Source: Achromobacter xylosoxidans
GTDB lineage: Bacteria; Pseudomonadota; Gammaproteobacteria; Burkholderiales; Burkholderiaceae_B
DNA length: 64,000 nucleotides
Reading direction: 5' to 3'
Assembly (NCBI RefSeq): GCF_001457475.1
Contig: NZ_LN831029.1
Coordinates: forward strand, 4,898,001 to 4,962,000
Below the pieces are notes generated by a model, which had not been told where the DNA came from, ran no database searches, and saw only the letters and a list, made by a program, of their open reading frames with translations. Below, one piece after another: positions 1 through 64,000 of this stretch (position 1 is its first letter; every line of letters begins with the position of its first letter). The position numbers and the translations under genes were made by a program.

Positions 1-1
1 A

Positions 2-2119
2 TTCCCCGGCGCCGATCGCCTCGGCCCGCCCGAAGGCAAGCCGATGACGGCGCGCGCCTATGCCGGCGAGCGCGCGCTGGGACGCGTCTACCTGACCTCC
101 GACGTGGTCAACACCCGCGGCTATTCCAGCAAGCCCATCGACGTGCTGGTGGGGCTGGCGGACAACGGCCGCATCGTCAGCGCCAGGCTGGTCGAGCACC
201 ACGAGCCCATCGTGCTGATCGGCATTCCGCAATCGAAGGTCGACCACTTCATCCAGAGCTACGTCGGCCTGAACTTCATCGACAGCCCGCCGCGCCACGG
301 CGCGCCGCCGCCGGTGGACATCATCAGCGGCGCCACCGTCACCCTCATGGTGATCGGCGACAGCATCACGCGCTCGGCCATCGCGGTGGCGCGCGCCTAC
401 GGCGTGGACGGCGCCGCGGCGGCCGGCGCGCAGGCGGCCACGCCAGCGGTCGCGGCGCCGGCGCGCCTGATCGACGAGTCGCGCGACGCGGTCGAGCCAT
501 GGCAGGCGCTGCGCGATGCCGGCGCGGTGCGCAACCTGCGCCTGTCGCCCGAGGACGTGAACCGCGTATTCCGCGAGTCCGGCCGCCAGGATGCCGCCGA
601 ACGCGGACAGGAAGCCGCCGACGACGCGCTGTTCATCGACCTGTATGTCGCCTTGGCCAGCGTGCCGTCCATCGGCCGCAGCCTGCTGGGCGACGCGGAA
701 TGGCAACGCCTGAAGGAACGCCTCAAGCCGGGCCAGCAGGCCATCCTGGTGGCGGGCAACGGCGCCTATTCGTTCAAGGGCTCGGGCTATGTGCGCGGCG
801 GCATCTTCGACCGCATCGAGATCATCCAGGACGAAGGCAGCTTCCGTTTCCGCGACCGCAATCACCAGCGCCTGGCCGACGTCGTCGCGCAAGGCGCGCC
901 GGCCCTGCGCGAAGTGGCGCTATTCGTGGTGCCCGAGGACGCGGCGTTCGATCCGGTCAAGCCGTGGCGGCTGCAATTGATGGTGCAGCGCGTGCTGAGC
1001 GTGTCGGACAAGGCCTTCGTCACCTTCGACCTGCCCTACGAACTGCCGGCCCGCTATACCCGCGCCACCACGACGGCCAGCCCCACGGCCAGCCCATTGG
1101 CAAGCCCGGACGCGCCGGCCGCCGTCGCGCCGCGGGATGAGGCGCCGCCCGCGCTGTGGCGGCAGATCTGGCGCGGCAAGGCCGTGCAGGTGGCGATCCT
1201 GACGGCGGCGTTGCTGGTGCTGGTGGGCATCTTCTTCTTCCAGGACCAGCTGACCAGCCGGCCGCTGCTGCACGACCGGCTGCGCCTGGCGTTCCTGGCC
1301 TTCGCGCTGTTCTGGATCGGCTGGTACGGGCAGGCCCAGCTGTCCATCGTCAACGTGCTGACGTTCTTCTCGGCCCTGCGCACCGACTTCCGCTGGGACT
1401 ACTTCCTGATGGACCCGCTGGTGTTCATCCTGTGGTGCGCCACCGCCATCTCCATGGTGTTCTGGAATCGCGGCGCGTTCTGCGGCTGGCTCTGTCCGTT
1501 CGGCGCGCTGCAGGAACTGGCCAACCGCTTCGCCAGGCGGCTGGGACTGCGCCAGGTCACGGTGCGCCACGGCGTCAACCAGCGCCTGTCGACGCTGAAG
1601 TACGTGATCTTCCTGGTGCTGTTCGGCTTCTCGCTGTACGACCTGGCGCTGGCCGAGCGGCTGGCCGAGGTCGAGCCGTTCAAGACCGCCATCATCCTGC
1701 GCTTCCTGCGCGACTGGCCGTTCGTGGTGTTCGCGGTGGCGCTGGTGGCCGCGGGCCTGTTCATCGAGCGCTTCTTCTGCCGCTATCTCTGTCCGCTCGG
1801 CGCCGCCCTGGCGATCCCGGCGCGGCTGCGCATCTTCAACTGGCTGCGCCGCTACCGCGACTGCGGCAACCCCTGCCAGCGCTGCAACCACGAATGCCCG
1901 GTGCAGGCGATCGAGCCAACCGGCGAGATCAACCCCAACGAGTGCATCCAGTGCCTGCACTGCCAGATGCTCTACCACCACAAGCAGAAATGCCCGCACC
2001 TGATCCAGAAATACGGCAAGCGCGAGCGGCGCCGCGCCGCCGACAGCGAGCCGGCGGTGCAGGAAGTGGTGCTGCACCGCGCGCCCAGGCCGAACGCGCC
2101 CGCCCCTTCCGAACCCTGA
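2..2119 (+). CDS. nosR: NosR, nitrous oxide reduction regulator/electron donor protein (5' end outside window)
   Basis: Membrane flavo-iron-sulfur protein needed for nosZ expression and for electron delivery to N2O reductase. The reading frame is open from base 2, before the first ATG at 44, and the residues before that ATG already fit the family, so the true start lies upstream. About 705 residues are visible. The N-terminal half is the periplasmic FMN-binding domain; membrane segments follow from about residue 400. Two cysteine clusters lie at membrane edges ([20 protein letters not shown]), then two [4Fe-4S] ferredoxin motifs near the C-terminus ([13 protein letters not shown] and CIQCLHC...KCP). 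nosZ follows 46 bp downstream, the canonical order. The family identification is secure. Confidence 0.95.
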
Positions 2120-2165
2120 TTTCCGTACCGCGGCGCCAGACGCCGTTCCTATCGAGGAGTTAACC

Positions 2166-4082
2166 ATGTCCGACAAGAACCCCGACAAAACCGGCCTGAG
2201 CCGCCGCAGCTTCCTGGGAACCGCCGCCATCACCGGCGCGGCCGGCCTGGTGGGCGGCGCGCAGCTGTCCACCGCCCACGGCAAGGACGCCAAGGCCGGC
2301 GCCGCCGGCCAGAGCGGCCACGTGGCGCCGGGCGAGCTGGACGAATACTATGCCTTCAACTCCAGCGGCCAGTCGGGCGAAGTGCGCGTGCTGGGCCTGC
2401 CGTCCATGCGCGAGCTGGTGCGCATCCCGGTCTTCAACCACTGCAGCGCCACCGGCTGGGGCCGCACCAACGAAAGCCGCAAGATCCTCACCGAAGGCCT
2501 GACGCCCGAGACCCGCGAATACCTCAAGGACAAGGGCGGCGTATTCCTGAACGGCGACGCCCACCACCCGCACCTGTCGTTCACCGACCGCACCTACGAC
2601 GGCCGCTATCTCTTCATCAACGACAAGGCCAACAACCGCGTCGCCCGCATCCGCCTGGACGTGATGAAGACCGACAAGATCACCGAGCTGCCCAACGTGT
2701 CGGGCGTGCACGGCCTGCGGCCGCAGCGCTATCCACGCACCGGCTACGTGTTCGCCAACGGCGAGCACATCATCCCGCTGCCCAACGACGGCAAGGTGAC
2801 CGACGATCCCAAGAAGAACTTCTTCGCGATCTACACCGCGCTGGACGGCGACACCATGAAGGTCGCCTGGCAGGTGCTGGTGGACGGCAACCTGGACAAT
2901 GGCGACGCCGACTACCAGGGCAAGTATTCCTTCTCGACCTGCTACAACTCCGAGAAGGGCGTGACGGTGGAGGAAGCCTCCGCCAACGAGCAGGACTGGG
3001 TGGTGGTGTTCAACATCAAGCGCATCGAGGAAGCCGTCAAGAAAGGCGACTTCAAGATGATGGGCGGCGTGCCGGTGATCGACGGCCGCCACGGCTCCAA
3101 GTACACCCGCTACATCCCGGTGCCGAACTCGCCGCACGGCTGCAACGCCGCGCCCGACGGCATCCACCTGGTGCTCAACGGCAAGCTGTCGCCCACCGTG
3201 ACCGTGCTGGACGTGCGCACGCTGGACGATCTGTTCGACGACAAGATCAAGCCGCGCGATTGCGTGGTGGCCGAACCGCAGCTGGGCCTGGGCCCCCTGC
3301 ACACCGCGTTCGACGGCCGCGGCAACGCCTACACCACGCTGTTCATCGACAGCCAGATGGTCAAGTGGAACATCGACCTGGCCAAGCGCGCCTACAAGGG
3401 CGAGAAGGTCGACCCGATCATCCAGAAGCTGGACGTGCACTACCAGCCCGGCCACAACCATTCGACCATGGGCGAGACGCGCGAGGCCGACGGAAAGTGG
3501 CTGGTGTCGCTGAACAAGTTCTCGAAGGACCGCTTCCTGAACGTCGGCCCGCTCAAGCCCGAGAACGACCAGCTCATCGACATTTCCGGCGACACGATGA
3601 AGCTGGTGCACGACGGCCCCAGCTTCGCCGAGCCGCACGACATGTGCCTGGTGCACCGCTCCAAGGTCCACCCCGTCAGCGTCTGGAAGCGCGACGACCC
3701 CATGTGGGAAGACGCGCGCCAGATGGCCAAAAAGGACGGCGTGACGCTGGAGGACGCGGCCAAGGTGGTGCGCGACGGCAACAAGGTGCGCGTGTACATG
3801 ATGGCGGTGGCGCCGATGTTCAGCCTCAAACGGATCGAGGTCAACCAGGGCGACGAAGTCACCGTGGTGGTCACGAACATGGAAGTGATCGAGGACCTGA
3901 CCCACGGCTTCACGCTCGAAGGCCATGGCATCGCCATGGAGATCGCGCCGCAGGCCACCGCGTCGGTCACCTTCACGGCGGACCGCCCCGGCGTGCATTG
4001 GTACTACTGCCAATGGTTCTGCCACGCGCTGCACATGGAAATGTCCGGCCAGCTGGTGGTGCTGCCGAAGAAGACCGCGTAG
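2166..4082 (+). CDS. nosZ: NosZ, nitrous oxide reductase (clade I, Tat-exported)
   Basis: Periplasmic multicopper enzyme that reduces N2O to N2, the last step of denitrification. The 638-residue protein begins with a twin-arginine signal (SRRSFLG, residues 12-18), typical of clade I NosZ. Histidine-rich loops expected of the CuZ centre are visible (DAHHPH, GVHGL, GHNHST, FAEPHD), and the C-terminal cupredoxin domain carries the CuA motif [12 protein letters not shown], with cysteines at about 615 and 619. An AGGAG-like ribosome site precedes the ATG. A small CGGCG/CGCCG hairpin lies between nosR and nosZ. Length and motifs match the family and nothing looks damaged. Confidence 0.98.
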
Positions 4083-4087
4083 CGCCC

Positions 4088-5401
4088 ATGACCTTCCTCG
4101 CTAACCTGACCCGGGGCGGCAGGAGGACCGCCGCCGCGCTGGCCACGCTGGCCGCGCTGGGAGGCGCGCCCGCCTGGGCGCCGCCCGCCGCCGCGGCCAA
4201 CGTGTCCGTCGCCGCCGGCGCGGACCTGGCGGCGGCGGTGGCCGCCGCCCAGCCCGGCGACGTGCTGGCGCTGGCGCCCGGCAGCTACACCGGCGGCATC
4301 GTCATCGACAAGCCCCTGACCCTGGAAGGCCCGCCCGACCGCGCCGCCGTCATCGCCGGCACGCGCCAGGGGCGCACGCTGTGGATCAAGGCCGAGGACG
4401 TGACGCTGCGCAACCTGACCATCACCCGCTCCGGACTGAGCCTGTCGGACATGGACGCCGGCGTGTTCCTGGACCGCGGCGCGCACCGCGCCCGCATCGA
4501 GCACAACGACATCCTCGACAACCTGGTGGGCGTGCACGTGTGGGGGCCGCATGACGCGCTGGTACGGGCCAACCGCATCGTCGGCAACCGCGAACTGCGC
4601 GTGGCCGAGCGCGGCAACGGCCTCACCCTGTGGAATACGCCGGGAACCCGGATCCTGGACAACGACATCTCCGCGGGCCGCGACGGCATCTTCGTCAACA
4701 CCAGCAGGCGGAACACCTTCAGCGGCAACCACTTCCACGACCTGCGCTACGCGGTCCACTACATGTACACCAATGACAGCGAGATCAGCGGCAATGTCTC
4801 GACCGGCAACGACATCGCCTACGCCATCATGTATTCGCACCGGCTGGTGGTGCAGGGCAACGTCGCGCGCGACAGCCGCGAACAGGGCCTGATGCTGAAC
4901 TACGCCAACCAGTCGCGCATCACCGGCAACACGGTCGATGGCGCCGGCAAGTGCGTGTTCATCTACAACGCCAACAACAATGCGTTCCTGGACAACCACT
5001 TCGCCAACTGCGATATCGGCGTGCACTACACCGCCGGATCCGATGGCAACCAGATTTCGGGCAACGCTTTCCTGCACAACAAGAACCAGGTGAAGTATGT
5101 CGGCACCCGCACGCTCGACTGGGCCGTGAACGGCCGCGGCAATTACTGGAGCGACAACACCGCCTTCGATCTGGACGGCGACGGCATCGCCGACACCGCC
5201 TACCGGCCCAACGATGTGGTCGACCAGCTGCTGTGGCGCGCGCCCGCGGCGCGCATCCTGCTGAACAGCCCGTCGATATCGATCGTGCGCTGGGCCCAAT
5301 CCCAATTTCCCGCCATCCTGCCCGGCGGCGTCATCGACAGCGCGCCGCTGATGCAGCCGCCGCCGCGGCCCGCCGCCGCTCGCGCCAAGGAGACCCCATG
5401 A
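4088..5401 (+). CDS. nosD: NosD, periplasmic copper-centre maturation protein
   Basis: 437 residues with an N-terminal export signal (hydrophobic stretch ending near AWAPPAAAAN), followed by a right-handed parallel beta-helix built from CASH/NosD repeats, seen as recurring I-x-x-N-x-I and G-N patterns from about residue 75 to 390. NosD works with the NosFY ABC transporter to assemble the CuZ sulfide-bridged cluster of NosZ. The ATG at 4088, six bases after the nosZ stop, was chosen because the signal peptide begins there. The stop overlaps the nosF start by four bases (ATGA), so the two are probably translationally coupled. Confidence 0.95.
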   Translation: MTFLANLTRGGRRTAAALATLAALGGAPAWAPPAAAANVSVAAGADLAAAVAAAQPGDVLALAPGSYTGGIVIDKPLTLEGPPDRAAVIAGTRQGRTLWIKAEDVTLRNLTITRSGLSLSDMDAGVFLDRGAHRARIEHNDILDNLVGVHVWGPHDALVRANRIVGNRELRVAERGNGLTLWNTPGTRILDNDISAGRDGIFVNTSRRNTFSGNHFHDLRYAVHYMYTNDSEISGNVSTGNDIAYAIMYSHRLVVQGNVARDSREQGLMLNYANQSRITGNTVDGAGKCVFIYNANNNAFLDNHFANCDIGVHYTAGSDGNQISGNAFLHNKNQVKYVGTRTLDWAVNGRGNYWSDNTAFDLDGDGIADTAYRPNDVVDQLLWRAPAARILLNSPSISIVRWAQSQFPAILPGGVIDSAPLMQPPPRPAAARAKETP

Positions 5402-6303
5402 AGACCGACCTGGTGACGCTGGCCGGCGTCAGCAAGCACTATGGCGCGCAGCGCGCCATCGACGGCCTCGACCTGCAATTGCGCGAAGGCGAATGCGTAG
5501 CGCTGGCCGGCCACAACGGCGCCGGCAAGAGCACGCTGATCAAGCTGGTGCTGGGGCTGATCCGGCCCACCCACGGGCGCGTCACGCTGTTCGGCGAGGA
5601 CGCCCACAGCCGCGCCGCCGCGCGCCTGCGCGACCGCATCGGCTACCTGCCGGAGACCGTCGCGCTGCATCCCTCGCTGACCGGCGTGGAAACGCTGGCC
5701 TTCTACGCCCGGCTCAAGCGCCGGTCGTTGTCCGGCAACCCGGCCCTGCTGGAGAAGGTGGGCATCGCCGGCGCCGCCCATCGTCGCGTGGGCGGGTATT
5801 CCAAGGGCATGCGGCAGCGCCTGGCGCTGGCGCAGGCGCTGCTGGGCGAGCCGCGCGTGCTGCTGTTCGACGAACCGACCACCGGGCTGGACCCGGCCTC
5901 GCGCCTGATGTTCTACGAGATCGTGCATGAACTGCGCGCGGCCGGCGCCACCATTCTGCTCAGCACCCATGCCCTGTCGGAACTGGCGGGGCACGCCGAC
6001 CGCATCGTGGTCATGAAGGCCGGCAGGAAGATCGCCGACGGCGCCATGTCGGCGCTGCGCCGCGACACCGGGCTGCCCATCCGCATCCGGCTGACGCTGG
6101 CCGAGCCGCAATCCGGCACGCTGCTGACGCGGCCCTGGCGCCGCCTCGACGCCTGCCGCTATGAACTGGCCTGCCAGGAACGCGACAAGGTCGAGGCCAT
6201 CCGCGGCATCGGCGCCATCGCCGCGCCCATCGCCGACCTCGACATCCAGGCGCCAAGCCTGGACGACATCTACGCCCACCTGCTTGAACGGGAAGACATA
6301 TGA
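5398..6303 (+). CDS. nosF: NosF, ABC transporter ATP-binding protein for CuZ assembly
   Basis: 301-residue ATPase. Visible motifs: Walker A GHNGAGKST (residues 38-46), signature-like YSKGMRQRLALAQ, Walker B LLFDEPTTGLDP and an H-loop histidine in LLSTHALSE. It energises the NosY membrane subunit, which with NosD is thought to supply sulfur for the CuZ centre. The start overlaps the nosD stop and the stop overlaps the nosY start (ATGA at 6300), so D-F-Y are coupled. The C-terminal 70 residues after the ATPase core are the family's usual extension. Confidence 0.95.
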   Translation: MKTDLVTLAGVSKHYGAQRAIDGLDLQLREGECVALAGHNGAGKSTLIKLVLGLIRPTHGRVTLFGEDAHSRAAARLRDRIGYLPETVALHPSLTGVETLAFYARLKRRSLSGNPALLEKVGIAGAAHRRVGGYSKGMRQRLALAQALLGEPRVLLFDEPTTGLDPASRLMFYEIVHELRAAGATILLSTHALSELAGHADRIVVMKAGRKIADGAMSALRRDTGLPIRIRLTLAEPQSGTLLTRPWRRLDACRYELACQERDKVEAIRGIGAIAAPIADLDIQAPSLDDIYAHLLEREDI

Positions 6304-7130
6304 ACGCCGTCTGCACCATCATCGGCAAGGAAATCCGCGACGGCCTGCGCAATCGCTGGGTGCTCGCCACCGCGCTGCTGCTGGGCGCGCTGGCGCTGGC
6401 GCTGGGCCTGCTGGGCAGTTCGCCGACCGGCACCGTCAAGGCCGACCCGCTGACCGTCACCGTGGTCAGCCTGTCGAGCCTGTCGATCTTCCTGGTGCCG
6501 CTCATCGCCATGCTGCTGGCCTACGACGCGGTGGTCGGCGAAGTCGACCGCGGCACCATGGCCCTGCTGCTGAGCTACCCCGTGTCGCGCTGGCAGGTGC
6601 TGGTGGGCAAGTTCATCGGCCACCTGGCGATCCTGGCGCTGGCCACCGGCGCCGGCTACGGCTCGGCCGGCCTGGCGCTGCAATGGGCCTACGGCGGCCT
6701 GGACGCCGCCGCCTGGCAGCCGTTCGCGCTGCTGATCGGGGCCAGCGTGCTGCTGGGCGCCAGCTTCCTGGCCATGGGCTACCTGATCAGCACGCTGGTG
6801 CGCGAGCGCGCCACCGCCGCCGGCATCGCCGTCGGCGTATGGCTGTTCTTCGTGGTGATCTACGACATGGCGCTGCTGGGCCTGCTGGCGGCCGACCAGG
6901 GCCGCTACGTCAGCCCCGGCCTGCTCAACGCGCTGCTGCTGCTCAATCCCTCCGACGTCTATCGCCTGTTGAACCTGACGGGCTTCGAGAATATTTCGCT
7001 GTACGCCGGCATGGCGGGCGTGAGCGACCAGGCCAGCCTGCCCGTGCCCGCGCTGCTGGCGGCGCTGCTGCTGTGGATCGCCCTGCCCTTCCTGCTGGCC
7101 GCCGCGTCTTTCAGGAACCGACCGCTATGA
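6300..7130 (+). CDS. nosY: NosY, ABC transporter permease for CuZ assembly
   Basis: 276-residue integral membrane protein with about six hydrophobic segments, starting MNAVCTIIGKEIRDGLRNRW as NosY proteins do. It is the ABC-2 type membrane partner of NosF. Its stop overlaps the nosL start by four bases (ATGA at 7127). Position between nosF and nosL, length and topology all fit. Confidence 0.94.
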   Translation: MNAVCTIIGKEIRDGLRNRWVLATALLLGALALALGLLGSSPTGTVKADPLTVTVVSLSSLSIFLVPLIAMLLAYDAVVGEVDRGTMALLLSYPVSRWQVLVGKFIGHLAILALATGAGYGSAGLALQWAYGGLDAAAWQPFALLIGASVLLGASFLAMGYLISTLVRERATAAGIAVGVWLFFVVIYDMALLGLLAADQGRYVSPGLLNALLLLNPSDVYRLLNLTGFENISLYAGMAGVSDQASLPVPALLAALLLWIALPFLLAAASFRNRPL

Positions 7131-7627
7131 GAGCCCTGCTGTTTTCCCTCGGCCTGGCCGCCCTGCTGGCCGTGACCGCCTGCGACGACGGCGCCGCGCC
7201 CGCCGCGCCGCCCCCGCCGCAAGCGGTCTCGTCGCAGTCGGTGGGCCATTACTGCGGCATGGCGCTGGCCGATCACACGGGTCCGAAAGGACAGATCTTC
7301 ATCAAGGGCCGGCCCGCGCCGGTCTGGTTCTCGTCGATCAAGCAAGTCTTCGCCTATACGCTGCTGCCCGAGGAACCCAAGGCGATCGCCGCGATCTATG
7401 TGAACGACATGGCCACCGCCGGCGCCGACGGCGTGCCGGATCCGGCCGCCTGGATCGACGCGCGCCAGGCGTTCTACGTCATCGAAGGCCGTTTCGTTGG
7501 CGGCATGGGCGCCGAGGACGCCATGCCGTTCTCGCTGCGCGACCGCGCCGAGGCCTTCGCGCAGGCGCACGGCGGCCGCGTCGTGGCCTATGCCGACGTC
7601 CCGGAAGCCTATGTCTTCGCCCAATAG
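7127..7627 (+). CDS. nosL: NosL, outer-membrane copper chaperone lipoprotein
   Basis: 166 residues with a lipoprotein signal (LAVTAC; cysteine 19 would be lipidated) and a proline-rich linker. The conserved GHYCGM motif supplies Cu(I)-binding cysteine and methionine. NosL delivers copper for NosZ maturation. It is the last of the overlapping D-F-Y-L block; apbE follows 36 bases later. Confidence 0.94.
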   Translation: MRALLFSLGLAALLAVTACDDGAAPAAPPPPQAVSSQSVGHYCGMALADHTGPKGQIFIKGRPAPVWFSSIKQVFAYTLLPEEPKAIAAIYVNDMATAGADGVPDPAAWIDARQAFYVIEGRFVGGMGAEDAMPFSLRDRAEAFAQAHGGRVVAYADVPEAYVFAQ

Positions 7628-7663
7628 CGCGGCCCTTGAACGCCCCCGCCGCCCCCATCCGCC

Positions 7664-8674
7664 ATGTCCATCGCCATGAATCCACGCCGCCGCCGTTTCA
7701 TCGGCATCGCCGCCGCCGCATCCGCGCTGGCGCTTGCCCCCCTGTCCTTGCGCCGCGCGTCCGCCGCGATCGCGCCCACCACCTGGCAAGGCGTCGCGCT
7801 GGGCGCCGATGCCGAACTGCGGCTCTACCATCCCGACCCGCGCGCCGCGCGGCAACTGATCGACCAGGCGCTGGCAGAACTGCATCGCCTGGAAGGCATA
7901 TTCAGCCTGTATCGCGACGACAGCGCGCTGGCGCGGCTGAACCGGCAGGGCTACCTGGCCGATCCGCCCGCCGACCTGCTGCGCCTGCTGGGCGACAGCC
8001 TGCGCTACAGCCGCCTGACCGATGGCGCCTTCGATCCCACCGTGCAGCCGCTGTGGCAGCTGTACGCCAGCCATTTCGCGCGCCCCGGGGCGCCCGCGCA
8101 GGGCCCGTCCGAGGCCGAGCTGGCGCGGGCCCTGGCACGCGTGTCGTACCGGGACGTGACGCTGGACAGCCGCCGCATCGAGCTGCGGCGGCCCGCAATG
8201 GGCATCACGCTCAACGGCATCGCCCAGGGCTACATCACCGATTGCATCACGCGCCTGCTCAAGCAGGGCGGGCTGGATCGCGCGCTGGTCGACATGGGCG
8301 AGATCCGCGGGCTGGACAGCCGCGCATCCCCCGGCGACTGGCGGGTCGGCCTGGCCGATCCGCGCGCGCCGCGGCGGATCCTGGCCTCGGTGCCCGTGCG
8401 CAACCAGGCGCTGGCCACATCGAGCGGCTACGGCACGGCCATCGACGCGGCGGGCCGCTGCACCCACTTGTTCGATCCCCGCACCGGCAGCGCGCGGCCG
8501 CGCTACCAGAGCGTGTCGATCATGGCGCCCAACGCCGCCATGGCCGATGCCCTGTCGACCGCGTTCTCGCACATGCCGCTGCGGGTCACGGCGCCGATCG
8601 TGCGCGAGCTGGGGCTGCGCGCGTGGTTCGTGCCGCTCGACGGGGGATTGGTGTCGCAGGGCGGCCAGGGGTAA
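7664..8674 (+). CDS. apbE: FAD:protein FMN transferase (ApbE/NosX)
   Basis: 336 residues with a twin-arginine type signal (RRRRFIG) followed by an ApbE fold. The VDMGEIRG segment and HLFDPRTG near the C-terminus are ApbE hallmarks. The enzyme attaches FMN covalently to periplasmic flavoproteins; next to nosR the expected target is the FMN-binding domain of NosR, so this is the nosX function. An alternative ATG at 7676 would shorten the protein by four residues; neither start has a clear Shine-Dalgarno sequence. It ends the nos cluster; the next gene is on the other strand. Confidence 0.92.
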   Translation: MSIAMNPRRRRFIGIAAAASALALAPLSLRRASAAIAPTTWQGVALGADAELRLYHPDPRAARQLIDQALAELHRLEGIFSLYRDDSALARLNRQGYLADPPADLLRLLGDSLRYSRLTDGAFDPTVQPLWQLYASHFARPGAPAQGPSEAELARALARVSYRDVTLDSRRIELRRPAMGITLNGIAQGYITDCITRLLKQGGLDRALVDMGEIRGLDSRASPGDWRVGLADPRAPRRILASVPVRNQALATSSGYGTAIDAAGRCTHLFDPRTGSARPRYQSVSIMAPNAAMADALSTAFSHMPLRVTAPIVRELGLRAWFVPLDGGLVSQGGQG

Positions 8675-8722
8675 CGCAATGCGCACCGACCGCCTGCCGG
8701 ACGGGGAACGCTGAACCGGCGG

Positions 8723-9889
8723 CTACGATTTTCCCTTGCGGGCGGTGCTCGATTGGCGCGCCTCGAACTGCCTGCGCGTGGCCTCCAGTTCCCGCTGCAG
8801 CAACGCCGCGTCCGGCAGGACGGTGCGGTAGTTGGCTGCCATCACCTGGGTTGGCAGTCCGTCCAACGCATACTGCGCCAGCGCACGGCCTTTGTCCGCG
8901 CACAGGATCAGCCCCACCGGTGGATTCTCGTCGGCAAGCGCCCAGTGCGCTTTCGCATAGTTGCAGTACATGTGCATCTGACCCACATCCGCGTGGGTCA
9001 AGCTGCCGAGTTTCAGATCGATGATGACCAGGCAGCGCAGCCTGCGATGAAACAGCAGCAGATCCACGCGATACCACGTCTGGTCGATGCGCAATCGACG
9101 CTGCCGCCCCACGAAGGTGAAGCCTTCCCCGAGCTCCAGCAGGAAGCCTTCCAGACGCTGCGTCAGGGCGGCTTCCAGATCGGATTCCGAGTATTCGTCC
9201 TTGAGATCGAGAAACTCCAGCACATACGGATCCTTGATCGCATCGTCCGCGGTGACGCTATCCCCAGGCATCGGCAGCGCTGCCTTCGCCAGCACTGCGG
9301 CCTTGTTCCTGGACAAAGCAGTGCGCTCGTAGAACTGGCTTTCGATCTGCCGGCCGAGCTGGCGCACGCTCCAGCCGCCACGCAGCGCATGCGCCTCGTA
9401 GAACCGGCGAGCCTGGCTGTCCTTGACCGACAGCAATCGCACATACGCCGACCAAGGCAGCGTGAATGCCTGGGACAGATCGGATAGATCGAATTTCCGA
9501 GACGCTGTCTCGGAAGTCGCGGCCATTCCCGTTTCGTCGAATTTCCGAGACACTGTCTCGGAAATTGCAGATGGAGGATAGGCAAGGAAGAACCCCCGCA
9601 TGTTCTCCAGGTTGTCGGCGCTGAAGCCGCGCCCGAACCGCGCGGTCAGGTCAATGGACAACCGTTGGATCAACTGTTCCCCGTAGCCGGCCCGTCGCCT
9701 GCCTTTCTGCTCGGCGTCGACGATCCGTTGGCCGATCGCCCAGTAACTGGCCGTCATCAATGCATTGACCCGCCGCGCCGCGCTCCGGCGGGCGCTATCG
9801 AGCAGCTCGACGATATCGCCGTGAATACCGGCATAGCCGGCCGGCAACACGCCAGCCCGGCTCGGCCGCATCGACGTCTTTCCTGTCAT
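8723..9889 (-). CDS. YhcG-type (DUF1016) PD-(D/E)XK nuclease domain protein
   Basis: 388 residues. The N-terminal half is a DUF1016-type helical domain (YWAIGQRIVDAEQKG ... GRGFSADNLENMRGF); the C-terminal half has the nuclease core, with aspartate in RVDLLLFHR and IDLK twelve residues later, fitting D-x(n)-DLK. The start at 9889 was chosen for the GGAGAT about eight bases upstream; longer frames exist but lack a ribosome site. Residues near 115-140 contain a 16-residue tandem repeat (SETVSRKFD, SETASRKFD) encoded by two palindromes listed separately. The biological role of the family is unclear; some members sit in restriction or toxin-like loci. It stands alone between the nos cluster and suhB, so it may be an accessory insertion. 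Confidence 0.85.
   Translation of the reverse strand: MTGKTSMRPSRAGVLPAGYAGIHGDIVELLDSARRSAARRVNALMTASYWAIGQRIVDAEQKGRRRAGYGEQLIQRLSIDLTARFGRGFSADNLENMRGFFLAYPPSAISETVSRKFDETGMAATSETASRKFDLSDLSQAFTLPWSAYVRLLSVKDSQARRFYEAHALRGGWSVRQLGRQIESQFYERTALSRNKAAVLAKAALPMPGDSVTADDAIKDPYVLEFLDLKDEYSESDLEAALTQRLEGFLLELGEGFTFVGRQRRLRIDQTWYRVDLLLFHRRLRCLVIIDLKLGSLTHADVGQMHMYCNYAKAHWALADENPPVGLILCADKGRALAQYALDGLPTQVMAANYRTVLPDAALLQRELEATRRQFEARQSSTARKGKS
9495..9515. repeat. Palindrome copy 1 inside the nuclease gene
   Basis: Arms TTCCGAGAC and GTCTCGGAA around GCT. First of two near-identical palindromes 48 bp apart, both in frame within the coding sequence and encoding SETVSRKF/SETASRKF. Confidence 0.85.
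9540..9566. repeat. Palindrome copy 2 inside the nuclease gene
   Basis: Perfect 12-base arms, AATTTCCGAGAC and its complement, around ACT. Together with the copy at 9495 it makes a 48-bp (16-codon) direct repeat. It is AT-richer than the surrounding coding sequence. Confidence 0.88.
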
Positions 9890-10078
9890 GCGATCATCTC
9901 CGTGTGAGGAAGACGCAGGCGCCTTCGTCACCGGTAGACCCTTCGTTCGGCGCCAGACACACCACATCACTCGCGGCATGACCATAGCGCATGAACCGGG
10001 CCATGGTCGCGCGCACCGTGACCAATCAGTCCACCCGGGACGCTGACGCAAAACATGACCGAACTGCATCACCCCAAA

Positions 10079-10107
10079 CAAAAAACCCGCCGTGGTGGCG
10101 GGTTTTG
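10079..10107 (-). terminator. Rho-independent terminator of suhB
   Basis: On the minus strand AACCCGCC-ACCAC-GGCGGGTT is followed by a run of T, 20-50 bases after the suhB stop. The A-rich and T-rich flanks could also let it act on the other strand. Confidence 0.85.
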
Positions 10108-10126
10108 GGGAGGCAACGAAGCGCGC

Positions 10127-10912
10127 TCAGGCAGCCGGCGTCGGATTCAGCGCCGACAGCATCTGCGTGAAGATCTTCGGGCTGGCGGCGAGCACGTTGC
10201 CCGAATCCATCCAGCCTTGTTCGCCGTCGAAGTCGGCGACCAGGCCGCCGGCTTCCAGCACCATCAGGCTGCCGGCCGCCAGGTCCCAGGGCTTCAGGCC
10301 CACGCCGCAGAAGCCGTCCAGGCGGCCGCAGGCGACGTAGGCCAGGTCGAGCACGGTGGCGCCCAGGCGGCGCACGCCGGTGCTGCCTTCGGCCATGGTG
10401 CGGAAACGCTGCGAGCCTTGTTCCAGGTCGCCCGAGTTGGGCCAGTGCGCGCCCAGCAGGGCCTCGTGGTAGCGGGTGCGGCCCGAGACGCGCACGCGGC
10501 GGTCGTTCAGGAACGTGCCGCTGCCACGGCTGGCGGTGAACAGTTCGTTGCGCGACGGGTCATAGATGACCGCCTGCGTGACCTGGCCGCGCTGGGTCAG
10601 CGCGATCGACACGGCGTAGTTGGGCAGGCCGTGGATGAAGTTGGTGGTGCCGTCCAGCGGATCGATGATCCACTGGAATTCCGCCTGGTCGGGGCCCTGC
10701 AAGCCGAATTCCTCGCCCAGGACGGCATGGTCCGGGTAGGCGGCGCGCAGCGTCTCGACGATGGACTCCTCGGCGGCGCGATCCACTTCCGTGACATAAT
10801 CGCGCGGCCCCTTGCGAGCCACGCTGAGTCGTTCCAAATCCATGCTGGCACGGTTGATGATGGTGCCGGCACGCCGGGCCGCCTTGATGGCGATGTTGAG
10901 CATCGGGTGCAT
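10127..10912 (-). CDS. suhB: Inositol-1-monophosphatase family protein SuhB
   Basis: 261 residues starting MHPMLNIAIKAARRAG, as SuhB does. Metal-binding motifs are visible: GEEFG near residue 65 and WIIDPLDGTTNF near 85, plus a later WD-type motif (PWDLAAGSL). It hydrolyses inositol phosphates and in enterobacteria also takes part in rRNA antitermination complexes. A longer upstream frame exists, but the MHPML start matches the family. It diverges from trmJ across 120 bp, which should hold both promoters. Confidence 0.93.
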   Translation of the reverse strand: MHPMLNIAIKAARRAGTIINRASMDLERLSVARKGPRDYVTEVDRAAEESIVETLRAAYPDHAVLGEEFGLQGPDQAEFQWIIDPLDGTTNFIHGLPNYAVSIALTQRGQVTQAVIYDPSRNELFTASRGSGTFLNDRRVRVSGRTRYHEALLGAHWPNSGDLEQGSQRFRTMAEGSTGVRRLGATVLDLAYVACGRLDGFCGVGLKPWDLAAGSLMVLEAGGLVADFDGEQGWMDSGNVLAASPKIFTQMLSALNPTPAA

Positions 10913-11032
10913 AAAATTCCGTACGTATGCGGTGGGTAGGCCGCTAGCCACCCCCCCGGATCCGCCGCCCCCCGACAGGGGGAAACCGGCCCAAAAAACC
11001 AGGAAGGCACTAAGCCAAACGTGCCATTTTAA

Positions 11033-11824
11033 ATGACTCAAGCATTTTCACGCGTTCGCTTCATCATGGTGAACCCCAGCCACCCCGGAAACGTCGGTTC
11101 GGCGGCCCGCGCGATCAAGACCATGGGCTTCTCGGAACTGGTGCTGGTGGGGCCCAAATTCGCCGATGTAACCAGCCAGCCGGAGGCCGTGGCCCTGGCC
11201 AGCGGCGCCCTGGACGTGCTGGAGAACGCGCGCATCTACGATACCCTGGAAGAGGCGCTGGCGCCCGTGACCCTGGCGTTCGCCCTGACCGCCCGGGTGC
11301 GCGACCTGGGCCCCCCGCCCTGCGACATCCGCCAGGCCGCCGACCTGGCCTGCGCCCACCTCGCGGAAACCGCCGAAGGTTGCGCGGCCATCGTGCTGGG
11401 CACCGAGCGGGCCGGCCTGACCAACGCCCAGATCGGGCTGTGCCACCGCATCTGCCATATCCCGGCCAACCCCGAATACAGCTCGCTGAACGTGGCCCAG
11501 GCGCTGCAGCTGGCGGCCTGGGAGCTGCGCTACGCGCTGCTGGTGGACCAGGGCGCCGCCCTGCTGCCCGCCTCCACCGCGCAAGCGCCCTCGCGCGGGG
11601 CCGAGCCAGCCTCCGGGGAAGCGGTGCAGGCCTTCCTGGCGCACTGGGAAGAAGCGCTGGTGGGCGTGCGCTTCCTGGACCCGGCCCATCCCAAGAAATT
11701 GCTGCCGCGGATGCGGCACCTTTTTTCCCGGGTGGCCCTGACGCGCGACGAGGTCGACATGATGCGCGGCGTCTGCACCGCCATGCTGGCCGCGGCGCGT
11801 CGCGACGGCGGCCCAAAAAAATAG
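11033..11824 (+). CDS. trmJ: tRNA (cytidine/uridine-2'-O-)-methyltransferase TrmJ
   Basis: 263-residue SPOUT-fold RNA methyltransferase that modifies position 32 of tRNAs. Motifs: NPSHPGNVGSAARAIKTMG near the N-terminus, LGTERAGLTN (SAM-binding knot) in the middle and SSLNVAQALQLAAWELRYA after it. A C-terminal extension of about 80 residues is usual for TrmJ. The suhB/trmJ neighbourhood is common in proteobacteria. Confidence 0.94.
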   Translation: MTQAFSRVRFIMVNPSHPGNVGSAARAIKTMGFSELVLVGPKFADVTSQPEAVALASGALDVLENARIYDTLEEALAPVTLAFALTARVRDLGPPPCDIRQAADLACAHLAETAEGCAAIVLGTERAGLTNAQIGLCHRICHIPANPEYSSLNVAQALQLAAWELRYALLVDQGAALLPASTAQAPSRGAEPASGEAVQAFLAHWEEALVGVRFLDPAHPKKLLPRMRHLFSRVALTRDEVDMMRGVCTAMLAAARRDGGPKK

Positions 11825-11845
11825 GGACGGGCATCTGCCCGTCCC
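11814..11845 (-). terminator. Terminator of the Bug-receptor gene
   Basis: Stem GGGACGGGC-ATCT-GCCCGTCCC lies just after the trmJ stop. On the minus strand it is followed by a T run (complement of the A7 at the trmJ end), so it should end the convergent minus-strand gene and may also attenuate trmJ read-through. Confidence 0.82.
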
Positions 11846-11893
11846 CCGTCATCGGCCGCCGGCGGTTGGCCCGCCGCGGCACGAAGCGCGTGC

Positions 11894-12883
11894 TCAGTCG
11901 ACCTTGGCGCCCGACGCCTTGACCACCGGCGCCCAGCCTTCCACTTCCGACTTGATGAACTGGCCGAATTCGGCCGGCGTGGTCTTGACGCCCACGGCGC
12001 CCAGTTTTTCGAAGCTGGTCTGCACTTCCGGCTTGTCCAGCGCCTTGACCATGGCGGCGTTGAGCTTGTTGACCACTTCCGGCGGCGTGCCGGCCGGCGC
12101 GATCAGGCCGAACCACGACGATACGTCGAAGCCGGCGAAGCCCGATTCCTGCATGGTGGGCAGGTCCGGCGCGCTCTTGGAGCGGTCCGACGTGGTCACC
12201 GCCAGCGCGCGCAGCTTGCCCGATTGCGCGTGCGGCCAGGCCGACGGCATGTTGTCGAACATGAATTGCACCTGGCCGCCGATCAGGTCGGTGATGGCCG
12301 GGGCGCTGCCCTTGTACGGCACGTGCAGCACGTCGATGCCGGCCTTCATCTTGAACAGTTCGCCGGCCATGTGGATCGAGGTGCCGCTGCCCGACGAGGC
12401 AAACGCCAGCTTGCCCGGGTTCTTCTTGGCGTAGTCGACCAGTTCCTGCACCGTCTTGACCGGCACCTGCGGGTTCACCACCAGGATGTTCGGCACCTTG
12501 GCGCCCAGCGCCACCGGGGTGAAGTCCTTCGTCAGGTCGAACGTGACGTTCTTGTACAGCGTCTGGTTGATGGCGCTGGTGACGGCCACGAACAGCAGCG
12601 TGTAGCCGTCCGGCGCGGCGCGCTGCACCATGTCGGTAGCGATGTTGCTGCCGGCGCCCGGCTTGTTCTCGACCACGAACGACTGGCCCAGGCTCTCGGT
12701 GAGCTCCTTGGCCATGATGCGGGCGATCACGTCGGTGGTGCCGCCGGCGGAAAAGCCGACCACGATGCGGACAGGTTTGTCGGGATAGGCGGCCTGGGCG
12801 GAACCCATGGCGAAAGCGCTTGCGGCGGTAGCCAGTAGCGTGGCGGCAAGACGCCGCAGTCCAGGCTTTTGACCGGTCTTCAT
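11894..12883 (-). CDS. Bug-family tripartite tricarboxylate transporter substrate-binding protein
   Basis: 329 residues with a Sec signal (ending AQAAYPDKP) and the Bug pattern: YPDKPVRIVVGFSAGG at the mature N-terminus, ENKPGAGSNIA and a C-terminal helix region. Bug proteins bind carboxylates or related small molecules in the periplasm; they are extremely numerous in Bordetella and Achromobacter and often orphaned from TctAB subunits, as here. The start at 12883 has a GGAG ribosome site. An IclR regulator gene diverges from it, so that regulator probably controls it. The ligand cannot be predicted. Confidence 0.92.
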   Translation of the reverse strand: MKTGQKPGLRRLAATLLATAASAFAMGSAQAAYPDKPVRIVVGFSAGGTTDVIARIMAKELTESLGQSFVVENKPGAGSNIATDMVQRAAPDGYTLLFVAVTSAINQTLYKNVTFDLTKDFTPVALGAKVPNILVVNPQVPVKTVQELVDYAKKNPGKLAFASSGSGTSIHMAGELFKMKAGIDVLHVPYKGSAPAITDLIGGQVQFMFDNMPSAWPHAQSGKLRALAVTTSDRSKSAPDLPTMQESGFAGFDVSSWFGLIAPAGTPPEVVNKLNAAMVKALDKPEVQTSFEKLGAVGVKTTPAEFGQFIKSEVEGWAPVVKASGAKVD

Positions 12884-12903
12884 ATAGTCTCCGTGCTGAT
12901 ACT

Positions 12904-12918
12904 GTCCATTAAATGGAC
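12904..12918. promoter_or_regulatory. Palindrome in the Bug/IclR divergent promoter region (candidate IclR operator)
   Basis: Perfect 7+1+7 palindrome GTCCATT-A-AATGGAC, 21 bases upstream of the Bug start. IclR-type regulators bind palindromes of about this size. A weaker AGTCC/GGACT pair lies at 12976-12992. Assignment to the neighbouring IclR protein is inference. Confidence 0.55.
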
Positions 12919-13044
12919 GATTCGAATTATTGGATGCTGCATTCTGATCTATACACGAGCGGAGCATCAAGGTAGAGTCCACGCTACGGACTATGGTTTT
13001 CCCTTGACCATTGCGCCATAACCCCCAAGTTTTCAGAGAGTTGC

Positions 13045-13806
13045 ATGCAAGACAGCGATGCCGCGGCCGCAGGCCCCCGCACATTGCGGCGCGGATTGGC
13101 CGTTCTGGCCGCCCTGCGGGACCAGGGCCCCGATGGGCTCAGCGTGACCGATATCGCCCGCCTGACGGGCATCCAGCGTCCCACCATCTACCGCCTGCTG
13201 GCGGCCCTGCTCGACGCGGGCCTGGTGCTGCCGGTGACGGGCACCAAGAAGTACCGCGCCCAGCTGGCGGTGGACCCCGACACCCGCTCGCGCGATCCGC
13301 GCGTGCGCCAGCTGCTGCCGGTGCTGCGACGCCTGGCCGACCGCACCGGCGACGCCGTGTTCCTGGTGGTGCGCGATGAAGACGACTCCATCAGCCTGCA
13401 TCGCGAGATCGGCAGCTATCCGGTGCAGATCCTGGCCACCTACGCCGGCAAGCGCCAGCCGCTGGGCGTGGGCTCGGGCGGCATGGCGCTGCTGGCCGCG
13501 CTGCCCGACGACGTCGCGCGCGGCATCGTCGAGCGCAACTCCAGCCGGCTGGACGAATACGGCGGCATGACGCCGCAAGAGATGTTCCGCCTGATCGAAA
13601 ACACCCGCGCCCGCGGCTATTCGGTGGTGGGCAACCATGCCGTGCGCGGCGCGCTGGGCGTGGGCTGCGCCCTGCTCGACAACCATGGCGCGCCGCTGCT
13701 GGCGGTCAGCGTCACGGCCATCATCGACCGCATGCCGGCCCAGCGCCAGCGCGAGATCGCCGGCTGGATCAAGGCCGAACTGGCGCGGCTGGCGGTGCAG
13801 GCCTGA
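13045..13806 (+). CDS. IclR-family transcriptional regulator
   Basis: 253 residues. The N-terminal winged helix-turn-helix (about residues 12-75, LSVTDIARLTGIQRPTIYRLLAAL) is followed by the IclR effector domain, with the typical GSGGMALLAALP and ALGVGCALLD segments. It diverges from the Bug receptor gene across 161 bp, so control of that transport gene is the simplest proposal. A strong hairpin terminator follows. Confidence 0.92.
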   Translation: MQDSDAAAAGPRTLRRGLAVLAALRDQGPDGLSVTDIARLTGIQRPTIYRLLAALLDAGLVLPVTGTKKYRAQLAVDPDTRSRDPRVRQLLPVLRRLADRTGDAVFLVVRDEDDSISLHREIGSYPVQILATYAGKRQPLGVGSGGMALLAALPDDVARGIVERNSSRLDEYGGMTPQEMFRLIENTRARGYSVVGNHAVRGALGVGCALLDNHGAPLLAVSVTAIIDRMPAQRQREIAGWIKAELARLAVQA

Positions 13807-13835
13807 GCCCGGCACGCGGTCCACGCCGCGCCATG

Positions 13836-13872
13836 AAAAAGGGCGTCCCGCCATCGGCCGGGACGCCCTTTT
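13836..13872. terminator. Bidirectional terminator between the IclR and MscS genes
   Basis: AAAA-GGGCGTCCCG, loop CCATCGGC, CGGGACGCCC-TTTT, placed between two convergent genes. The T and A runs on either side allow termination in both directions. Confidence 0.9.
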
Positions 13873-13889
13873 CATTGCAGGCCATACGC

Positions 13890-14738
13890 TCAGGCCGCGG
13901 CGCCAGCCTTGGGCTCGCTGGCCTTGGGGTTCTGGATCTCGCGCAGCGGGATCGGCGCCTGGAAGCCCGCGGCCTCCAGCGACAGGCGGATGTCCTGGTA
14001 CAGGCCCCAGCGCAGGTCCCAGTACTTGGCGGCGTCGGCCCACACCCGCACGTTCACGACCACGCCGCTTTCCTTGTAGTCGACCACCTTCACCAGCGGC
14101 TGCGGATCCTTCAGCGCGTTCGGATTGGCCGCGACGATGTCCTGCAGCTTGGTCAGCACCGCGTTCAGGTCATCGCCATAGCGCACCGGTACCGGGATAT
14201 CCAGGCGGCGGGTCTTGTTGCGGCTGTAGTTGGTGATGGTGGCGTTCCAGACGGTGCTGTTGGGCAGCGTCAGGTGGATGCCGTCGACCTGGATCAGGCG
14301 CGTCAGGAACAGGCCGACTTCCTCGACCGTGCCTTCGGCGCCGGAGCTCAAACCGACGTATTCGCCGGCACGCACCGGGCGCAGGATCAGCAGCATGATG
14401 CCGGCCGCGATGTTCTGCAGCGTGCCCTGCAGCGCCAGGCCGACGGCCAGGCCGGCGGCGCCAAGCACCGCGATCAGGCTGGCGGTCTGCACCCCGAAAC
14501 GCGCCAGCACCGCGATCAGCGTGAAGATGCGCACCGTCCATACCACGGTGCTGTAGAACATCGGCACGATGGTCGGGTCGATCTTGCTGGAACGCGTGGC
14601 GATGCGCCGAACCCAGCGGCCCAGCAGCGTCGACACCCACCAGCCGATGACCAGGATCAGCAAGGCCACCAGCAGATTGATGCCCAGGTCCACCAGCCTG
14701 GGCGCCCAGGCATTGAATTCCTTCAAGGCGTCTTCCAT
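13890..14738 (-). CDS. Small-conductance mechanosensitive channel (MscS family)
   Basis: 282 residues. Three membrane segments: about 15-40, 60-85 and the pore helix TM3 (GAAGLAVGLALQGTLQNIAAG), whose Gly/Ala spacing is the MscS hallmark. The soluble beta domain follows (GTVEEVGLFLTRL ... LPNSTVWNATITNYSRN). It acts as an emergency valve on osmotic downshock. The ATG at 14738 has GAGGGAG upstream; an in-frame TTG 21 bases earlier is less likely. Confidence 0.94.
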   Translation of the reverse strand: MEDALKEFNAWAPRLVDLGINLLVALLILVIGWWVSTLLGRWVRRIATRSSKIDPTIVPMFYSTVVWTVRIFTLIAVLARFGVQTASLIAVLGAAGLAVGLALQGTLQNIAAGIMLLILRPVRAGEYVGLSSGAEGTVEEVGLFLTRLIQVDGIHLTLPNSTVWNATITNYSRNKTRRLDIPVPVRYGDDLNAVLTKLQDIVAANPNALKDPQPLVKVVDYKESGVVVNVRVWADAAKYWDLRWGLYQDIRLSLEAAGFQAPIPLREIQNPKASEPKAGAAA

Positions 14739-14883
14739 CGTTGTCGCTCCCTCATGCAAAAAAAGACAGCCGAAAACTGTATCAGATGCGTCATGCGGAA
14801 AGGGCGCCGGCGGGTGTCCGGTATGTCAGGCTTTGTAAAGCGCGCTGGCTGAGCCGCAGGGATATGCGGCGGCAACGGCGCGG

Positions 14884-16104
14884 TCAGGCGCCGGCGACCT
14901 TGCGGAAGTGGTTGTCCCAGGAACGTTCGCGCGACGGCGCCAGCAGCGGCTGTTCGCCACCCGCGGCATCGGTGCGCAGCATGGCGCCCAACCCGCTGCT
15001 GACAAGGAAACCGGCGCGCGGCGCCGGCGCCACGCCGCAGCCGTCGGCCAGCCGCGTCTCGCCCAGGCAGGCCCCGCTGGCGGCGTCCCAGTACAGCACC
15101 CGGCCGCCCACGGGGCTGGAGGTGGCGATGACCGCGCCGGCGGCGTCCGCCGCCACCGAACCGACGTAATTGCGCATCTCGCGCAGCGTGGCCGCCGGTC
15201 CGGCGTGCAGCTGCGCCGGCGCGCCGCGCCGGTGGCGGCCCACCAGCGCCGGGCGGTCGCCGGCCGGTCCCATGTACTGGCAGCCGAACCACACACTGCC
15301 ATCGGCCGCCAGCGCCAGGTGGCGGATCGACAGGCGATGCAACTCGGGCGCCAGTTCCACCTTTTCCAGCAACCTGCCGCTGGCCGCGTCCAGGTACGCC
15401 AGCGACGGGCGCATGGTATCGAGATTGAGTTCGAGCTTGCCGTAGTCGGGGTGGGTCAGGATGCCGCCATTGGCCACGCACAAGGTCCTGCCGTCCGGCA
15501 TCAGGACGACTTCGTGCGGGCCGATGCCGCCGCTGTCGTACTCGCCGACGCGGCGGTAGCCGCCGCCGGGCGTGGCGTCATAGATGCCGAGCACGCCGCG
15601 CGCGCCTTCGAAATCGTTTTCGGTGGCGGCCAGCAGGCGGCCGCCATCGAAATAGGCGCCGTGGCCGAAGAAATGGCGATCTTGCGGCAACGGCAGTTCG
15701 AGCGGCGCGCGTTCGCCGCGCAGGTCGAAGGCCAGGGCGAAAAAGCCCGGCTGGCGCCCGAACACCACGGCGCGGCCGCCGGCCGCGTCGATGGCGAAGC
15801 TGTGGCCGCGCGCGGGCATCGGCAGCACCCGGCGGTCCTGCCCGGACGCATCCAGGACCACCGCCTCGTCGCGGCCGCCGCGCTGGCGCGCCGCCAGGTA
15901 CAGCGCGGTGTCATCGCGCGCCGCCGTGGCCAGCGCCGCGCCGGGCCAGGCCAGCGTGGCGCCCAGCGCGCCCGCGGCGCCCCATGCCAGGAATTCGCGC
16001 CGCGCGGGCCGCGCCGGCGCGCCGTCCGCCACGCGCGGCGCGGGTCGCCCGCTTGGATCGGCCGGCATCGCGGCCGGCGCTCGATCAATCGCCATCGAGC
16101 GCAT
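14884..16104 (-). CDS. DUF1513 protein, predicted exported beta-propeller
   Basis: 406 residues. The N-terminus has a twin-arginine-like export signal (ARREFLAWGAAGALGATLAWPG); the rest is a repeated beta-propeller-like pattern (HSFAIDAAGGRAVVFGR, IGPHEVVLMPDGRTLCVANGG) characteristic of DUF1513. Family members are found as the last gene of imelysin/di-heme operons. The molecular role is unknown. The start overlaps the preceding gene's stop by 20 bases; ATG 16095 is an equally possible start. In this position it may act as a periplasmic partner in iron uptake. Confidence 0.85.
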   Translation of the reverse strand: MRSMAIDRAPAAMPADPSGRPAPRVADGAPARPARREFLAWGAAGALGATLAWPGAALATAARDDTALYLAARQRGGRDEAVVLDASGQDRRVLPMPARGHSFAIDAAGGRAVVFGRQPGFFALAFDLRGERAPLELPLPQDRHFFGHGAYFDGGRLLAATENDFEGARGVLGIYDATPGGGYRRVGEYDSGGIGPHEVVLMPDGRTLCVANGGILTHPDYGKLELNLDTMRPSLAYLDAASGRLLEKVELAPELHRLSIRHLALAADGSVWFGCQYMGPAGDRPALVGRHRRGAPAQLHAGPAATLREMRNYVGSVAADAAGAVIATSSPVGGRVLYWDAASGACLGETRLADGCGVAPAPRAGFLVSSGLGAMLRTDAAGGEQPLLAPSRERSWDNHFRKVAGA

Positions 16105-17179
16105 TGAAGCCGATGGTCACGCCCAGTGCCGGCGCCAGGTCCTGGTCGACGATGGCTTTGGCGTTCTTCAACGTCAGCGCCGCCAGGCCCAGCAGGCGCC
16201 GCCCTTCCGCGTCGGCCAGGGCCTGCTCCAGCGGCGCCGGCGCCTCGCGCAACGCGCGCGCCGCGCCCTGCAATTCGCCCAGCACCGCGCCCGGCATCCA
16301 GTCCTCGCCCTTGGGCAGCGCATAGCCGCCCGCCGTGTAGAACGCCGCCAGGCCATCCAGGCTGGCCGCCAGCGTGCGCGTGGACAGGCCGCTGCGCCAG
16401 AAGGCGGCGCGCTTGGGCCGCGCGCTCCCGGCCGAATCGCCCAGCACGGGCAACAGCTTCACGTCGCGCGCGAACTGCAGGCCGGTGGACAGCGCCTTCA
16501 TGGCTTCGGCCGCCACCTCCTGCGGATCGCGGTAGAGGTCATTGCCCGCCTGGGGCCGCGCGAACTGGCGGCCGAACTCGGCCTTGGCCTCCCAGGCCTG
16601 CGCCACGTCGCGCGAGATCGCGGCAATGTTGGCCGACACGGCGCGGGCATAGCCGCAGGCGTAGCCGAAGGTCGGCGCGGCGGTCTGCGTGAGCGCTGCC
16701 GGTTCGCCGTACAGCACGAATTCCAGCGCCGGCAGGCCCTGCACCGCCACGCTGCGGCCCGCCAGCGCGCCCGGCTTGAGCAGTTCGGCGTCCTGCGCGG
16801 CGATCAAGGCCTGCACCTGCCGGGGCATCACGCCCCGGGTATCGGGCCAGAATGCCAGGCGTTCATAACGATTGGCCTGCACCAGGGGACCGAAACGCAA
16901 TGGTTCGAGCCGCGCCCACGCCAGCGCCAGGCCGGCGAAGGCGGCTTCCACGCGCTTGGCGCCGTCCGCGTCCGGCTTGCCGCACCACTGGCCCAGCGCG
17001 CCTTCCAGGTCGGTGGCAGCCGCGACCATGCCGGCGGCCGCCGGCCGCGCGTAGCCCTGCGCCAGGCGCTCACCCAGGTCGGCGGGCAGTTCGGCGCCCG
17101 CGGCCAGCGGCCAGGCCAGCGCCAGCGCGGCGGCCAGGGTCCGGGCCGGCGCGCGCCAGCGTGCAACAAAGATAGCCAT
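16085..17179 (-). CDS. Imelysin-like periplasmic protein (second imelysin of the operon)
   Basis: 364 residues with a Sec signal (ending LAAGAELPADL) and an all-helical imelysin/IPPA fold. The usual imelysin GxHxxE motif is replaced by GLPALEFVLYG, so the histidine is missing while the glutamate stays, as in the second imelysin subgroup. The start codon overlaps the stop of the di-heme gene by one base (TAATG), indicating translational coupling. Likely periplasmic or lipid-associated, with a role in iron or heme handling inferred from the operon. Confidence 0.85.
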   Translation of the reverse strand: MAIFVARWRAPARTLAAALALAWPLAAGAELPADLGERLAQGYARPAAAGMVAAATDLEGALGQWCGKPDADGAKRVEAAFAGLALAWARLEPLRFGPLVQANRYERLAFWPDTRGVMPRQVQALIAAQDAELLKPGALAGRSVAVQGLPALEFVLYGEPAALTQTAAPTFGYACGYARAVSANIAAISRDVAQAWEAKAEFGRQFARPQAGNDLYRDPQEVAAEAMKALSTGLQFARDVKLLPVLGDSAGSARPKRAAFWRSGLSTRTLAASLDGLAAFYTAGGYALPKGEDWMPGAVLGELQGAARALREAPAPLEQALADAEGRRLLGLAALTLKNAKAIVDQDLAPALGVTIGFNALDGD

Positions 17180-18696
17180 TACAGCGACTCCAGGAAACGG
17201 ATCAGGTCGGCGCGTTCTTCGGGCGTCATCGCCACCACGCGATCGCGCGCCGGCTGGCCGGCGCCGCCGTGCCACAGCACCGCTTCCAGCAGCGTGCGGG
17301 CGCGGCCGTCGTGCAGCCAGGTAGCGTTGGGATTGACGGTCCGGGTCAGGCCGATGCCCCACAGCGGCGGCGTGCGCCATTCGCGGCCATTGGCCGAGCC
17401 GTCGGACACGCCGTCGGCCAGGTCATCGCCCATGTCATGCACCAGCATGTCGGTGTACGGCCAGATCAGCTGGAAGCGGTGCTCGGCCTGTTTCGCATCG
17501 CGGCTGGTGACGTACTTGGGCACATGGCAGGCGACGCAGTTGGCCTCGTAGAACAGCTTCTTGCCGGCCAGCACGCGGGCGTCGTCGGCGTCGCGCCGCT
17601 GCGGCACCGCCAGGTTGGTGGAATAGGTGGTGACGAAGTCCATCAGCTTGGCCGGCACTTCCTCGGGGCCGAAACGCGGTTGCGCGCCGTGCGGCATCTC
17701 CAGGCACTGGGGTTGCGCCGGCGTACAGTCGCCGTGGTGATTGGGGAACAGCGGCGTCGACAGGCCCATGTCGTTGGAGAACGCGGCGGCGCTCTGCTGC
17801 TCCACCGTGGGCTGCCCGGCCTTCAGGTTGAAGCGGCCCAGCACGCGCTGGCCGGTGCGCGCGTCGGTCACCCAGTTGGCCTTGCCGACGATGCCGTCGC
17901 GCTTGTCGGCGCCGATGTTGGCCAGGATGTCGGCCTGGTGGATCGATTCCAGCAGGCCCAGGCCGATCATCGGCGGCGCCAGGCGCGGCGATATCTGCGT
18001 GTCCTTGCGCATCGGACCGTAGCCCAGGTTGTCGATGCGGTAGACCGGCTTCATCAACGTCGCGGTCTCGCCACCGTTGAGCTTGACCGTGACCGGCGTG
18101 TATTCGATTTCCATGCGGCCTTCGGCCGGCAGGCCGGCCACGGCGAAGTTCTGCAGCTGCACGCCGTAAACCGGCTCGGGCAGCAGCGCGATCTCGCCCG
18201 GCGCCAGCCGCGGATGGCCGCGGTCGGGGCCCTCCGGCACCGCCAGGCGCAGCAGCAGCGCCACCGCGTCGGGACGTTCCAGCGGATCGAAGCCCGGCAC
18301 CGAGCCGCGCCCGTCCTTGGTATGACAGGCCTGGCACGAACGCGCGTTGAACAGCGGCCCGAGGCCGTCGGAGGCCTGCGTGGACGCCGGCGCGGACACC
18401 CAGTCCTTGCGGAACAGGCCGTTGCCGACCTGGAATTCCTGGCGCCGCTCGAAGCTCATGTTGGCCGACGGCTGCGAGAAAATGTCGGCGTTGATGAGCT
18501 TGTTGGTGGTGGTGGCGCCCGCCTGCATGGTCTCGAAGGTTTCGGCCTTGGAGAAATCACGGGTCGGCGCGGTGATGGCGAGGACCCGCTTGAGGTCTTC
18601 GGCGCTCAGGTCGTCGCGCCCGGCGGGCGCGGTTGGAGCGGCGGCGGCGCCGGCATGGGCCGACGCCGCCAGTACGGCGGCGAATACGAGCTTCAC
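17179..18696 (-). CDS. Di-heme oxidoreductase family protein (DUF1111, thiol oxidoreductase-like)
   Basis: 505 residues from a GTG start that overlaps the upstream stop by four bases (GTGA), the reason for choosing it over the much longer frame. A signal peptide spans about residues 1-20. Two c-type heme sites are visible: SCQACH (cysteines 121 and 124) and NCVACH at about residue 390. The family resembles MauG/CCP-like di-heme enzymes. Between two imelysins it probably performs a periplasmic redox step in iron acquisition; the substrate is unknown. Confidence 0.9.
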   Translation of the reverse strand: MKLVFAAVLAASAHAGAAAAPTAPAGRDDLSAEDLKRVLAITAPTRDFSKAETFETMQAGATTTNKLINADIFSQPSANMSFERRQEFQVGNGLFRKDWVSAPASTQASDGLGPLFNARSCQACHTKDGRGSVPGFDPLERPDAVALLLRLAVPEGPDRGHPRLAPGEIALLPEPVYGVQLQNFAVAGLPAEGRMEIEYTPVTVKLNGGETATLMKPVYRIDNLGYGPMRKDTQISPRLAPPMIGLGLLESIHQADILANIGADKRDGIVGKANWVTDARTGQRVLGRFNLKAGQPTVEQQSAAAFSNDMGLSTPLFPNHHGDCTPAQPQCLEMPHGAQPRFGPEEVPAKLMDFVTTYSTNLAVPQRRDADDARVLAGKKLFYEANCVACHVPKYVTSRDAKQAEHRFQLIWPYTDMLVHDMGDDLADGVSDGSANGREWRTPPLWGIGLTRTVNPNATWLHDGRARTLLEAVLWHGGAGQPARDRVVAMTPEERADLIRFLESL

Positions 18697-19991
18697 TTGA
18701 ATACGGCGTCGGGTTTGTCCAGGCTGTCGGAACCTTCGATGGCGACCTTGCCCAGGTCCAGCAGCGCGATCACGCGCTCCAGGCTGCGGGTCTGGTCGAC
18801 CAGGCGGTCGATGGCGGCCTGCACCACGGCGTTGCCTTCCTTGTTGCCGTCGGCGATCATCTGGTCGTAGGTCTCGACCGTCTCGGCGTGGGTCTTCATG
18901 GCCTGCATGGCGGCCACGGTGGCGTCCAGCTTGGCGCGCACTTCCGCGTCCAGCTTCGGATCGCGCGCCTTGACCAGTTCCGACAGGCTGGCGCCCGACA
19001 CCTGCTTGCCATCGACGCGGGTGTACGCGCCCAGGTAGACGTTGCGGATGCCGATCTGGTTGTAGAAGTGCGAGTTGTGGGTATTGTCCGAGAAGCAGTC
19101 GTGCTCTTCCTCGGGATCGTGCAGCATCAGGCCGAGCTTCATGCGCTCGCCGGCCAGTTCGCCGTACGACAGGCTGCCCACGCCGGTCAGCATCGCCACC
19201 AGGCCGGCCTTGGGGTCTTCTTCCACGGCCTTGCGCGCGGCGCCGTCCTTCTGCCAATTGCCGACCATCTCTTCCAGGTCGGTCACCAGCAGGTCGGTCA
19301 CGGCCTTCAGGTAGGCGATGCGGCGTTCGCAGTTGCCGCCGGTGCACTGCTTGACGTCGTAGTCGGTGTGCGGGCGGTTGCCCGAGTGGCGCTCCTGCGG
19401 CGTGCCCTTGCGGTCGGCCGGTGCCGGGCCGGTGCCGTTAAGGTCCTGGCCCCACAGCAGGAATTCGATGGCGTGGTAGCCGGTGGCGACGTTGGCCTCG
19501 TTGCCGTCGGCCTCGTGCAGCACTTCGGACAGCAGCTTGGGCGTGATCTCGCTGACATCGACGGTCTTGCCGCCTACCGAGATCTTGGAGTTGGCGATGA
19601 CGTTGACCGCGTAGTAGGCGTTCTCGTCGTTCTCGGTGCCGTAGGAGGCGTCGACGTAGTCGATCAGGCCTTCGTCCAGCGGCCAGGCGTTCACGCGCCC
19701 TTCCCAGTCGTCGACGATCGGGTTGCCGAAGCGGAACGCCTCGGTCTGCTGGTACGGCACGCGCGCGTCCAGCCAGGCCCGGCGGGCGGCCTTGAGCGTG
19801 TCCGCGCTGGGCTTGGCGACCAGGGCGTTGATGGCCTCGCGCAGCGTCTTGGCGGAGGTCAGCGCGTCTTGATAGCCCGCCAGCGCCAGGTCTGAATAGT
19901 TCGCCACCACGGCCTTGGGCTGCGTGGCGGCATGAACCGTTCCCCCGAATGCCGCGACGGCCAGCGCCGCCCCCAACAACAACTTGCGCAT
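18693..19991 (-). CDS. Imelysin family protein (peptidase M75-like, ICMP/IrpA type)
   Basis: 432 residues with a Sec signal (ending GTVHAATQP). The conserved GYHAIEFLLWG gives the GxHxxE motif of imelysins, and the family's C-terminal HNSHFYNQIGIRNVYLG segment is present. The best-studied relatives are iron-regulated surface or periplasmic proteins (Pseudomonas IcmP, cyanobacterial IrpA). First gene of a four-gene operon running to 14884, with overlaps at both later junctions seen here. GGAG precedes the ATG at 19991. An AT-rich inverted repeat upstream may be its iron-responsive operator. Confidence 0.92.
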   Translation of the reverse strand: MRKLLLGAALAVAAFGGTVHAATQPKAVVANYSDLALAGYQDALTSAKTLREAINALVAKPSADTLKAARRAWLDARVPYQQTEAFRFGNPIVDDWEGRVNAWPLDEGLIDYVDASYGTENDENAYYAVNVIANSKISVGGKTVDVSEITPKLLSEVLHEADGNEANVATGYHAIEFLLWGQDLNGTGPAPADRKGTPQERHSGNRPHTDYDVKQCTGGNCERRIAYLKAVTDLLVTDLEEMVGNWQKDGAARKAVEEDPKAGLVAMLTGVGSLSYGELAGERMKLGLMLHDPEEEHDCFSDNTHNSHFYNQIGIRNVYLGAYTRVDGKQVSGASLSELVKARDPKLDAEVRAKLDATVAAMQAMKTHAETVETYDQMIADGNKEGNAVVQAAIDRLVDQTRSLERVIALLDLGKVAIEGSDSLDKPDAVFK

Positions 19992-20066
19992 CGACTTTCT
20001 CCCGTAAATCGGACGAAATCCACCCCGCGGCGGCCCCGTCCACACTTGAATTTGTGGATGCGAGTG

Positions 20067-20086
20067 TAAACAATTTTCGTTTGTTA
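20067..20086. promoter_or_regulatory. AT-rich inverted repeat upstream of the imelysin operon (possible Fur-type site)
   Basis: AACAA and TTGTT arms, seven bases apart, lie in a clearly AT-rich island about 80 bp upstream of the first imelysin gene. The match to the Fur consensus hexamers is weak; the proposal rests mainly on the iron-regulated habit of the operon. Confidence 0.3.
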
Positions 20087-20153
20087 TTCAGCGAAAAGTC
20101 AGATACCTGACGTTTATCCGAACGGAAAAAGCCAGCAAAACCGGGCCGGGGAC

Positions 20154-20182
20154 GAAAAAAAGCCCGGGAGCGGTCCCGGGCT
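20154..20182 (-). terminator. Terminator of the MHS transporter gene
   Basis: Stem AGCCCGGGA-CCGC-TCCCGGGCT followed on the minus strand by a T run, 27 bases after the transporter stop. Confidence 0.92.
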
Positions 20183-20208
20183 TCCTGCCAGCCAGGCCGG
20201 CCGGATGC

Positions 20209-21534
20209 TCAACGCTGCAACGGCGCCTTGGCGGTTTCCCTGGCGGCCAGCACCGACACGGCGGTCACCACCAGCGCGGCGGCCACGTACAGCGACACCG
20301 CCACGGTCGAACTCCACGACTTGAACAGGCTGGCGATGATCAGCGGCGCGAAGCCTCCGCCGACGATGCCGGCCAGCGTGTAGGCCAGCGACGACCCGGC
20401 GTAGCGCACCCGGCCCGGGAACTGCTCGGTGATGAAGGCGGCCTGCGGGCCGTACATCATCGCGTGGATCAACAGGCCCACCACCACCGCCGCGCAGATC
20501 GCGACCGGATGCGCGGTGTCCATCAGCGTGAAGAACACGAAGGCCCAGACCATGCCCAGCACCGCGCCGGCCACGTACACGGGACGGCGCCCGATCTTGT
20601 CCGACAAATGCCCGCACAGCGGCACGGCGATGGCATTGAGCGCCGCGCCCAGCATGGTGGCGCCCAGCGCCAGCGGCCGCGACAGGTGCAGCACGGTGGT
20701 CACGTAGGTCAGCGTGAACACCACCACCAGCGCGTACAGCACGTCCGAACCGATGCGCGAGCCGCCGGCCACCAGCAATTGGCGCCAGTGTTGCACCAGC
20801 ACTTCCTTGATCGGGGTGTTGGCGGTTTCGCGCTTCTGTTCCATTTCCAGGAACACCGGCGTTTCCTCGACCCCGCGGCGCAGCCACAGGCCGAACAGCA
20901 CCAGCGCCACGCTCGACACGAACGGCACGCGCCAGCCCCAGGCCTGGAATTCCTCGGGCGTGAGCCACAGCGAGATCAGCGCGATGAAGCCGGTGCCGAC
21001 CAGCGTGCCGCACGACGGGCCGACCTGCGTGAAGGACGCATTGCGGCCGCGCTGGTCGGGTTTGCCGTGTTCCATCGACAGCAGCACCGCGCCGGCCCAC
21101 TCGCCGCCCAGCGCCACGCCCTGGATGAAGCGCAATGCCACCAGCGCCACCGGCGCCCACACGCCCCAGGTGCCGTAGGTGGGCAGCATGCCCATCAGCC
21201 CGGTCGACACGCCCATGATGACCAAGGTGGCGACCAGCACGAACTTGCGCCCCAGGCGGTCGCCCAGGTGGCCGAAGACGAAACCGCCCAGCGGCCGCGA
21301 GACGTAGCCCACGGCATAGGTCGAGAACGCCAGGATGGTGCCGGTCAGCGGGTCGAACGACGGGAAGAAGATGGCGTTGAACACCAACGCCGCCATCAGG
21401 TTGTAGATAGTGAAGTCGTACCACTCCAGCGTGGTGCCAACCGAACTGGCCATCGCCAGTTTCTTCATCTTCATGTTGTCGGGCGCCGCGCCGCCGTGGG
21501 CGGACGCGGGCGCGTGCAAGGTGTTCTCAGCCAT
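20209..21534 (-). CDS. MFS transporter, metabolite:H+ symporter (MHS) subfamily
   Basis: 441 residues and about twelve membrane segments. The MHS start pattern is clear (SSVGTTLEWYDFTIYNLMAA), with the loop-2 motif GHLGDRLGRKFVL and a repeat of it, GHLSDKIGRRPVY, in the second half. The family imports carboxylates, betaines or aromatic acids with protons. Upstream on the same strand lie an alpha/beta-barrel protein and a LysR regulator, suggesting a small catabolic unit; the substrate is not evident. Confidence 0.9.
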   Translation of the reverse strand: MAENTLHAPASAHGGAAPDNMKMKKLAMASSVGTTLEWYDFTIYNLMAALVFNAIFFPSFDPLTGTILAFSTYAVGYVSRPLGGFVFGHLGDRLGRKFVLVATLVIMGVSTGLMGMLPTYGTWGVWAPVALVALRFIQGVALGGEWAGAVLLSMEHGKPDQRGRNASFTQVGPSCGTLVGTGFIALISLWLTPEEFQAWGWRVPFVSSVALVLFGLWLRRGVEETPVFLEMEQKRETANTPIKEVLVQHWRQLLVAGGSRIGSDVLYALVVVFTLTYVTTVLHLSRPLALGATMLGAALNAIAVPLCGHLSDKIGRRPVYVAGAVLGMVWAFVFFTLMDTAHPVAICAAVVVGLLIHAMMYGPQAAFITEQFPGRVRYAGSSLAYTLAGIVGGGFAPLIIASLFKSWSSTVAVSLYVAAALVVTAVSVLAARETAKAPLQR

Positions 21535-21582
21535 TGTGGTTCCCCATGTCTGTGTGTGTGGCGTTGCGGCGCTTGGCGCGCG

Positions 21583-22251
21583 TCAACGCAAGTCGGCCGC
21601 GGCCAGCTTCCAGCCCAGCTCCAGCAGCCAGGTGTCGGCGCCGCGCGTGCCGAACGCCGCGGCCGCCTGTTCGCCCAAGGCCTGGGCCACACCCGCCGAG
21701 CTGGCTTCGATCACGAAGAGCGGATCGAGGCGACGGTTTTCGGTGGATTCGCGCGGCAACGGACCGCTCAGGGCGGCATCCGGCGCCAGCAGATAGGACT
21801 GAACGAAGCCATCGGCCCGGGCCAGCGCCGCGCCCGCCTCGGCCGCCCGCGTCCGCAGCGCCTCGGCATCGCCGCCAAACACCAGCGGCAGCACCGCGAT
21901 GTGGCTCCCGCTGCCGAAGCCGGTCACGGCCTGCACCGCGCACACCCGCCGCATCGGATCGCGCATGCGGTCCAGGTTGGTCACGGACCACGGCGTCTGG
22001 CGCTCGAACGCGGCGCGGTAGTCCGCGGTGGTGAAGGCGCCCAGCGATTGCGTGCGGTACAGCCCCAGGTACTTGCGGCCGCCGGACAGCGAGAAATAGC
22101 GCGCGCCCGACAGGAAGCCGGGGATGCGCACGCGTTCTTCGACGTGCTCGCGGTCGTACCAGCGATTGAAATCGGTCTCGAAAGCGGGATCGACGTCGCA
22201 GGCGACGAACAGCATGCCGTTGGGCGTGGACGGAGTGGTGGCTTGGCTCAT
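21583..22251 (-). CDS. Predicted dimeric alpha/beta-barrel protein (DUF4286/EthD-like)
   Basis: 222 residues, not assigned to a specific enzyme. Two ferredoxin-like halves seem present: the first (MLFVACDVDPAFETDFNRWYD...HVEERVRIPGF) reads like EthD/DUF4286-type barrels that bind small molecules. It precedes the MHS transporter by 48 bases and probably shares its transcript. The ATG at 22251 lacks a strong ribosome site; a longer start at 22308 (MAASAEDES) is possible. A role in metabolism of the transported compound is inference. Confidence 0.7.
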   Translation of the reverse strand: MSQATTPSTPNGMLFVACDVDPAFETDFNRWYDREHVEERVRIPGFLSGARYFSLSGGRKYLGLYRTQSLGAFTTADYRAAFERQTPWSVTNLDRMRDPMRRVCAVQAVTGFGSGSHIAVLPLVFGGDAEALRTRAAEAGAALARADGFVQSYLLAPDAALSGPLPRESTENRRLDPLFVIEASSAGVAQALGEQAAAAFGTRGADTWLLELGWKLAAADLR

Positions 22252-22373
22252 GGAACGAAGAAATCCCTGCGATAACGGAAGGGACTCATCTTCGGCCGAG
22301 GCGGCCATGCCCGACAAACGAGTAATTTTTCGCGCCAGCAATAAAATTATTGAGCGCCGACCTAGGGATAACG

Positions 22374-23285
22374 CTATTGCGCGGATCCGAATTTTGGCGG
22401 CGTGACCGACGCGGTGTATTGGTCCGACGCGCGGCAGGCCAGTTCGGCCACCAGCCGGATCGCGTCCGAGCCGGCGCCTTCCAGGTAGCTCACCACCAGC
22501 AGTTGCGGTGGCACCGGCACGTCGCAGCGGATCATCTGCACTTCGCCGCGCGCCACGTATTCGTAGATCGGCGGCAGCGGCACCAGGGCGCGGCCAAAGC
22601 CGCTGCGCACCAGCCGCGCCAGCGCCGAGATCGAGCTGACGCAGTGCACCTTGCCCAGGGGCAGCCCGGCTTCCCGGAACAGCCCTTTCAATGCCTCATG
22701 CGGCTGCGAACCGGGGCTCATGGTCAGCACCGGTTCGGCCAGCAGCTGCTGCACCGTCAGCGCATCTTCATCACCGGCCGGCCCCACCCAGCCCATTTCC
22801 ATCGGCAGGCAGGGCGTGCTGATGACGCCGGTGTCGGTCAGCAGATCGGTCTGGAAGGCAATATCGAGCGTGCCTTCGCGCAGGCCACGATGCAGGGCGC
22901 GGGTGGTCTCCGAGGTCAGCTGCACCTCGATGCCCGGATAGGTCGAGCGCAGGTTCGTCAGGAAACCGATCAGCCAGGTGTGCACCACCGTCTCGATGGC
23001 GCCGATGCGCACCAGCCCGAACACCTCGTCGCCGGTGCGGCCCAGCGACAGGATCTGCTGGCGCAGCTGCAGCAGGCGCTCACCGTAATCCAGCAGGCGC
23101 GTGCCCACCGCCGTGAGCCGCAGCTCCTTGGCATCGCGCTCGAACAGGCGCGCGCCGATGTCCTCCTCGAGCGAGGCGATGCGGTTGGCCACCGCGGCCT
23201 GAGTGATGTGCAGGCGGTCGCTGGCCGCGCGAAAACTGCCCAGGCGGGCGGACCACAGGAATGCTTCGACAAAACGGGTATTCAT
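22374..23285 (-). CDS. LysR-family transcriptional regulator
   Basis: 303 residues. The N-terminal helix-turn-helix (GSFRAASDRLHITQAAVANRIASLEEDIGARLFERD cut short here: residues about 15-50) and substrate-binding domain are typical. It lies upstream of the barrel/MHS genes on the same strand and diverges across 280 bp from the ABC transporter operon, so either or both could be targets. In the cyanuric acid atz system a LysR protein (AtzR) works with nitrogen control, which makes the rightward operon an attractive target here. Confidence 0.92.
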   Translation of the reverse strand: MNTRFVEAFLWSARLGSFRAASDRLHITQAAVANRIASLEEDIGARLFERDAKELRLTAVGTRLLDYGERLLQLRQQILSLGRTGDEVFGLVRIGAIETVVHTWLIGFLTNLRSTYPGIEVQLTSETTRALHRGLREGTLDIAFQTDLLTDTGVISTPCLPMEMGWVGPAGDEDALTVQQLLAEPVLTMSPGSQPHEALKGLFREAGLPLGKVHCVSSISALARLVRSGFGRALVPLPPIYEYVARGEVQMIRCDVPVPPQLLVVSYLEGAGSDAIRLVAELACRASDQYTASVTPPKFGSAQ

Positions 23286-23419
23286 ATCCACGCCATGGCG
23301 CGCCTGGCGACGCGCCCTTTTCAGGAACGGCGGGGCGGCAGGCCCCGGCCTGTTCACATCCTAACGCCTGGCGCGCCGCTCGCGCCATGATGCAACGCAC
23401 GCCCTCTCGCGGTGCCGCG

Positions 23420-23436
23420 TGCACCAGCATGGTTCA
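23420..23436. promoter_or_regulatory. NtrC-like binding site
   Basis: TGCACCAGCATGGTTCA differs from the enterobacterial NtrC consensus (TGCACCA-N3-TGGTGCA) at one position. It lies 52 bases upstream of the sigma-54 promoter, a workable activator distance. Confidence 0.55.
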
Positions 23437-23487
23437 TGCGCCGCGCCCGGATGGCGCCGCGGGGCGCGAAAACCGGGCAAAAGGCGG

Positions 23488-23504
23488 TTGGCACGGGTCT
23501 TGCT
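23488..23504 (+). promoter_or_regulatory. Sigma-54 (RpoN) promoter of the ABC/Atz-like operon
   Basis: TTGGCACG-GGTC-TTGCT matches the -24/-12 consensus (TTGGCACG-N4-TTGCW) completely. Transcription would start near 23516, about 50 bases before the first gene. This points to nitrogen-limitation control. Confidence 0.8.
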
Positions 23505-23521
23505 TGATGACTGGTATGCAA

Positions 23522-23535
23522 GCTTGTCTACAAGC
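23522..23535. promoter_or_regulatory. Candidate GntR operator in the leader of the ABC operon
   Basis: GCTTGT-CT-ACAAGC is a perfect palindrome containing TTGTCTACAA, the type of site often bound by FCD-subfamily GntR proteins. It falls just after the predicted transcription start, where a repressor would block. The GntR gene at the operon end is the obvious candidate binder; this link is inferred. Confidence 0.55.
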
Positions 23536-23565
23536 GCCCGTCACTTTTCCGACCAGGAGTCCCGC

Positions 23566-24573
23566 ATGACCGACCGCCCCGCGCCCTTCGCTTTCAATGC
23601 CACCCGCCGCCGGCTGATGCAAGGCGCCGCGCTGGGCGCCGCCACGCTGGCCGCGCCGGCCCTGGTGCGGGCGCAGTCGGGCCCGGTCATCCGCATCGGC
23701 TACTGGCCGGTCGCGGCCGGCCTGCCGTTCTACGCCGCCATCGAAAAGGGCTATTTCAAGGAAGCCGGCCTGAACGTCGAGCCGCTCAAGTTCGCCGGCG
23801 CCCAGCAGGTCATGGAAGCCATGCTGGCGGGCCGCGCCGACGGCAGCGCCAACGGCACCGGCTCGGCCAACCTGGCCATCGGCGAGATCGCCTCGCCCGG
23901 CCTGTTCAAGATATTCGCCTCGAATCCCAGCAACGCCAGGAACGTGCTGGACGAGTTCATCGTCGCGAAAGACAGTCCCATTAAATCCATCGCAGACCTC
24001 AAGGGGAAAAAGGTCGGTTCTGGACCCGGCATCCAGAATGCCACGCTGGCCAAAGCAGTGCTGGAGCGCGCCGGCGCAACCGGGGCGACCGTGGTCGAGC
24101 TGGCGATCAGCCAGCACGTCGCCGCGGTCGCCGCCGGCCAGTTGGATGCGTGCTACACGCTCGAGCCCACCGGCACGGTCGGGCGCTTGAACGGCACCAC
24201 CCGCGTGCTCGAGGCGGGCGTGATCGCCAAATACGTGCTGGGCGATCCGATGGCGCCGTGGTTCGGCGGCTCGGCCTCGCTGACCACCGCGTTCCTGAAG
24301 AAGCATCCCGAGGAAAGCAGGAAATTCATCGCCGCCTACGCCCGCGGCATCGAGCTGATCCGCAGCAAGCCCGACGAGGCGCGCCCCTTCATGAAGGGCT
24401 ACACCGCCATCGAAGGTCCCATGACCGAAGCCGTGCCGCTGGCCGCCTACACGCTCTACAACGAGTTCACCCCCAGCGACATCCAGTACTTCCAGAAATT
24501 CTTCGACCTGTTCGCCGACAAGGGCATCTTCGCGCAGAAGGTGGACGTGGCCTCGATGCTGTACAAGGGCTGA
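23566..24573 (+). CDS. ABC transporter substrate-binding protein (NMT1/SsuA-like)
   Basis: 335 residues with a twin-arginine-like signal (TRRRLMQGAAL) and the periplasmic binding fold used for sulfonates, taurine, nitrate-like and pyrimidine compounds (IRIGYWPVAAGLPFYAAIEKGYF, ISQHVAAVAAGQLDACYTLEP). First gene of the operon behind the sigma-54 promoter; AGGAG precedes the ATG. The amidohydrolase genes downstream suggest a nitrogen-rich ligand such as a ureide or amide, but the ligand is not visible in the sequence. Confidence 0.9.
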   Translation: MTDRPAPFAFNATRRRLMQGAALGAATLAAPALVRAQSGPVIRIGYWPVAAGLPFYAAIEKGYFKEAGLNVEPLKFAGAQQVMEAMLAGRADGSANGTGSANLAIGEIASPGLFKIFASNPSNARNVLDEFIVAKDSPIKSIADLKGKKVGSGPGIQNATLAKAVLERAGATGATVVELAISQHVAAVAAGQLDACYTLEPTGTVGRLNGTTRVLEAGVIAKYVLGDPMAPWFGGSASLTTAFLKKHPEESRKFIAAYARGIELIRSKPDEARPFMKGYTAIEGPMTEAVPLAAYTLYNEFTPSDIQYFQKFFDLFADKGIFAQKVDVASMLYKG

Positions 24574-24576
24574 GCC

Positions 24577-25491
24577 ATGGACGCGATCAACGCCAACCGC
24601 GCCAGCGCGGCCCCGGCCGGCGGCGCCGGCCACGCGGCCGTCGCGACGGCGGCCGCCCACCCGGCCGCCGGGTCGCCGGGCAAAACCGCCCGCGCCGGCA
24701 TGCCTGCCGCCGCGCCCGCCTCGCGCCCGCCGCGCACCTGGACCGCCGCGCGCCTGCTGCCGCTGATCGGCCCGCTGGCGCTGTACGTGGTGTGGGACCT
24801 GGTGGTGCGCCTGCAACTGGTCAGCCCGGTGCTGCTGCCCACGCCCGACGCCACGCTGGTGGCACTGGCCAAGGGCATGGCCGGCGGCCCGCTGCTGGGC
24901 GACTTCCTGGCCTCGGTCAGCCGCACGCTGCAGGCCTTCGTCATCGCCGGCGTGATCGGCGTGCCGCTCGGCGTGCTGCTGGGCAGCAATGAAAAAGCCT
25001 ACCGCAGCGTCGAATTCCTGGTGGACTTCTTCCGCTCGACGCCGTCGTCGGCGCTGATCCCGCTGTTCCTGATGATCTTCGGCGTGACCGACATGAACAA
25101 GATCGCCATCGCCGCCTTCGCCGCGGTGCTGGTGATCCTGTTCAACAGCGCCTACGGCGTCATCAATGCGCGCAAGCAGCGCGTGATGGCGGCGCGGGTG
25201 ATGGGCGCCTCGCGCTGGCAGATCTTCAAGGACGTGCTGATCTGGGAAAGCCTGCAACCCACCTTCGTCGGCCTGCGCAGCGGCGTATCGATGGCGCTGG
25301 TCATCGTGATCGTGGCCGAGATGTTCATCGGCTCGGACAGCGGGCTCGGCAACCGCATCATCAACGCCCAGCAGGTGCTGAACGTGCGCGACATGTACGC
25401 CTCGATCCTGGCCGCCGGCGCGCTCGGCTACGTTCTCAACATCCTTTTCCTGGTGCTGGAAAAGCGCGTGGTCCACTGGAGCGGCCGATAA
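24577..25491 (+). CDS. ABC transporter permease (SsuC/TauC-like)
   Basis: 304 residues. A long low-complexity Ala/Gly/Pro cytoplasmic N-terminus (about residues 8-55) precedes six membrane segments. The EAA loop that contacts the ATPase is visible (VMGASRWQIFKDVLIWESLQPTF). It starts three bases after the receptor gene and ends two bases before the ATPase gene, so the three form one importer. Confidence 0.92.
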   Translation: MDAINANRASAAPAGGAGHAAVATAAAHPAAGSPGKTARAGMPAAAPASRPPRTWTAARLLPLIGPLALYVVWDLVVRLQLVSPVLLPTPDATLVALAKGMAGGPLLGDFLASVSRTLQAFVIAGVIGVPLGVLLGSNEKAYRSVEFLVDFFRSTPSSALIPLFLMIFGVTDMNKIAIAAFAAVLVILFNSAYGVINARKQRVMAARVMGASRWQIFKDVLIWESLQPTFVGLRSGVSMALVIVIVAEMFIGSDSGLGNRIINAQQVLNVRDMYASILAAGALGYVLNILFLVLEKRVVHWSGR

Positions 25492-25493
25492 TC

Positions 25494-26315
25494 ATGTCCA
25501 CCGTCATCAATCCCGTCATCGCCCCCGCCCCCACGCCCGCGCCGTTCCGGCCGGGCCCGGCCGGCACCCACATCACCATCCGCGGCCTGACCAAGTATTT
25601 CGCCGGCTGGCCGCTGTACGAGGACTTCAACCTCGACATCCCCAAGGGCAAGATCGTCTCGGTGTTCGGCCCCAACGGCTGCGGCAAGTCGACGCTGATC
25701 AACATGATCGCCGGTCTCATCCCCATCGATGCCGGCGAGATCCTGTTCGACGGCAAGTCGCTGGCCCAGACCAAGATCGGCTACGTCTTCCAGAACTACC
25801 GCGAGGCCATGTTCCCGTGGCTGCGCACCATCGACAACATCGCCTACCCGCTGCGCCTGGAAGGCCGCGGCAAGGCCGAAGTCGACGCGCGCGTGGAAGA
25901 GCTGGTGGCCTCGTTCGACGTCAAGTTCGACCTCAAGCGCTATCCCTACGAACTGTCGGGCGGCCAGCAGCAGACGGCCTCCATCATGCGCGCGCTGGCC
26001 CCGGGACCGGAAGTGCTGTTCCTGGACGAGCCGTTTTCGGCGCTGGACTTCGAGATGACGCTGTTCATCCGCGAAAAGCTGCAGGAAGTCTTCATGCAGA
26101 CCGGCACCACCATGCTGCTGGTGTCGCACGACCTGGAGGAAGCCGTGTACCTGGCCGACCAGGTGCTGCTGCTGACCAAGCGCCCCACCCGCGTGGCCGA
26201 GATCCTGGACTACGGCGACGCCCGCCCACGCACCGTCGAGACGCTGTCCGAGCCCAGCTTCATCGGCATGAAGAAGCTGAGCCTGGAGATCTTCCAGCGC
26301 GAAGTCCGTCGCTGA
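25494..26315 (+). CDS. ABC transporter ATP-binding protein (SsuB/TauB-like)
   Basis: 273 residues. Walker A FGPNGCGKST, signature LSGGQQQTASIMRAL, Walker B VLFLDEPFSALD and H-loop LLVSHDLEEAVYLAD are all intact. It powers import with the adjacent permease and receptor. Confidence 0.94.
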   Translation: MSTVINPVIAPAPTPAPFRPGPAGTHITIRGLTKYFAGWPLYEDFNLDIPKGKIVSVFGPNGCGKSTLINMIAGLIPIDAGEILFDGKSLAQTKIGYVFQNYREAMFPWLRTIDNIAYPLRLEGRGKAEVDARVEELVASFDVKFDLKRYPYELSGGQQQTASIMRALAPGPEVLFLDEPFSALDFEMTLFIREKLQEVFMQTGTTMLLVSHDLEEAVYLADQVLLLTKRPTRVAEILDYGDARPRTVETLSEPSFIGMKKLSLEIFQREVRR

Positions 26316-26343
26316 CACGCAACGCCATTCACGGGAGTCCGCC

Positions 26344-26526
26344 ATGACCCAGGAAACCATCGACCAATACGTGCGCAGCGCGCTGGCGCTGGCCGGCTAC
26401 GCCCTGCGCGAACCGGCCACGGCCGAAGTGGCGCGGCAATTCACGCGCATCCACGACATCGCCTCGACCTTCGTCGACGAAGCCTTGCCGGTGGAGCTGG
26501 AATCGGCCGCGGTGTTCCGTCCATGA
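26344..26526 (+). CDS. AtzG-like (DUF4089) small subunit
   Basis: 60 residues, the size of the AtzG/DUF4089 family. AtzG forms a complex with the amidase AtzE in cyanuric acid degradation (1-carboxybiuret hydrolysis); the equivalent in Klebsiella oxalurate metabolism is HpxX. The stop overlaps the AtzE-like start by four bases, as expected for obligate partners. A good GGGAG site precedes it. Confidence 0.85.
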   Translation: MTQETIDQYVRSALALAGYALREPATAEVARQFTRIHDIASTFVDEALPVELESAAVFRP

Positions 26527-27911
26527 ACGGCGCCGTCCTCGACCTGGCGCGGCAGATCCGCGCCGGCGAACGCAGCGCGGCGGCGGTGCTCGAAGCCACG
26601 CTGGCCCGCATCCGCGCCGCCGATGCGCGCTACAACTGCTTCACCGCCGTCACCGAAAGCCGGGCGCGCCAGGAAGCCGCCGCCATCGACGCGCGCCGCG
26701 CCCGCGGCGACACCCTGCCGCCGTTGGCCGGCGTGCCCTACGCGGTCAAGAACCTGTTCGACACCGCCGAGGAGGTAACGCTGGCCGGGGGCCGCGTCAA
26801 CGCCGCCAACCCGCCCGCGCCACGCGACGCCGCGCTGGTCGCGCGGCTGCACAAGGCCGGCGCCGTGCTGGTGGGCGCGCTCAACATGGACGAACACGCC
26901 TACGGTTTCACCACCGAGAACTCGCACTACGGCGCCAGCCGCAATCCGCACGACCCCGCCCGCATCGCCGGCGGCTCGTCGGGTGGCAGCGCGGCCGCGG
27001 TGGCCGGCGGCCTCGTGCCGCTGACGCTGGGCTCGGACACCAACGGCTCGATCCGCGTGCCGGCCTCGCTGTGCGGCGTGTTCGGCCTGAAGCCGACCTT
27101 CGGCCGCCTGCCGCGCACCGGCTCATTCCCCTTCGTCGGCAGCCTCGACCACCTGGGTCCGTTCGCGACCGACACGGCCAGCCTGGCCGCAGCCTACGAC
27201 GCGCTGCAAGGCCCGGATGCCGAGGATGCCGCCTGCGCCCAGCGCGCCGTCGAACCCGTGCTGGCGGAGCTGTCTTCGGACCGCCCGCTGCGCGTGGCCG
27301 TGCTGGGCGGCTACTTCGCGCACTGGGCCGGCCCCGAGGCGCGCCAGGCCGTGCAACTGGCCGCGCGCGCGCTCGCGGCCACCGAGATCGTCGAACTGGC
27401 CAGCGCCGAACAGGCGCGCGCCGCGGCCTTCGTCATCACGGCGGCCGAGGGCGGCGCGCTGCATCGCCGCCGTCTGGTCACGCACTACGACTACTACGAA
27501 CCCCATTCACGCGACCGCCTGGTCGCCGGCAGCCTGGTGCCTGCCGCCTGGGTGCAGCAGGCCCAGCGGGTGCGCCACCGCGTCTACCGCGAAGCCATGG
27601 CGCTGTTCGCGCGCTACGACGTGCTGATCGCCCCGGCCACGCCGGTGCCCGCCACCGCCATCGGCACCGAGACCCTGGCCCTGGCCGGCCAGTCACTGCC
27701 CGCGCGCGCCAGCATGGGCCTGCTGACGCAGCCGATCTCCTGCCTTGGCCTGCCGGTGTGCGCCGCGCCCACCTGGCCGGGCATCGGCGCCGACGCGCAC
27801 CTGCCACTGGGCGTCCAATTGATCGCCGCGCCGTGGCGCGAGGCCGATTGCCTGCTGGCCGCGCGGCGGCTGGAACAGGCGGGCGTTGCCACCGTTCGTC
27901 CCCTCTCCTGA
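26523..27911 (+). CDS. AtzE/HpxY-family amidohydrolase (amidase signature)
   Basis: 462 residues. The amidase-signature triad region is visible: lysine in AVKNLFD (about residue 78), the glycine/serine-rich GGSSGGSAAAVAGG (about 150-163) and the nucleophile region SDTNGSIRVPASLCGVFGLKP. With the DUF4089 subunit it matches AtzE of triazine breakdown or HpxY of purine/oxalurate breakdown. No other atz or allantoin genes are in the window, so the exact amide substrate is open. Confidence 0.88.
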   Translation: MNGAVLDLARQIRAGERSAAAVLEATLARIRAADARYNCFTAVTESRARQEAAAIDARRARGDTLPPLAGVPYAVKNLFDTAEEVTLAGGRVNAANPPAPRDAALVARLHKAGAVLVGALNMDEHAYGFTTENSHYGASRNPHDPARIAGGSSGGSAAAVAGGLVPLTLGSDTNGSIRVPASLCGVFGLKPTFGRLPRTGSFPFVGSLDHLGPFATDTASLAAAYDALQGPDAEDAACAQRAVEPVLAELSSDRPLRVAVLGGYFAHWAGPEARQAVQLAARALAATEIVELASAEQARAAAFVITAAEGGALHRRRLVTHYDYYEPHSRDRLVAGSLVPAAWVQQAQRVRHRVYREAMALFARYDVLIAPATPVPATAIGTETLALAGQSLPARASMGLLTQPISCLGLPVCAAPTWPGIGADAHLPLGVQLIAAPWREADCLLAARRLEQAGVATVRPLS

Positions 27912-27931
27912 CCCGCCAACCGAGGCCGTCC

Positions 27932-28639
27932 ATGGATTCCGCATTCGCCGTCATCGACACGCCCCGCAGCCTGGCCGACTCCGCCTACGGCACGCTCAAG
28001 CGCGACATCCTGGATTTCCGCCTGGCGCCGGGCGACCGCTTCACCGAGACCGAAATCGCCGACCGCCTGCGGGTCAGCCGCACGCCGGTGCGCGAAGCCC
28101 TGTTCCGCCTGGAACGCGAGGGCTACCTGGAGGTGCGCCAGCGCAATGGCTGGCTGGTCAAGCCGCTGGACTTCGACACGCTCGATCACTTCTATGAACT
28201 GCGCAGCGTGCTGGAGATCGCGGCGGTGCGCGCGCTGTGCGCGCCGGGCCAGGTGCCCGATCCGCTGCGCGCGCTGCAGCCGCTGGCGGATACGTGGCTG
28301 GTGGACAGCGCCCATTATTCCGGCGATGGCGAGTGGCTGGCGGACCTGGACGAGCGCTTCCATGCGGACCTGGTGGCCGCCGCCGGCAATCCTGAGATCG
28401 CGCGCGTGCACCGCGCCGCCACCGAGCGCATCCGCATCGTGCGGCGGCTGGACTTCACCCAGCCCGACCGTATCGCCCATACCTACGCCGAACATGGCGC
28501 CATCCTCGACGCCATCCTGGCCCGCGACGCCGAACGCGCGACGGCCTTGCTTGCGGCGCATATCGGCGACAGCCAGGCCGCCGTGCGCAAGATCACGCTG
28601 CACCGGCTGTATGCCACGCGCCGCGCGCAGGCGGCGTGA
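27932..28639 (+). CDS. GntR-family regulator, FCD subfamily
   Basis: 235 residues. N-terminal winged helix (FTETEIADRLRVSRTPVREALFRLEREGYLEV shortened: about residues 35-70) and C-terminal all-helical FCD ligand domain with its metal-site histidines (DLDERFHADLVAAAGN, AEHGAILDAILARD). Last gene of the transporter/amidase operon, 20 bases after the amidase. It probably acts as the pathway-specific repressor at the palindrome near 23522. Confidence 0.9.
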   Translation: MDSAFAVIDTPRSLADSAYGTLKRDILDFRLAPGDRFTETEIADRLRVSRTPVREALFRLEREGYLEVRQRNGWLVKPLDFDTLDHFYELRSVLEIAAVRALCAPGQVPDPLRALQPLADTWLVDSAHYSGDGEWLADLDERFHADLVAAAGNPEIARVHRAATERIRIVRRLDFTQPDRIAHTYAEHGAILDAILARDAERATALLAAHIGDSQAAVRKITLHRLYATRRAQAA

Positions 28640-28665
28640 TGGCGCTGGCGCGATACGCGGCCGCG

Positions 28666-29211
28666 TCAGTGCGGCCGCAGCCAGCGCTCCAGCCGGCGCG
28701 TGACGAACGGAATGCAGACAAACACCATCACCGGCGTCATCGTCACGCTGGTGATCAGCGCGCGCCAGAACACCGGCAGTGCGCTCAGGTGTTCGCTCAC
28801 CAGCAAGGTGAACGCCAGCAGCACCGGAAAATACGCCAGCCAGATGCTCACGGCCTGCTTCCAGCGCGGCGGCGCGCCGGCGTTGCCCTGCGGGCCGAAC
28901 CAGCTGTCCATGCCGCTGACGCGGCGCGCATGGCTGGCCCGCACCAGCGCGGCGCCGCGTTCGAGCCACATGCGGCGCGGCAGCGATTGCTCCCAGCGAT
29001 TGAGGCTGGCCTCGTCGTTGAAGCGCAGCACGATCTGGTACTGGTCGCCGCCCTCGGGCGGCTGCAGCACGCCCGAGCCGAGAAAACCGGGAAAGCCGGC
29101 GGCGAGGATCTCGCCCTGGCGCATCCAGGACAGGAAATCGCTGTAGCGTTCGGGCGTGATGTGCCGGGTGACCAGCATGGTGACCGGGGCGGAAACGGCG
29201 GAACTGGACAT
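28666..29211 (-). CDS. Antibiotic biosynthesis monooxygenase-type domain with C-terminal membrane anchor
   Basis: 181 residues. Residues about 10-100 form an ABM-type ferredoxin fold (VTMLVTRHITPERYSDFLSWMRQG ... YQIVLRFNDEASLNRWEQS). Two hydrophobic segments follow (about 117-140 and 150-172), giving a membrane-tethered ABM protein, a known but uncharacterised architecture. It is convergent with the GntR gene and divergent from the AtzH-like gene. No function can be given. Confidence 0.75.
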   Translation of the reverse strand: MSSSAVSAPVTMLVTRHITPERYSDFLSWMRQGEILAAGFPGFLGSGVLQPPEGGDQYQIVLRFNDEASLNRWEQSLPRRMWLERGAALVRASHARRVSGMDSWFGPQGNAGAPPRWKQAVSIWLAYFPVLLAFTLLVSEHLSALPVFWRALITSVTMTPVMVFVCIPFVTRRLERWLRPH

Positions 29212-29360
29212 GGTGAAACTCCTGGGGCGGCGCGCAGCGTGTTATGTGGTGTAAACCCTAGCAAGCGGCGTGCCAGCCTTGCACCGCATCATTTCCCCGC
29301 GCATAGGGCGATCGCCGCGTCTGGCCGCGAGATTTGCGCACCGCAACACACCCCATATTG

Positions 29361-29378
29361 GTGATTACCCTGAATCAC
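29361..29378. promoter_or_regulatory. Palindrome upstream of the AtzH/HpxZ-like gene
   Basis: GTGATT-ACCCTG-AATCAC, perfect 6-base arms, in the divergent region between the ABM-anchor gene and the AtzH-like gene. Candidate operator for an unidentified regulator. Confidence 0.45.
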
Positions 29379-29419
29379 GCACCATGACGGTGCAATCAAC
29401 CCGGAGCCCGACCCCTCAC

Positions 29420-29797
29420 ATGGATATCAACCTGCCCGACGTCGTCACCGAGGTCACCGTGGCCTTTGCCCGCTATGAAGCCGCCCTGGTCGGCAATCAG
29501 GTCGAGGTGCTGGACGAGTTGTTCTGGAACAGCCCGCACACGCTGCGCTATGGCGCCGCCGAGAACCTCTATGGCTACGACGCCATCCGCGCCTTTCGCG
29601 CGGGCCGCTCGCCGCAAGGCCTTGCGCGCCGCGTGCTGCGTACCGCGATCACCACCTACGGCCGCGATTTCGCCACCACCAACATCGAATTCCAGCGCGA
29701 TGGCAGCGACCGCATCGGCCGCCAGAGCCAGACCTGGATGCGCACGCCGCAGGGCTGGCGCGTGGTCTCGGCGCACGTCAGCCTCATGAGCGGCTAG
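29420..29797 (+). CDS. AtzH/HpxZ-like protein (DUF3225, NTF2-like fold)
   Basis: 125 residues resembling HpxZ of oxalurate metabolism and AtzH of the AtzE complex neighbourhood ([42 protein letters not shown]). It is separated from the AtzG/AtzE-like pair by the GntR and ABM genes. The ATG at 29420 gives the family length; an ATG at 29384 would add twelve residues. In AtzH-type systems the protein is linked to carboxybiuret or isobiuret hydrolysis; here the role is inferred. Confidence 0.82.
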
Positions 29798-29931
29798 ACG
29801 CGACCGCGACGGCCGGCGCAGATGCGCCCTGACACAAGTCAACACCGCCCATAACCATATTGATTCGCGGCCATTGAGCCGTCATGAGGACAGGTCTACA
29901 CTGGGCTTTCCCCGACCCGGAGCCCCGCCTC

Positions 29932-30486
29932 ATGAGCACCTACAAGATCGCCGTCTTCGTCGGCAGCCTGCGCGCCGCATCGATCAACCTGCGCCTGGCG
30001 CGCGCGCTGGAAAAACTGGTTCCCGCGGACTTCAAGTTCGACTACGTCAGCCTGGGCGACGTGCCGCTGTATAACCAGGACAACGAAAACAACCTGCCCG
30101 CGCCCGCGGCCAAGCTCAAGCAGCAGATCCTCGACGCCCAGGGCATTCTGTTCGTCTCGCCCGAGCACAACCGCTCGGTGCCCGCCGCCATCAAGAACGC
30201 GATCGACTGGGGCACCCGCCCGTGGGGCCAGAACTCATGGGCCGGCAAGGCCGTGGGCATCCTCGGCGCCTCGCCCAGCGCCGCCGGCACCGCGCTCATG
30301 CAGCAGCACCTGCGCAACATCCTGGCCGCCGAAGGCGCCATCGCGCTGACCACGCCGGAAGTCTTCCTGCAATACACCGATGGCCTGATCGACGACCAGT
30401 ACACCATCACCAACGAGGGCACGCGCAAGTTCCTGCAAGGCTGGATCGACCGCTACGTCGACTGGATCAAGAAGTTCAATCCCTGA
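29932..30486 (+). CDS. NAD(P)H-dependent FMN reductase (flavodoxin-like fold)
   Basis: 184 residues. The FMN-phosphate loop GSLRAASINLRLARAL lies near the N-terminus, and the conserved SPEHNRSVPAAIKNAIDW follows at about residues 77-95, as in chromate/quinone reductases (ChrR/YieF type). Cytoplasmic flavoenzyme that reduces quinones or metals using NAD(P)H. It stands alone and ends in a strong terminator. Confidence 0.92.
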   Translation: MSTYKIAVFVGSLRAASINLRLARALEKLVPADFKFDYVSLGDVPLYNQDNENNLPAPAAKLKQQILDAQGILFVSPEHNRSVPAAIKNAIDWGTRPWGQNSWAGKAVGILGASPSAAGTALMQQHLRNILAAEGAIALTTPEVFLQYTDGLIDDQYTITNEGTRKFLQGWIDRYVDWIKKFNP

Positions 30487-30528
30487 TTGCCGCCGATGCC
30501 GGGCCAGGGCGCCTCCCCACCCGGCACC

Positions 30529-30554
30529 GATCGCCCGCCTACCTCCGGGCGATC
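30529..30554. repeat. Perfect inverted repeat after the FMN reductase
   Basis: GATCGCCCG and CGGGCGATC arms with an eight-base loop, just upstream of the terminator hairpin. Confidence 0.7.
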
Positions 30555-30556
30555 AC

Positions 30557-30585
30557 GCCCCCCGCCAAGCCGGGGGGCTTTTTTT
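30557..30585 (+). terminator. Terminator of the FMN reductase gene
   Basis: GCCCCCC, loop of seven to eight bases, GGGGGGC, then seven T. It marks the left end of a 980-bp stretch (30487-31465) in which I see no credible gene; its contents are listed as separate features. Confidence 0.9.
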
Positions 30586-30593
30586 GTGGATAA
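30585..30593 (-). promoter_or_regulatory. Perfect DnaA box
   Basis: TGTGGATAA, the complement of TTATCCACA, directly after the terminator T run. Outlying member of the DnaA-box-like cluster to the right. Confidence 0.6.
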
Positions 30594-30643
30594 AGCGGCC
30601 CCGCTCCGAAAAACAGTTCCCTTCGCCGCCCCTGGGAAGGCAG

Positions 30644-30725
30644 CCCCCCCCGCCACCAACACGCCGCCCCGTGCGCGCGCCCCCCCGCCCCTTCGCGCGC
30701 CCCCTTCGCCCACCAACACCGCCCC
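30644..30725. repeat. C-rich tract, possible G-quadruplex on the minus strand
   Basis: Six runs of four to eight C separated by short spacers, plus a direct repeat around CCACCAACAC (30653 and 30711). The opposite strand has enough G runs for quadruplex formation. Confidence 0.5.
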
Positions 30726-30734
30726 AAAAAAAAA

Positions 30735-30818
30735 GCCGCCCGGCCGCCCGGCCGCCCGAAGGCCGGGCAGCCCCCTCGGGGGGCAGCAAGCGCACGCAGT
30801 GCGCGCCGCGTGGGGGCC
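30735..30818. repeat. REP-like GC-rich palindromic element
   Basis: Tandem GGCCGCCC units followed by nested hairpins (CCCCCT/CGGGGG type, and GCGCAC-GCA-GTGCGC at 30790-30804). Sequences of this look are, from memory, dispersed in Bordetella/Achromobacter intergenic regions; copy number could not be checked. Confidence 0.5.
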
Positions 30819-30819
30819 C

Positions 30820-30915
30820 ACATATCCCCGCCAACTGTGGAGAAGCTTGAGGACAGCTGTGGGGCAGGTACGAAAAAGCCTGACGTGCCAAGCACTTGCA
30901 GGCACCGGTCAAAAA
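30820..30915 (+). repeat. DnaA-box-like ~96-bp repeat, copy 1
   Basis: First of four copies that align without gaps. Contains TGTGGAGAA (DnaA box, one mismatch) then TGAGGACAG and TGTGGGGCAG in 11-bp steps, a short A run, CAAGCACTTGCAGG and CGGTCAAAAA at the end. Confidence 0.7.
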
Positions 30916-30951
30916 CTGCGCAATCCATCGTTTGGCCGATTCCTGGCGCAC

Positions 30952-30960
30952 TTATCCACC
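30952..30960 (+). promoter_or_regulatory. DnaA-box-like 9-mer between repeat copies 1 and 2
   Basis: TTATCCACC, one mismatch to TTATCCACA, in the opposite orientation to the boxes in the repeats. Confidence 0.45.
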
Positions 30961-31011
30961 GTCCAAAGGGCGATTGCGGGACGCCCGCGGACGCTTCGCA
31001 TCGACCGGTGC

Positions 31012-31107
31012 ATTTGTCCCAGCATTCTGTGGACAAGCATGAGGACAGGATGAGGGCAGCTCGGCTTTTCCCTTGCACATCAAGCACCTGCAAGGGGTGG
31101 TCAAGAA
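31012..31107 (+). repeat. DnaA-box-like ~96-bp repeat, copy 2
   Basis: TTGTCC and GGACAA form an inverted pair eleven bases apart at its left. The box TGTGGACAA is followed by ATGAGGACAG and ATGAGGGCAG in exact 11-bp phase, then CAAGCACCTGCAAGG and TGGTCAAGAA. Confidence 0.75.
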
Positions 31108-31135
31108 AGGCCCAGACGCACTCGCCCAGGCGCCA

Positions 31136-31231
31136 GGTTGTCCCCGGGAAATGTGGATAAGGCTGAGGACAGCCTGCGGGCAGCCGCAAAAATCCCTTTA
31201 CCGCCAAGGCCTTGCGCCAGGCGGGCAATAA
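31136..31231 (+). repeat. DnaA-box-like ~96-bp repeat, copy 3
   Basis: Carries a perfect DnaA box TGTGGATAA (31152-31160), opposite TTGTCCCCG, followed by CTGAGGACAG and CTGCGGGCAG in 11-bp phase. The right part is the most diverged copy (CAAGGCCTTGCGCC). Confidence 0.75.
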
Positions 31232-31298
31232 ACGCTCAGGCGCCGTGCTCCGGCCGCGCCAGCTACGTGATGCGCCGCGCCCGCCCGCCCCTTCTCGC

Positions 31299-31394
31299 AT
31301 TTGTCCCCACCGGATGTGGACAAACCTCTGAACAGTCTCATGACAAGCCGAAAAAAATCTTATCCGACAAGCACTTGCAAGGACCGCTCAAAAA
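31299..31394 (+). repeat. DnaA-box-like ~96-bp repeat, copy 4
   Basis: TTGTCCCCA and TGTGGACAA form an inverted box pair. The 11-bp direct repeats are degenerate (CTCTGAACAG, CTCATGACAAG), and a further TTATCCGAC lies at 31360. The right part CAAGCACTTGCAAGG and CGCTCAAAAA is well kept. The dodecin gene ends 72 bases further on. Confidence 0.75.
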
Positions 31395-31465
31395 AGGAGC
31401 AGCGCCGCAGACGCGTCGCGCCCGCCGCGTGAATGCCGGGCGCTCGCCATCGCGCGTCGGCGGCG

Positions 31466-31684
31466 CTAGACGTCGCCATCCTCCAGCCGCATGCCGATCT
31501 TCAGGCCGACCTGCCAGTGCGCCACCTTGCCGTCCTTGATGTGGCCGCGCACCTCGGTGACCTCGAACCAATCCAGGTGGCGCAGCGTTTCGGATGCGCG
31601 CTCGATGGCCTTGCTGATCGCATCGTCGGTGGACTTGGTGGACGAGCCCACCAGTTCGATCTGCTTGTAGACATGATTCGACAT
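31466..31684 (-). CDS. Dodecin, flavin-binding protein
   Basis: 72 residues matching the dodecin family across its full length (VYKQIELVGSSTKSTDDAI ... GHIKDGKVAHWQVGLKIGMRLE). Dodecins assemble into hollow dodecamers that store or buffer FMN/FAD or coenzyme A. A strong AAAGGAG site precedes the ATG at 31684. It diverges from the DUF6496 gene and is single. Confidence 0.94.
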   Translation of the reverse strand: MSNHVYKQIELVGSSTKSTDDAISKAIERASETLRHLDWFEVTEVRGHIKDGKVAHWQVGLKIGMRLEDGDV

Positions 31685-31874
31685 GGCTTGTCTCCTTTGA
31701 GGGGGAAGCGTTGCGAATCGTCGGCCGCGCGCGGGGTTCCGGCGCTTACGACCGGCAATCCATTCGAACACACAGGATACCGCGCAGGGCATAGAGTGGT
31801 GTTACGAGTTCCGTCGGCGCGGCCTCGCCCGCGTCCCCGGGTCTCGCTTCTGAAACGCAAGCCAGGAGGTTGTC

Positions 31875-32378
31875 ATGCCTGAACGGAAAACGCTGCAACG
31901 CGCCGCGCGCGACAAGAAGCAAGGCAAGTCCCCATCCACCCAAGCGGGCGAATTCGTGCGCGAGGAAATCGACCACGTGCGCGAAGGCAAGCACGGCGTG
32001 CGCTCGACCAAGCAGGCCATCGCCATCGGCCTGTCGAAGGCGCGCCGCGCTGGGGTTGACCTGCCCTCGCCCAAGAAGGCCAGCGCGTCGACCCGGCGCA
32101 AGGCCAAGCAGGACAGCGAGGCCGCGCATGACGGGCACGCCAAATCGCCGACGCGCGCCCGCGCCACCACGCGCGCCCTCAAGCGCGAAAGCGCCAGGCC
32201 CGCGTCCAAGCCCGCGCTGTCGCGCCACGCGTCCAAGACGGCGTCACGGCGCACCGCGGCGGATCGCTCGGCCGCCGCGAAGAAGGCCGCCGCCACCAAG
32301 GGCGCGGCGGGACGCTCGGCCGCCGCCAAGAAAGCCGCGCGCACCCGCGCCGCCAACCGCGCCGCCGCGCATCACTGA
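31875..32378 (+). CDS. DUF6496 protein with histone-H1-like lysine/alanine-rich tail
   Basis: 167 residues. Residues about 1-65 (EFVREEIDHVREGKHGVRSTKQAIAIGLSKARRAGV in part) look like the DUF6496 core. From about residue 70 the sequence becomes a strongly basic Ala/Lys/Arg/Ser-rich tail with two RSAAAKKAA repeats, like bacterial H1-type DNA-binding proteins (Bordetella BpH1 type). A role in nucleoid binding or stress is inferred from composition only. AGGAGG precedes the ATG. Confidence 0.8.
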   Translation: MPERKTLQRAARDKKQGKSPSTQAGEFVREEIDHVREGKHGVRSTKQAIAIGLSKARRAGVDLPSPKKASASTRRKAKQDSEAAHDGHAKSPTRARATTRALKRESARPASKPALSRHASKTASRRTAADRSAAAKKAAATKGAAGRSAAAKKAARTRAANRAAAHH

Positions 32379-32390
32379 GCGGCGCGGCTG

Positions 32391-33308
32391 TCAGGGCGCC
32401 GCGCCGGCGCCCGCCTCGAATTCGCGCAGGCGCGCCTGCAGGAATTCGCGCAGCCGCTTGACGGCGGGCGACAGCAGCATGCGGTGCACGCACAGCAGGT
32501 ACAGCGGCGACGGCTCGCCGGTATAGTCCGGCAGGGCCTGCACCAGGCGGCCGGCGCGCAGGTCGGCCAGCACGTCGTAGCGCGACTTGTACGCGACGCC
32601 GTAGCCGGCCAGCGCCCAGCGCCGCACCAGGTCGCCGTCATCGCCGACGCGGTCGCCCTTGACCGGCACGGTCAGCGCCCCGCCCTCGTGCTCGAAGGCC
32701 CAGCGGTCGTGCAGGGATTCGCCCAGCACGAAGCACAGGCAGTTGTGGCGGCGCAGGTCGGCCGGCGTCTGCGGCATGCCATGGCGCGCGAAATAGGCCG
32801 GCGCGGCGCACACCACGCGGCGGTTGTGCTCGCCCAGCGGCAGCGCCACCAGGCCGGAATCGCCGGGCGTGCCGTAGCGCAACGCAATGTCGACCGGCTG
32901 CCGGTAGAGGTCGGCCAGGCGGTCGCTGATGCGTACCTGGAAGTTCACGCGCGGATGGCGCTGCTGGAATTCGTCCAGCCAGGGCAGCAGCACATGGCGC
33001 CCCAGGTCCGACGGAATCGACACCGAAAGCGTGCCGGAGATGGCCGTCTTGTCGCGCGCCAGCGCGCTCTGGCCGGCCTGCAGGCTCGACAGCGCGGCGC
33101 GCGCGTATTCCAGATAGCGCTCGCCGTCGCCGGTCAGCCGCAGGCTGCGCGTGGACCGCACGAACAGGCGGGTGTCCAGCGACAGTTCCAGCCGCTTGAG
33201 CGCGGCGCTGGCCACCGCCGGCGTCAGGTCCAGTTCGCGCGCGGCAGCCGAAAAACCGCCGTGATCCGCCGCGGCGACAAAGATGCGCAAGTCTTCCAAC
33301 CGAACCAT
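32391..33308 (-). CDS. LysR-family transcriptional regulator (CrgA/DmlR-like)
   Basis: 305 residues with the N-terminal LysR helix-turn-helix (FVAAADHGGFSAAARELDLTPAVASAALKRLE in part, residues about 10-40) and the standard two-lobed effector domain. It diverges from a short-chain dehydrogenase gene across 109 bp and likely controls that gene and the alcohol dehydrogenase after it. A perfect palindrome lies just ahead of its own start. Confidence 0.92.
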   Translation of the reverse strand: MVRLEDLRIFVAAADHGGFSAAARELDLTPAVASAALKRLELSLDTRLFVRSTRSLRLTGDGERYLEYARAALSSLQAGQSALARDKTAISGTLSVSIPSDLGRHVLLPWLDEFQQRHPRVNFQVRISDRLADLYRQPVDIALRYGTPGDSGLVALPLGEHNRRVVCAAPAYFARHGMPQTPADLRRHNCLCFVLGESLHDRWAFEHEGGALTVPVKGDRVGDDGDLVRRWALAGYGVAYKSRYDVLADLRAGRLVQALPDYTGEPSPLYLLCVHRMLLSPAVKRLREFLQARLREFEAGAGAAP

Positions 33309-33318
33309 GGGGGCTCAT

Positions 33319-33337
33319 TTTCAAAGAATTATTGAAA
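33319..33337. promoter_or_regulatory. Palindrome between LysR and SDR genes (candidate LysR operator)
   Basis: TTTCAA-AGAATTA-TTGAAA, within an AT-rich divergent promoter and eleven bases from the LysR start. It contains the T-N11-A pattern LysR proteins use, and the position suits autorepression. Confidence 0.55.
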
Positions 33338-33417
33338 CTGAGTCCGATGCTAGCCGGTTTTTCATCGTTCGCCACTGGGTAATCATGACGTCACCCCCTA
33401 CCCGCATTGGAGTCCCC

Positions 33418-34212
33418 ATGAAAATCGAACTCAACGGCAAGAAGGCCCTGGTCACCGGTTCTTCCGGCGGCATCGGCCTGGCCATCGCCCAGGGCCTGGC
33501 CGAAGCCGGCGCCCAGGTGGTGCTGCACGGCCGCAGCGCCGACAAGCTCAAGCAGGCCGCCGAAGCCATCGCGCGCCGGCATCCGGGCGCCCAGGTGCAC
33601 ACCGTGCAGGCCGACCTGTCCACCGCCGACGGCGCCGCTTCGGTCTGCGCCGCCCATCCCGACGTCGACATCCTGGTCAACAACGCCGGCTACTTCGCGC
33701 CCAAGTCCTTCACCGAAATCACCGACGACGACTGGCGCTACATGCTCGATACCAACGTCATGAGCGGCGTGCGCCTGTCGCGCTACTACCTGCCGCGCAT
33801 GCTGGCCGCCGACTGGGGCCGCATCGTCTTCATCTCCAGCGAATCGGCGCTGCACATCCCGGCCGAAATGATCCACTACGGCGTCAGCAAGACGGCGCTG
33901 CTGGGCGTCTCGCGCGGCCTGGCCGAACTGACGGCCGGCAGCGGCGTCACCGTCAATGCCGTGCTGCCCGGCCCGACGCGCTCCGAAGGCGTGGTCGACT
34001 TCTTCGCCGAAATGGCCAGGGAACAAGGCCTGCCGCAAGAACAGATGGAACGCGACTTCATCGCCCAGCATCGTCCCAGCTCGCTGCTGCGCCGGCTGGC
34101 AACGGTGGAGGAAGTCGCCAACATGGTCGTCTACACCTGCTCGCGCCAGTCCTCGGCCACCAACGGCGCCGCGCTGCGCGTCGACGGCGGCGTGGTCCGC
34201 ACCATCGCCTGA
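33418..34212 (+). CDS. Short-chain dehydrogenase/reductase (SDR)
   Basis: 264 residues. The cofactor motif TGSSGGIGLA is near residue 12, NNAG at about 87 (LVNNAGYF), with catalytic serine in FISSESA and YGVSK (Tyr-x3-Lys). A classical NAD(P)-dependent oxidoreductase of unknown substrate. It is followed by a zinc-type alcohol dehydrogenase 26 bases downstream, and both are probably under the divergent LysR regulator. Confidence 0.92.
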   Translation: MKIELNGKKALVTGSSGGIGLAIAQGLAEAGAQVVLHGRSADKLKQAAEAIARRHPGAQVHTVQADLSTADGAASVCAAHPDVDILVNNAGYFAPKSFTEITDDDWRYMLDTNVMSGVRLSRYYLPRMLAADWGRIVFISSESALHIPAEMIHYGVSKTALLGVSRGLAELTAGSGVTVNAVLPGPTRSEGVVDFFAEMAREQGLPQEQMERDFIAQHRPSSLLRRLATVEEVANMVVYTCSRQSSATNGAALRVDGGVVRTIA

Positions 34213-34238
34213 TCCCTTTTCCCGTTCCGAGATCCCCC

Positions 34239-35252
34239 ATGAAAGCCATCGCCTACTTCCAGAACCTGCCCGCCACCGATCCGCAATCGTTGCAGGACAT
34301 CACCGCGCCCGACCCCGTTCCCGGCGACCACGACCTGCTGGTCGAAGTCAAAGCCATCTCCGTCAACCCGGTGGACGTGAAGATCCGCGCCAACCGCAAG
34401 CCCAAGGACGGCCAGCCCGAGATCATCGGCTGGGACGCCGCCGGCATCGTGCGCGCCGTGGGCGCCAAGACCAGCCTGTTCGCGCCCGGCGACCGCGTCT
34501 GGTACGCGGGCGCCCTGACCCGCCCCGGCGCCAACAGCGAACTGCACGTGGTCGACGAGCGCATCGTCGGCCGCATGCCGCAGAGCCTGGACTTCGCCCA
34601 GGCCGCCGCGCTGCCGCTGACCACCATCACCGCGTGGGAACTGCTGTTCGACCGCCTGCGCGTGCTGGACAACGCCGCGCCCAGCCAGGGCACGCTGCTG
34701 GTGGTCGGCGCGGCCGGCGGCGTCGGCTCGATCCTGGTGCAGTTGGCGCGCCAGCTGACCGGCCTGACCATCATCGGCACCGCCTCCCGGCCCGAGACCC
34801 AGGCCTGGGTCACCGAGCTGGGCGCCCATTACGTCATCGACCACACCCGCCCGCTGGCCGAGGAACTCAAGCGCATCGGCCTGCCGCAGGTCGGCTTCAT
34901 CGCCGGCCTGACCCAGACCGACCAGCACTTCGCGCAGCTGGCCGAAGCCATCGCGCCGCAAGGCAGGATCGCCCTGATCGACGACCCCTCCGCCATCGAC
35001 GTGCGCCTGCTCAAGGGCAAGTCGGCCTCGCTGCACTGGGAATTCATGTTCGCCCGGCCGCTGCACAACACGCCCGACCTGATCGCCCAGCACGAACTGC
35101 TGAACCAGGCCGCGCGGCTGATCGACAACGGCACCCTGCGCACCACGCTGGGCGAGCACTACGGCCGCATCAACGCCGAAAACCTGCGCCGCGCCCACGC
35201 CTTCATCGAAAGCGGCAAGGCGCGCGGCAAGGTGGTGCTGGAAGGCTTCTGA
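34239..35252 (+). CDS. Zinc-binding alcohol dehydrogenase family protein (quinone oxidoreductase-like)
   Basis: 337 residues of the medium-chain dehydrogenase superfamily. The GroES-like N-terminal domain (ISVNPVDVKIRANRKP) precedes a Rossmann domain with VVGAAGGVGSILVQLA. Classical zinc-ligand cysteines are absent, as in the quinone oxidoreductase-like subgroup usually annotated zinc-binding by homology. Co-transcribed with the SDR gene; likely a reductase of enones or quinones. Confidence 0.9.
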   Translation: MKAIAYFQNLPATDPQSLQDITAPDPVPGDHDLLVEVKAISVNPVDVKIRANRKPKDGQPEIIGWDAAGIVRAVGAKTSLFAPGDRVWYAGALTRPGANSELHVVDERIVGRMPQSLDFAQAAALPLTTITAWELLFDRLRVLDNAAPSQGTLLVVGAAGGVGSILVQLARQLTGLTIIGTASRPETQAWVTELGAHYVIDHTRPLAEELKRIGLPQVGFIAGLTQTDQHFAQLAEAIAPQGRIALIDDPSAIDVRLLKGKSASLHWEFMFARPLHNTPDLIAQHELLNQAARLIDNGTLRTTLGEHYGRINAENLRRAHAFIESGKARGKVVLEGF

Positions 35253-35370
35253 GGCGCCCGGCCCGTCTCGACGAAAAAATTGGGACGGGTGTCTCGCATT
35301 CGTCGGAAGAAAGAGGTAAAACCTCGACTGCGCGCCGCGGGCCTTCAGCCCGTGGCCGCGCTTTCGGGAG

Positions 35371-35670
35371 TTGGCTCTGATTTCTCACCTGTTCGACCAA
35401 GCGCTGGAACCGATGCTCTGGGGCATGGTGGCGGTCGCCCTGCTGATGCTGCGGCTGGTGCCGCTGCAGGGCTGGAAGGCCGTCATCGTCGCCGGCATCA
35501 CCGCCGGGCTGGTGTTCGACACCATCCAGTTCCGGGTCGGCCCGCCGCGCCTGTGGGACGCCCTGGTGCTCGGTTCGATCCTGGCCGCCTTGCTCGTGGC
35601 CGCGGCGCAGGAACTGCTGGTGCTGCTGGCGCGGCGCCTGCGCGCCGCGCGCTCGCGGGCGCGGGCCTGA
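35371..35670 (+). CDS. Small predicted membrane protein
   Basis: About 99 residues with two or three hydrophobic segments (MLWGMVAVALLMLRLVPL, AVIVAGITAGLVFDTI, LVLGSILAALLVAAAQELLV) and a basic C-terminus. Not recognised. The start is uncertain: TTG at 35371 abuts a GGGAG, while the first ATG is at 35413. The 118 bp before it include a CCCGTC/GACGGG inverted repeat. Confidence 0.5.
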   Translation: MALISHLFDQALEPMLWGMVAVALLMLRLVPLQGWKAVIVAGITAGLVFDTIQFRVGPPRLWDALVLGSILAALLVAAAQELLVLLARRLRAARSRARA

Positions 35671-35686
35671 CACCTCGCCGGCCTGC

Positions 35687-36040
35687 TCAGGCCGCGGGCA
35701 TTCCGGGCAACACCAGGTCATCGACCTGGTAGGTGTGGAATTCGCTGGTCGATACCGCATCGAGCTTGCGGAATTTCTCCAGGAACACCGGATCGGAAAA
35801 GAATTCGTCGACCTTTCCCGCCCCCGAGATCGCCTCGATGTTCACCACGGTCTTGCCGTCCGTGCTCTTGGCCAGGTTACTCCACAGGAAACCCGGCTTG
35901 GTGCGCGCGACGTAATGCACCACCTCCTGGATCGCCTGGAAGGCGTCCTCCTGCCGGCCCGGGTGGGCATGAATCACGTTGACGATGAACACCGTGCCAT
36001 CCGGCGCGGGCTTGAAGGTGGCGGTAACGGGAAAGGCCAT
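35687..36040 (-). CDS. Putative quinol monooxygenase (ABM family)
   Basis: 117 residues with an ABM ferredoxin-like fold (VFIVNVIHAHPGRQEDAFQAIQEV ... PGFLWSNLAKS). Such proteins oxidise or bind quinols and similar small molecules. Isolated gene, convergent with the small membrane protein. Confidence 0.8.
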   Translation of the reverse strand: MAFPVTATFKPAPDGTVFIVNVIHAHPGRQEDAFQAIQEVVHYVARTKPGFLWSNLAKSTDGKTVVNIEAISGAGKVDEFFSDPVFLEKFRKLDAVSTSEFHTYQVDDLVLPGMPAA

Positions 36041-36173
36041 GTCGGCTCCTGCGGTGAAAGACAGGCGACACTATGGCCCGGCGCGACGCCGCGAAAAAGA
36101 GGCCGGCGGGCGCGAGACTACGGACAATGCCGTCCGCAATCGCGCAGCCTCCCTTCTCGGTCCCTGGCCCGGA

Positions 36174-36530
36174 TCAGGCGCGCCCTTCGCGCCGGGCGCG
36201 GGCGTGCGGATCATTGATCTCGGTTTCCAGCTCGGCGATCAGCCAATCGAACCAGCCGTTCTCGGTGCGCGCATACACCACGGCGGCCGGAATCTTGCCT
36301 TCGCGCCAACCGGGCTGGTGCGCATCCATCCACGCCGACAGGCTCTTGTGCGGCGCCAGCAGGCCCGACAGCCACGACCAGACATAGTCGGGCACGTTGC
36401 GCCGGAAGCCCTTGGCGCTGGCGTAGATCGTCGGTTCCAGCGGCATATTGCCCGAACGGGCCAGCCTGGCCTGCACCCGGCGCAGCGTTTCGGCGGCCGC
36501 CTGCAATTGTTCGGTGCTGAGCTTTTTCAC
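36174..36530 (-). CDS. Conserved-looking hypothetical protein
   Basis: 118 residues, not recognised. It starts with a GTG preceded by GGAG at good spacing. The composition is normal for the genome, with many aromatic residues in the middle (PDYVWSWLSGLLAPHKSLSAW, ENGWFDWLIAELE) and no signal or membrane segment. Downstream of the aldose epimerase gene by 77 bases on the same strand; it may share its transcript. Confidence 0.65.
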   Translation of the reverse strand: MKKLSTEQLQAAAETLRRVQARLARSGNMPLEPTIYASAKGFRRNVPDYVWSWLSGLLAPHKSLSAWMDAHQPGWREGKIPAAVVYARTENGWFDWLIAELETEINDPHARARREGRA

Positions 36531-36607
36531 GTAGCGACTCCTGGATTGGTTTGGCCGGATTATCGCCGACAGGCCCTGGCCGTTGCCAGCGCCGGCATCG
36601 CGCGACG

Positions 36608-37516
36608 TCAACGCGCCGCGCGCGGCGTTTGCAACGCCAGCAGCATCGAGGCGCTGAAACGCCCGCCCGGCGCCAGCACCTGCAGGCCTGTGCGGGTCTC
36701 GCCGGCCGCCGCCAGGTTGAAGGCATCGGCGACATTGGTCACCGGCTCCACGCACAGGAAATCGGCGCCTGGCGCCGTGTAGACCACCAGGTGCGCGAAA
36801 GCCGGATCGGCGTGCAGCGCCAGTTCGTGTCCATCCGGCCAGTGCAGCGTGGCGCGGCCGCCCCACTGCGACAGGTAGGTATCGCACCCCTCGGCCGACC
36901 GGCCCAGTTCCCGCACGTGGGTGGTCTGGCTGGCGCCGGGCAGGCCGTCGGCGTCGGTCGGCCAGATGCGCCGCGCATGCAGCGCCACGCGCGTGGCGGT
37001 GAAGTACGGATGGATGCCGCAACCGAACGGCATCGGCGCATCGCCATGGTTGATCATCAACAGCGTCAACGACAGCCCGCGCGAATCCAACCGATAGCGC
37101 TGCACGCATTCATACGGCCACGGCCAGCCCAGCACGCCGGCGGGCTGTTGCAGCACCAGGTCGACCGCGTCATCGGCCAGATGGCGCACCTGCCAGGGTT
37201 GATACAGGCCGGCGCCGTGAATCGCCTGCGGCCGTCCGGGCAACGATGCCAGCACGTGGCGCGCGCCTTCGAACGTGAACACGCCATCGCGCACCCGGTT
37301 CGAGTACGGCGCCAGCAGATACGAGCCGGCGCGCGGCCATTGCGCGGGCGGCCAATCCGTCTCGGCCAGCGGCACGATCCAGTCGTGCGCCTCGGTCGAC
37401 AGGCGCGTCAGGCGTCCGCCCCCGCCGGGCGCGAACTCGGCGCGATGGGGGCCGTGGGTGATGGTCACGCGTTCACTGGCATCCAGCGAGGCGGGGAAGG
37501 GCAAATCATCGGGCAT
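36608..37516 (-). CDS. Aldose 1-epimerase family protein
   Basis: 302 residues of the galactose mutarotase superfamily. The motifs NRVRDG near residue 80, AIHGAGLYQPW and the catalytic-type GCGIHPYF are present. It interconverts sugar anomers or binds hexose phosphates in the YeaD-like branch. GGGAG precedes the ATG at 37516. No sugar genes are adjacent. Confidence 0.88.
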   Translation of the reverse strand: MPDDLPFPASLDASERVTITHGPHRAEFAPGGGGRLTRLSTEAHDWIVPLAETDWPPAQWPRAGSYLLAPYSNRVRDGVFTFEGARHVLASLPGRPQAIHGAGLYQPWQVRHLADDAVDLVLQQPAGVLGWPWPYECVQRYRLDSRGLSLTLLMINHGDAPMPFGCGIHPYFTATRVALHARRIWPTDADGLPGASQTTHVRELGRSAEGCDTYLSQWGGRATLHWPDGHELALHADPAFAHLVVYTAPGADFLCVEPVTNVADAFNLAAAGETRTGLQVLAPGGRFSASMLLALQTPRAAR

Positions 37517-37664
37517 CGGGCGCTCCCGCGGCTCTGCGAACGGCCGCGAGACGCCATTGTGCATGGCGCGGTCCGGAGCCGGCAAACGCTGCCGGCCTCA
37601 GCGTTGCCCCATGCCTCAAACCCGTGCGACATACTCTACCGGGGATTGGTCCGACGTTCGGATA

Positions 37665-37684
37665 TACTGTTCATTCATACAGTA
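37665..37684. promoter_or_regulatory. LexA (SOS) box
   Basis: TACTGTTCATTCATACAGTA has full TACTGT and ACAGTA half-sites with an eight-base AT-rich centre, as in the enterobacterial LexA consensus. It lies 25 bases before the next ATG and overlaps the likely promoter. Confidence 0.8.
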
Positions 37685-37709
37685 ATCCGACCGCAAGGGA
37701 CCCCTGCCC

Positions 37710-37973
37710 ATGACCAGTCTGATCAATTCCCCGCCCAGCCGCAGCATCTGGCTCAGCGCCTTTACGCGCCTGAGCGGCGTCAAGAACGGCGACTACCTGC
37801 CCCTGCAACGGCTGCAGGAAGCCACCGGCCTGGAAAGCGGCCAGAAGCTGCGCGACGTCCTGGCCACCGCCGAACGCGAGGGCCTGCTGCTGATCGACCG
37901 CGGCGCCACGCCCGCCAGCTACCGCGCCACCTACGCGCTCGAACGCCAGGTCACGCTGTTCGCGCCCGACTAG
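37710..37973 (+). CDS. Small protein of unknown function, predicted SOS-inducible
   Basis: 87 residues, not recognised. An AAGGGA site precedes the ATG. The sequence reads as a compact helical domain (YLPLQRLQEATGLESGQKLRDVL) with a short beta hairpin after it (LLLIDRGATPASYRATYALE), compatible with a winged helix, without signal or membrane segment. The LexA box directly upstream predicts induction by DNA damage. It could be a cell-division or repair modulator, but nothing in the sequence says which. Confidence 0.75.
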   Translation: MTSLINSPPSRSIWLSAFTRLSGVKNGDYLPLQRLQEATGLESGQKLRDVLATAEREGLLLIDRGATPASYRATYALERQVTLFAPD

Positions 37974-38068
37974 GGGGCCGCCGCGACGACAGAGTGCTAA
38001 CGATCCCTTGCAATGCTGTTACATCTCGGGAAATAGAATCCCCCGGAATGCACCCTACGGAGAAAAAC

Positions 38069-38140
38069 ATGCAAGAAGACACCGCCAAGCCCGAACCCAC
38101 CCGCCGCCGCTGGCCTTTCGGCTACGGCCAGGAAGCCTGA
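38069..38140 (+). CDS. Possible 23-residue peptide gene
   Basis: MQEDTAKPEPTRRRWPFGYG and three more residues, with an excellent GGAG ribosome site seven bases before the ATG and an AT-rich region upstream. Acidic head, basic/aromatic tail, no signal. May be a true small protein or a leader for the cupin gene 73 bases later. Confidence 0.4.
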   Translation: MQEDTAKPEPTRRRWPFGYGQEA

Positions 38141-38213
38141 ACGGTCCCTTCCCCCTCTCCAGGGCGTGAGAACGCCTTCCTCTCGCGCCAGGCACGCGCC
38201 CGGCAAGCCCACC

Positions 38214-38519
38214 ATGCCCCTGCTCGACCTGCTCGACGCCGCCAACGGCCTGCCCGACGCCTGGAAGTCCCGCGTGCTGGCCCAGACTGGCGGCTGCAAC
38301 GTCAAGATCCTACGGATGGACGGCCAGCCCTCCCCCGCCGAAACGCACGACTACAACGAAGCCCTGATCGTCATCAGTGGCGCGCTGCGCCTGTCGGTCA
38401 AGGGCGAGGCGATCGAGGTCGCGGCCGGCAGCATGTACCTGGCGCCCGCCGGGGTGCCGCACGCCGTCGCCGAGGGCAGCCACGGCGTGCTGATGATCGT
38501 CGATCCGGTCGGTTACTGA
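38214..38519 (+). CDS. Cupin domain protein
   Basis: 101 residues forming a single cupin barrel. Motif 1 is degenerate (ETHDYNEALIVISGALRL); motif 2 is readable as GSMYLAPAGVPHAV. Likely binds a metal and a small ligand. The ATG at 38214 is preferred; an in-frame GTG at 38166 would add a low-complexity head. Confidence 0.8.
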   Translation: MPLLDLLDAANGLPDAWKSRVLAQTGGCNVKILRMDGQPSPAETHDYNEALIVISGALRLSVKGEAIEVAAGSMYLAPAGVPHAVAEGSHGVLMIVDPVGY

Positions 38520-38626
38520 GGCCGCGGCGGCCGGCCCACTCCGCTTCGCGCGCGCATATTGCCACTGGCTGCCGGAATCGCTAGTATCCGCGCATCCCGA
38601 CAGCGTCGGTCACCACAGGCCAGTCC

Positions 38627-39148
38627 ATGAAGCGTCTTCCTCTTCACATCGTGGTATTCGCAACCCTGGCCCTCGGACTGGCGATGACGCGTCCGGCAAC
38701 GGCCGAACAAGGCTGTCCCGATGGCTACACCATGGCCGCCGTGGGCACCGCCCAGTGCATTCCGATTCCCGGGCTGTACCAGGTGCCGGGCGGCTACCAG
38801 GCGCCGCCGCCCCCGCCGCCGGTCCGCTGGGAACAACGCTGGGGCGCCATCGCCATGGATGCCGTCACCGGCAAGGTTGGCGTGGCCGGCAGCAGAAAGA
38901 GCCGGCAACAGGCCGAAGACGACTCCGTGGCATCCTGCGCCAAAAAAGGCGGCGGCGACTGCCGCGTCCAGGTCTCGTACGCCAACCAATGCGGCGTGAT
39001 CGTCTGGGGCAACGGCATCGCCGTCTCCCGGTTCGCCCCCACGCTCGAGGCCGCGACGGATATGACGCTCGCCGAGTGCAAGCGGGAAAGCGGCGGCGCC
39101 TGTGAGGTATTCTTCTCCGATTGCAGCATGCCGGTACGGGTGCAATAG
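38627..39148 (+). CDS. DUF4189 secreted protein
   Basis: 173 residues with a Sec signal (cleavage after RPATA), a proline-rich linker (YQAPPPPPP) and a DUF4189 domain (WGAIAMDAVTGKVGVAGSRK ... AEDDSVASCAKKGGGDC) with paired cysteines suggesting disulfides. Function unknown; periplasmic or secreted. Confidence 0.85.
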   Translation: MKRLPLHIVVFATLALGLAMTRPATAEQGCPDGYTMAAVGTAQCIPIPGLYQVPGGYQAPPPPPPVRWEQRWGAIAMDAVTGKVGVAGSRKSRQQAEDDSVASCAKKGGGDCRVQVSYANQCGVIVWGNGIAVSRFAPTLEAATDMTLAECKRESGGACEVFFSDCSMPVRVQ

Positions 39149-39177
39149 CCCGCCGCCCCTTTCCCCGAGCCTTCGCC

Positions 39178-39804
39178 ATGCCCTTGGACACCACCCACCT
39201 CGTCACCGACGCCACCGCCCTGCAAGCCCTGTATGGCGAACCGGGCGAAGCTTCGCTCAAGAAGGAAGTGGACCACGTCCATCCGCACTACCGCGCCTTC
39301 ATCGAGGCCGCGCCCTTTGTGGCGCTGGCCACCTCGGGCCCCGACGGCCTGGATGTGTCGCCGCGCGGCGATCCCGCCGGTTTCGTCGTGGTCGAGGATG
39401 AAAAGACCTTGCTGCTGCCGGACCGGCGCGGCAATAACCGCATCGACAGCCTGCGCAACATCCTGGCCGAACCGCGCGTGGCGCTGCTGTTCCTGGTTCC
39501 CGGCGTCAACGAGACGCTGCGCGTGAACGGCAGCGCGCGCATCAGCGTCGACCCGGCGCTGCTGCAACGCTTCGAGATGGACGGCAAGCAGCCGCGCTCG
39601 GTCCTGATCGTCGACGTGCAGACCGTCTACTTCCAGTGCTCGCGCGCCCTGCTGCGCTCGCGGCTGTGGGACCCCGCCACCCAGATCCCGCGCACGGCGC
39701 TGCCCAGCGTCGGCCGCATGCTCTCCGACCTGAGCGCCGGCACCTTCGACGGCGCGGCCTACGACCGCGACCTGCCGGCGCGCGTGGCCAGCACGTTGTA
39801 TTGA
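39178..39804 (+). CDS. Pyridoxamine 5'-phosphate oxidase-type flavoprotein (MSMEG_1061-like)
   Basis: 208 residues with the split-barrel PPOX pattern (FVALATSGPDGLDVSPRGDPAGFV, LLLPDRRGNNRIDSLRNIL, VALLFLVPGV). Binds FMN and possibly F420-like cofactors in relatives; the substrate is unknown. It follows the DUF4189 gene by 29 bases. Confidence 0.88.
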   Translation: MPLDTTHLVTDATALQALYGEPGEASLKKEVDHVHPHYRAFIEAAPFVALATSGPDGLDVSPRGDPAGFVVVEDEKTLLLPDRRGNNRIDSLRNILAEPRVALLFLVPGVNETLRVNGSARISVDPALLQRFEMDGKQPRSVLIVDVQTVYFQCSRALLRSRLWDPATQIPRTALPSVGRMLSDLSAGTFDGAAYDRDLPARVASTLY

Positions 39805-39979
39805 GTCTCTGCCGCTGAATCGAGCGGAACGCCGCCCGGGATGCCGCTGCGCATCCCGATGATGCTGCAAACATCACACCGCGACGTGTGCCGTCACCAT
39901 CAACCCGATACCCTGACATCCATGCGTTAACGGGTGCCCGCCAAGGCCCCGCGACCTCATCGATGGACGGATCTTCGGC

Positions 39980-40756
39980 GTGCCGCTCGAACCTACAGAC
40001 TTTTATCGATCGCATCTGCGATCACTGCATGTGGCGCTGTTGCGCCATCCGATCGGCATCGCTCATTTGAGCGGCCGCGGCATACGGCTGGACGGCAGGA
40101 CCCTTGTACCGGGCGAACTCATCCACGGCATGGATCGGATGATCTCGACACTCGAGTTCGCCCACCTGTTCACCGTTTTCAACGGAAGCCGGGTCCACGC
40201 GCAGTTCGCCCGCAAGCCCCTTCACGATGCCCCGGCGGGGCTGTACTTCTCCATCATCAACAACGGCATCATCCAAAGCCCGAACAAGAACAGACTGGGA
40301 CTCTACCGCGCACGCGACAAACACGACAGCACGCTTATCGTCAAGAACATGCACATCGACTGCATATGCCTGGCGCACCACGCGCCACCGGGTCTTGGCA
40401 CCATCGCCTTCGCGCTGTCAGCAATTACCGCGCATCTGGCCGGGCTGTCGCATATCTCGCTGGTCGCGGCCGGTGGCCCGGGCGCCAGGAAACGCTACGT
40501 CGGCTACCGGATCTGGCCAAAATTCGGCTTCGACGCCGACATCGCCTCCGATGAGCTGGCCGCCGCGCCATATTTGCAGGGCTGCCAGACAATCCAGAAA
40601 ATCTTGGCCAGGGACCCGGCCTGGTGGGATGCCCACGGCACCCAGCGCATGATGCTGTTCGACCTGGCGCCTCACAGCACATCGTGGGGAAAGCTGCTAC
40701 GCTACGTTCGTAAGGTCTTCAACGGAGGCTCCGATGAGCACCGTCCATTCGCGTAA
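39980..40756 (+). CDS. Unknown protein, possibly acyltransferase-like
   Basis: 258 residues from a GTG start; not confidently recognised. The tract HISLVAAGGPGARKRYVGYRIWPKFGFDADI is reminiscent of the acetyl-CoA-binding and following segments of GNAT-like enzymes, which is weak evidence. No signal peptide. The last 23 bases overlap the next small gene. Base composition is slightly less GC-rich than the neighbours, so horizontal acquisition is possible. Confidence 0.6.
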   Translation: MPLEPTDFYRSHLRSLHVALLRHPIGIAHLSGRGIRLDGRTLVPGELIHGMDRMISTLEFAHLFTVFNGSRVHAQFARKPLHDAPAGLYFSIINNGIIQSPNKNRLGLYRARDKHDSTLIVKNMHIDCICLAHHAPPGLGTIAFALSAITAHLAGLSHISLVAAGGPGARKRYVGYRIWPKFGFDADIASDELAAAPYLQGCQTIQKILARDPAWWDAHGTQRMMLFDLAPHSTSWGKLLRYVRKVFNGGSDEHRPFA

Positions 40757-40955
40757 AACCGCTTTCTCCTGCACGCAGCAGGCGCCAAGCCTCGCCATCT
40801 CCTTGTCGCTTGAGGGCGTTGAGCCGACCGACGCGCAGACCTGGGCCCAGATCGAGGCCGCCGCGCGGCAGCCCACCCACGGACGACGGTATCCGGAGAT
40901 CGCCGAAGTCCCAGACCGTTCAAGCCGCAATGGACGAATGAAAGGCGAGCAATGA
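40734..40955 (+). CDS. Small hypothetical protein overlapping the preceding gene
   Basis: 73 residues with a GGAGG ribosome site lying inside the end of the preceding gene. Hydrophilic, no recognised domain; the middle (VEPTDAQTWAQIEAAARQPT) is probably helical. It may be a partner of the upstream protein. Confidence 0.5.
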   Translation: MSTVHSRKTAFSCTQQAPSLAISLSLEGVEPTDAQTWAQIEAAARQPTHGRRYPEIAEVPDRSSRNGRMKGEQ

Positions 40956-41148
40956 TAGGCGGCGCCCTCCTGCAAGCCGCCCCCTGCCGCCCATGAGCCT
41001 CTTCGGCATCTTCATCCTGGTCCATGGCATCGTCCTGCTGCCCTTTCTGCCCTGACGCTCCCCACGCCAGGCCGACCCGCCAGGCACCGTCGTAAAAGCC
41101 TCCGGCGCCCGCTCCCCCACCCCGCCCCGGCCCGATACAATCACGGGC

Positions 41149-43803
41149 ATGAATTCCGCAACACAGACCACCGCCGCCGAGGCCCACGCCGGCCACACCC
41201 CCATGATGCAGCAATACCTCCGCCTGAAGGTGGAGGCCGGCCCATTGCTGCTGTTCTATCGCATGGGTGACTTCTATGAAATGTTCTATGAAGACGCGGA
41301 ACGCGGCGCGCGCCTGCTCAACCTGACGCTGACCAAGCGCGGCTCGTCCAACGGCACGCCCATCCCCATGGCCGGGCTGCCGGTGCACGCGATGGAGCAG
41401 TACCTGGCGCGGCTGGTGGCGATGGGCGAGTCCGTCGCCATCTGCGAGCAGATCGGCGATCCCGCTGCCTCCAAGGGCCCGGTCGAGCGCCGCATCGTGC
41501 GCATCGTCACCCCCGGCACGCTGACCGACGACGCGCTGCTGCCGGCCAAGGCCGACCGCGCGCTGGCCGCGGTGTTCGTCACCGGCAATGCGCGCGCGCC
41601 GCGCGCCGGTCTCGCATGGCTGAACCTGGCCAGCGGCGACTTCCGCGTCACCGAATGCGCGCCGGCGCAGCTCGAATCCGAACTGCACCGCATCGCCCCG
41701 GCCGAAATCGTCTGCGCCGACAGCGCCGAATTCGACTTTCCGTTCGAAGGCGCCCGTTCGCGCGTGCCGGACTGGCACTTCGAAAGCGACGGCGCCCGCG
41801 CGCACCTGCTCGCGCATTTCAAGACCGACACGCTGGCCGGCTTCGATATCGAAGACATGCCGGCCGGCATCTGCGCCGCCGGCGCGCTGCTGCGCTACGC
41901 CGCCCGCACCCAGTCGCAGGCGCTGGCGCACGTGCAGAGCCTGTCGGCCGAGCGGCCCGGCCAGTTCGTGCTGCTCGATCCGGTCACGCGCCGCAACCTG
42001 GAGCTGACGCAGACGCTGTCGGGCGAGGATTCGCCCACGCTGTTCTCGCTGCTGGACGGCTGCCGCACGCCGATGGGCAGCCGCCTGCTGCGCCGCTGGC
42101 TGCACCATCCGCTGCGCGACAACGCCCCGGCCCAGGCCCGCCAGCAGGCCATCTCGACGCTGCTGGCCGGCCGCATGGACGTCGAACAGACCTTCGGCTC
42201 GGCCGGCCTGCTGGAAACACTGCGCGGCGCGCTCAACGCCTTCCCCGACATCGAACGCATCGCCGCGCGGCTGGCGCTGCGCTCGGTGCGCCCGCGCGAA
42301 CTGGCCAGCCTGCGCGACGCCCTGCAAGCCTTGCCGGCGCTGCGCGACCTGGTCGCGCCGATGGCCGCATCGCCGCGGCTGAACGACTTGGTCTCGCACC
42401 TGTCGGTGGACCCGGCGCTGGCCGCCCTGCTGGTGCGCGCCATCGCCGCCGAGCCGGCCGTGGCGATCCGCGACGGCGGCGTGCTGGCCACCGGCTTTGA
42501 CGCCGAACTGGACGAACTGCGCGCCCTGGCCGCCGACGGCGGCGACTTCCTGGTGCAACTGGAAGCGCGCGAACGCGAGCGCACCGGCATCAGCAACCTG
42601 CGCGTCGAATTCAACCGCGTGCACGGCTTCTACATCGAGGTCACCAAGGGCCAGACCGCCAAGGTGCCGGAAGACTACCGCCGCCGGCAGACGCTCAAGA
42701 ACGCCGAACGCTACATCACCCCGGAACTCAAGACCTGGGAAGACAAGGTGCTGTCGGCGCAGGACCGCTCGCTGGCGCGCGAAAAGTGGCTGTTCGAGCA
42801 GCTGCTGGACGTGCTGGCCGAACACGTGCGCCCGCTGTCCGATTGCGCCGGCGCGCTGGCCGAACTGGACACCCTGGCGGCATTGGCCGAACACGCGCGG
42901 CGGCACGACTGGATCGCCCCCGAATTGTCCGAGCAGGCCGACATCGATATCGACGCCGGCCGCCATCCCGTGGTCGAACAGGCCATCGAGCGCTTCACGC
43001 CCAACGGCTGCCGCCTCGATCCGGCGCGCCGCATGCTGCTCATCACCGGCCCCAACATGGGCGGTAAATCGACCTACATGCGGCAGGTGGCGTTGATCGT
43101 GCTGCTGGCGCGCATCGGCAGCTTCGTGCCGGCGGCGCGCGCCCGCATCGGCCGCATCGACCGCATCTTCACCCGCATCGGCGCCGCCGACGACCTGGCG
43201 GGCGGACGCTCGACCTTCATGATGGAGATGACCGAAGCCGCCGCCATTCTCGCGGCCAGCACGCCCAACAGCCTGGTGCTGATGGACGAGATCGGCCGCG
43301 GCACCTCCACCTACGACGGCCTGGCGCTGGCCTGGGCCATCGCCTGCCGCCTGCTGGCGCACAACCGCGCCCTGACGCTGTTCGCCACCCACTATTTCGA
43401 ACTGACGCGCCTGCCGGCCGAACAACCCGCTTCGGCCAACGTGCACCTGGCCGCGGCCGAATCGGCCGGCGGCATCGTGTTCCTGCACGAAGTGCGCGAA
43501 GGCCCGGCCAGCCGCAGCTACGGGATCCAGGTGGCGCAGCGCGCCGGCGTGCCCGCCGCCGTGATCCGCCAGGCCACCCGCGAACTCGAACGGCTCGAGG
43601 CGCAGGGCGCGCCCACGCCGCAGCTCGGCCTGTTCTCGGCCGCGGCCGACGCCGACGCGCAGGCCTATGCCGAAGCCGATCGCGCCGACGCCATCGAGGC
43701 GCTGGACACGCTGCGCGAGGAACTCGCCGGCATCGACCCCGACAGCCTGACCCCGCGCGAAGCGCTGGACGCCCTCTACCGCCTGAAGAAGCACCTGCAA
43801 TGA
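41149..43803 (+). CDS. mutS: DNA mismatch repair protein MutS
   Basis: 884 residues, full length. The mismatch-reading Phe-x-Glu motif is in [11 protein letters not shown] near the N-terminus; the ATPase domain has GPNMGGKST (about residue 632), the [12 protein letters not shown]alker B/signature region and THYFELT. It recognises mismatches and recruits MutL. A TACAAT -10-like element ends only eight bases before the ATG, so the transcript may have almost no leader. The stop overlaps the roxA start by four bases. Confidence 0.97.
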
Positions 43804-44993
43804 ACCTCGACCATCCCCTGCCGCTGCTGGGCAACCAGAGCCCCAACGACTTCATGCGCCGCTACTGGCAGAAGAAGCCGCTGCTGATCCGCCAGGCCAT
43901 CCCGGATTTCAAGCCGCCGGTCACCATCGCCGCGATCAAGAAGCTGGCGCGCCGCGACGACGTCGAATCGCGCCTGATCTGGCGCGAGAACGGCGAATGG
44001 CAGATGGAAAACGGCCCCTTCGCCCGCCTGCCCAAGGACAACGAAGGCGACTGGACCCTGCTGGTGCAAAGCGTCGACCTGCACAGCGACGCCGCGGCCG
44101 AGCTGATGCAGCAGTTCCGCTTCATCCCGGACGCGCGCCTGGACGACGTGATGATCAGCATCGCCAGCCATGGCGGCGGCGTCGGTCCGCACTTCGACAG
44201 CTATGACGTATTCCTGCTGCAAGCGGCCGGCGAGCGCGAATGGCGCTACGGGCGTCAGAAGGACCTGTCGCTCGAACCCGGCCTGCCGCTCAAGATCCTC
44301 AGCCATTTCCAGCCCGAGGAACAAGCGCTGCTGGCGCCCGGCGACATGCTCTACCTGCCGCCGCAGGCCGCGCACGACGGCATCGCCGCGGGCGACGGCT
44401 GCATGACCATCTCCATCGGTTTCCGGGCCCCCACGCAAGCCACGCTGGCGCGCGGCCTGCTCGAAGCCGCCGCCGACCAGGTGATGGCGCGCGTCGGGCT
44501 GCTGGGCGGTCCCTATGGCGAGCCGGCGTTGCCTGGCCCCAGGCTGTCGGCCGTGTACCGCGACCCGGCCCAGGCCGCCGTCGCCACGCCGGCGCAGGTG
44601 CCGGACGCGCTGGTCGCGGCCACGCTGGAAACCGTCAGCAAGCTGCGTTTCGACGACGCGCTGGCCTCGCGCTTCCTGGGCTGCTGGCTGACCGAGCCCA
44701 GCAACCTCAGCGTGTTCGACGGCCCCGAGGGGCTGGACGTGGACCTGGAAGAAGACTGGCCCGCCAGCGGCAGGCTGGTGCTGGATCGCCGCAGCCGCAT
44801 GCTCTATCGCGGCAAACAGCTCTTCATCAACGGCGAGACCGCCATGACGCCGGCCGCGCCTGCGCTCTGCAAGCTGGCCGATGCGCGCAGCCTGGACTGC
44901 GCCGATCCGGCCTGCGCGCGCCTGTCCGACGAGGCCCGCGCATGCCTGGCGGACTGGCTCGACTCCGGCTGGCTGCATTACGTCGCCTCGTAG
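43800..44993 (+). CDS. roxA: Cupin-type ribosomal protein arginine hydroxylase (RoxA/YcfD family)
   Basis: 397 residues of the JmjC 2-oxoglutarate oxygenase class. The iron ligands are visible as PHFDSYDVF (His-x-Asp) and the later AAHDGIA histidine. YcfD/RoxA hydroxylates an arginine of ribosomal protein uL16. The start overlaps the mutS stop (ATGA), so the two are co-translated. A dimerisation/winged-helix C-terminal part follows the JmjC core, as in the family. Confidence 0.9.
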
Positions 44994-45021
44994 TATCCAG
45001 ACACCTGCGCGTATCCATCTT

Positions 45022-45046
45022 GCACAGAACGCAATGAGGTCTGTGC
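45022..45046. repeat. Inverted repeat upstream of the small lipoprotein gene
   Basis: GCACAGA and TCTGTGC, perfect, with eleven bases between. No T run follows, so an operator or leader structure is likelier than a terminator. Nothing else firm is seen in 44994-45210. Confidence 0.4.
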
Positions 45047-45210
45047 GCAGGGTCACATAAAGCAAGACAACACACCGCCCGGAAAGGTTTGTTGCCGTTG
45101 GGATGCGACCTTTTTAACTTTCACACTCGCATCGCTTACGGCTTCCTGTAGCCTGGATTCTGGTTTCCCCTGACGGGGTTTCAAGAGTCGTCATCTACAG
45201 GAGTCTAAAA

Positions 45211-45438
45211 ATGATGAGCAAAACCTTGATTATTGCCTCGGTGCTGGCGGTGTCGCTCAGCGCGTGCAACAAGAAGGAAGATGCCCCGGCGCCCGCGAAC
45301 AACCCCACGCCGGGCGCCAGCACCCCGGCGCCCTCGAGCACGCCGCCGGCCACCTCGCCGGCCCCGGCCCCCACCCCTGGCACCACGCCCGGCGGTGGCT
45401 CGACCACCCCTGGCGGCTCGACCACGCCCGCTTCCTGA
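45211..45438 (+). CDS. Small proline/threonine-rich lipoprotein
   Basis: 75 residues. Lipoprotein signal with the lipobox LSAC (cysteine 19), then an almost pure Pro/Thr/Ala/Ser/Gly tail with PGGSTTP-type repeats. No folded domain is evident. Such short lipoproteins may be spacers or surface-exposed tails. An AGGAG site and a strong terminator bracket it, so it is a genuine single-gene unit. Confidence 0.75.
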   Translation: MMSKTLIIASVLAVSLSACNKKEDAPAPANNPTPGASTPAPSSTPPATSPAPAPTPGTTPGGGSTTPGGSTTPAS

Positions 45439-45469
45439 TCAGCGAACAACCCCCGCGCTGATCACGGCA

Positions 45470-45505
45470 AACAAAAACCCCGGCCTCGCGCCGGGGTTTT
45501 TGTTT
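45470..45505 (+). terminator. Terminator of the small lipoprotein gene
   Basis: AACAAAAACCCCGGC-CTCGC-GCCGGGG then TTTTTGTTT; strong and symmetrical, so probably active in both directions. Confidence 0.92.
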
Positions 45506-45573
45506 GCGCGCAGCCGCCGCGCCACGGCCATGCCCTTTGTCCTGCGGCCGATGAGCGCCAGCCCCGCGCACAA

Positions 45574-45600
45574 AGAAAAAGGCCCGCAAGGGGCCTTTTC
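45574..45600 (-). terminator. Terminator of the dapA-bamC operon
   Basis: On the minus strand GGCCC-CTTGC-GGGCC followed by TTTTTCTTT, 42 bases after the bamC stop. Confidence 0.85.
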
Positions 45601-45641
45601 CGGGTCCATACGAGCGCCGTGGCGCTCGCCGGGGATGTGGA

Positions 45642-46766
45642 TCACATCTTGTCTTTCAGCACGCTCAGCAGGCGCTGGGCGGTGGCGCTGTTGTCGCGTT
45701 CGCCCTTGGCATCCAGCACCGTGACGGTGGTCTGTTCGCCGCTGCCGACCAGATGGATGCGGTACTGCGGCGCCTCGGCCTTCTTGTCGCCCGAGAACAT
45801 GCGGCTGAAGAAGCCCGGCTGGTCGATCTTCTCGCCGGTGTCGGTGTCGACGTAGCGCACGTAGTAGTCGCCAGCGGAACGGTCGCGGTCCTCGACCGAG
45901 AAACCGCCGCCATCCAGCGCCACGCCGACACGGCGCCAGGCCCGGTCGAACGACTCGCTGACGATCAGGGCGGCGCCCTGGGTGCGGACGTCCTGCTGCA
46001 CCGCGGGCTTCTGCGGCGCGGCCTCGGCCTGCTGCACCAGCTTGCGGGCGTTGTCGACGTCGGTGCCCAGGTAGACCATCATGCGCGCCAGCATGGCGGC
46101 GTTCAGGCCCGGGTCTTCCTTGCCATTCTGCCATTGCACCTGGGAGCCGTCGTTGCCAACGCGCTTTTCCAGCATCTGGCGGTGGCTGACGTAGATCTCG
46201 GTGTGGCCGTTGACGCGTTCGACGCGGGTGCGGAATTTCTCGCGCTCGCCGCTGTCCCAGGCCGATTCCAGCACCGCGCCCAGGGCCTGGCGCAGCCAGC
46301 TTTCCGGGATCTTGGCGCGGTTTTCCGCCCAGTCGGTCTCGATCAGGCCGGCGGCCGGATTGTTGCTGGCGACGGTGAAGCCGTTTTCGGTCCAGAAGTC
46401 GACCAGGCGCGGGAACACGTCCTCGGGCGCGCGGTCGACCACCAGCCAGCGCAGGTCGCCGTCGCGTTCGACGCGCATGTCCTGGCGGTTGGGCAGCACG
46501 TTGCTGGCCTTGGGCGCGTTGGCCTGGGCCTGGCCCTGCTGCTGGAATTGCGAGTAGGTGGTCGAGCCCGACGCCGGCGCGCGGTAGCGCGGATCGCTGG
46601 CGGCCTGGGTCAGGTCGGGCGGGATGCTGAGCGGCTCGCCACGTTGCGTGACGGCGCTCTTGTAGTTGACGGACTCTTCATTGCCCAGGAATTGGTTGAC
46701 CTCGCTGCAGCCGGCCAACAACACCAGAGACATCAATGCCGACAGACCGGCATGACGCTTGTTCAT
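45642..46766 (-). CDS. bamC: Outer membrane assembly lipoprotein BamC
   Basis: 374 residues. Lipobox LLAGC (cysteine 20), the natively extended N-terminal region with the conserved NYKS...PLSIPPDL element that contacts BamD, then two helix-grip domains. Part of the BAM complex that inserts beta-barrel proteins. It follows dapA by 17 bases, the classic dapA-nlpB arrangement. Confidence 0.94.
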   Translation of the reverse strand: MNKRHAGLSALMSLVLLAGCSEVNQFLGNEESVNYKSAVTQRGEPLSIPPDLTQAASDPRYRAPASGSTTYSQFQQQGQAQANAPKASNVLPNRQDMRVERDGDLRWLVVDRAPEDVFPRLVDFWTENGFTVASNNPAAGLIETDWAENRAKIPESWLRQALGAVLESAWDSGEREKFRTRVERVNGHTEIYVSHRQMLEKRVGNDGSQVQWQNGKEDPGLNAAMLARMMVYLGTDVDNARKLVQQAEAAPQKPAVQQDVRTQGAALIVSESFDRAWRRVGVALDGGGFSVEDRDRSAGDYYVRYVDTDTGEKIDQPGFFSRMFSGDKKAEAPQYRIHLVGSGEQTTVTVLDAKGERDNSATAQRLLSVLKDKM

Positions 46767-46783
46767 ACGTATCCTCACGATAT

Positions 46784-47689
46784 TTAGAGCAGGCCCGTTT
46801 CCTGGAGCGCGCGACGCACCGTTTCGTGGTGCGGTGCGCCCAGTTCCACCAGCGGCAACCGGTAGCCCAGTGCGGTGCGGCCCATTTCGGCCAGCGCCCA
46901 CTTGACGGGAATAGGATTGGCTTCAACGAACAAAGCCTTGTTCAGACGGGCCAGGTGCGCATTAAGTTCACGCACCTTCGGCACATTGCCCGCCAGGGCG
47001 GCGGCACAGAGGTCGCGCATCAGCTTGGGCGCGACGTTGGCGGTCACCGAAATGTTGCCGCGCGCGCCCAGCAGGATCAGGGCGGCGGCGGTGGGATCAT
47101 CGCCACTGAACACCTGGAAGCTGGCCGGTGCCTCGCGCAACAGCAGGCCGCCGCGGGCGATGTCGCCGGTGGCGTCCTTGATGCCGATGATGCCCGGCAC
47201 CTGCGCCAGGCGCAGCACCGTTTCGTTGCTCATGTCGGCCACGGTGCGGCCCGGCACGTTGTACAGGATGGTCGGCAGGTCCACGGCTTCGGCGATGGCG
47301 CGGAAGTGGCGGTACAGGCCTTCCTGCGAGGGCTTGTTGTAGTACGGCACCACCGACAGGCCGGCCTGCGCGCCCACCGCCTTGGCGTGGCGCGTGAGGT
47401 GGATGGCTTCGTCGGTGGAGTTGGCGCCCACGCCGGCAATGACCGGGATGCGGCCCGCCGCATGCTCGACCGCCACGCGGATCAGTTCCGCGTGTTCTTC
47501 CATGGAAACCGTCGGCGATTCCCCGGTGGTGCCCACCACCACCAGCGCATCGGTTCCTTCCTGGATATGCCAATCGATCAACGACCGGTAGGCAGCGTAG
47601 TCCAGGCTGCCGTCGGGCTGCATCGGGGTGACGAGGGCCACCATGCTGCCCTGGAAATTAACGCCTGCGGCGGTTGCAGGGGATGCCAT
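46784..47689 (-). CDS. dapA: 4-hydroxy-tetrahydrodipicolinate synthase DapA
   Basis: 301 residues, TIM barrel. TTGESPT pyruvate-binding motif near residue 50, catalytic tyrosine in YNVPGRT and Schiff-base lysine in GIKDATGD. It condenses pyruvate with aspartate semialdehyde in lysine and diaminopimelate synthesis. The ATG at 47689 fits the family; a longer frame exists upstream. Confidence 0.95.
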
Positions 47690-47776
47690 AAATGAGGGGC
47701 TCCAAAGCCCCACGGCGGGATGCCCCAGGGCCAGAATCAGTGAAACCGCTGAGTTTAACGGATATTGGCCAAAATC

Positions 47777-48424
47777 CTAGAGGAACCACTGAACGATCGT
47801 CGTTCCCAAAGCCAATACCGGACGCATCAATATCCAGAGCACGTCGGTCACCAGCAGCACCACCACGATCACCAGCCCATACGGCTCGATTTTCGAGTAT
47901 TGCCAGGCCAGGCGGTTGGGCAGCAGGCTGAAAAGGATGCGTCCCCCATCCAGCGGCGGAATCGGCAGCAGGTTCAGCGCCATCAGCACCAGGTTGACCT
48001 GCACGCCGGCCATCGCCATCTCGAACCAGAAGCTCTCCTGCATGCCCGATTCCAGGAACAGGCGCAGCGAAAACACCCACAGGATGGCCATCAGCAGATT
48101 GGCGGCGGGTCCGGCCAGCGCCACCCACAGCATGTCTTTCTTGGGACGGCGCAGGCGGCCGAAATCCACCGGCACCGGCTTGGCCCAGCCGAACAGCATG
48201 CCCGGGCTGCCCAGCAGCTTGGAGGTCAGCAGGATCACCACCGGCACCAGCAGCGTGCCGATCGGATCGATGTGGCGCGCCGGGTTCAGGCTGACGCGGC
48301 CGGCCTGGTACGCCGTCGGATCGCCGAACATGCGCGCGACATAACCATGCGCGGCCTCGTGCAGGGTGATGGCGAAAATGACCGGTATCGCGTAGACCGC
48401 GATGGTTTGGATGATCTCGTTCAT
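47777..48424 (-). CDS. Site-2 protease family membrane metalloprotease (M50)
   Basis: 215 residues with about five to six membrane segments. The zinc site HEAAH is in the first segment (ITLHEAAHGYVARM) and the second motif is NLLPIPPLDGGRI. Short, PDZ-less family member. It lies between dapA and the YciO-like gene, all on the same strand, the usual order with tryptophanyl-tRNA synthetase/dapA in betaproteobacteria. Substrate unknown. Confidence 0.92.
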   Translation of the reverse strand: MNEIIQTIAVYAIPVIFAITLHEAAHGYVARMFGDPTAYQAGRVSLNPARHIDPIGTLLVPVVILLTSKLLGSPGMLFGWAKPVPVDFGRLRRPKKDMLWVALAGPAANLLMAILWVFSLRLFLESGMQESFWFEMAMAGVQVNLVLMALNLLPIPPLDGGRILFSLLPNRLAWQYSKIEPYGLVIVVVLLVTDVLWILMRPVLALGTTIVQWFL

Positions 48425-48485
48425 GGCGAACCGGATTGTAGAGGACCCGCGTGGCCGCGCCGGGGGGCCATGCGCGGCGGTGACT

Positions 48486-49112
48486 TCAGGCCAGGCCCAG
48501 CGTGGCCGGGTCGCCGCGTCCCACGCGCACCACCACCGGCTCGGCGCCGGTCAGGTCGATCACGGTGGTCGGCGAATGCGGGCACGCGCCGGCGTCGATG
48601 ATGGCGGCCAGCTCGTGGGCGTAGCGCTCGCGGATGTCCTCGGCGTCGTTCAACGCTTCGGTCTCGTCCTTCGGGATGAGGGTGGTGGACAGCAGCGGCG
48701 CGCCCATCTGTTCGAGCAGGCCGAGCATCACGGCGTGATCCGGCACGCGGATGCCGATGGTCTTGCGCGACGGGTGCGAGACGCGCCGCGGCACTTCCTT
48801 GGTGGCTTCCAGGATGAAGGTCCAGGGGCCGGGCGTAGCGGCCTTGAGCAGCCGGTACTGGCGGTTGTCGACGCGCGCGAAGTGGCCGATCTCGGCCAGG
48901 TCGCGGCAAAGCAGCGTGAGGTGATGGCGCTCGTCCAGGCCGCGCAGGCGGCGCAGGCCGTCGGCCGCGTTCTTGTCGTCCAGGCGCGCGACCACCGCGT
49001 AGCTGGAATCGGTGGGCACCGCCACCAGGCCCCCGTCGTTCAGCCATTGGGCGGCCTGCTTGAGCAGGCGCGGTTGGGGATTCGCGGGGTGGATATCTAA
49101 ATGGAGAGCCAT
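48486..49112 (-). CDS. YciO/Sua5/YrdC-type protein (L-threonylcarbamoyladenylate synthase family)
   Basis: 208 residues, with the YrdC fold readable from VPTDSSYAVVARL through TPGPWTFILEATKEVPRRV to TIGIRVPDHAVM. YciO-like members have weak threonylcarbamoyl-AMP activity or act on RNA. It precedes the M50 protease gene by 61 bases on the same strand and diverges from the YpfJ-like gene across 89 bp. Confidence 0.88.
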   Translation of the reverse strand: MALHLDIHPANPQPRLLKQAAQWLNDGGLVAVPTDSSYAVVARLDDKNAADGLRRLRGLDERHHLTLLCRDLAEIGHFARVDNRQYRLLKAATPGPWTFILEATKEVPRRVSHPSRKTIGIRVPDHAVMLGLLEQMGAPLLSTTLIPKDETEALNDAEDIRERYAHELAAIIDAGACPHSPTTVIDLTGAEPVVVRVGRGDPATLGLA

Positions 49113-49201
49113 GGGTTTATCCTAACACTCTTGAAGGCCGCTTCACCATGGGCGGCCACGGCAACACATGGCGGCCATGCCGGCCCGCCCGGAGACACAG
49201 T

Positions 49202-50056
49202 ATGCGCCTGGACGATTCCCGCGAAAGCGACAACGTGGAAGACCGCCGCGCCAGCGGCCCGCGTATCGGCGGCCGAGGCACCATCGGCATCGGCACCATC
49301 GTGCTGGCCCTGGTGGCCATGTATTTCGGCGTCGATCCCAGCGTGGTGCTGCAGATGGCCGAAGGCCCGCCGGCGCAGCAGCAACAGGGGCCGGCCGCCC
49401 GGCCGCCCGCCAACGACCCGCAGGCACGCTTCGTCGCCAAGGTGCTGGGCGAAACCGAGGACACCTGGAGCGCCATCTTCCAGAAGGACCTGAACCGCCA
49501 GTACGTGCCGCCCAAGCTGGTGCTGTTCCGTGGCGCCACGCCCACGGCCTGTGGCACCGGCCAGGCGGCGATGGGGCCGTTCTACTGCCCGGGCGACAGC
49601 AAGGTCTACATCGACCTGGCGTTCTTCGACGAATTGCAGAACCGCTTCAAGGCGCCCGGCGATTTCGCCCAGGCCTACGTCATCGCGCACGAGGTCGGCC
49701 ACCACGTGCAACACCTGCTGGGCATCTCCGACCAGGTCGACAACCTGCGCCGCCGCAACCCGTCGCAGGCCAATGCGCTGTCCGTGCGCATGGAACTGCA
49801 GGCCGACTGCTTCGCCGGCCTGTGGGCGCAACGCGCCAACGCCGCCCGCAACATCCTCGAGGGCGGCGACGTCGAGGAAGCGCTGGCCGCGGCCACCGCC
49901 ATCGGCGACGACCGGCTGCAAAAGCAGAGCCAGGGCTACGTGGTGCCGGACGCCTTCACCCACGGCTCGTCGGCCCAGCGGGTGCGCTGGTTCAAGCGCG
50001 GCCTGGAAGGCGGCGAGCTCAAGCAATGTGATACCTTCGCCGCCAGCTCGCTGTAG
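49202..50056 (+). CDS. ypfJ: YpfJ-type neutral zinc metallopeptidase
   Basis: 284 residues. A hydrophilic head and one membrane anchor (about residues 27-45) precede the peptidase domain, which has the zinc-binding HEVGHHVQH and a downstream ELQADCFAG glutamate. Known as the KPN_02809/YpfJ family of predicted periplasmic-facing proteases of unknown substrate. Full length and intact. Confidence 0.9.
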   Translation: MRLDDSRESDNVEDRRASGPRIGGRGTIGIGTIVLALVAMYFGVDPSVVLQMAEGPPAQQQQGPAARPPANDPQARFVAKVLGETEDTWSAIFQKDLNRQYVPPKLVLFRGATPTACGTGQAAMGPFYCPGDSKVYIDLAFFDELQNRFKAPGDFAQAYVIAHEVGHHVQHLLGISDQVDNLRRRNPSQANALSVRMELQADCFAGLWAQRANAARNILEGGDVEEALAAATAIGDDRLQKQSQGYVVPDAFTHGSSAQRVRWFKRGLEGGELKQCDTFAASSL

Positions 50057-50087
50057 CCCCGGCGTGCCGGCCGCGACGCCATTGCGC

Positions 50088-50103
50088 CTGTATATCCATA
50101 CAG
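50088..50103. promoter_or_regulatory. LexA-like (SOS) box
   Basis: CTGTATATCCATACAG has the CTGT-N8-ACAG pattern with an AT-rich centre. It lies 134 bases upstream of the next gene, with a TAAGAT -10-like element near 50131 between them. Confidence 0.6.
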
Positions 50104-50236
50104 CGCGCGGACCGAGGGCGTCTTCATCTTGTAAGATTACGCCCCCGCGCAGACCAAGCGCGGGCCAGAGCTCCCGCAAGGGGGCTTTTCCCGCTGGGCG
50201 GCCCGGCGGCGCATTTCCAGACACCAGATCCGTTCC

Positions 50237-50773
50237 ATGGCCAACAAGTTCGAACCGTTAATCACCGCTGATGAGGTGCAAGAAATCCTCGCGGAGCCCA
50301 AGGAAACCGTCAAGCCGATCACCTGGATCCCCAAGCCGGCCGCCACCAGCATCCAGTGGATGGAGTTCGCCAGCCCTTGCCGCATCAAGGGTGAAGTGCG
50401 CGACGACGTGATCTTCCGCGCCACCTACCGCGGCGCCCGCACCGACGTGCACGGCCAGGCCACCATTTTCCTGGCCGAGGCGTTCTGCGCCAGCCTGTTC
50501 GTCGGCCCGCACCGCGTCCTCGGCGTCGACACCGACGACTCCTTCCACACCAGCCTGGTGGGCGAAGGCCGGCCGCAATACCGCAAGCCGCTGGCGGACC
50601 GCAGCCACGAACACATCTGGGTGGACGAAGGCGAAGGCTACGCCGAACCCATCGTGCCCGCCCTGCACACGATCGCCGAGCTGATGCAGTACTTCCTGCC
50701 GAGGGCCAACCTGACCCTGACCGGCGGTTTCGCGCATCCCCTCAAAGGCCGACAAATCGAACTGATCCTATGA
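50237..50773 (+). CDS. Hypothetical protein, first gene of a possible SOS unit
   Basis: 178 residues, not recognised. Acidic, soluble-looking, no signal or membrane segment. The middle has regularly spaced beta-type stretches (DVIFRATYRGARTDVHGQATIFLAEAF in part). Its stop overlaps the next start by four bases, so it works with that gene. A LexA-like box sits upstream. Confidence 0.75.
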   Translation: MANKFEPLITADEVQEILAEPKETVKPITWIPKPAATSIQWMEFASPCRIKGEVRDDVIFRATYRGARTDVHGQATIFLAEAFCASLFVGPHRVLGVDTDDSFHTSLVGEGRPQYRKPLADRSHEHIWVDEGEGYAEPIVPALHTIAELMQYFLPRANLTLTGGFAHPLKGRQIELIL

Positions 50774-51537
50774 GCAATTTCCTGGAAGCCTCCGGCTGGA
50801 CCGTCCTGCCGGCGGGCGAGCACGCCATCCGCGCGATCTCGCCGATGACGCTGGGCCTGGACGGCCAGCACGCGGCGTTCTTCATCGCCCATCCGGACGA
50901 CACGTCGTTCTATCTCACCGACGCCTGTGAAACCGCGATGCATGCCTCCAGCTACGGCATCGAACTGGCGCCCAAGCGGATCGACATCCTCAACGAAACG
51001 CCGGGCGTGAGCCTGGCGCACTTCGACAAGTCGGGCGCCATCGTCGCCAGCGGCCCCAACGAGCAGTTGCAGGAAGCGCTGTGGGACGCGGTCAAGCTGG
51101 CCATGGCGCTGTCGTTCCAGTGCGCCAAGTGGATGCCGCGTTTCAGCCAGCTGCGCTTTCGCGCCCAGGTCGGCCGGGCGCTGGCGGCCGGGGTCGGCCC
51201 CAATCGCATGGTCAAGGGCGCGCGCGCCAAGGGCAGCAGCGGCCATACCGCCGACTTCGCCTTCGCCGTGCGCGCCGCGGGCAGCACCGCGCTGACCTAC
51301 ATCGAACCGATCGCGCTCAAGGCGGGCAAGAAAATGGATTGGACGCAGGTCTACCAGACCCACGGCAAGATGTCGGACGTGAAAATGGCCGATGCGCGCA
51401 ACTCGCGCATGGTGATCCTGGAGGATGGCGCGTCGGCCGAGGAACTCAGGAAAGCCGTGACCATCCTGGAACAGTCGGCCAGCGTGCTGACGCTGGCCAA
51501 GACCCGCGACTGGCGGGCGGTGTTCGCCGCGGAATAG
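50770..51537 (+). CDS. DUF1828-like protein, partner of the preceding gene
   Basis: 255 residues. The N-terminal part (FFIAHPDDTSFYLTDACETAM ... GIELAPKRIDILNE) resembles DUF1828 domains, in which a short acidic strand pair is followed by LTD-x-x-E-T. The C-terminal half (about 155-255) has alternating strands and ends helical, similar to the DUF1829 region that often follows. Function unknown; such proteins appear in phage- or defence-associated settings in some genomes, from memory. Confidence 0.65.
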   Translation: MSNFLEASGWTVLPAGEHAIRAISPMTLGLDGQHAAFFIAHPDDTSFYLTDACETAMHASSYGIELAPKRIDILNETPGVSLAHFDKSGAIVASGPNEQLQEALWDAVKLAMALSFQCAKWMPRFSQLRFRAQVGRALAAGVGPNRMVKGARAKGSSGHTADFAFAVRAAGSTALTYIEPIALKAGKKMDWTQVYQTHGKMSDVKMADARNSRMVILEDGASAEELRKAVTILEQSASVLTLAKTRDWRAVFAAE

Positions 51538-51579
51538 CCGCCGCCGCGGACCGCGCCCCATCAGCGCCGGCCGGCGGCG

Positions 51580-51852
51580 TCAGGATGGCATGTTGGTCAG
51601 GCCGTCGACGATTTCGCGGCCGTGCAGGATGGCGGCATGCACCGCTTCGCGCGGACTGAAGACAAAACCACCTTCGGCAAAGCGTGGCACGGGATATTCG
51701 TCGCCACCTTCCAGCACGGCGCCAGCCTGGACCACCATGACCGATGCGATGAAAACGGGGCCGCTCGGCAACGCTTGGACTTCATCGCCCGCGCCCCGGG
51801 ACACCTTGGCCGTCAGCCGGTATCCCTTGTAGATCAAGTTGTTCTGATGCAC
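51580..51852 (-). CDS. Small hypothetical protein (DUF6566-like)
   Basis: 90 residues from a GTG start with GAGGG upstream. One compact alpha/beta domain is likely (YKGYRLTAKVSR ... GFVFSPREAVHAAILHGREIVDG), typical of small conserved proteins abundant in Burkholderiales. Single gene between two convergent or unrelated units; 51853-52077 upstream holds no other gene. Confidence 0.65.
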   Translation of the reverse strand: MHQNNLIYKGYRLTAKVSRGAGDEVQALPSGPVFIASVMVVQAGAVLEGGDEYPVPRFAEGGFVFSPREAVHAAILHGREIVDGLTNMPS

Positions 51853-52077
51853 TTCGGATGCCCTCTATCTGCGACCCAGCATACCGCGCCTGTTCATGAC
51901 AGTTCGGATAAGTTTTGTAACCCAGGCATCCGATAGAAACATTGTTGCACCGCGCTAATTGCGTCCCCGTTTCCCTGGCGGCCTGCCCGCCACGCCGACA
52001 GGCAGGCAGGACGCGGCTGACAGCCGGACGCGACCCGCGCCCGGCCGGGGCCGCGTCGATCCGTCCCGGGGATTTCC

Positions 52078-52728
52078 CTAAAGCTGTTGCGAAAGCGCAC
52101 TATCGGGGGGCTGCATGCCCGTGGCCCGCAGGTAGTCGGGCAAGGTCCAGCCCCGGCCCAGCAGGAACATGCGGGTGTGCAGATCGCCCAGCACCTGCGG
52201 CGTCACCGCCGGCCCCAGGTAGGTCAGCCGCTTGCGCCGCAGGTCGGCATAGCCCAGCGGATAATCGCGAGCAAGCCCCAGCCACAGGCGATGCGCGCCG
52301 ACCGACTGGCGCGCCCCGCTCATGATGCACAGCCCCGCGTCCAGGGCCCAGCGATAGACCGCGGTGGCCAGCCCCATGCCCTGGTAGGGCGCGGCGTACT
52401 TCGAATGCGGCGCGCGCACGTAGGGATCGGCGCGCCGCCCCACTTCGATCAGCCGGTTGAACACCGTGTAGCCCGCCAGCCGGCCGCGCCGCGCGTCCAC
52501 CACATACACGTAATACTCGCCATCGGCCTCGCGGTAGCGAAGCACCATGCCAGGGATGTCGGTTTGAACCTCCGGCAATCCATGCAAGCGGTCCGAAGGA
52601 CGATTCATGCGGTCGTGGATGGCATCGAGTTCGGTCTCCACTTCGCGCGGAGCGTGATTGACGTCGATGCGCAGTTCCGTCGCGATAGGCAAGGCGCGGC
52701 GGAAAGCGTGCAGGGCCAGCGTAGGCAA
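52078..52728 (-). CDS. Predicted GNAT-type acetyltransferase
   Basis: 216 residues. The acetyl-CoA-binding segment is visible as PYQGMGLATAVYRWALDAG, preceded by strands YYVYVVDARRGRLAGYTVF. The start is taken as TTG at 52728, five bases after a perfect AGGAGG; no in-frame ATG lies nearby, and the first methionine inside would remove the first strands. The target is unknown. Confidence 0.65.
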   Translation of the reverse strand: MPTLALHAFRRALPIATELRIDVNHAPREVETELDAIHDRMNRPSDRLHGLPEVQTDIPGMVLRYREADGEYYVYVVDARRGRLAGYTVFNRLIEVGRRADPYVRAPHSKYAAPYQGMGLATAVYRWALDAGLCIMSGARQSVGAHRLWLGLARDYPLGYADLRRKRLTYLGPAVTPQVLGDLHTRMFLLGRGWTLPDYLRATGMQPPDSALSQQL

Positions 52729-52832
52729 GGCCACCTCCTGTACAGGGCAAATGCCCGATGAAAAAAAGATGTGCGCCCGCCCGCGACCTGCCGGTCCGCG
52801 GGGGCGCGATGAAAATCCGCCTCGAAATGGTC

Positions 52833-53573
52833 CTAGGCGGCGTGGCCGCCCGTCAGGTTCCAGTCCACCGCGTCGGCGGCCGCCTCCCCGGGCATGCCGA
52901 AAAACGCCGGGAACTGGCGCGCGCCTTTGCGCGTGACCGACAAGGCGCGCGAGTCCAGGTCCTTGTCGACCCAGCCGCGCCGCAACAACGCCTCCAGCAG
53001 CGCGGCGCCGAGCGCGCCGCCCAGGTGCGAGCGGCGCTCGCTCCAATCCAGGCAGGGGCAGGCAAAGCGGCGGCGGCGCTGGCGCGCCTGCGCCACATCC
53101 ACCCCGACCTGTGCCAGCGAGGCCTCGCCCAGCGGCGTCAACACATAGTCGCGGCCATCGGCCGCCAGCCATTGGCGCGCCAGCATCGCATCATGGACGC
53201 GCACGGCCAGCGTGCCCGCCATGTGGTCATAACAGGTGCGGGCCTCGCGCAGCGCCGATGGCGTGTTGGGCTTGAATGGCGCGCGCTCGGCGCCCGCCAC
53301 CACCAGCAACGCTTCCAGCGCGCGCGCCACTTCGGCATTGGCCAGCCGGTAATAGCGGTGCTTGCCCTGCGCCGCCTGCTCCACCAGGCCCTGCTCGCGC
53401 AGGCGCTGGAAATGGCTGCTGGCCGTGGACGCGCCGATATCCGCGGCCGCGGCCAGTTCCGTGGCGGTGCGGGCGCGGCCATCCAGCAGCACGCACAGCA
53501 TGCGCGCCCGCGCCGGATCGGCGATGGCGCCCGCGACGGCGGACAGATTGATATCGGCGAACTCGGATTCCAT
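52833..53573 (-). CDS. ArsR-family winged helix regulator
   Basis: 246 residues. The ArsR helix-turn-helix lies at about residues 15-80 (ADPARARMLCVLLDGRARTATELA, ASTASSHFQRLREQGLV); an extra C-terminal domain with a CPCLDW motif follows, as in the larger ArsR relatives. Metal-binding cysteines of classic ArsR are absent from the DNA-binding helix. It diverges from an MFS transporter gene across 87 bp, its likely target. Confidence 0.9.
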   Translation of the reverse strand: MESEFADINLSAVAGAIADPARARMLCVLLDGRARTATELAAAADIGASTASSHFQRLREQGLVEQAAQGKHRYYRLANAEVARALEALLVVAGAERAPFKPNTPSALREARTCYDHMAGTLAVRVHDAMLARQWLAADGRDYVLTPLGEASLAQVGVDVAQARQRRRRFACPCLDWSERRSHLGGALGAALLEALLRRGWVDKDLDSRALSVTRKGARQFPAFFGMPGEAAADAVDWNLTGGHAA

Positions 53574-53660
53574 GATTCGGTCCCGGCCAAAGTGTTGTGT
53601 ACAGGCACAAGCATACTGCGAGTCATCCCAACAAGACAGCCGGCGCCGCCGGCCACCGCC

Positions 53661-54941
53661 ATGCGCGACACCCCGGTTTTCTTCGGCTGGAAAGTTCTCT
53701 ACGCCACCTTCGTGCTGGCCGTCTTCGGCTGGGGCGTGGGCTTCTACGGTCCGCCGGTCTTCCTGCACGCCGTGGTGCAGCGCACCGGCTGGAGCGTGGC
53801 GCTGGTCTCGGCCGCGGTCAGCCTGCACTTCCTGTGCGGCACGCTGATCGTGGCCAATCTGCCGCGCCTGTACCGGCGCTGGGGCGTGCCGGCGGTGACC
53901 CTGGCGGGCGCCGTTGCGCTGGCGCTGGGCGTGTCGGGCTGGGCGCGCGCGGCGGCGCCGTGGCAGCTGTACGCGGCCGCGCTGTTCTCCGGCATGGGCT
54001 GGGTGACGCTGGGCGCGGCGGCGGTCAATGCGCTGATCGCGCCCTGGTTCGTCAAACGGCGCCCGGCCGCGCTCGGCATGGCCTACAACGGCGCCAGCGT
54101 GGGCGGCATCGTGTTTTCGCCGCTGTGGGTCTTCCTGATTTCCGGCTACGGTTTCGCGCAGGCGGCCTGGTGGATCGGCGCGACGATGGTCATCGTGATC
54201 GCGATCCTGGCGCGCAAGGTATTCGCCGTCACGCCGCGCCAGTTGGGCCAGCACCCGGACGGCGTGGCGCCCGACCCGCAGTCACCGGCCGCGGCCGCCA
54301 CGCTGGCGCCGGTGCCGCGCCTGTGGCGCGATCGCGCCTTCCTGTCGCTGGGCGCCGGCATGGCGCTGGGCCTGTTCGCGCAGATCGGCCTGATCGCCCA
54401 CCTGCTGTCATTGCTGGCGCCACTGCTGGGCGCGCAGACCGCCGGCATCGCCATGGGCCTGGCCACGGCAAGCGCCATCGCCGGGCGCAGCCTGGTGGGC
54501 TGGCTGATGCCGCCGTCCGCCGACCGCCGCAAGGTCGCCTGCGTATCGTATGGCGCGCAGATCCTCGGCTCGCTGGTCCTGATGCTGGCGGCGGACCACG
54601 CCTGGGCGGTGTGGGCCGGCGTGCTGCTGTTCGGCGCCGGCATCGGCAACGCCACGTCGCTGCCGCCATTGATCGCGCAGAGCGAATTCGGCCGCGAGGA
54701 CGCCTTGCGCGTGGTGCCGCTGATCGTCGCCGTGTCGCAAGGCGCCTATGCGTTTGCGCCGGCGGTGTTCGGCGTGCTGCGCGCCATGGCCGGCCAGGAC
54801 GGCCAATCGATGTTCGCATTCCTGGCGGTGGCGGCCTGCCTGCAAGCCGCCGCGATCGCCTGCCTGGCATGGGGCCGCGGCGCGGCCTGGCGGCGCGGAC
54901 TCAGTCCAGCCCGCCGCGACGCGCCACCAGGCCGGCCATGA
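53661..54941 (+). CDS. MFS transporter
   Basis: 426 residues and about twelve hydrophobic segments, starting FFGWKVLYATFVLAVFGWGV, a pattern of oxalate/formate-antiporter-like and related MFS members. Probably controlled by the divergent ArsR regulator. Substrate unknown. Its last 41 bases overlap the end of the convergent PaiB-like gene. Confidence 0.88.
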   Translation: MRDTPVFFGWKVLYATFVLAVFGWGVGFYGPPVFLHAVVQRTGWSVALVSAAVSLHFLCGTLIVANLPRLYRRWGVPAVTLAGAVALALGVSGWARAAAPWQLYAAALFSGMGWVTLGAAAVNALIAPWFVKRRPAALGMAYNGASVGGIVFSPLWVFLISGYGFAQAAWWIGATMVIVIAILARKVFAVTPRQLGQHPDGVAPDPQSPAAAATLAPVPRLWRDRAFLSLGAGMALGLFAQIGLIAHLLSLLAPLLGAQTAGIAMGLATASAIAGRSLVGWLMPPSADRRKVACVSYGAQILGSLVLMLAADHAWAVWAGVLLFGAGIGNATSLPPLIAQSEFGREDALRVVPLIVAVSQGAYAFAPAVFGVLRAMAGQDGQSMFAFLAVAACLQAAAIACLAWGRGAAWRRGLSPARRDAPPGRP

Positions 54942-55533
54942 CGGCGTCGCCCTGCTCGTCGGCCAGCCCCTGCGCCACCCCTTGGCGGTCGGCGGCGTTG
55001 CGGTTCTGGCTGACCTTCCATTTGCCCTCGATGCGCGTGATGGCGATTTCCACGCCGACGATCGCCCGCATCTGCGCGGCGATGAAATCGTCGGGCGCAT
55101 CCTCGACGCGCCAGGGCTGGGCCCGCGCCTTTTCCTGCGCGTCGGTCAAGGCGCCGATCTGCGCGCGCACCCAGGCCGGATCGTCATGGATCCGCGGCGT
55201 GCCCCACACGTGCACGGCCACGAAGTTCCAGGTCGGCACCACCTTGTGGGTCTCGGCCTTGGTGGCGTACCAGGACGGCGTGACATAGGCCTGGGCGCCG
55301 TGGAACACCACCAGGCACTCGGCGCCGTCGGCCAGCTCCCGCCACTGCGGATTGGCCCGCGCCATGTGCAGGCGCAGCACGCCCCGCGGCCCTTCGGGAT
55401 ACAGCAGACAGGGAATGTGGTTGGCCATCAGCCCGCCGTCCCCGCTGGTGGCCAGCACCCCCAGGGGATGGGCGCGGATGAAGTCGTGCTGGATATCGAG
55501 CGAGTCTTCGCGGAAGGCGGACGGCAGATACAT
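54901..55533 (-). CDS. FMN-binding PaiB-family protein
   Basis: 210 residues with the PaiB split-barrel pattern: FIRAHPLGVLATSGDGGLMANHIP near the N-terminus, SPSWYATK-like PSWYATKAETHKVVPTWNF in the middle and a C-terminal helical GKWKVSQNR. In Bacillus PaiB is a negative regulator of sporulation and protease genes; in proteobacteria it is usually a flavin-binding protein of unknown role. It overlaps the convergent MFS gene. Confidence 0.9.
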   Translation of the reverse strand: MYLPSAFREDSLDIQHDFIRAHPLGVLATSGDGGLMANHIPCLLYPEGPRGVLRLHMARANPQWRELADGAECLVVFHGAQAYVTPSWYATKAETHKVVPTWNFVAVHVWGTPRIHDDPAWVRAQIGALTDAQEKARAQPWRVEDAPDDFIAAQMRAIVGVEIAITRIEGKWKVSQNRNAADRQGVAQGLADEQGDAVMAGLVARRGGLD

Positions 55534-55656
55534 GGCGGCAATGGCTGGCTGGAGGAAAAACACACCATAGCGCCGCCCTGGCCCCATTGCCAGAGCCATC
55601 CAGCCATCAATTCATGGGGCCACAACGTGGCGCCGCCCTCCGCCGCGCCGTCCGTG

Positions 55657-56142
55657 TCAGGCCAGCGCCTTCACCAGCAGCACCGTGGTGAAACCGCTGT
55701 CCCATTCCTCGTCGGGATAGGTGTCGATCTCGGCATAGCCCTGCTTGCCGTAGAACGCGCGGCTCTGCATGTTGAAGGTATCGGTTTCCAGCCGCGCCTG
55801 GCCGAAACCGGCGCGGCGCATGCCGTCCTCGGCCAGCGCCAGCAGCGCCGCGCCCACGCCACGCCGCTGCATCGCCGGATGCACGTGCAGCGCCCAGATG
55901 AAGTTCTTTTCCCAGTCCACCATGCCCGCCACCCGGCCTTCGGCTTCGCACACGTAAAAGCGCGCGCCGCGTTCGGCGACATAGCGCGGGATCTTGCCGC
56001 TGTCCAGGAAATACCGATATTTCTCGGGCGTCATCTGCGGTCGCCAGGTGCCTTCGTAGGTCGCGGTCAATATGTCTTCCAGCGCCGCCGCATCGTCGGG
56101 GCGCGCCAGCCGGATCGTCAGGGTGTTCGGGGTTTGCGTCAT
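55657..56142 (-). CDS. GNAT-family N-acetyltransferase
   Basis: 161 residues. The GNAT acetyl-CoA motif is intact (LHVHPAMQRRGVGAALLALAED), with IRLARPDDAAALEDIL at the start and the motif-B region FYGKQGYAEI near the end. Substrate unknown. Confidence 0.92.
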   Translation of the reverse strand: MTQTPNTLTIRLARPDDAAALEDILTATYEGTWRPQMTPEKYRYFLDSGKIPRYVAERGARFYVCEAEGRVAGMVDWEKNFIWALHVHPAMQRRGVGAALLALAEDGMRRAGFGQARLETDTFNMQSRAFYGKQGYAEIDTYPDEEWDSGFTTVLLVKALA

Positions 56143-56171
56143 GCGCGGCAGTGTAGCAACCGCGCCGCCCG

Positions 56172-56366
56172 TCATCGTCGGACGCGCTCGTAGGCCTGGT
56201 TCATGCGCTCGCGCGCCGCGGTCTCATGCGCGTAGGCGCGGTCGTATGTGGCCAGACAGGCCGACGTCGGATCGGGCCATTTGATGGCGGCGACGGCGGC
56301 GGTCAATTCGTCGCGCGCGCGCTGCCATTCCTTGACGGCGGCGTACCATTCCTTGGTCGTGTCCAT
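56172..56366 (-). CDS. Small helical hypothetical protein
   Basis: 64 residues with a strong GGGAGG site. Charged, probably two long helices (KEWYAAVKEWQRARDELTAA, YDRAYAHETAARERMNQAYE) able to form a coiled coil. Not recognised. Confidence 0.6.
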   Translation of the reverse strand: MDTTKEWYAAVKEWQRARDELTAAVAAIKWPDPTSACLATYDRAYAHETAARERMNQAYERVRR

Positions 56367-56845
56367 AGCTCCCTCCCTATGTGCACACCCCGATCGTAGC
56401 CCCGCTGGCGCTGGCTGCGGTGATTCATTCAGCGACGCAAATGGATGAGTCCGATGCGTGGCGGGATGGCTGCATTTGGCCGAGCGCGGCGACACGGTAA
56501 AATTCGCGCATCCGGACCGTCCGCGCACGATGGCAACGCCGGACAGCCCCGCGAAATCGCGGCCGCGCGGCCACCCGGCCGCGGCCCGCAGGGGCCATGC
56601 ACGCCACCCACCCCGCCCGCGAACGATCGCGCGGCCCGATTCGATACCGGATAAAACGCCTCCCATGAGTGAACGCGGCGCCGCCGCCGCGGTCGTATGT
56701 CAGCCAGCCCGCCACGTGGCCGCCTTTCCCGGCCATCCGCGCTTGCCGCGTCCTCTCTCACGAAGCGATGAATATTGACGTCAACCCTCACTTACTCGCT
56801 GGCACGGCTAATGCTACTGTTCGGCCTGTGCAAGGAGTACAAGCA
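56367..56845. other. Intergenic stretch without a credible gene
   Basis: Several short open frames on both strands overlap each other here, but none has a good ribosome site or readable protein pattern. The right end (from about 56765) is AT-richer and must hold the promoter of the next small gene. No repeat or RNA was recognised. Confidence 0.5.
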
Positions 56846-57016
56846 ATGGATCAGAAAACCAAACCCTGGGCGTTCCCCAAACCCCACCCGGAAAACACCC
56901 CGCGGGGCGAACGGAACAAACAGGAATTCGACGCGCCCCCCGCGGGCAAGCCGTCCACCACGGCCAAGCCTCGCGCCAAGAAACCCGCGGCCACGGCCGG
57001 CGCGGCCAAATCGTGA
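56846..57016 (+). CDS. Small basic Lys/Pro/Ala-rich protein
   Basis: 56 residues, MDQKTKPWAFPKPHPENTPR followed by a KP/KA-rich tail. An AAGGAG site lies eight bases before the ATG, the reason for choosing it over longer frames. Disordered, without recognised domain; perhaps nucleic-acid-associated by charge. Confidence 0.55.
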   Translation: MDQKTKPWAFPKPHPENTPRGERNKQEFDAPPAGKPSTTAKPRAKKPAATAGAAKS

Positions 57017-57062
57017 CACGCCCTTGACGTGACGCGCCCCCTTGATGTGACACACCCTTGAC
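57013..57062. repeat. Three tandem 16-18 bp repeats
   Basis: GTGACACGCCCTTGAC, GTGACGCGCCCCCTTGAT and GTGACACACCCTTGAC follow one another directly after the small basic gene's stop region. Possible phase-variable length, or the trace of slippage. Confidence 0.6.
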
Positions 57063-57185
57063 GCCGTCAGCATCCGCCATGCCCGCGCCCGCCATCGTCC
57101 CGCCCTGCCGCCGCCCCGGCGCGGGCATGCGCGGCCCCAAACGTCCGGCCGCGCCACGCATCGGCGCGCGCGGCCCCCGCCCATC

Positions 57186-58826
57186 GTGAACCCGTTCATG
57201 AATCCGGCGCTGCGCGGCGCCGGCAAGATCACCGCCGTGTTCTTCAGTCCCGACGGCGAGCTCGCGGCGGTGGCCTCGGCCTTTCCGCTGTTGATCAATC
57301 CGCGCGCGCGCGCCGTCTATGGCGGCGCCACCCTGCGCTACCGTGTCGGCCTGTACCGCCGCGGCGAGGCCGCGCCGTTCGCCACCTTCGACGCGCTGCG
57401 CCTGCCGGTCAACGACGTCGCCTTCCATCCCACCCGGCCCGCGATTGCGATCGGCGCGGGCAGCTACGATGGCGGCTATCTGTTCGAAGGCGACCTCGTC
57501 ATCTGGAACTGGGCCGACGGCCGCAGCCGCCGTCCCTGCCTGCATGTCCCGGAAGTGGTCCGTTGCCGCTACCTGGACGATGCCGGGCAGCTCGAAGCCT
57601 GGGTCCGTCCATGGGATGAATCCTGGGACGAGGACGACGACCGCGCCGCGCCGGCCGCGGATACGCTGCTGCGGATACGGATCGATGATTCCGACGCGGC
57701 CTGGCGCGCCGGCGAACCCGCCGCGCTCGACCTCGACGAAACCACCGCCATGGTCGACGCCACGCCGCCGGACGATGGCCTTGCGGTCACGCGCCTGGCC
57801 GACTGGTCCGGCCTGCCCGACCTGGGCCTGCGCGGCGCGATCTGGGACCTCGCCTGGCTCGACGCCGATACCCTTGGCGCCACCCACGACGCCTGCCTGC
57901 TGGACCGCTATGACCGCAACGGCGAGCTGCTGTCGCGCCACGAAGGCGGCGGCCGCGGCAGCGAAATCCTGCCCGCGGCGGCGGTCACGGTGCACGCGCT
58001 GGCGCCCCCCGATCCGGCCGACATTTTCCGGCGCGATTCCCGCCTGTACGTGCTGCGCGACGGGCAACTGGCGGCGGCGCGCGACTACGCCGGCGGCGCA
58101 TACACATTCTCGGTCGACGCCGATGGCCGCCTGCTGGGCCGCCAAGACCGCGTCGGCAGTCGCGCGCGCGGCGCCGCCGACATCCTGCTGGATCCGGCGC
58201 TGGCCCGCGAACAGCGGCTGGACGTCGGCCATTACGATTGCTTCAACCACTACATCGGCATCAACGGCGCCCCCTGCCTGTTCGCGCTGCAAGGCACCCC
58301 GCCCGGCTCGCACGAGGGCAAGTACCTGTGCATCGTCCACCCTGACGGCCGCATCGAACGGCTCTGGCCCGTGCTCAAGCCCGATCGCACGCCGGCCAGC
58401 CATGCCATGGAATGCCGCGGCGCCTACGTCGACGACGCCCTCGGCGCGGGCGTCGTCATCGCCGGCAAGCACTATTCGCCCACGGTCGACGGCGCCTACC
58501 GCGGCTTCATCTACCGCAAGAGCCTGGCGCGCGGCCAGGAACGCTGGCGCCATGCCACGCCGGCGTCGGCCAGCGCCATCGTGCTGGCCGACGGCCTGGT
58601 GACGGCGGCCTTCCTCGACGGCAGCCTGATGCTGATCGACGCCCGCACCGGCGACCTGCGTCTGTCGGCCAAGGTCCGCCTGGACGGCATCGCCACGGTG
58701 ATCTACGCCATGGCGGCGCGCGACGGCATCCTCGCGATCGGCACGCTGGACGGCCGCATCGCGCTGGCCAGGCTGGCCGACCTGCCCGCCAGGACCGGCG
58801 CGGACGGCAACCTCGATCTGGCATGA
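57186..58826 (+). CDS. Large predicted beta-propeller (WD40-like) protein
   Basis: 546 residues from a GTG start, not assigned to a known family. Repeated strands of the form VNDVAFHPTRPAIAIGAG, ITAVFFSPDGELAAVAS, LWDLAWLDADTL-like and DGSLMLIDARTGDLRLSA suggest a seven- or eight-bladed propeller. No signal peptide, so cytoplasmic. A GTG with weak ribosome site at 57186 was kept; other starts are possible. It stands alone; its partner is unknown. Confidence 0.75.
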   Translation: MNPFMNPALRGAGKITAVFFSPDGELAAVASAFPLLINPRARAVYGGATLRYRVGLYRRGEAAPFATFDALRLPVNDVAFHPTRPAIAIGAGSYDGGYLFEGDLVIWNWADGRSRRPCLHVPEVVRCRYLDDAGQLEAWVRPWDESWDEDDDRAAPAADTLLRIRIDDSDAAWRAGEPAALDLDETTAMVDATPPDDGLAVTRLADWSGLPDLGLRGAIWDLAWLDADTLGATHDACLLDRYDRNGELLSRHEGGGRGSEILPAAAVTVHALAPPDPADIFRRDSRLYVLRDGQLAAARDYAGGAYTFSVDADGRLLGRQDRVGSRARGAADILLDPALAREQRLDVGHYDCFNHYIGINGAPCLFALQGTPPGSHEGKYLCIVHPDGRIERLWPVLKPDRTPASHAMECRGAYVDDALGAGVVIAGKHYSPTVDGAYRGFIYRKSLARGQERWRHATPASASAIVLADGLVTAAFLDGSLMLIDARTGDLRLSAKVRLDGIATVIYAMAARDGILAIGTLDGRIALARLADLPARTGADGNLDLA

Positions 58827-58884
58827 TGGGCCTGTCGCCGGCCTTCGGGCCGGCCCCGTTCCATTCCCTTCGTCACGCCAAGCC

Positions 58885-59256
58885 ATGCACTACACCCAAG
58901 ACCCGAACACCCCGCCCGCCGCCACCATCAGCTTCGACGACTTCATGCAAGTCGACATCCGTGTCGGCACCATCGTCGCCGCCGACGCGTTTCCCGAAGC
59001 GCGCAAGCCGGCCTATAAATTGACCATCGACTTCGGCGCTGGCGTCGGCGTGCGGAAAAGCTCGGCGCAGATCACCGGCCGCTACGCGCTGGACCAGCTG
59101 CCCGGCAAACGGGTGCTGGGCGTCGTCAACTTCCCGCCGCGCCAGGTCGGTCCGGTGCGCTCCGAAGTCCTGGTGCTGGGCCTGGCCGACGACGCCGGCG
59201 ACACCGTGCTGGTGACGCCCGAGCTCGATGTCCCCAATGGCGCCCGGCTCACCTGA
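58885..59256 (+). CDS. csaA: tRNA-binding / export-associated protein CsaA
   Basis: 123 residues with the OB-fold EMAP-like pattern (FMQVDIRVGTIVAADAFPEARKPAYKL ... VLGVVNFPPRQVGPVRSEVLVLG in parts). CsaA binds tRNA-like structures and unfolded proteins as a chaperone. Full length; 58 bases after the propeller gene. Confidence 0.93.
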   Translation: MHYTQDPNTPPAATISFDDFMQVDIRVGTIVAADAFPEARKPAYKLTIDFGAGVGVRKSSAQITGRYALDQLPGKRVLGVVNFPPRQVGPVRSEVLVLGLADDAGDTVLVTPELDVPNGARLT

Positions 59257-59495
59257 CCGCACCCGCACAAGCTACCGCTCTCCGAAGCCCTGCCTGCCGG
59301 CCTGATCGCGGCAAATGCCCGCCGAGGGTCGCGTGAATGTCGGACATATTGACCCTGTCCGCGCCTGCCCTTCACGCTATTCTCAAAGGCTTACGGCGGC
59401 CGATTCGCATAAATTTTCCCTGGCCGGCCACATCGTCGCGCCGCGGTTCCAGCCGCGCGCCGACTCTCGGGATGAAGCGAATAGGTAACAGCACA

Positions 59496-60719
59496 ATGGC
59501 GGTGAAGCACTACCGCGATCTCAACGTCCACGATGCCGCCAAGGCGCGCCTGCGGCTGGTGTTCCAGCACTTCGAACGCGTGTGCGTGGCCTTCTCCGGC
59601 GGCAAGGACAGTTCCGTCACGCTGCACCTGGCGCTGGAGGTCGCCCGCGAAATGAAGCGCGGCCCGGTGCACGCCGTGTTCATCGACCTCGAAGGGCAAT
59701 ACCAGGCCACCATCGCGCACGTCACCGAAATGTTCGACCGGCCCGACGTCCAGCCGTGGTGGGTCTGCCTGCCGATCAACCTGCGCAACGCGTCCAGCCT
59801 GCGCGAACCCTACTGGTGCGCCTGGGAACCGGGCCGCGAGGCCGACTGGATCCGCCCCCTGCCGAGCCATCCCTCGGTCATCAGCGACCCCGCCCGATTC
59901 CCGTTCTATCGCCACCGCATGGAGTTCGAGGAATTCGTGCCCGAATTCAACCGTTGGCTGGCGCGCGACGCGTCCACCGCGTTCCTGGTCGGCATCCGTT
60001 CCGACGAATCGCTCAACCGCTACCTCGCGGTCAAGCGCCGCACCAAGAAATGCGCCTGGACGCCCCCCGGCGCGCACAAGCCGCTGCCCTGGAGCACCAG
60101 CGACAAATCCGGCGACGGCGGCGTCACCTTCTTTCCGATCTACGACTGGAAATTCGAAGACCTGTGGCGCTACACCGGCGAGCACGGCCACGCCTACAAC
60201 CGCCTCTACGACCAGATGCTGCGGGCGGGCGTGGCGTTTTCGCAGATGCGCATCTGCCAGCCCTACGGCGACGACCAGCGCAAGGGCCTGGACCTGTTCC
60301 ACAAGCTCGAACCCGCCACCTGGTTCCGCACGGTCAGGCGCGTCGAAGGCGCCAACTACGCGGCCCGCTATTGCCGCCAGCGCTTTCTCGGCTACCGCGG
60401 CGGCCTGGGCCTGCCCCCCACCTTCAGCACCTGGCGCCAATACTGCCAGTTCCTGCTCGACAGCATGCCGGCCGCGTTGCGCCAGGTCTACGCGCGGCGC
60501 ATCGATGTCTTCATCCAGTGGTGGGAGCAACGCGGCCATCCCCTTTCGATGTGGCCGGACGCGGGCGTTCCCGATCTCGAGAACCGCAAGGCGCAACCGT
60601 CATGGCGGCGCATCGGCCTGTCGCTGCTCAAGCAGGACATGGCGCGCTCCCTGTCGTTCGGCCCCGCCCGGCGCGATATCGACACCCTGCTTCCCGCCAA
60701 GCCCCGCGCCGTCCCATGA
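59496..60719 (+). CDS. ibrA: IbrA-type PAPS reductase-family protein (DUF3440)
   Basis: 407 residues. The N-terminal PP-loop SGGKDSS (VAFSGGKDSSVTLHLA, about residues 30-45) is that of adenylating PAPS reductase/DndC-like enzymes; the DUF3440 C-terminus follows (FEDLWRYTGEHGHAYNRLYDQM). In E. coli IbrA with IbrB controls expression of immunoglobulin-binding eib genes; the catalytic role is not known. ATG 59496 was chosen; ATG 59472 is possible. The stop overlaps the next start by four bases. Confidence 0.85.
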   Translation: MAVKHYRDLNVHDAAKARLRLVFQHFERVCVAFSGGKDSSVTLHLALEVAREMKRGPVHAVFIDLEGQYQATIAHVTEMFDRPDVQPWWVCLPINLRNASSLREPYWCAWEPGREADWIRPLPSHPSVISDPARFPFYRHRMEFEEFVPEFNRWLARDASTAFLVGIRSDESLNRYLAVKRRTKKCAWTPPGAHKPLPWSTSDKSGDGGVTFFPIYDWKFEDLWRYTGEHGHAYNRLYDQMLRAGVAFSQMRICQPYGDDQRKGLDLFHKLEPATWFRTVRRVEGANYAARYCRQRFLGYRGGLGLPPTFSTWRQYCQFLLDSMPAALRQVYARRIDVFIQWWEQRGHPLSMWPDAGVPDLENRKAQPSWRRIGLSLLKQDMARSLSFGPARRDIDTLLPAKPRAVP

Positions 60720-61264
60720 CCCATCCCCTGAAGCACTACGCATTCGAACAACTGCGCTCGTACGACGACGAGCCGGCCTTCTTCGCCCCGATGGGCCGCT
60801 TCTTCGCCAGCGCCAACGTCAGGCGCGACTGCGGCGGCTACCCCCTCAGCGACGGCCCGCGCTATCTCTGGTTCATCGTCCGAAGACACGCCAGCAAGCG
60901 CGTGCTGGGTTTCATCAGCATCGAACTCCTGAGCGGCGAGGTCCGCATCCGCGACGGCTACGTGCGCCCCGAGGCGCGCCAGCTCGGCCTGTTCCGGGCG
61001 CTGCGGCAGCGGGTGCTGGAGTACATCGACGCGCTGAACCAGCCATGCGTGTTGCGCGTGCCATGGGACTGCGCCGCGCTCCTGCAGCCTTACGGCTTCC
61101 AGGTCCATCTCACCCGTGGCAACTGGGCCACCTTGAAAAGGAACACGCATGCCACACGCAGCGAACCTGACGAGCCGGGCCCGGCTCCTGTTCAACGAAC
61201 TGCGGAGCCTGCCGCTGCGCGAGCGGATCGAAGCCATCAACCAGATCCGCCAATGCCTGCATGA
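60716..61264 (+). CDS. Acyltransferase-like protein between ibrA and ibrB
   Basis: 182 residues. The tract RDGYVRPEARQLGLFRALRQRVLEYI and following CVLRVPWDCAALLQPYGFQV read like GNAT motif A and the next strand. Its last 116 bases lie inside the ibrB-like gene in another frame. A true GNAT fold is likely but the match is by eye. The C-terminal 35 residues past about 150 are low complexity. Confidence 0.6.
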   Translation: MTHPLKHYAFEQLRSYDDEPAFFAPMGRFFASANVRRDCGGYPLSDGPRYLWFIVRRHASKRVLGFISIELLSGEVRIRDGYVRPEARQLGLFRALRQRVLEYIDALNQPCVLRVPWDCAALLQPYGFQVHLTRGNWATLKRNTHATRSEPDEPGPAPVQRTAEPAAARADRSHQPDPPMPA

Positions 61265-61784
61265 GCACAGCCCTTTTGCCGCCGAGCCGGTCGATTGCGT
61301 GCTGTGGGTGCCCGGCGAACAGGTCCAGGCCAACGACTACAACCCCAACACCGTCGCGCCGCCGGAGATGCGGCTGCTGGAGTTGTCGATCGACGCCGAC
61401 GGCTACACCCAGCCCATCGTGGCGCATCCGGACGGGCAGGATGGCTACGTGGTGGTCGACGGTTTCCACCGCCAGCGGGTCGGCAAGAAGAAGGGGCCCA
61501 TCCGGCAGCGGCTGCATGGCTACCTGCCCGTCGTCGCCATCCGGGCCGGGCGCGATGCCACGGCCGACCGCATCGCCGCGACCATCCGCCACAACCGCGC
61601 CCGCGGCGTGCATGGCGTCATGCCCATGACCGACATCGTCGTGCGGCTGGTCAGGGCGGGCTGGAACGATGCCGACATCGCCCGCCAGCTCGGCATGGAC
61701 CCCGACGAGATCCTGCGCTTCAAGCAGGTGTCCGGCCTGCCTGAGATGTTCCTTGATCATCACTATTCCAGGTCATGGGAATAG
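61149..61784 (+). CDS. ibrB: IbrB-type ParB/Spo0J-domain protein
   Basis: 211 residues with the ParB-like core (VQANDYNPNTVAPPEMRLLELSIDADG cut in parts, VVDGFHRQRVG, TIRHNRARGVH) and a helix-turn-helix (NDADIARQLGMDPDEILRFKQ). ParB-type domains bind CTP and, in some families, cut DNA or act as regulators. It partners the IbrA-like protein. Its end overlaps the convergent histidine kinase gene by 65 bases. Confidence 0.85.
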   Translation: MPHAANLTSRARLLFNELRSLPLRERIEAINQIRQCLHEHSPFAAEPVDCVLWVPGEQVQANDYNPNTVAPPEMRLLELSIDADGYTQPIVAHPDGQDGYVVVDGFHRQRVGKKKGPIRQRLHGYLPVVAIRAGRDATADRIAATIRHNRARGVHGVMPMTDIVVRLVRAGWNDADIARQLGMDPDEILRFKQVSGLPEMFLDHHYSRSWE

Positions 61785-63003
61785 CATGGACGGGATTGAC
61801 CAGGGGCAGGCTGAGGCGGCCGCACAAGCCGCCACCGACGGCCGGCGTCAATTCCAGCATGCCGCCGTGGCGCGCCGCGATGGTCGCCACGATCGACAGC
61901 CCCAGGCCGGCGCCCTCGACCTGGCGATGACCGCGCCAGAACGGCGCGGCCGCCTGCGCGCACTGCGCCGGCGTCAGGCCGGGACCGTGGTCGCGCACCG
62001 TCACCACCAGCCAATCCGAGACGATGCCGGCGTCGACCTCCACCGGTTTGTCGTCGGGCGAATACTTGAGCGCGTTGTCCACCAGGTTGCGCACGGCGCA
62101 ATCCAGCAGGGTATCGGGCAGCGCCACCCAGGGCTGGCCGGCGGGCATGCGCCAGCGCACCCGCGCGGGCTTGCGGCCGGCCACCCGCGCCAGCACCGCC
62201 AGCGCGTCGCAGGCCGGAACGCCGGCCGCCTCGTCGCCATCGGCGCGCGCCAGCGCCAATAGCTGTTCGATCAGGCGCTCCAGGCGCTCGGTGCCCTGCA
62301 GCGCATGCGCAATGGCCTGGCGGCTGGCGGCATCATGGGGCGCCTGCGGCAACCGTTGCAGCACCTGCAGATGCGCCTTGATGGCGGTGACCGGAGCGCG
62401 CATTTCGTGCGCCGCATGATCCGAGAAATGCCGCTCACGCCGCAGCATTTCCTCCATGCGCCGCGACAGCCGCGCCAGCGTCTGGGGAATTGACGGGCGG
62501 TCGACCCCGAACCAGAGCAGCGCCATGGCCAGCAGCAGCCCGGCCACGCTGGGCAGCAGCGCCGTCCAGGCGATCTGCCGATGCAGCGCGGCACGGATGT
62601 CGCCGCGACCGGCGGTGACCACGCGCAGGTCGTCGGTCTCGAAGGCATAAGTGCGCCAGTCGGCACCGGCCCGCATGAGCGAACCGTAGCCGAGCGGCGC
62701 GGCGGCAAGCGCCTGTCCGTCCGGCGCGCACGCCTGCGCCGCGTCGTCGCCCGGCCCGGCCGCGCAGCGGGCGTCGCCCGCCGGCGGGCCGACGATCGCC
62801 AGCATGTCGCCGCCATCCGCCGTGGCCGGACGCGACGGCTGCGTCACCAGCCGCGCCACCATGGCCGCCGACGCCGCCAGCCGCGAGTCCAGCGCCGCGT
62901 CCAGCTCGGCGCTGGCAAGTTCGAACATCCACAGCGTCACCGCGCCGCCGACCACCAGCCAGACGGCGCCCAGGATCAGCATCAGGCGAACGCGCAGGCT
63001 CAT
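61720..63003 (-). CDS. Two-component sensor histidine kinase (QseC/PmrB-like)
   Basis: 427 residues. An N-terminal membrane segment (about 5-27), a periplasmic domain of about 120 residues and a second membrane segment (about 147-165) precede the cytoplasmic part. The phosphorylated histidine is in AAHEMRAPVTAIKAHLQ; the ATP-binding boxes are NLVDNALKYSP, DHGPGL and GAGLGLSIVATIAARHGG. It overlaps its response regulator by four bases. Confidence 0.94.
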   Translation of the reverse strand: MSLRVRLMLILGAVWLVVGGAVTLWMFELASAELDAALDSRLAASAAMVARLVTQPSRPATADGGDMLAIVGPPAGDARCAAGPGDDAAQACAPDGQALAAAPLGYGSLMRAGADWRTYAFETDDLRVVTAGRGDIRAALHRQIAWTALLPSVAGLLLAMALLWFGVDRPSIPQTLARLSRRMEEMLRRERHFSDHAAHEMRAPVTAIKAHLQVLQRLPQAPHDAASRQAIAHALQGTERLERLIEQLLALARADGDEAAGVPACDALAVLARVAGRKPARVRWRMPAGQPWVALPDTLLDCAVRNLVDNALKYSPDDKPVEVDAGIVSDWLVVTVRDHGPGLTPAQCAQAAAPFWRGHRQVEGAGLGLSIVATIAARHGGMLELTPAVGGGLCGRLSLPLVNPVHAIPMTWNSDDQGTSQAGRTPA

Positions 63004-63665
63004 GGCGGCGGCATCCCCAGCCGATAGCCCCAGCCGCGCACGGTCTCGATCAGCCCGGCGCCGAGCTTGCGGCGCAGCTTGTGGATATGCACGTTGACGG
63101 CGTTGCTCTCGACCCGGTCGTCAAAGCCGTACAGGCTGTCGCGCAACTGGTCCATGGTGAGGATCTGCCCGGGATGCTGCAACAGCGTCTTGAGCAAGGC
63201 CAGTTCGCGCCGCTGCAGCGTGACGCGGGCGCCGTCCAGCAGGACTTCGCCGCGCGACAGGTACAACGTGAGGCGGCCGTGGTCGATGCGATCGGCGCTA
63301 TGGCCGGCCGCGCGCCGTATCAGCGCCTGCAACCGCGCGGCCAGTTCATCCAGGTCGAACGGCTTGAGGACGTAGTCGTCGGCGCCGGCGCGCAACGCCG
63401 CGACGCGCTGCGCAATTGCCGACCTGGCGGTCAGCACCAGCACCGGCAGGTCCTGGCGCCGCGCGCGCCACTTCGCCAGCAGCGTCACGCCGTCGCCATC
63501 GGGCAGACAGAGATCCAGCACACAAGCGCTGGCGTGGGACGTTTGCACCGCCAGGTCGGCCTGCCGCAGGCTCCCCACCGCATCGACCACGAAACCTTGC
63601 AGTCCCAGCCCGGCTTGAATCGCCGACGCGATGGACGCGTCATCCTCGACCAACAAAATGCGCAT
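63000..63665 (-). CDS. OmpR-family response regulator (QseB/PmrA-like)
   Basis: 221 residues. Receiver domain with VEDD, the phosphoaccepting LDLCLPDGDG aspartate and KPFD lysine; the C-terminal winged helix ends in VHIHKLRRKLG and TVRGWGYRL. It partners the adjacent kinase. The palindrome and AGTAAT direct repeats upstream are likely its targets, placing itself and the divergent permease under its control. Confidence 0.94.
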   Translation of the reverse strand: MRILLVEDDASIASAIQAGLGLQGFVVDAVGSLRQADLAVQTSHASACVLDLCLPDGDGVTLLAKWRARRQDLPVLVLTARSAIAQRVAALRAGADDYVLKPFDLDELAARLQALIRRAAGHSADRIDHGRLTLYLSRGEVLLDGARVTLQRRELALLKTLLQHPGQILTMDQLRDSLYGFDDRVESNAVNVHIHKLRRKLGAGLIETVRGWGYRLGMPPP

Positions 63666-63692
63666 CGCAGTATCCCAGTCCCGGCACGTTAT

Positions 63693-63712
63693 ACTTATTA
63701 GAAGTAATAAGT
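63693..63712. promoter_or_regulatory. 20-bp palindrome between the response regulator and TauE-like genes
   Basis: ACTTATTAGAAGTAATAAGT, perfect 8-base arms around GAAG, in an AT-rich divergent promoter. AGTAAT recurs 22 bases apart (63703 and 63725), two helical turns, the spacing expected for an OmpR-family dimer. Confidence 0.65.
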
Positions 63713-63731
63713 TAATTTCCAAAAGTAATTA

Positions 63732-64000
63732 ATGATGATGACCGCGACCCTGCTGGGACTATGCATTGGCGTCTCCCTTGGCCTGACGGGCGCTGGCGGC
63801 GGCATCCTGGCCGTGCCCGCGCTGATGTTCGGCCTGGGCCTGACGCTGACACAGGCGGCGCCGGTGGCGCTGATCGCGGTGGGCATCGCTTCGGCGGTCG
63901 GCGCCCTGCAGGGTTTGATGCGGGGCCTGGTGCGCTACAAGGCCGCCATGCTGATGGCCGCGGTGGGCGCACTGACCGCTCCCCTGGGATTGTCGCTGGC
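63732..64000 (+). CDS. TauE/SafE-family sulfite exporter-type permease (3' end outside window)
   Basis: 89 visible residues, open to the window end. The glycine-rich first segment (LTGAGGGILAVPALMFGLGL) and the following helices are typical of TauE/SafE anion permeases. Three consecutive ATG codons start at 63732. It diverges from the two-component system across a palindrome, so it may be its target and carry an organosulfur or sulfite-like anion. Confidence 0.85.
   Translation, partial: MMMTATLLGLCIGVSLGLTGAGGGILAVPALMFGLGLTLTQAAPVALIAVGIASAVGALQGLMRGLVRYKAAMLMAAVGALTAPLGLSL

Follow-up and report, generated by a model that had tools for sequence, protein, structure and literature searches.

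The Achromobacter window studied here, a 64-kb stretch of DNA at positions 4,898,001-4,962,000 of the 6.81-Mb chromosome contig, probably carries four compact DnaA-reactivating sequences (DARS) in tandem. They would be of the DARS2 type, which depends on IHF and Fis, and by analogy with Escherichia coli would promote nucleotide exchange on DnaA. The arrangement suggests that the Achromobacter lineage has multiplied a control switch for recharging DnaA. All four units lie within a 979-bp gap (30487-31465), and the FMN reductase and dodecin genes on either side converge on it, so the units are not the promoter region of either gene. The initial annotation had described a gap-free repeat of about 96 bp with units starting at 30820, 31012, 31136 and 31299. 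The starts and the gap-free alignment were confirmed, but each unit extends to about register position 102 and measures about 103 bp. Features of the locus are given below, with scores from R1, a sequence-only model of the unit that was built from 12 of the 30 fetched congeneric loci and gives rough E-values.

29932-30486, forward strand: NADPH-dependent FMN reductase gene (PF03358), flanking the array and converging on it; outside the element
30585-30593, reverse strand: isolated perfect DnaA box lying directly after a terminator-like run 3' of the FMN reductase gene and not belonging to the conserved array
30820-30921, forward strand: unit 1 (R1 81.9 bits; IHF core 0 mismatches, Fis 0 mismatches), with box I 30822-30830, box II 30836-30844 (reverse), box III 30848-30856 (reverse), weak fourth box 30859-30867, IHF consensus 30886-30898 and Fis consensus 30907-30921
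30952-30960, forward strand: additional DnaA box TTATCCACC, in the spacer separating units 1 and 2; mean top-base frequency in the genus 0.86
31012-31113, forward strand: unit 2 (R1 81.8 bits; IHF core 1 mismatch, Fis 1 mismatch), with box I 31014-31022, box II 31028-31036, box III 31040-31048, fourth box 31051-31059, IHF consensus 31078-31090 and Fis consensus 31099-31113
31136-31237, forward strand: unit 3 (R1 82.6 bits; IHF core 0 mismatches, Fis 1 mismatch), with box I 31138-31146, perfect box II 31152-31160, box III 31164-31172, fourth box 31175-31183, IHF consensus 31202-31214 and Fis consensus 31223-31237
31299-31400, forward strand: unit 4 (R1 74.9 bits; IHF core 0 mismatches, Fis 1 mismatch), with box I 31301-31309, box II 31315-31323, box III 31327-31335, fourth box 31338-31346, IHF consensus 31365-31377 and Fis consensus 31386-31400
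31466-31684, reverse strand: dodecin gene (PF07311), flanking the array and converging on it; outside the element

In the common register, box I (columns 3-11) is followed by a 5-bp spacer, box II (17-25, reverse), a 3-bp spacer, box III (29-37, reverse), a weak box (40-48), an A/T tract (54-57), the IHF consensus (67-79) and the Fis consensus (88-102). Box I is opposite to boxes II and III in all four units, with boxes I and II head-to-head. The 9-mers had been described as following one another in exact 11-bp steps; the first step, from TGTGGANAA, is 12 bp owing to the 3-bp spacer, and only the next is 11 bp. The two perfect DnaA boxes already noted at 30585 and 31152 are the sole matches to TTATNCACA in the window, where 0.21 are expected and 2 of 100 shuffles reach two, and the near-match at 30952 proved to be conserved in the genus. 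Between units 1 and 2 (30921-30960), several of 15 congeneric sequences contain a dyad, ATCATCC..GGATGAT, followed by a T run and the DnaA box; this dyad is eroded in the window's own sequence.

The units are read as DARS-type because the orientation and spacing of their boxes equal those of both E. coli DARS, and because IHF and Fis consensuses are present. DARS1 of E. coli K-12 reads TTATCCACT-ATTCC-TGTGGATAA-CCA-TGTGTATTA and the DARS2 core reads TTATTCACC-TTTTC-TGTGGATAG-AGT-TGTGAAGAA, each with spacers of 5 and 3 bp. The published accounts describe equal spacing at both DARS with box I opposite to II and III (PMC5742627) and treat this opposition as a DARS feature (PMC10380432). Deletion primers given in PMC4585315 place the DARS2 core at L076 2636-2670. 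A 5-bp pair near mutH (L076 2951-2975), ranked first by R1 (E=0.016), was rejected as the DARS2 core since the primers point to the former position. Over 40 kb comprising the E. coli DARS1, DARS2 and datA regions and the oriC and dnaA regions of the Achromobacter genome, R1 ranks the DARS1 core second of 35 (E=0.068). The true DARS2 core scores poorly (3.8 bits, E=2.4), which counts against the DARS reading. The 5/3 geometry is not in itself unique: at loose thresholds, which unit 2 of the window does not pass at box I, it has two matches in 340 kb of the Achromobacter genome.

Copy number is low. With R1, the 6.8-Mb genome has eight units at E<1e-4, at three loci, and the next match has E=0.07.

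Locus A: the window array, four units
Locus B (L140, G000:C1:4792099-4793244): unit pair at 4,792,099 and 4,793,148, about 1 kb apart
Locus C (L139, G000:C1:1899162-1902967): unit pair at 1,899,162 and 1,902,868, about 3.7 kb apart

An ordinary repeat family of many dispersed copies, which the initial annotation had considered, was rejected on this count. The copy-number search of the genus that it proposed found units in all 43 genomes, with seven to nine per genome and three and five in two incomplete assemblies. By DNA search the array locus is present in 37 of 37 genus genomes (in G028 in part only) and in none of 24 genomes of other families. At 80 loci, some of them overlapping, tblastn matched the FMN reductase in 38 and dodecin in 41, including all 30 congeneric loci. 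Units occur in 146 of 268 genomes and 32 of 43 genera of the family, where arrays reach seven units. Across the order there are matches in 48 of 399 genomes (27 of 158 genera); 42 of the 48 are outside the family, and 37 of these have a single match. These three scans used stricter filters that lose weak matches, and only 92, 14 and 9 candidates per genome were scored for genus, family and order, respectively. The 28 family genomes examined for arrays were chosen as having matched in the family scan, and the other-family units come from 20 of the 42 matching genomes outside the family, picked mostly for long matches.

Within the genus, the units are conserved. In 29 of the 30 congeneric loci (L030, trimmed short, was used for unit 4 only), units 2-4 measure 105 bp throughout and the unit 1 stretch is 101 bp in 27 and 102 bp in two. 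Mean top-base frequency is 0.83-0.89 in the units versus 0.50-0.68 in the spacers between them; within units it is highest in boxes I, II and III (0.92-1.00) and reaches 0.74-0.97 in the A/T tract, IHF and Fis segments. Both the low copy number and the contrast between conserved units and diverged spacers count for the DARS-type reading. Units at the same place in different species are on average 82% identical (1653 pairs) versus 63% for units at different places within one species (174 pairs), which indicates that the array is old and that each unit has been kept separately. Constant unit length and conserved blocks would also suit a repeated structured RNA or regulatory transcript, as the initial annotation had suggested, but we regard this as scarcely credible: the flanking genes are convergent, Rfam has no match in the window at gathering scores, and the consensus fold of 48 sequences (-0.74 kcal/mol) has four predicted pairs, none with a compensatory change. 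With neither a known family nor a covarying pair found, a structured RNA was rejected.

Judged by letters matching the eight of TTATNCACA, boxes I, II and III score (5,7,5), (4,7,5), (5,8,5) and (6,7,5) in the four window units, and (7,8,7) in DARS1 and (7,7,7) in DARS2 of E. coli. Boxes I and III are weak in the window array and box III is weak family-wide, both of which count against the DARS reading. Since box III is weak throughout the family, and boxes I and III of the array deviate from the DnaA consensus much alike across aligned species, the TTGTCC..GGACAA dyads could be sites of some other dimeric DNA-binding protein unrelated to DnaA. We consider this very unlikely in view of the rest of the family and beyond. 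All 59 family units have a box II with 7 or more of the 8 letters, whereas 6 or more are reached by box I in 54 and by box III in three; in the fixed register the box I pattern fits 57 and the box II pattern 52. At loci B and C, box I has 7-8 of 8 letters. Among 20 other-family units, boxes I, II and III reach 6 or more letters in 20, 18 and 17, respectively, and 16 have all three good boxes in the same frame; one of the other four, L173, shows merely a one-base register shift. Units of other Burkholderiales families read, for example, TTATCCCCA-AAACC-TGTGGATAA-GTC-TGTGAATCG or CTTTCCACA-AAACC-TGTGGATAA-CTT-TGTGGGAAA. Given these stronger boxes inside and outside the family, the weak ones in the window have the look of DnaA boxes that have drifted. 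At locus C, box I reads TTACCCACA in both units, and a terminator-like hairpin follows one of the two.

Beyond the core, each window unit has a predicted IHF site and, beyond that, a predicted Fis site, both at the level of consensus matches. The consensuses used, CAANNNNTTR for IHF and GNNYANNNNNTRNNC for Fis, are those given in PMC4585315 and PMC8682772. The same 59 family units, which come from 15 genomes and 10 genera and exclude the four of the window, fit the IHF core with at most one mismatch at a fixed column in 48 cases (1000 shuffles: mean 0.5, maximum 5) and the Fis consensus in 45 (shuffle mean 0.9, maximum 5). Both fit together in 41 units, against a maximum of one in 1000 shuffles; each fit was taken at the best of all offsets tried. 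High-information columns in the right half of the units include C70, A71, T77 and T78 of the IHF consensus and G88, Y91, A92 and C102 of the Fis consensus. T98 of the Fis consensus is weakly kept, while A93 and A103 are common although they are no part of that consensus. Outside the family, IHF fits 7 and Fis 9 of 20 units (shuffle means 0.18 and 0.28, maximum 2), counted in exact register and leaving out relaxed-offset fits, which have no shuffle control. These fewer fits count against the DARS reading, as does the bias carried by the unit sets, since R1 was built from Achromobacter units with the IHF and Fis columns included.

The genome encodes both predicted partners, which counts for the DARS-type reading. 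Fis has 79 aa (HTH_8) and its gene adjoins dusB, as in E. coli. IHF-alpha is 68% identical to its E. coli counterpart and is preceded by what we read from the ORF as pheT; there are three more HU/IHF-like matches. A PF00308 search of the genome returned DnaA and a second match, in what we read from the ORF as an IstB-like transposition gene, so no Hda-like protein was found among its matches.

The order of parts in the units, core followed by IHF and then Fis sites, is that described for the IBS and FBS of E. coli DARS2 (PMC4245941). The DARS2 locus, in the rppH-mutH intergenic region, shares with the array the opposed box I, the 5- and 3-bp spacers, a non-coding setting and a location away from oriC. 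Unlike DARS2, a 455-bp element with one core, the Achromobacter units are about 100 bp long, carry one IHF and one Fis consensus each and are repeated four times; boxes I and III are weaker, and a weak fourth box is added. With the E. coli sites placed by consensus, core and IHF site are 29 bp apart versus about 58 bp in DARS2, a shortening by 29 bp or slightly less than three helical turns, and the IHF-to-Fis gap is 8 bp versus about 23-39 bp. The distances are thus not those of E. coli but shorter, although fixed among the units, and these differences count against the DARS reading. Moving the IHF sites of DARS2 by 5 or 10 bp reportedly reduced activity to varying degrees (PMC4245941). DARS1, in the bioD-uvrB intergenic region, has identical core orientation and spacers and is 101 bp long (PMC5742627), and unlike the four-unit array it is a single unit. 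In our scan, nothing in the bioD-uvrB gap fits the IHF consensus with one mismatch or fewer, and nothing close to the DARS1 core fits that of Fis.

Dense DnaA boxes combined with IHF consensuses are also reminiscent of E. coli datA, which has DnaA boxes and an IHF site. The array might therefore mainly sequester DnaA or, with IHF, promote ATP-DnaA hydrolysis, and so lower free active DnaA. The joint loss of datA, DARS1 and DARS2 in slowly growing E. coli lowers bound DnaA according to PMC12371093, so DARS sites may titrate as well. A mainly titrating or datA-like role nevertheless seems unlikely to us. As described in the literature, datA and initiation complexes have mainly head-to-tail DnaA contacts (PMC5742627), and datA is near oriC and hydrolyses ATP on DnaA (PMC10380432, PMC5742627); in the array, boxes I and II are head-to-head with DARS spacing rather than head-to-tail around one IHF site, and the locus is past mid-arm. 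The units also carry a Fis consensus, whereas the datA descriptions used mention no Fis site.

We place oriC upstream of and adjoining mnmG, at about 6.783-6.785 Mb, by DnaA boxes together with sites that we take to be parS-like. Array A is 1.853 Mb and locus B 1.990 Mb from oriC, both on the left arm, and locus C is 1.930 Mb away on the right arm; dnaA is 1.88 Mb from the array. Of 8 stretches sampled for GC skew at 0.3-3.0 Mb, 7 are positive and one, at 1.5 Mb, is negative; all 9 sampled at 3.3-6.3 Mb are negative, as are the window and the stretch at 6.776 Mb. Near the contig ends the skew is discordant, being positive at 6.800 Mb and negative at 0 Mb (3 kb). The sampled skew broadly agrees with an oriC beside mnmG, and no skew switch was seen in it near the locus. 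A displaced or relict origin, another option of the initial annotation, would explain a DnaA-box cluster with an IHF-like consensus, but we hold it to be highly improbable and rejected it on the position of oriC beside mnmG, the distant dnaA and the lack of a nearby skew switch in the samples. Neither mnmG nor dnaA neighbours the array, and boxes I and II are head-to-head, as opposed to head-to-tail at oriC (PMC10380432). The DARS-like reactivation that the initial annotation listed beside the displaced origin and the regulatory RNA has good support: box orientation and spacing, the two protein-site consensuses and the small number of copies all favour it.

In all 14 near-closed genus genomes, the distance of array A from oriC is 0.54-0.76 of the half chromosome, also in G016 and G021, where the array is on the other arm; this position counts for the DARS-type reading. 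The terminus was taken as the half chromosome, and one guessed dif pattern had no match in 158 loci. Tandem arrays of other genera were placed in 14 genomes: in 10 of these they are at 0.50-0.70, and in the remaining ones at 0.22 (G127), 0.31 (G085), 0.48 and 0.50 (G082) and 0.82 (G088). Where other genera have single or paired units, the positions range over 0.33-0.98, which argues against a strict position rule and counts against the DARS reading. The survey left out the weak or partial matches G018:267120, G017:2720971, G081:3628513 and G088:627878 and seven of the 28 family genomes, and the lengths of 13 of its 35 genomes are rounded values. For E. coli, we computed 0.41 for DARS2 and 0.66 for DARS1 using an assumed oriC coordinate. 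The relative distances of these loci to oriC are described as conserved in E. coli (PMC4585315).

Dodecin or FMN reductase neighbours are common to the arrays of seven genomes from three other genera, so the position is partly inherited synteny, and this too counts against the DARS reading. Orientation relative to the fork is identical in 14 of 14 genus arrays, and 13 of the 14 genomes from elsewhere that have tandem arrays share it. The unit pair on the other arm of the Achromobacter genome has opposite polarity, and we therefore ascribe the uniform orientation to inheritance. At G106:C1:1320838-1322753, the mnmG match falls into two frames and contains a stop, which may reflect a broken gene or a sequencing error.

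If the array acts as its E. coli counterparts do, ADP-DnaA would assemble on boxes I-III, and bending by IHF together with Fis would alter the head-to-head DnaA pair so that ADP leaves. The released apo-DnaA would then bind ATP, and the level of ATP-DnaA would rise before oriC, 1.85 Mb away, initiates again. Eight units on both arms could provide a high reactivating capacity, with dosage falling with distance from oriC. As a more speculative proposal, which we think somewhat less likely to be right than wrong, the family may have built a multi-unit DnaA recharging station, in which arrays of up to seven units and single or paired units jointly set the rise in ATP-DnaA, cooperatively or by dosage. 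Unit number and distance from oriC would then be an evolved dial for initiation timing, replacing the two single DARS of E. coli.

DARS as a kind are known, and their presence in beta-proteobacteria is already hinted at: DARS-like sequences are reported in many proteobacteria (PMC10380432), DARS2 is mentioned for beta- and gamma-proteobacteria (PMC5742627), and the DARS2 core and Fis are tied to gamma-proteobacteria (PMC4245941). In the literature on DARS or DnaA boxes in beta-proteobacteria, Bordetella, Burkholderia, Burkholderiales and Achromobacter, searched largely without subscription journals, we found no report of tandem DARS, of arrays of up to seven units or of DARS in the family of Achromobacter. 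In the studies found, DARS were dissected in E. coli and compared among close gamma-proteobacteria, and each locus had a single core. The present units fit the DARS2 layout into about 100 bp, and in a single family they form a natural series of one to seven copies per locus. Comparisons along such a series could address how much reactivation capacity is needed, which of the spacing rules are essential and how position on the chromosome tunes the timing of initiation. In G220, G215 and G217 of genus g55, several matches end after the DnaA-box part (about model positions 2-55); these are possibly core-only, DARS1-like sites.
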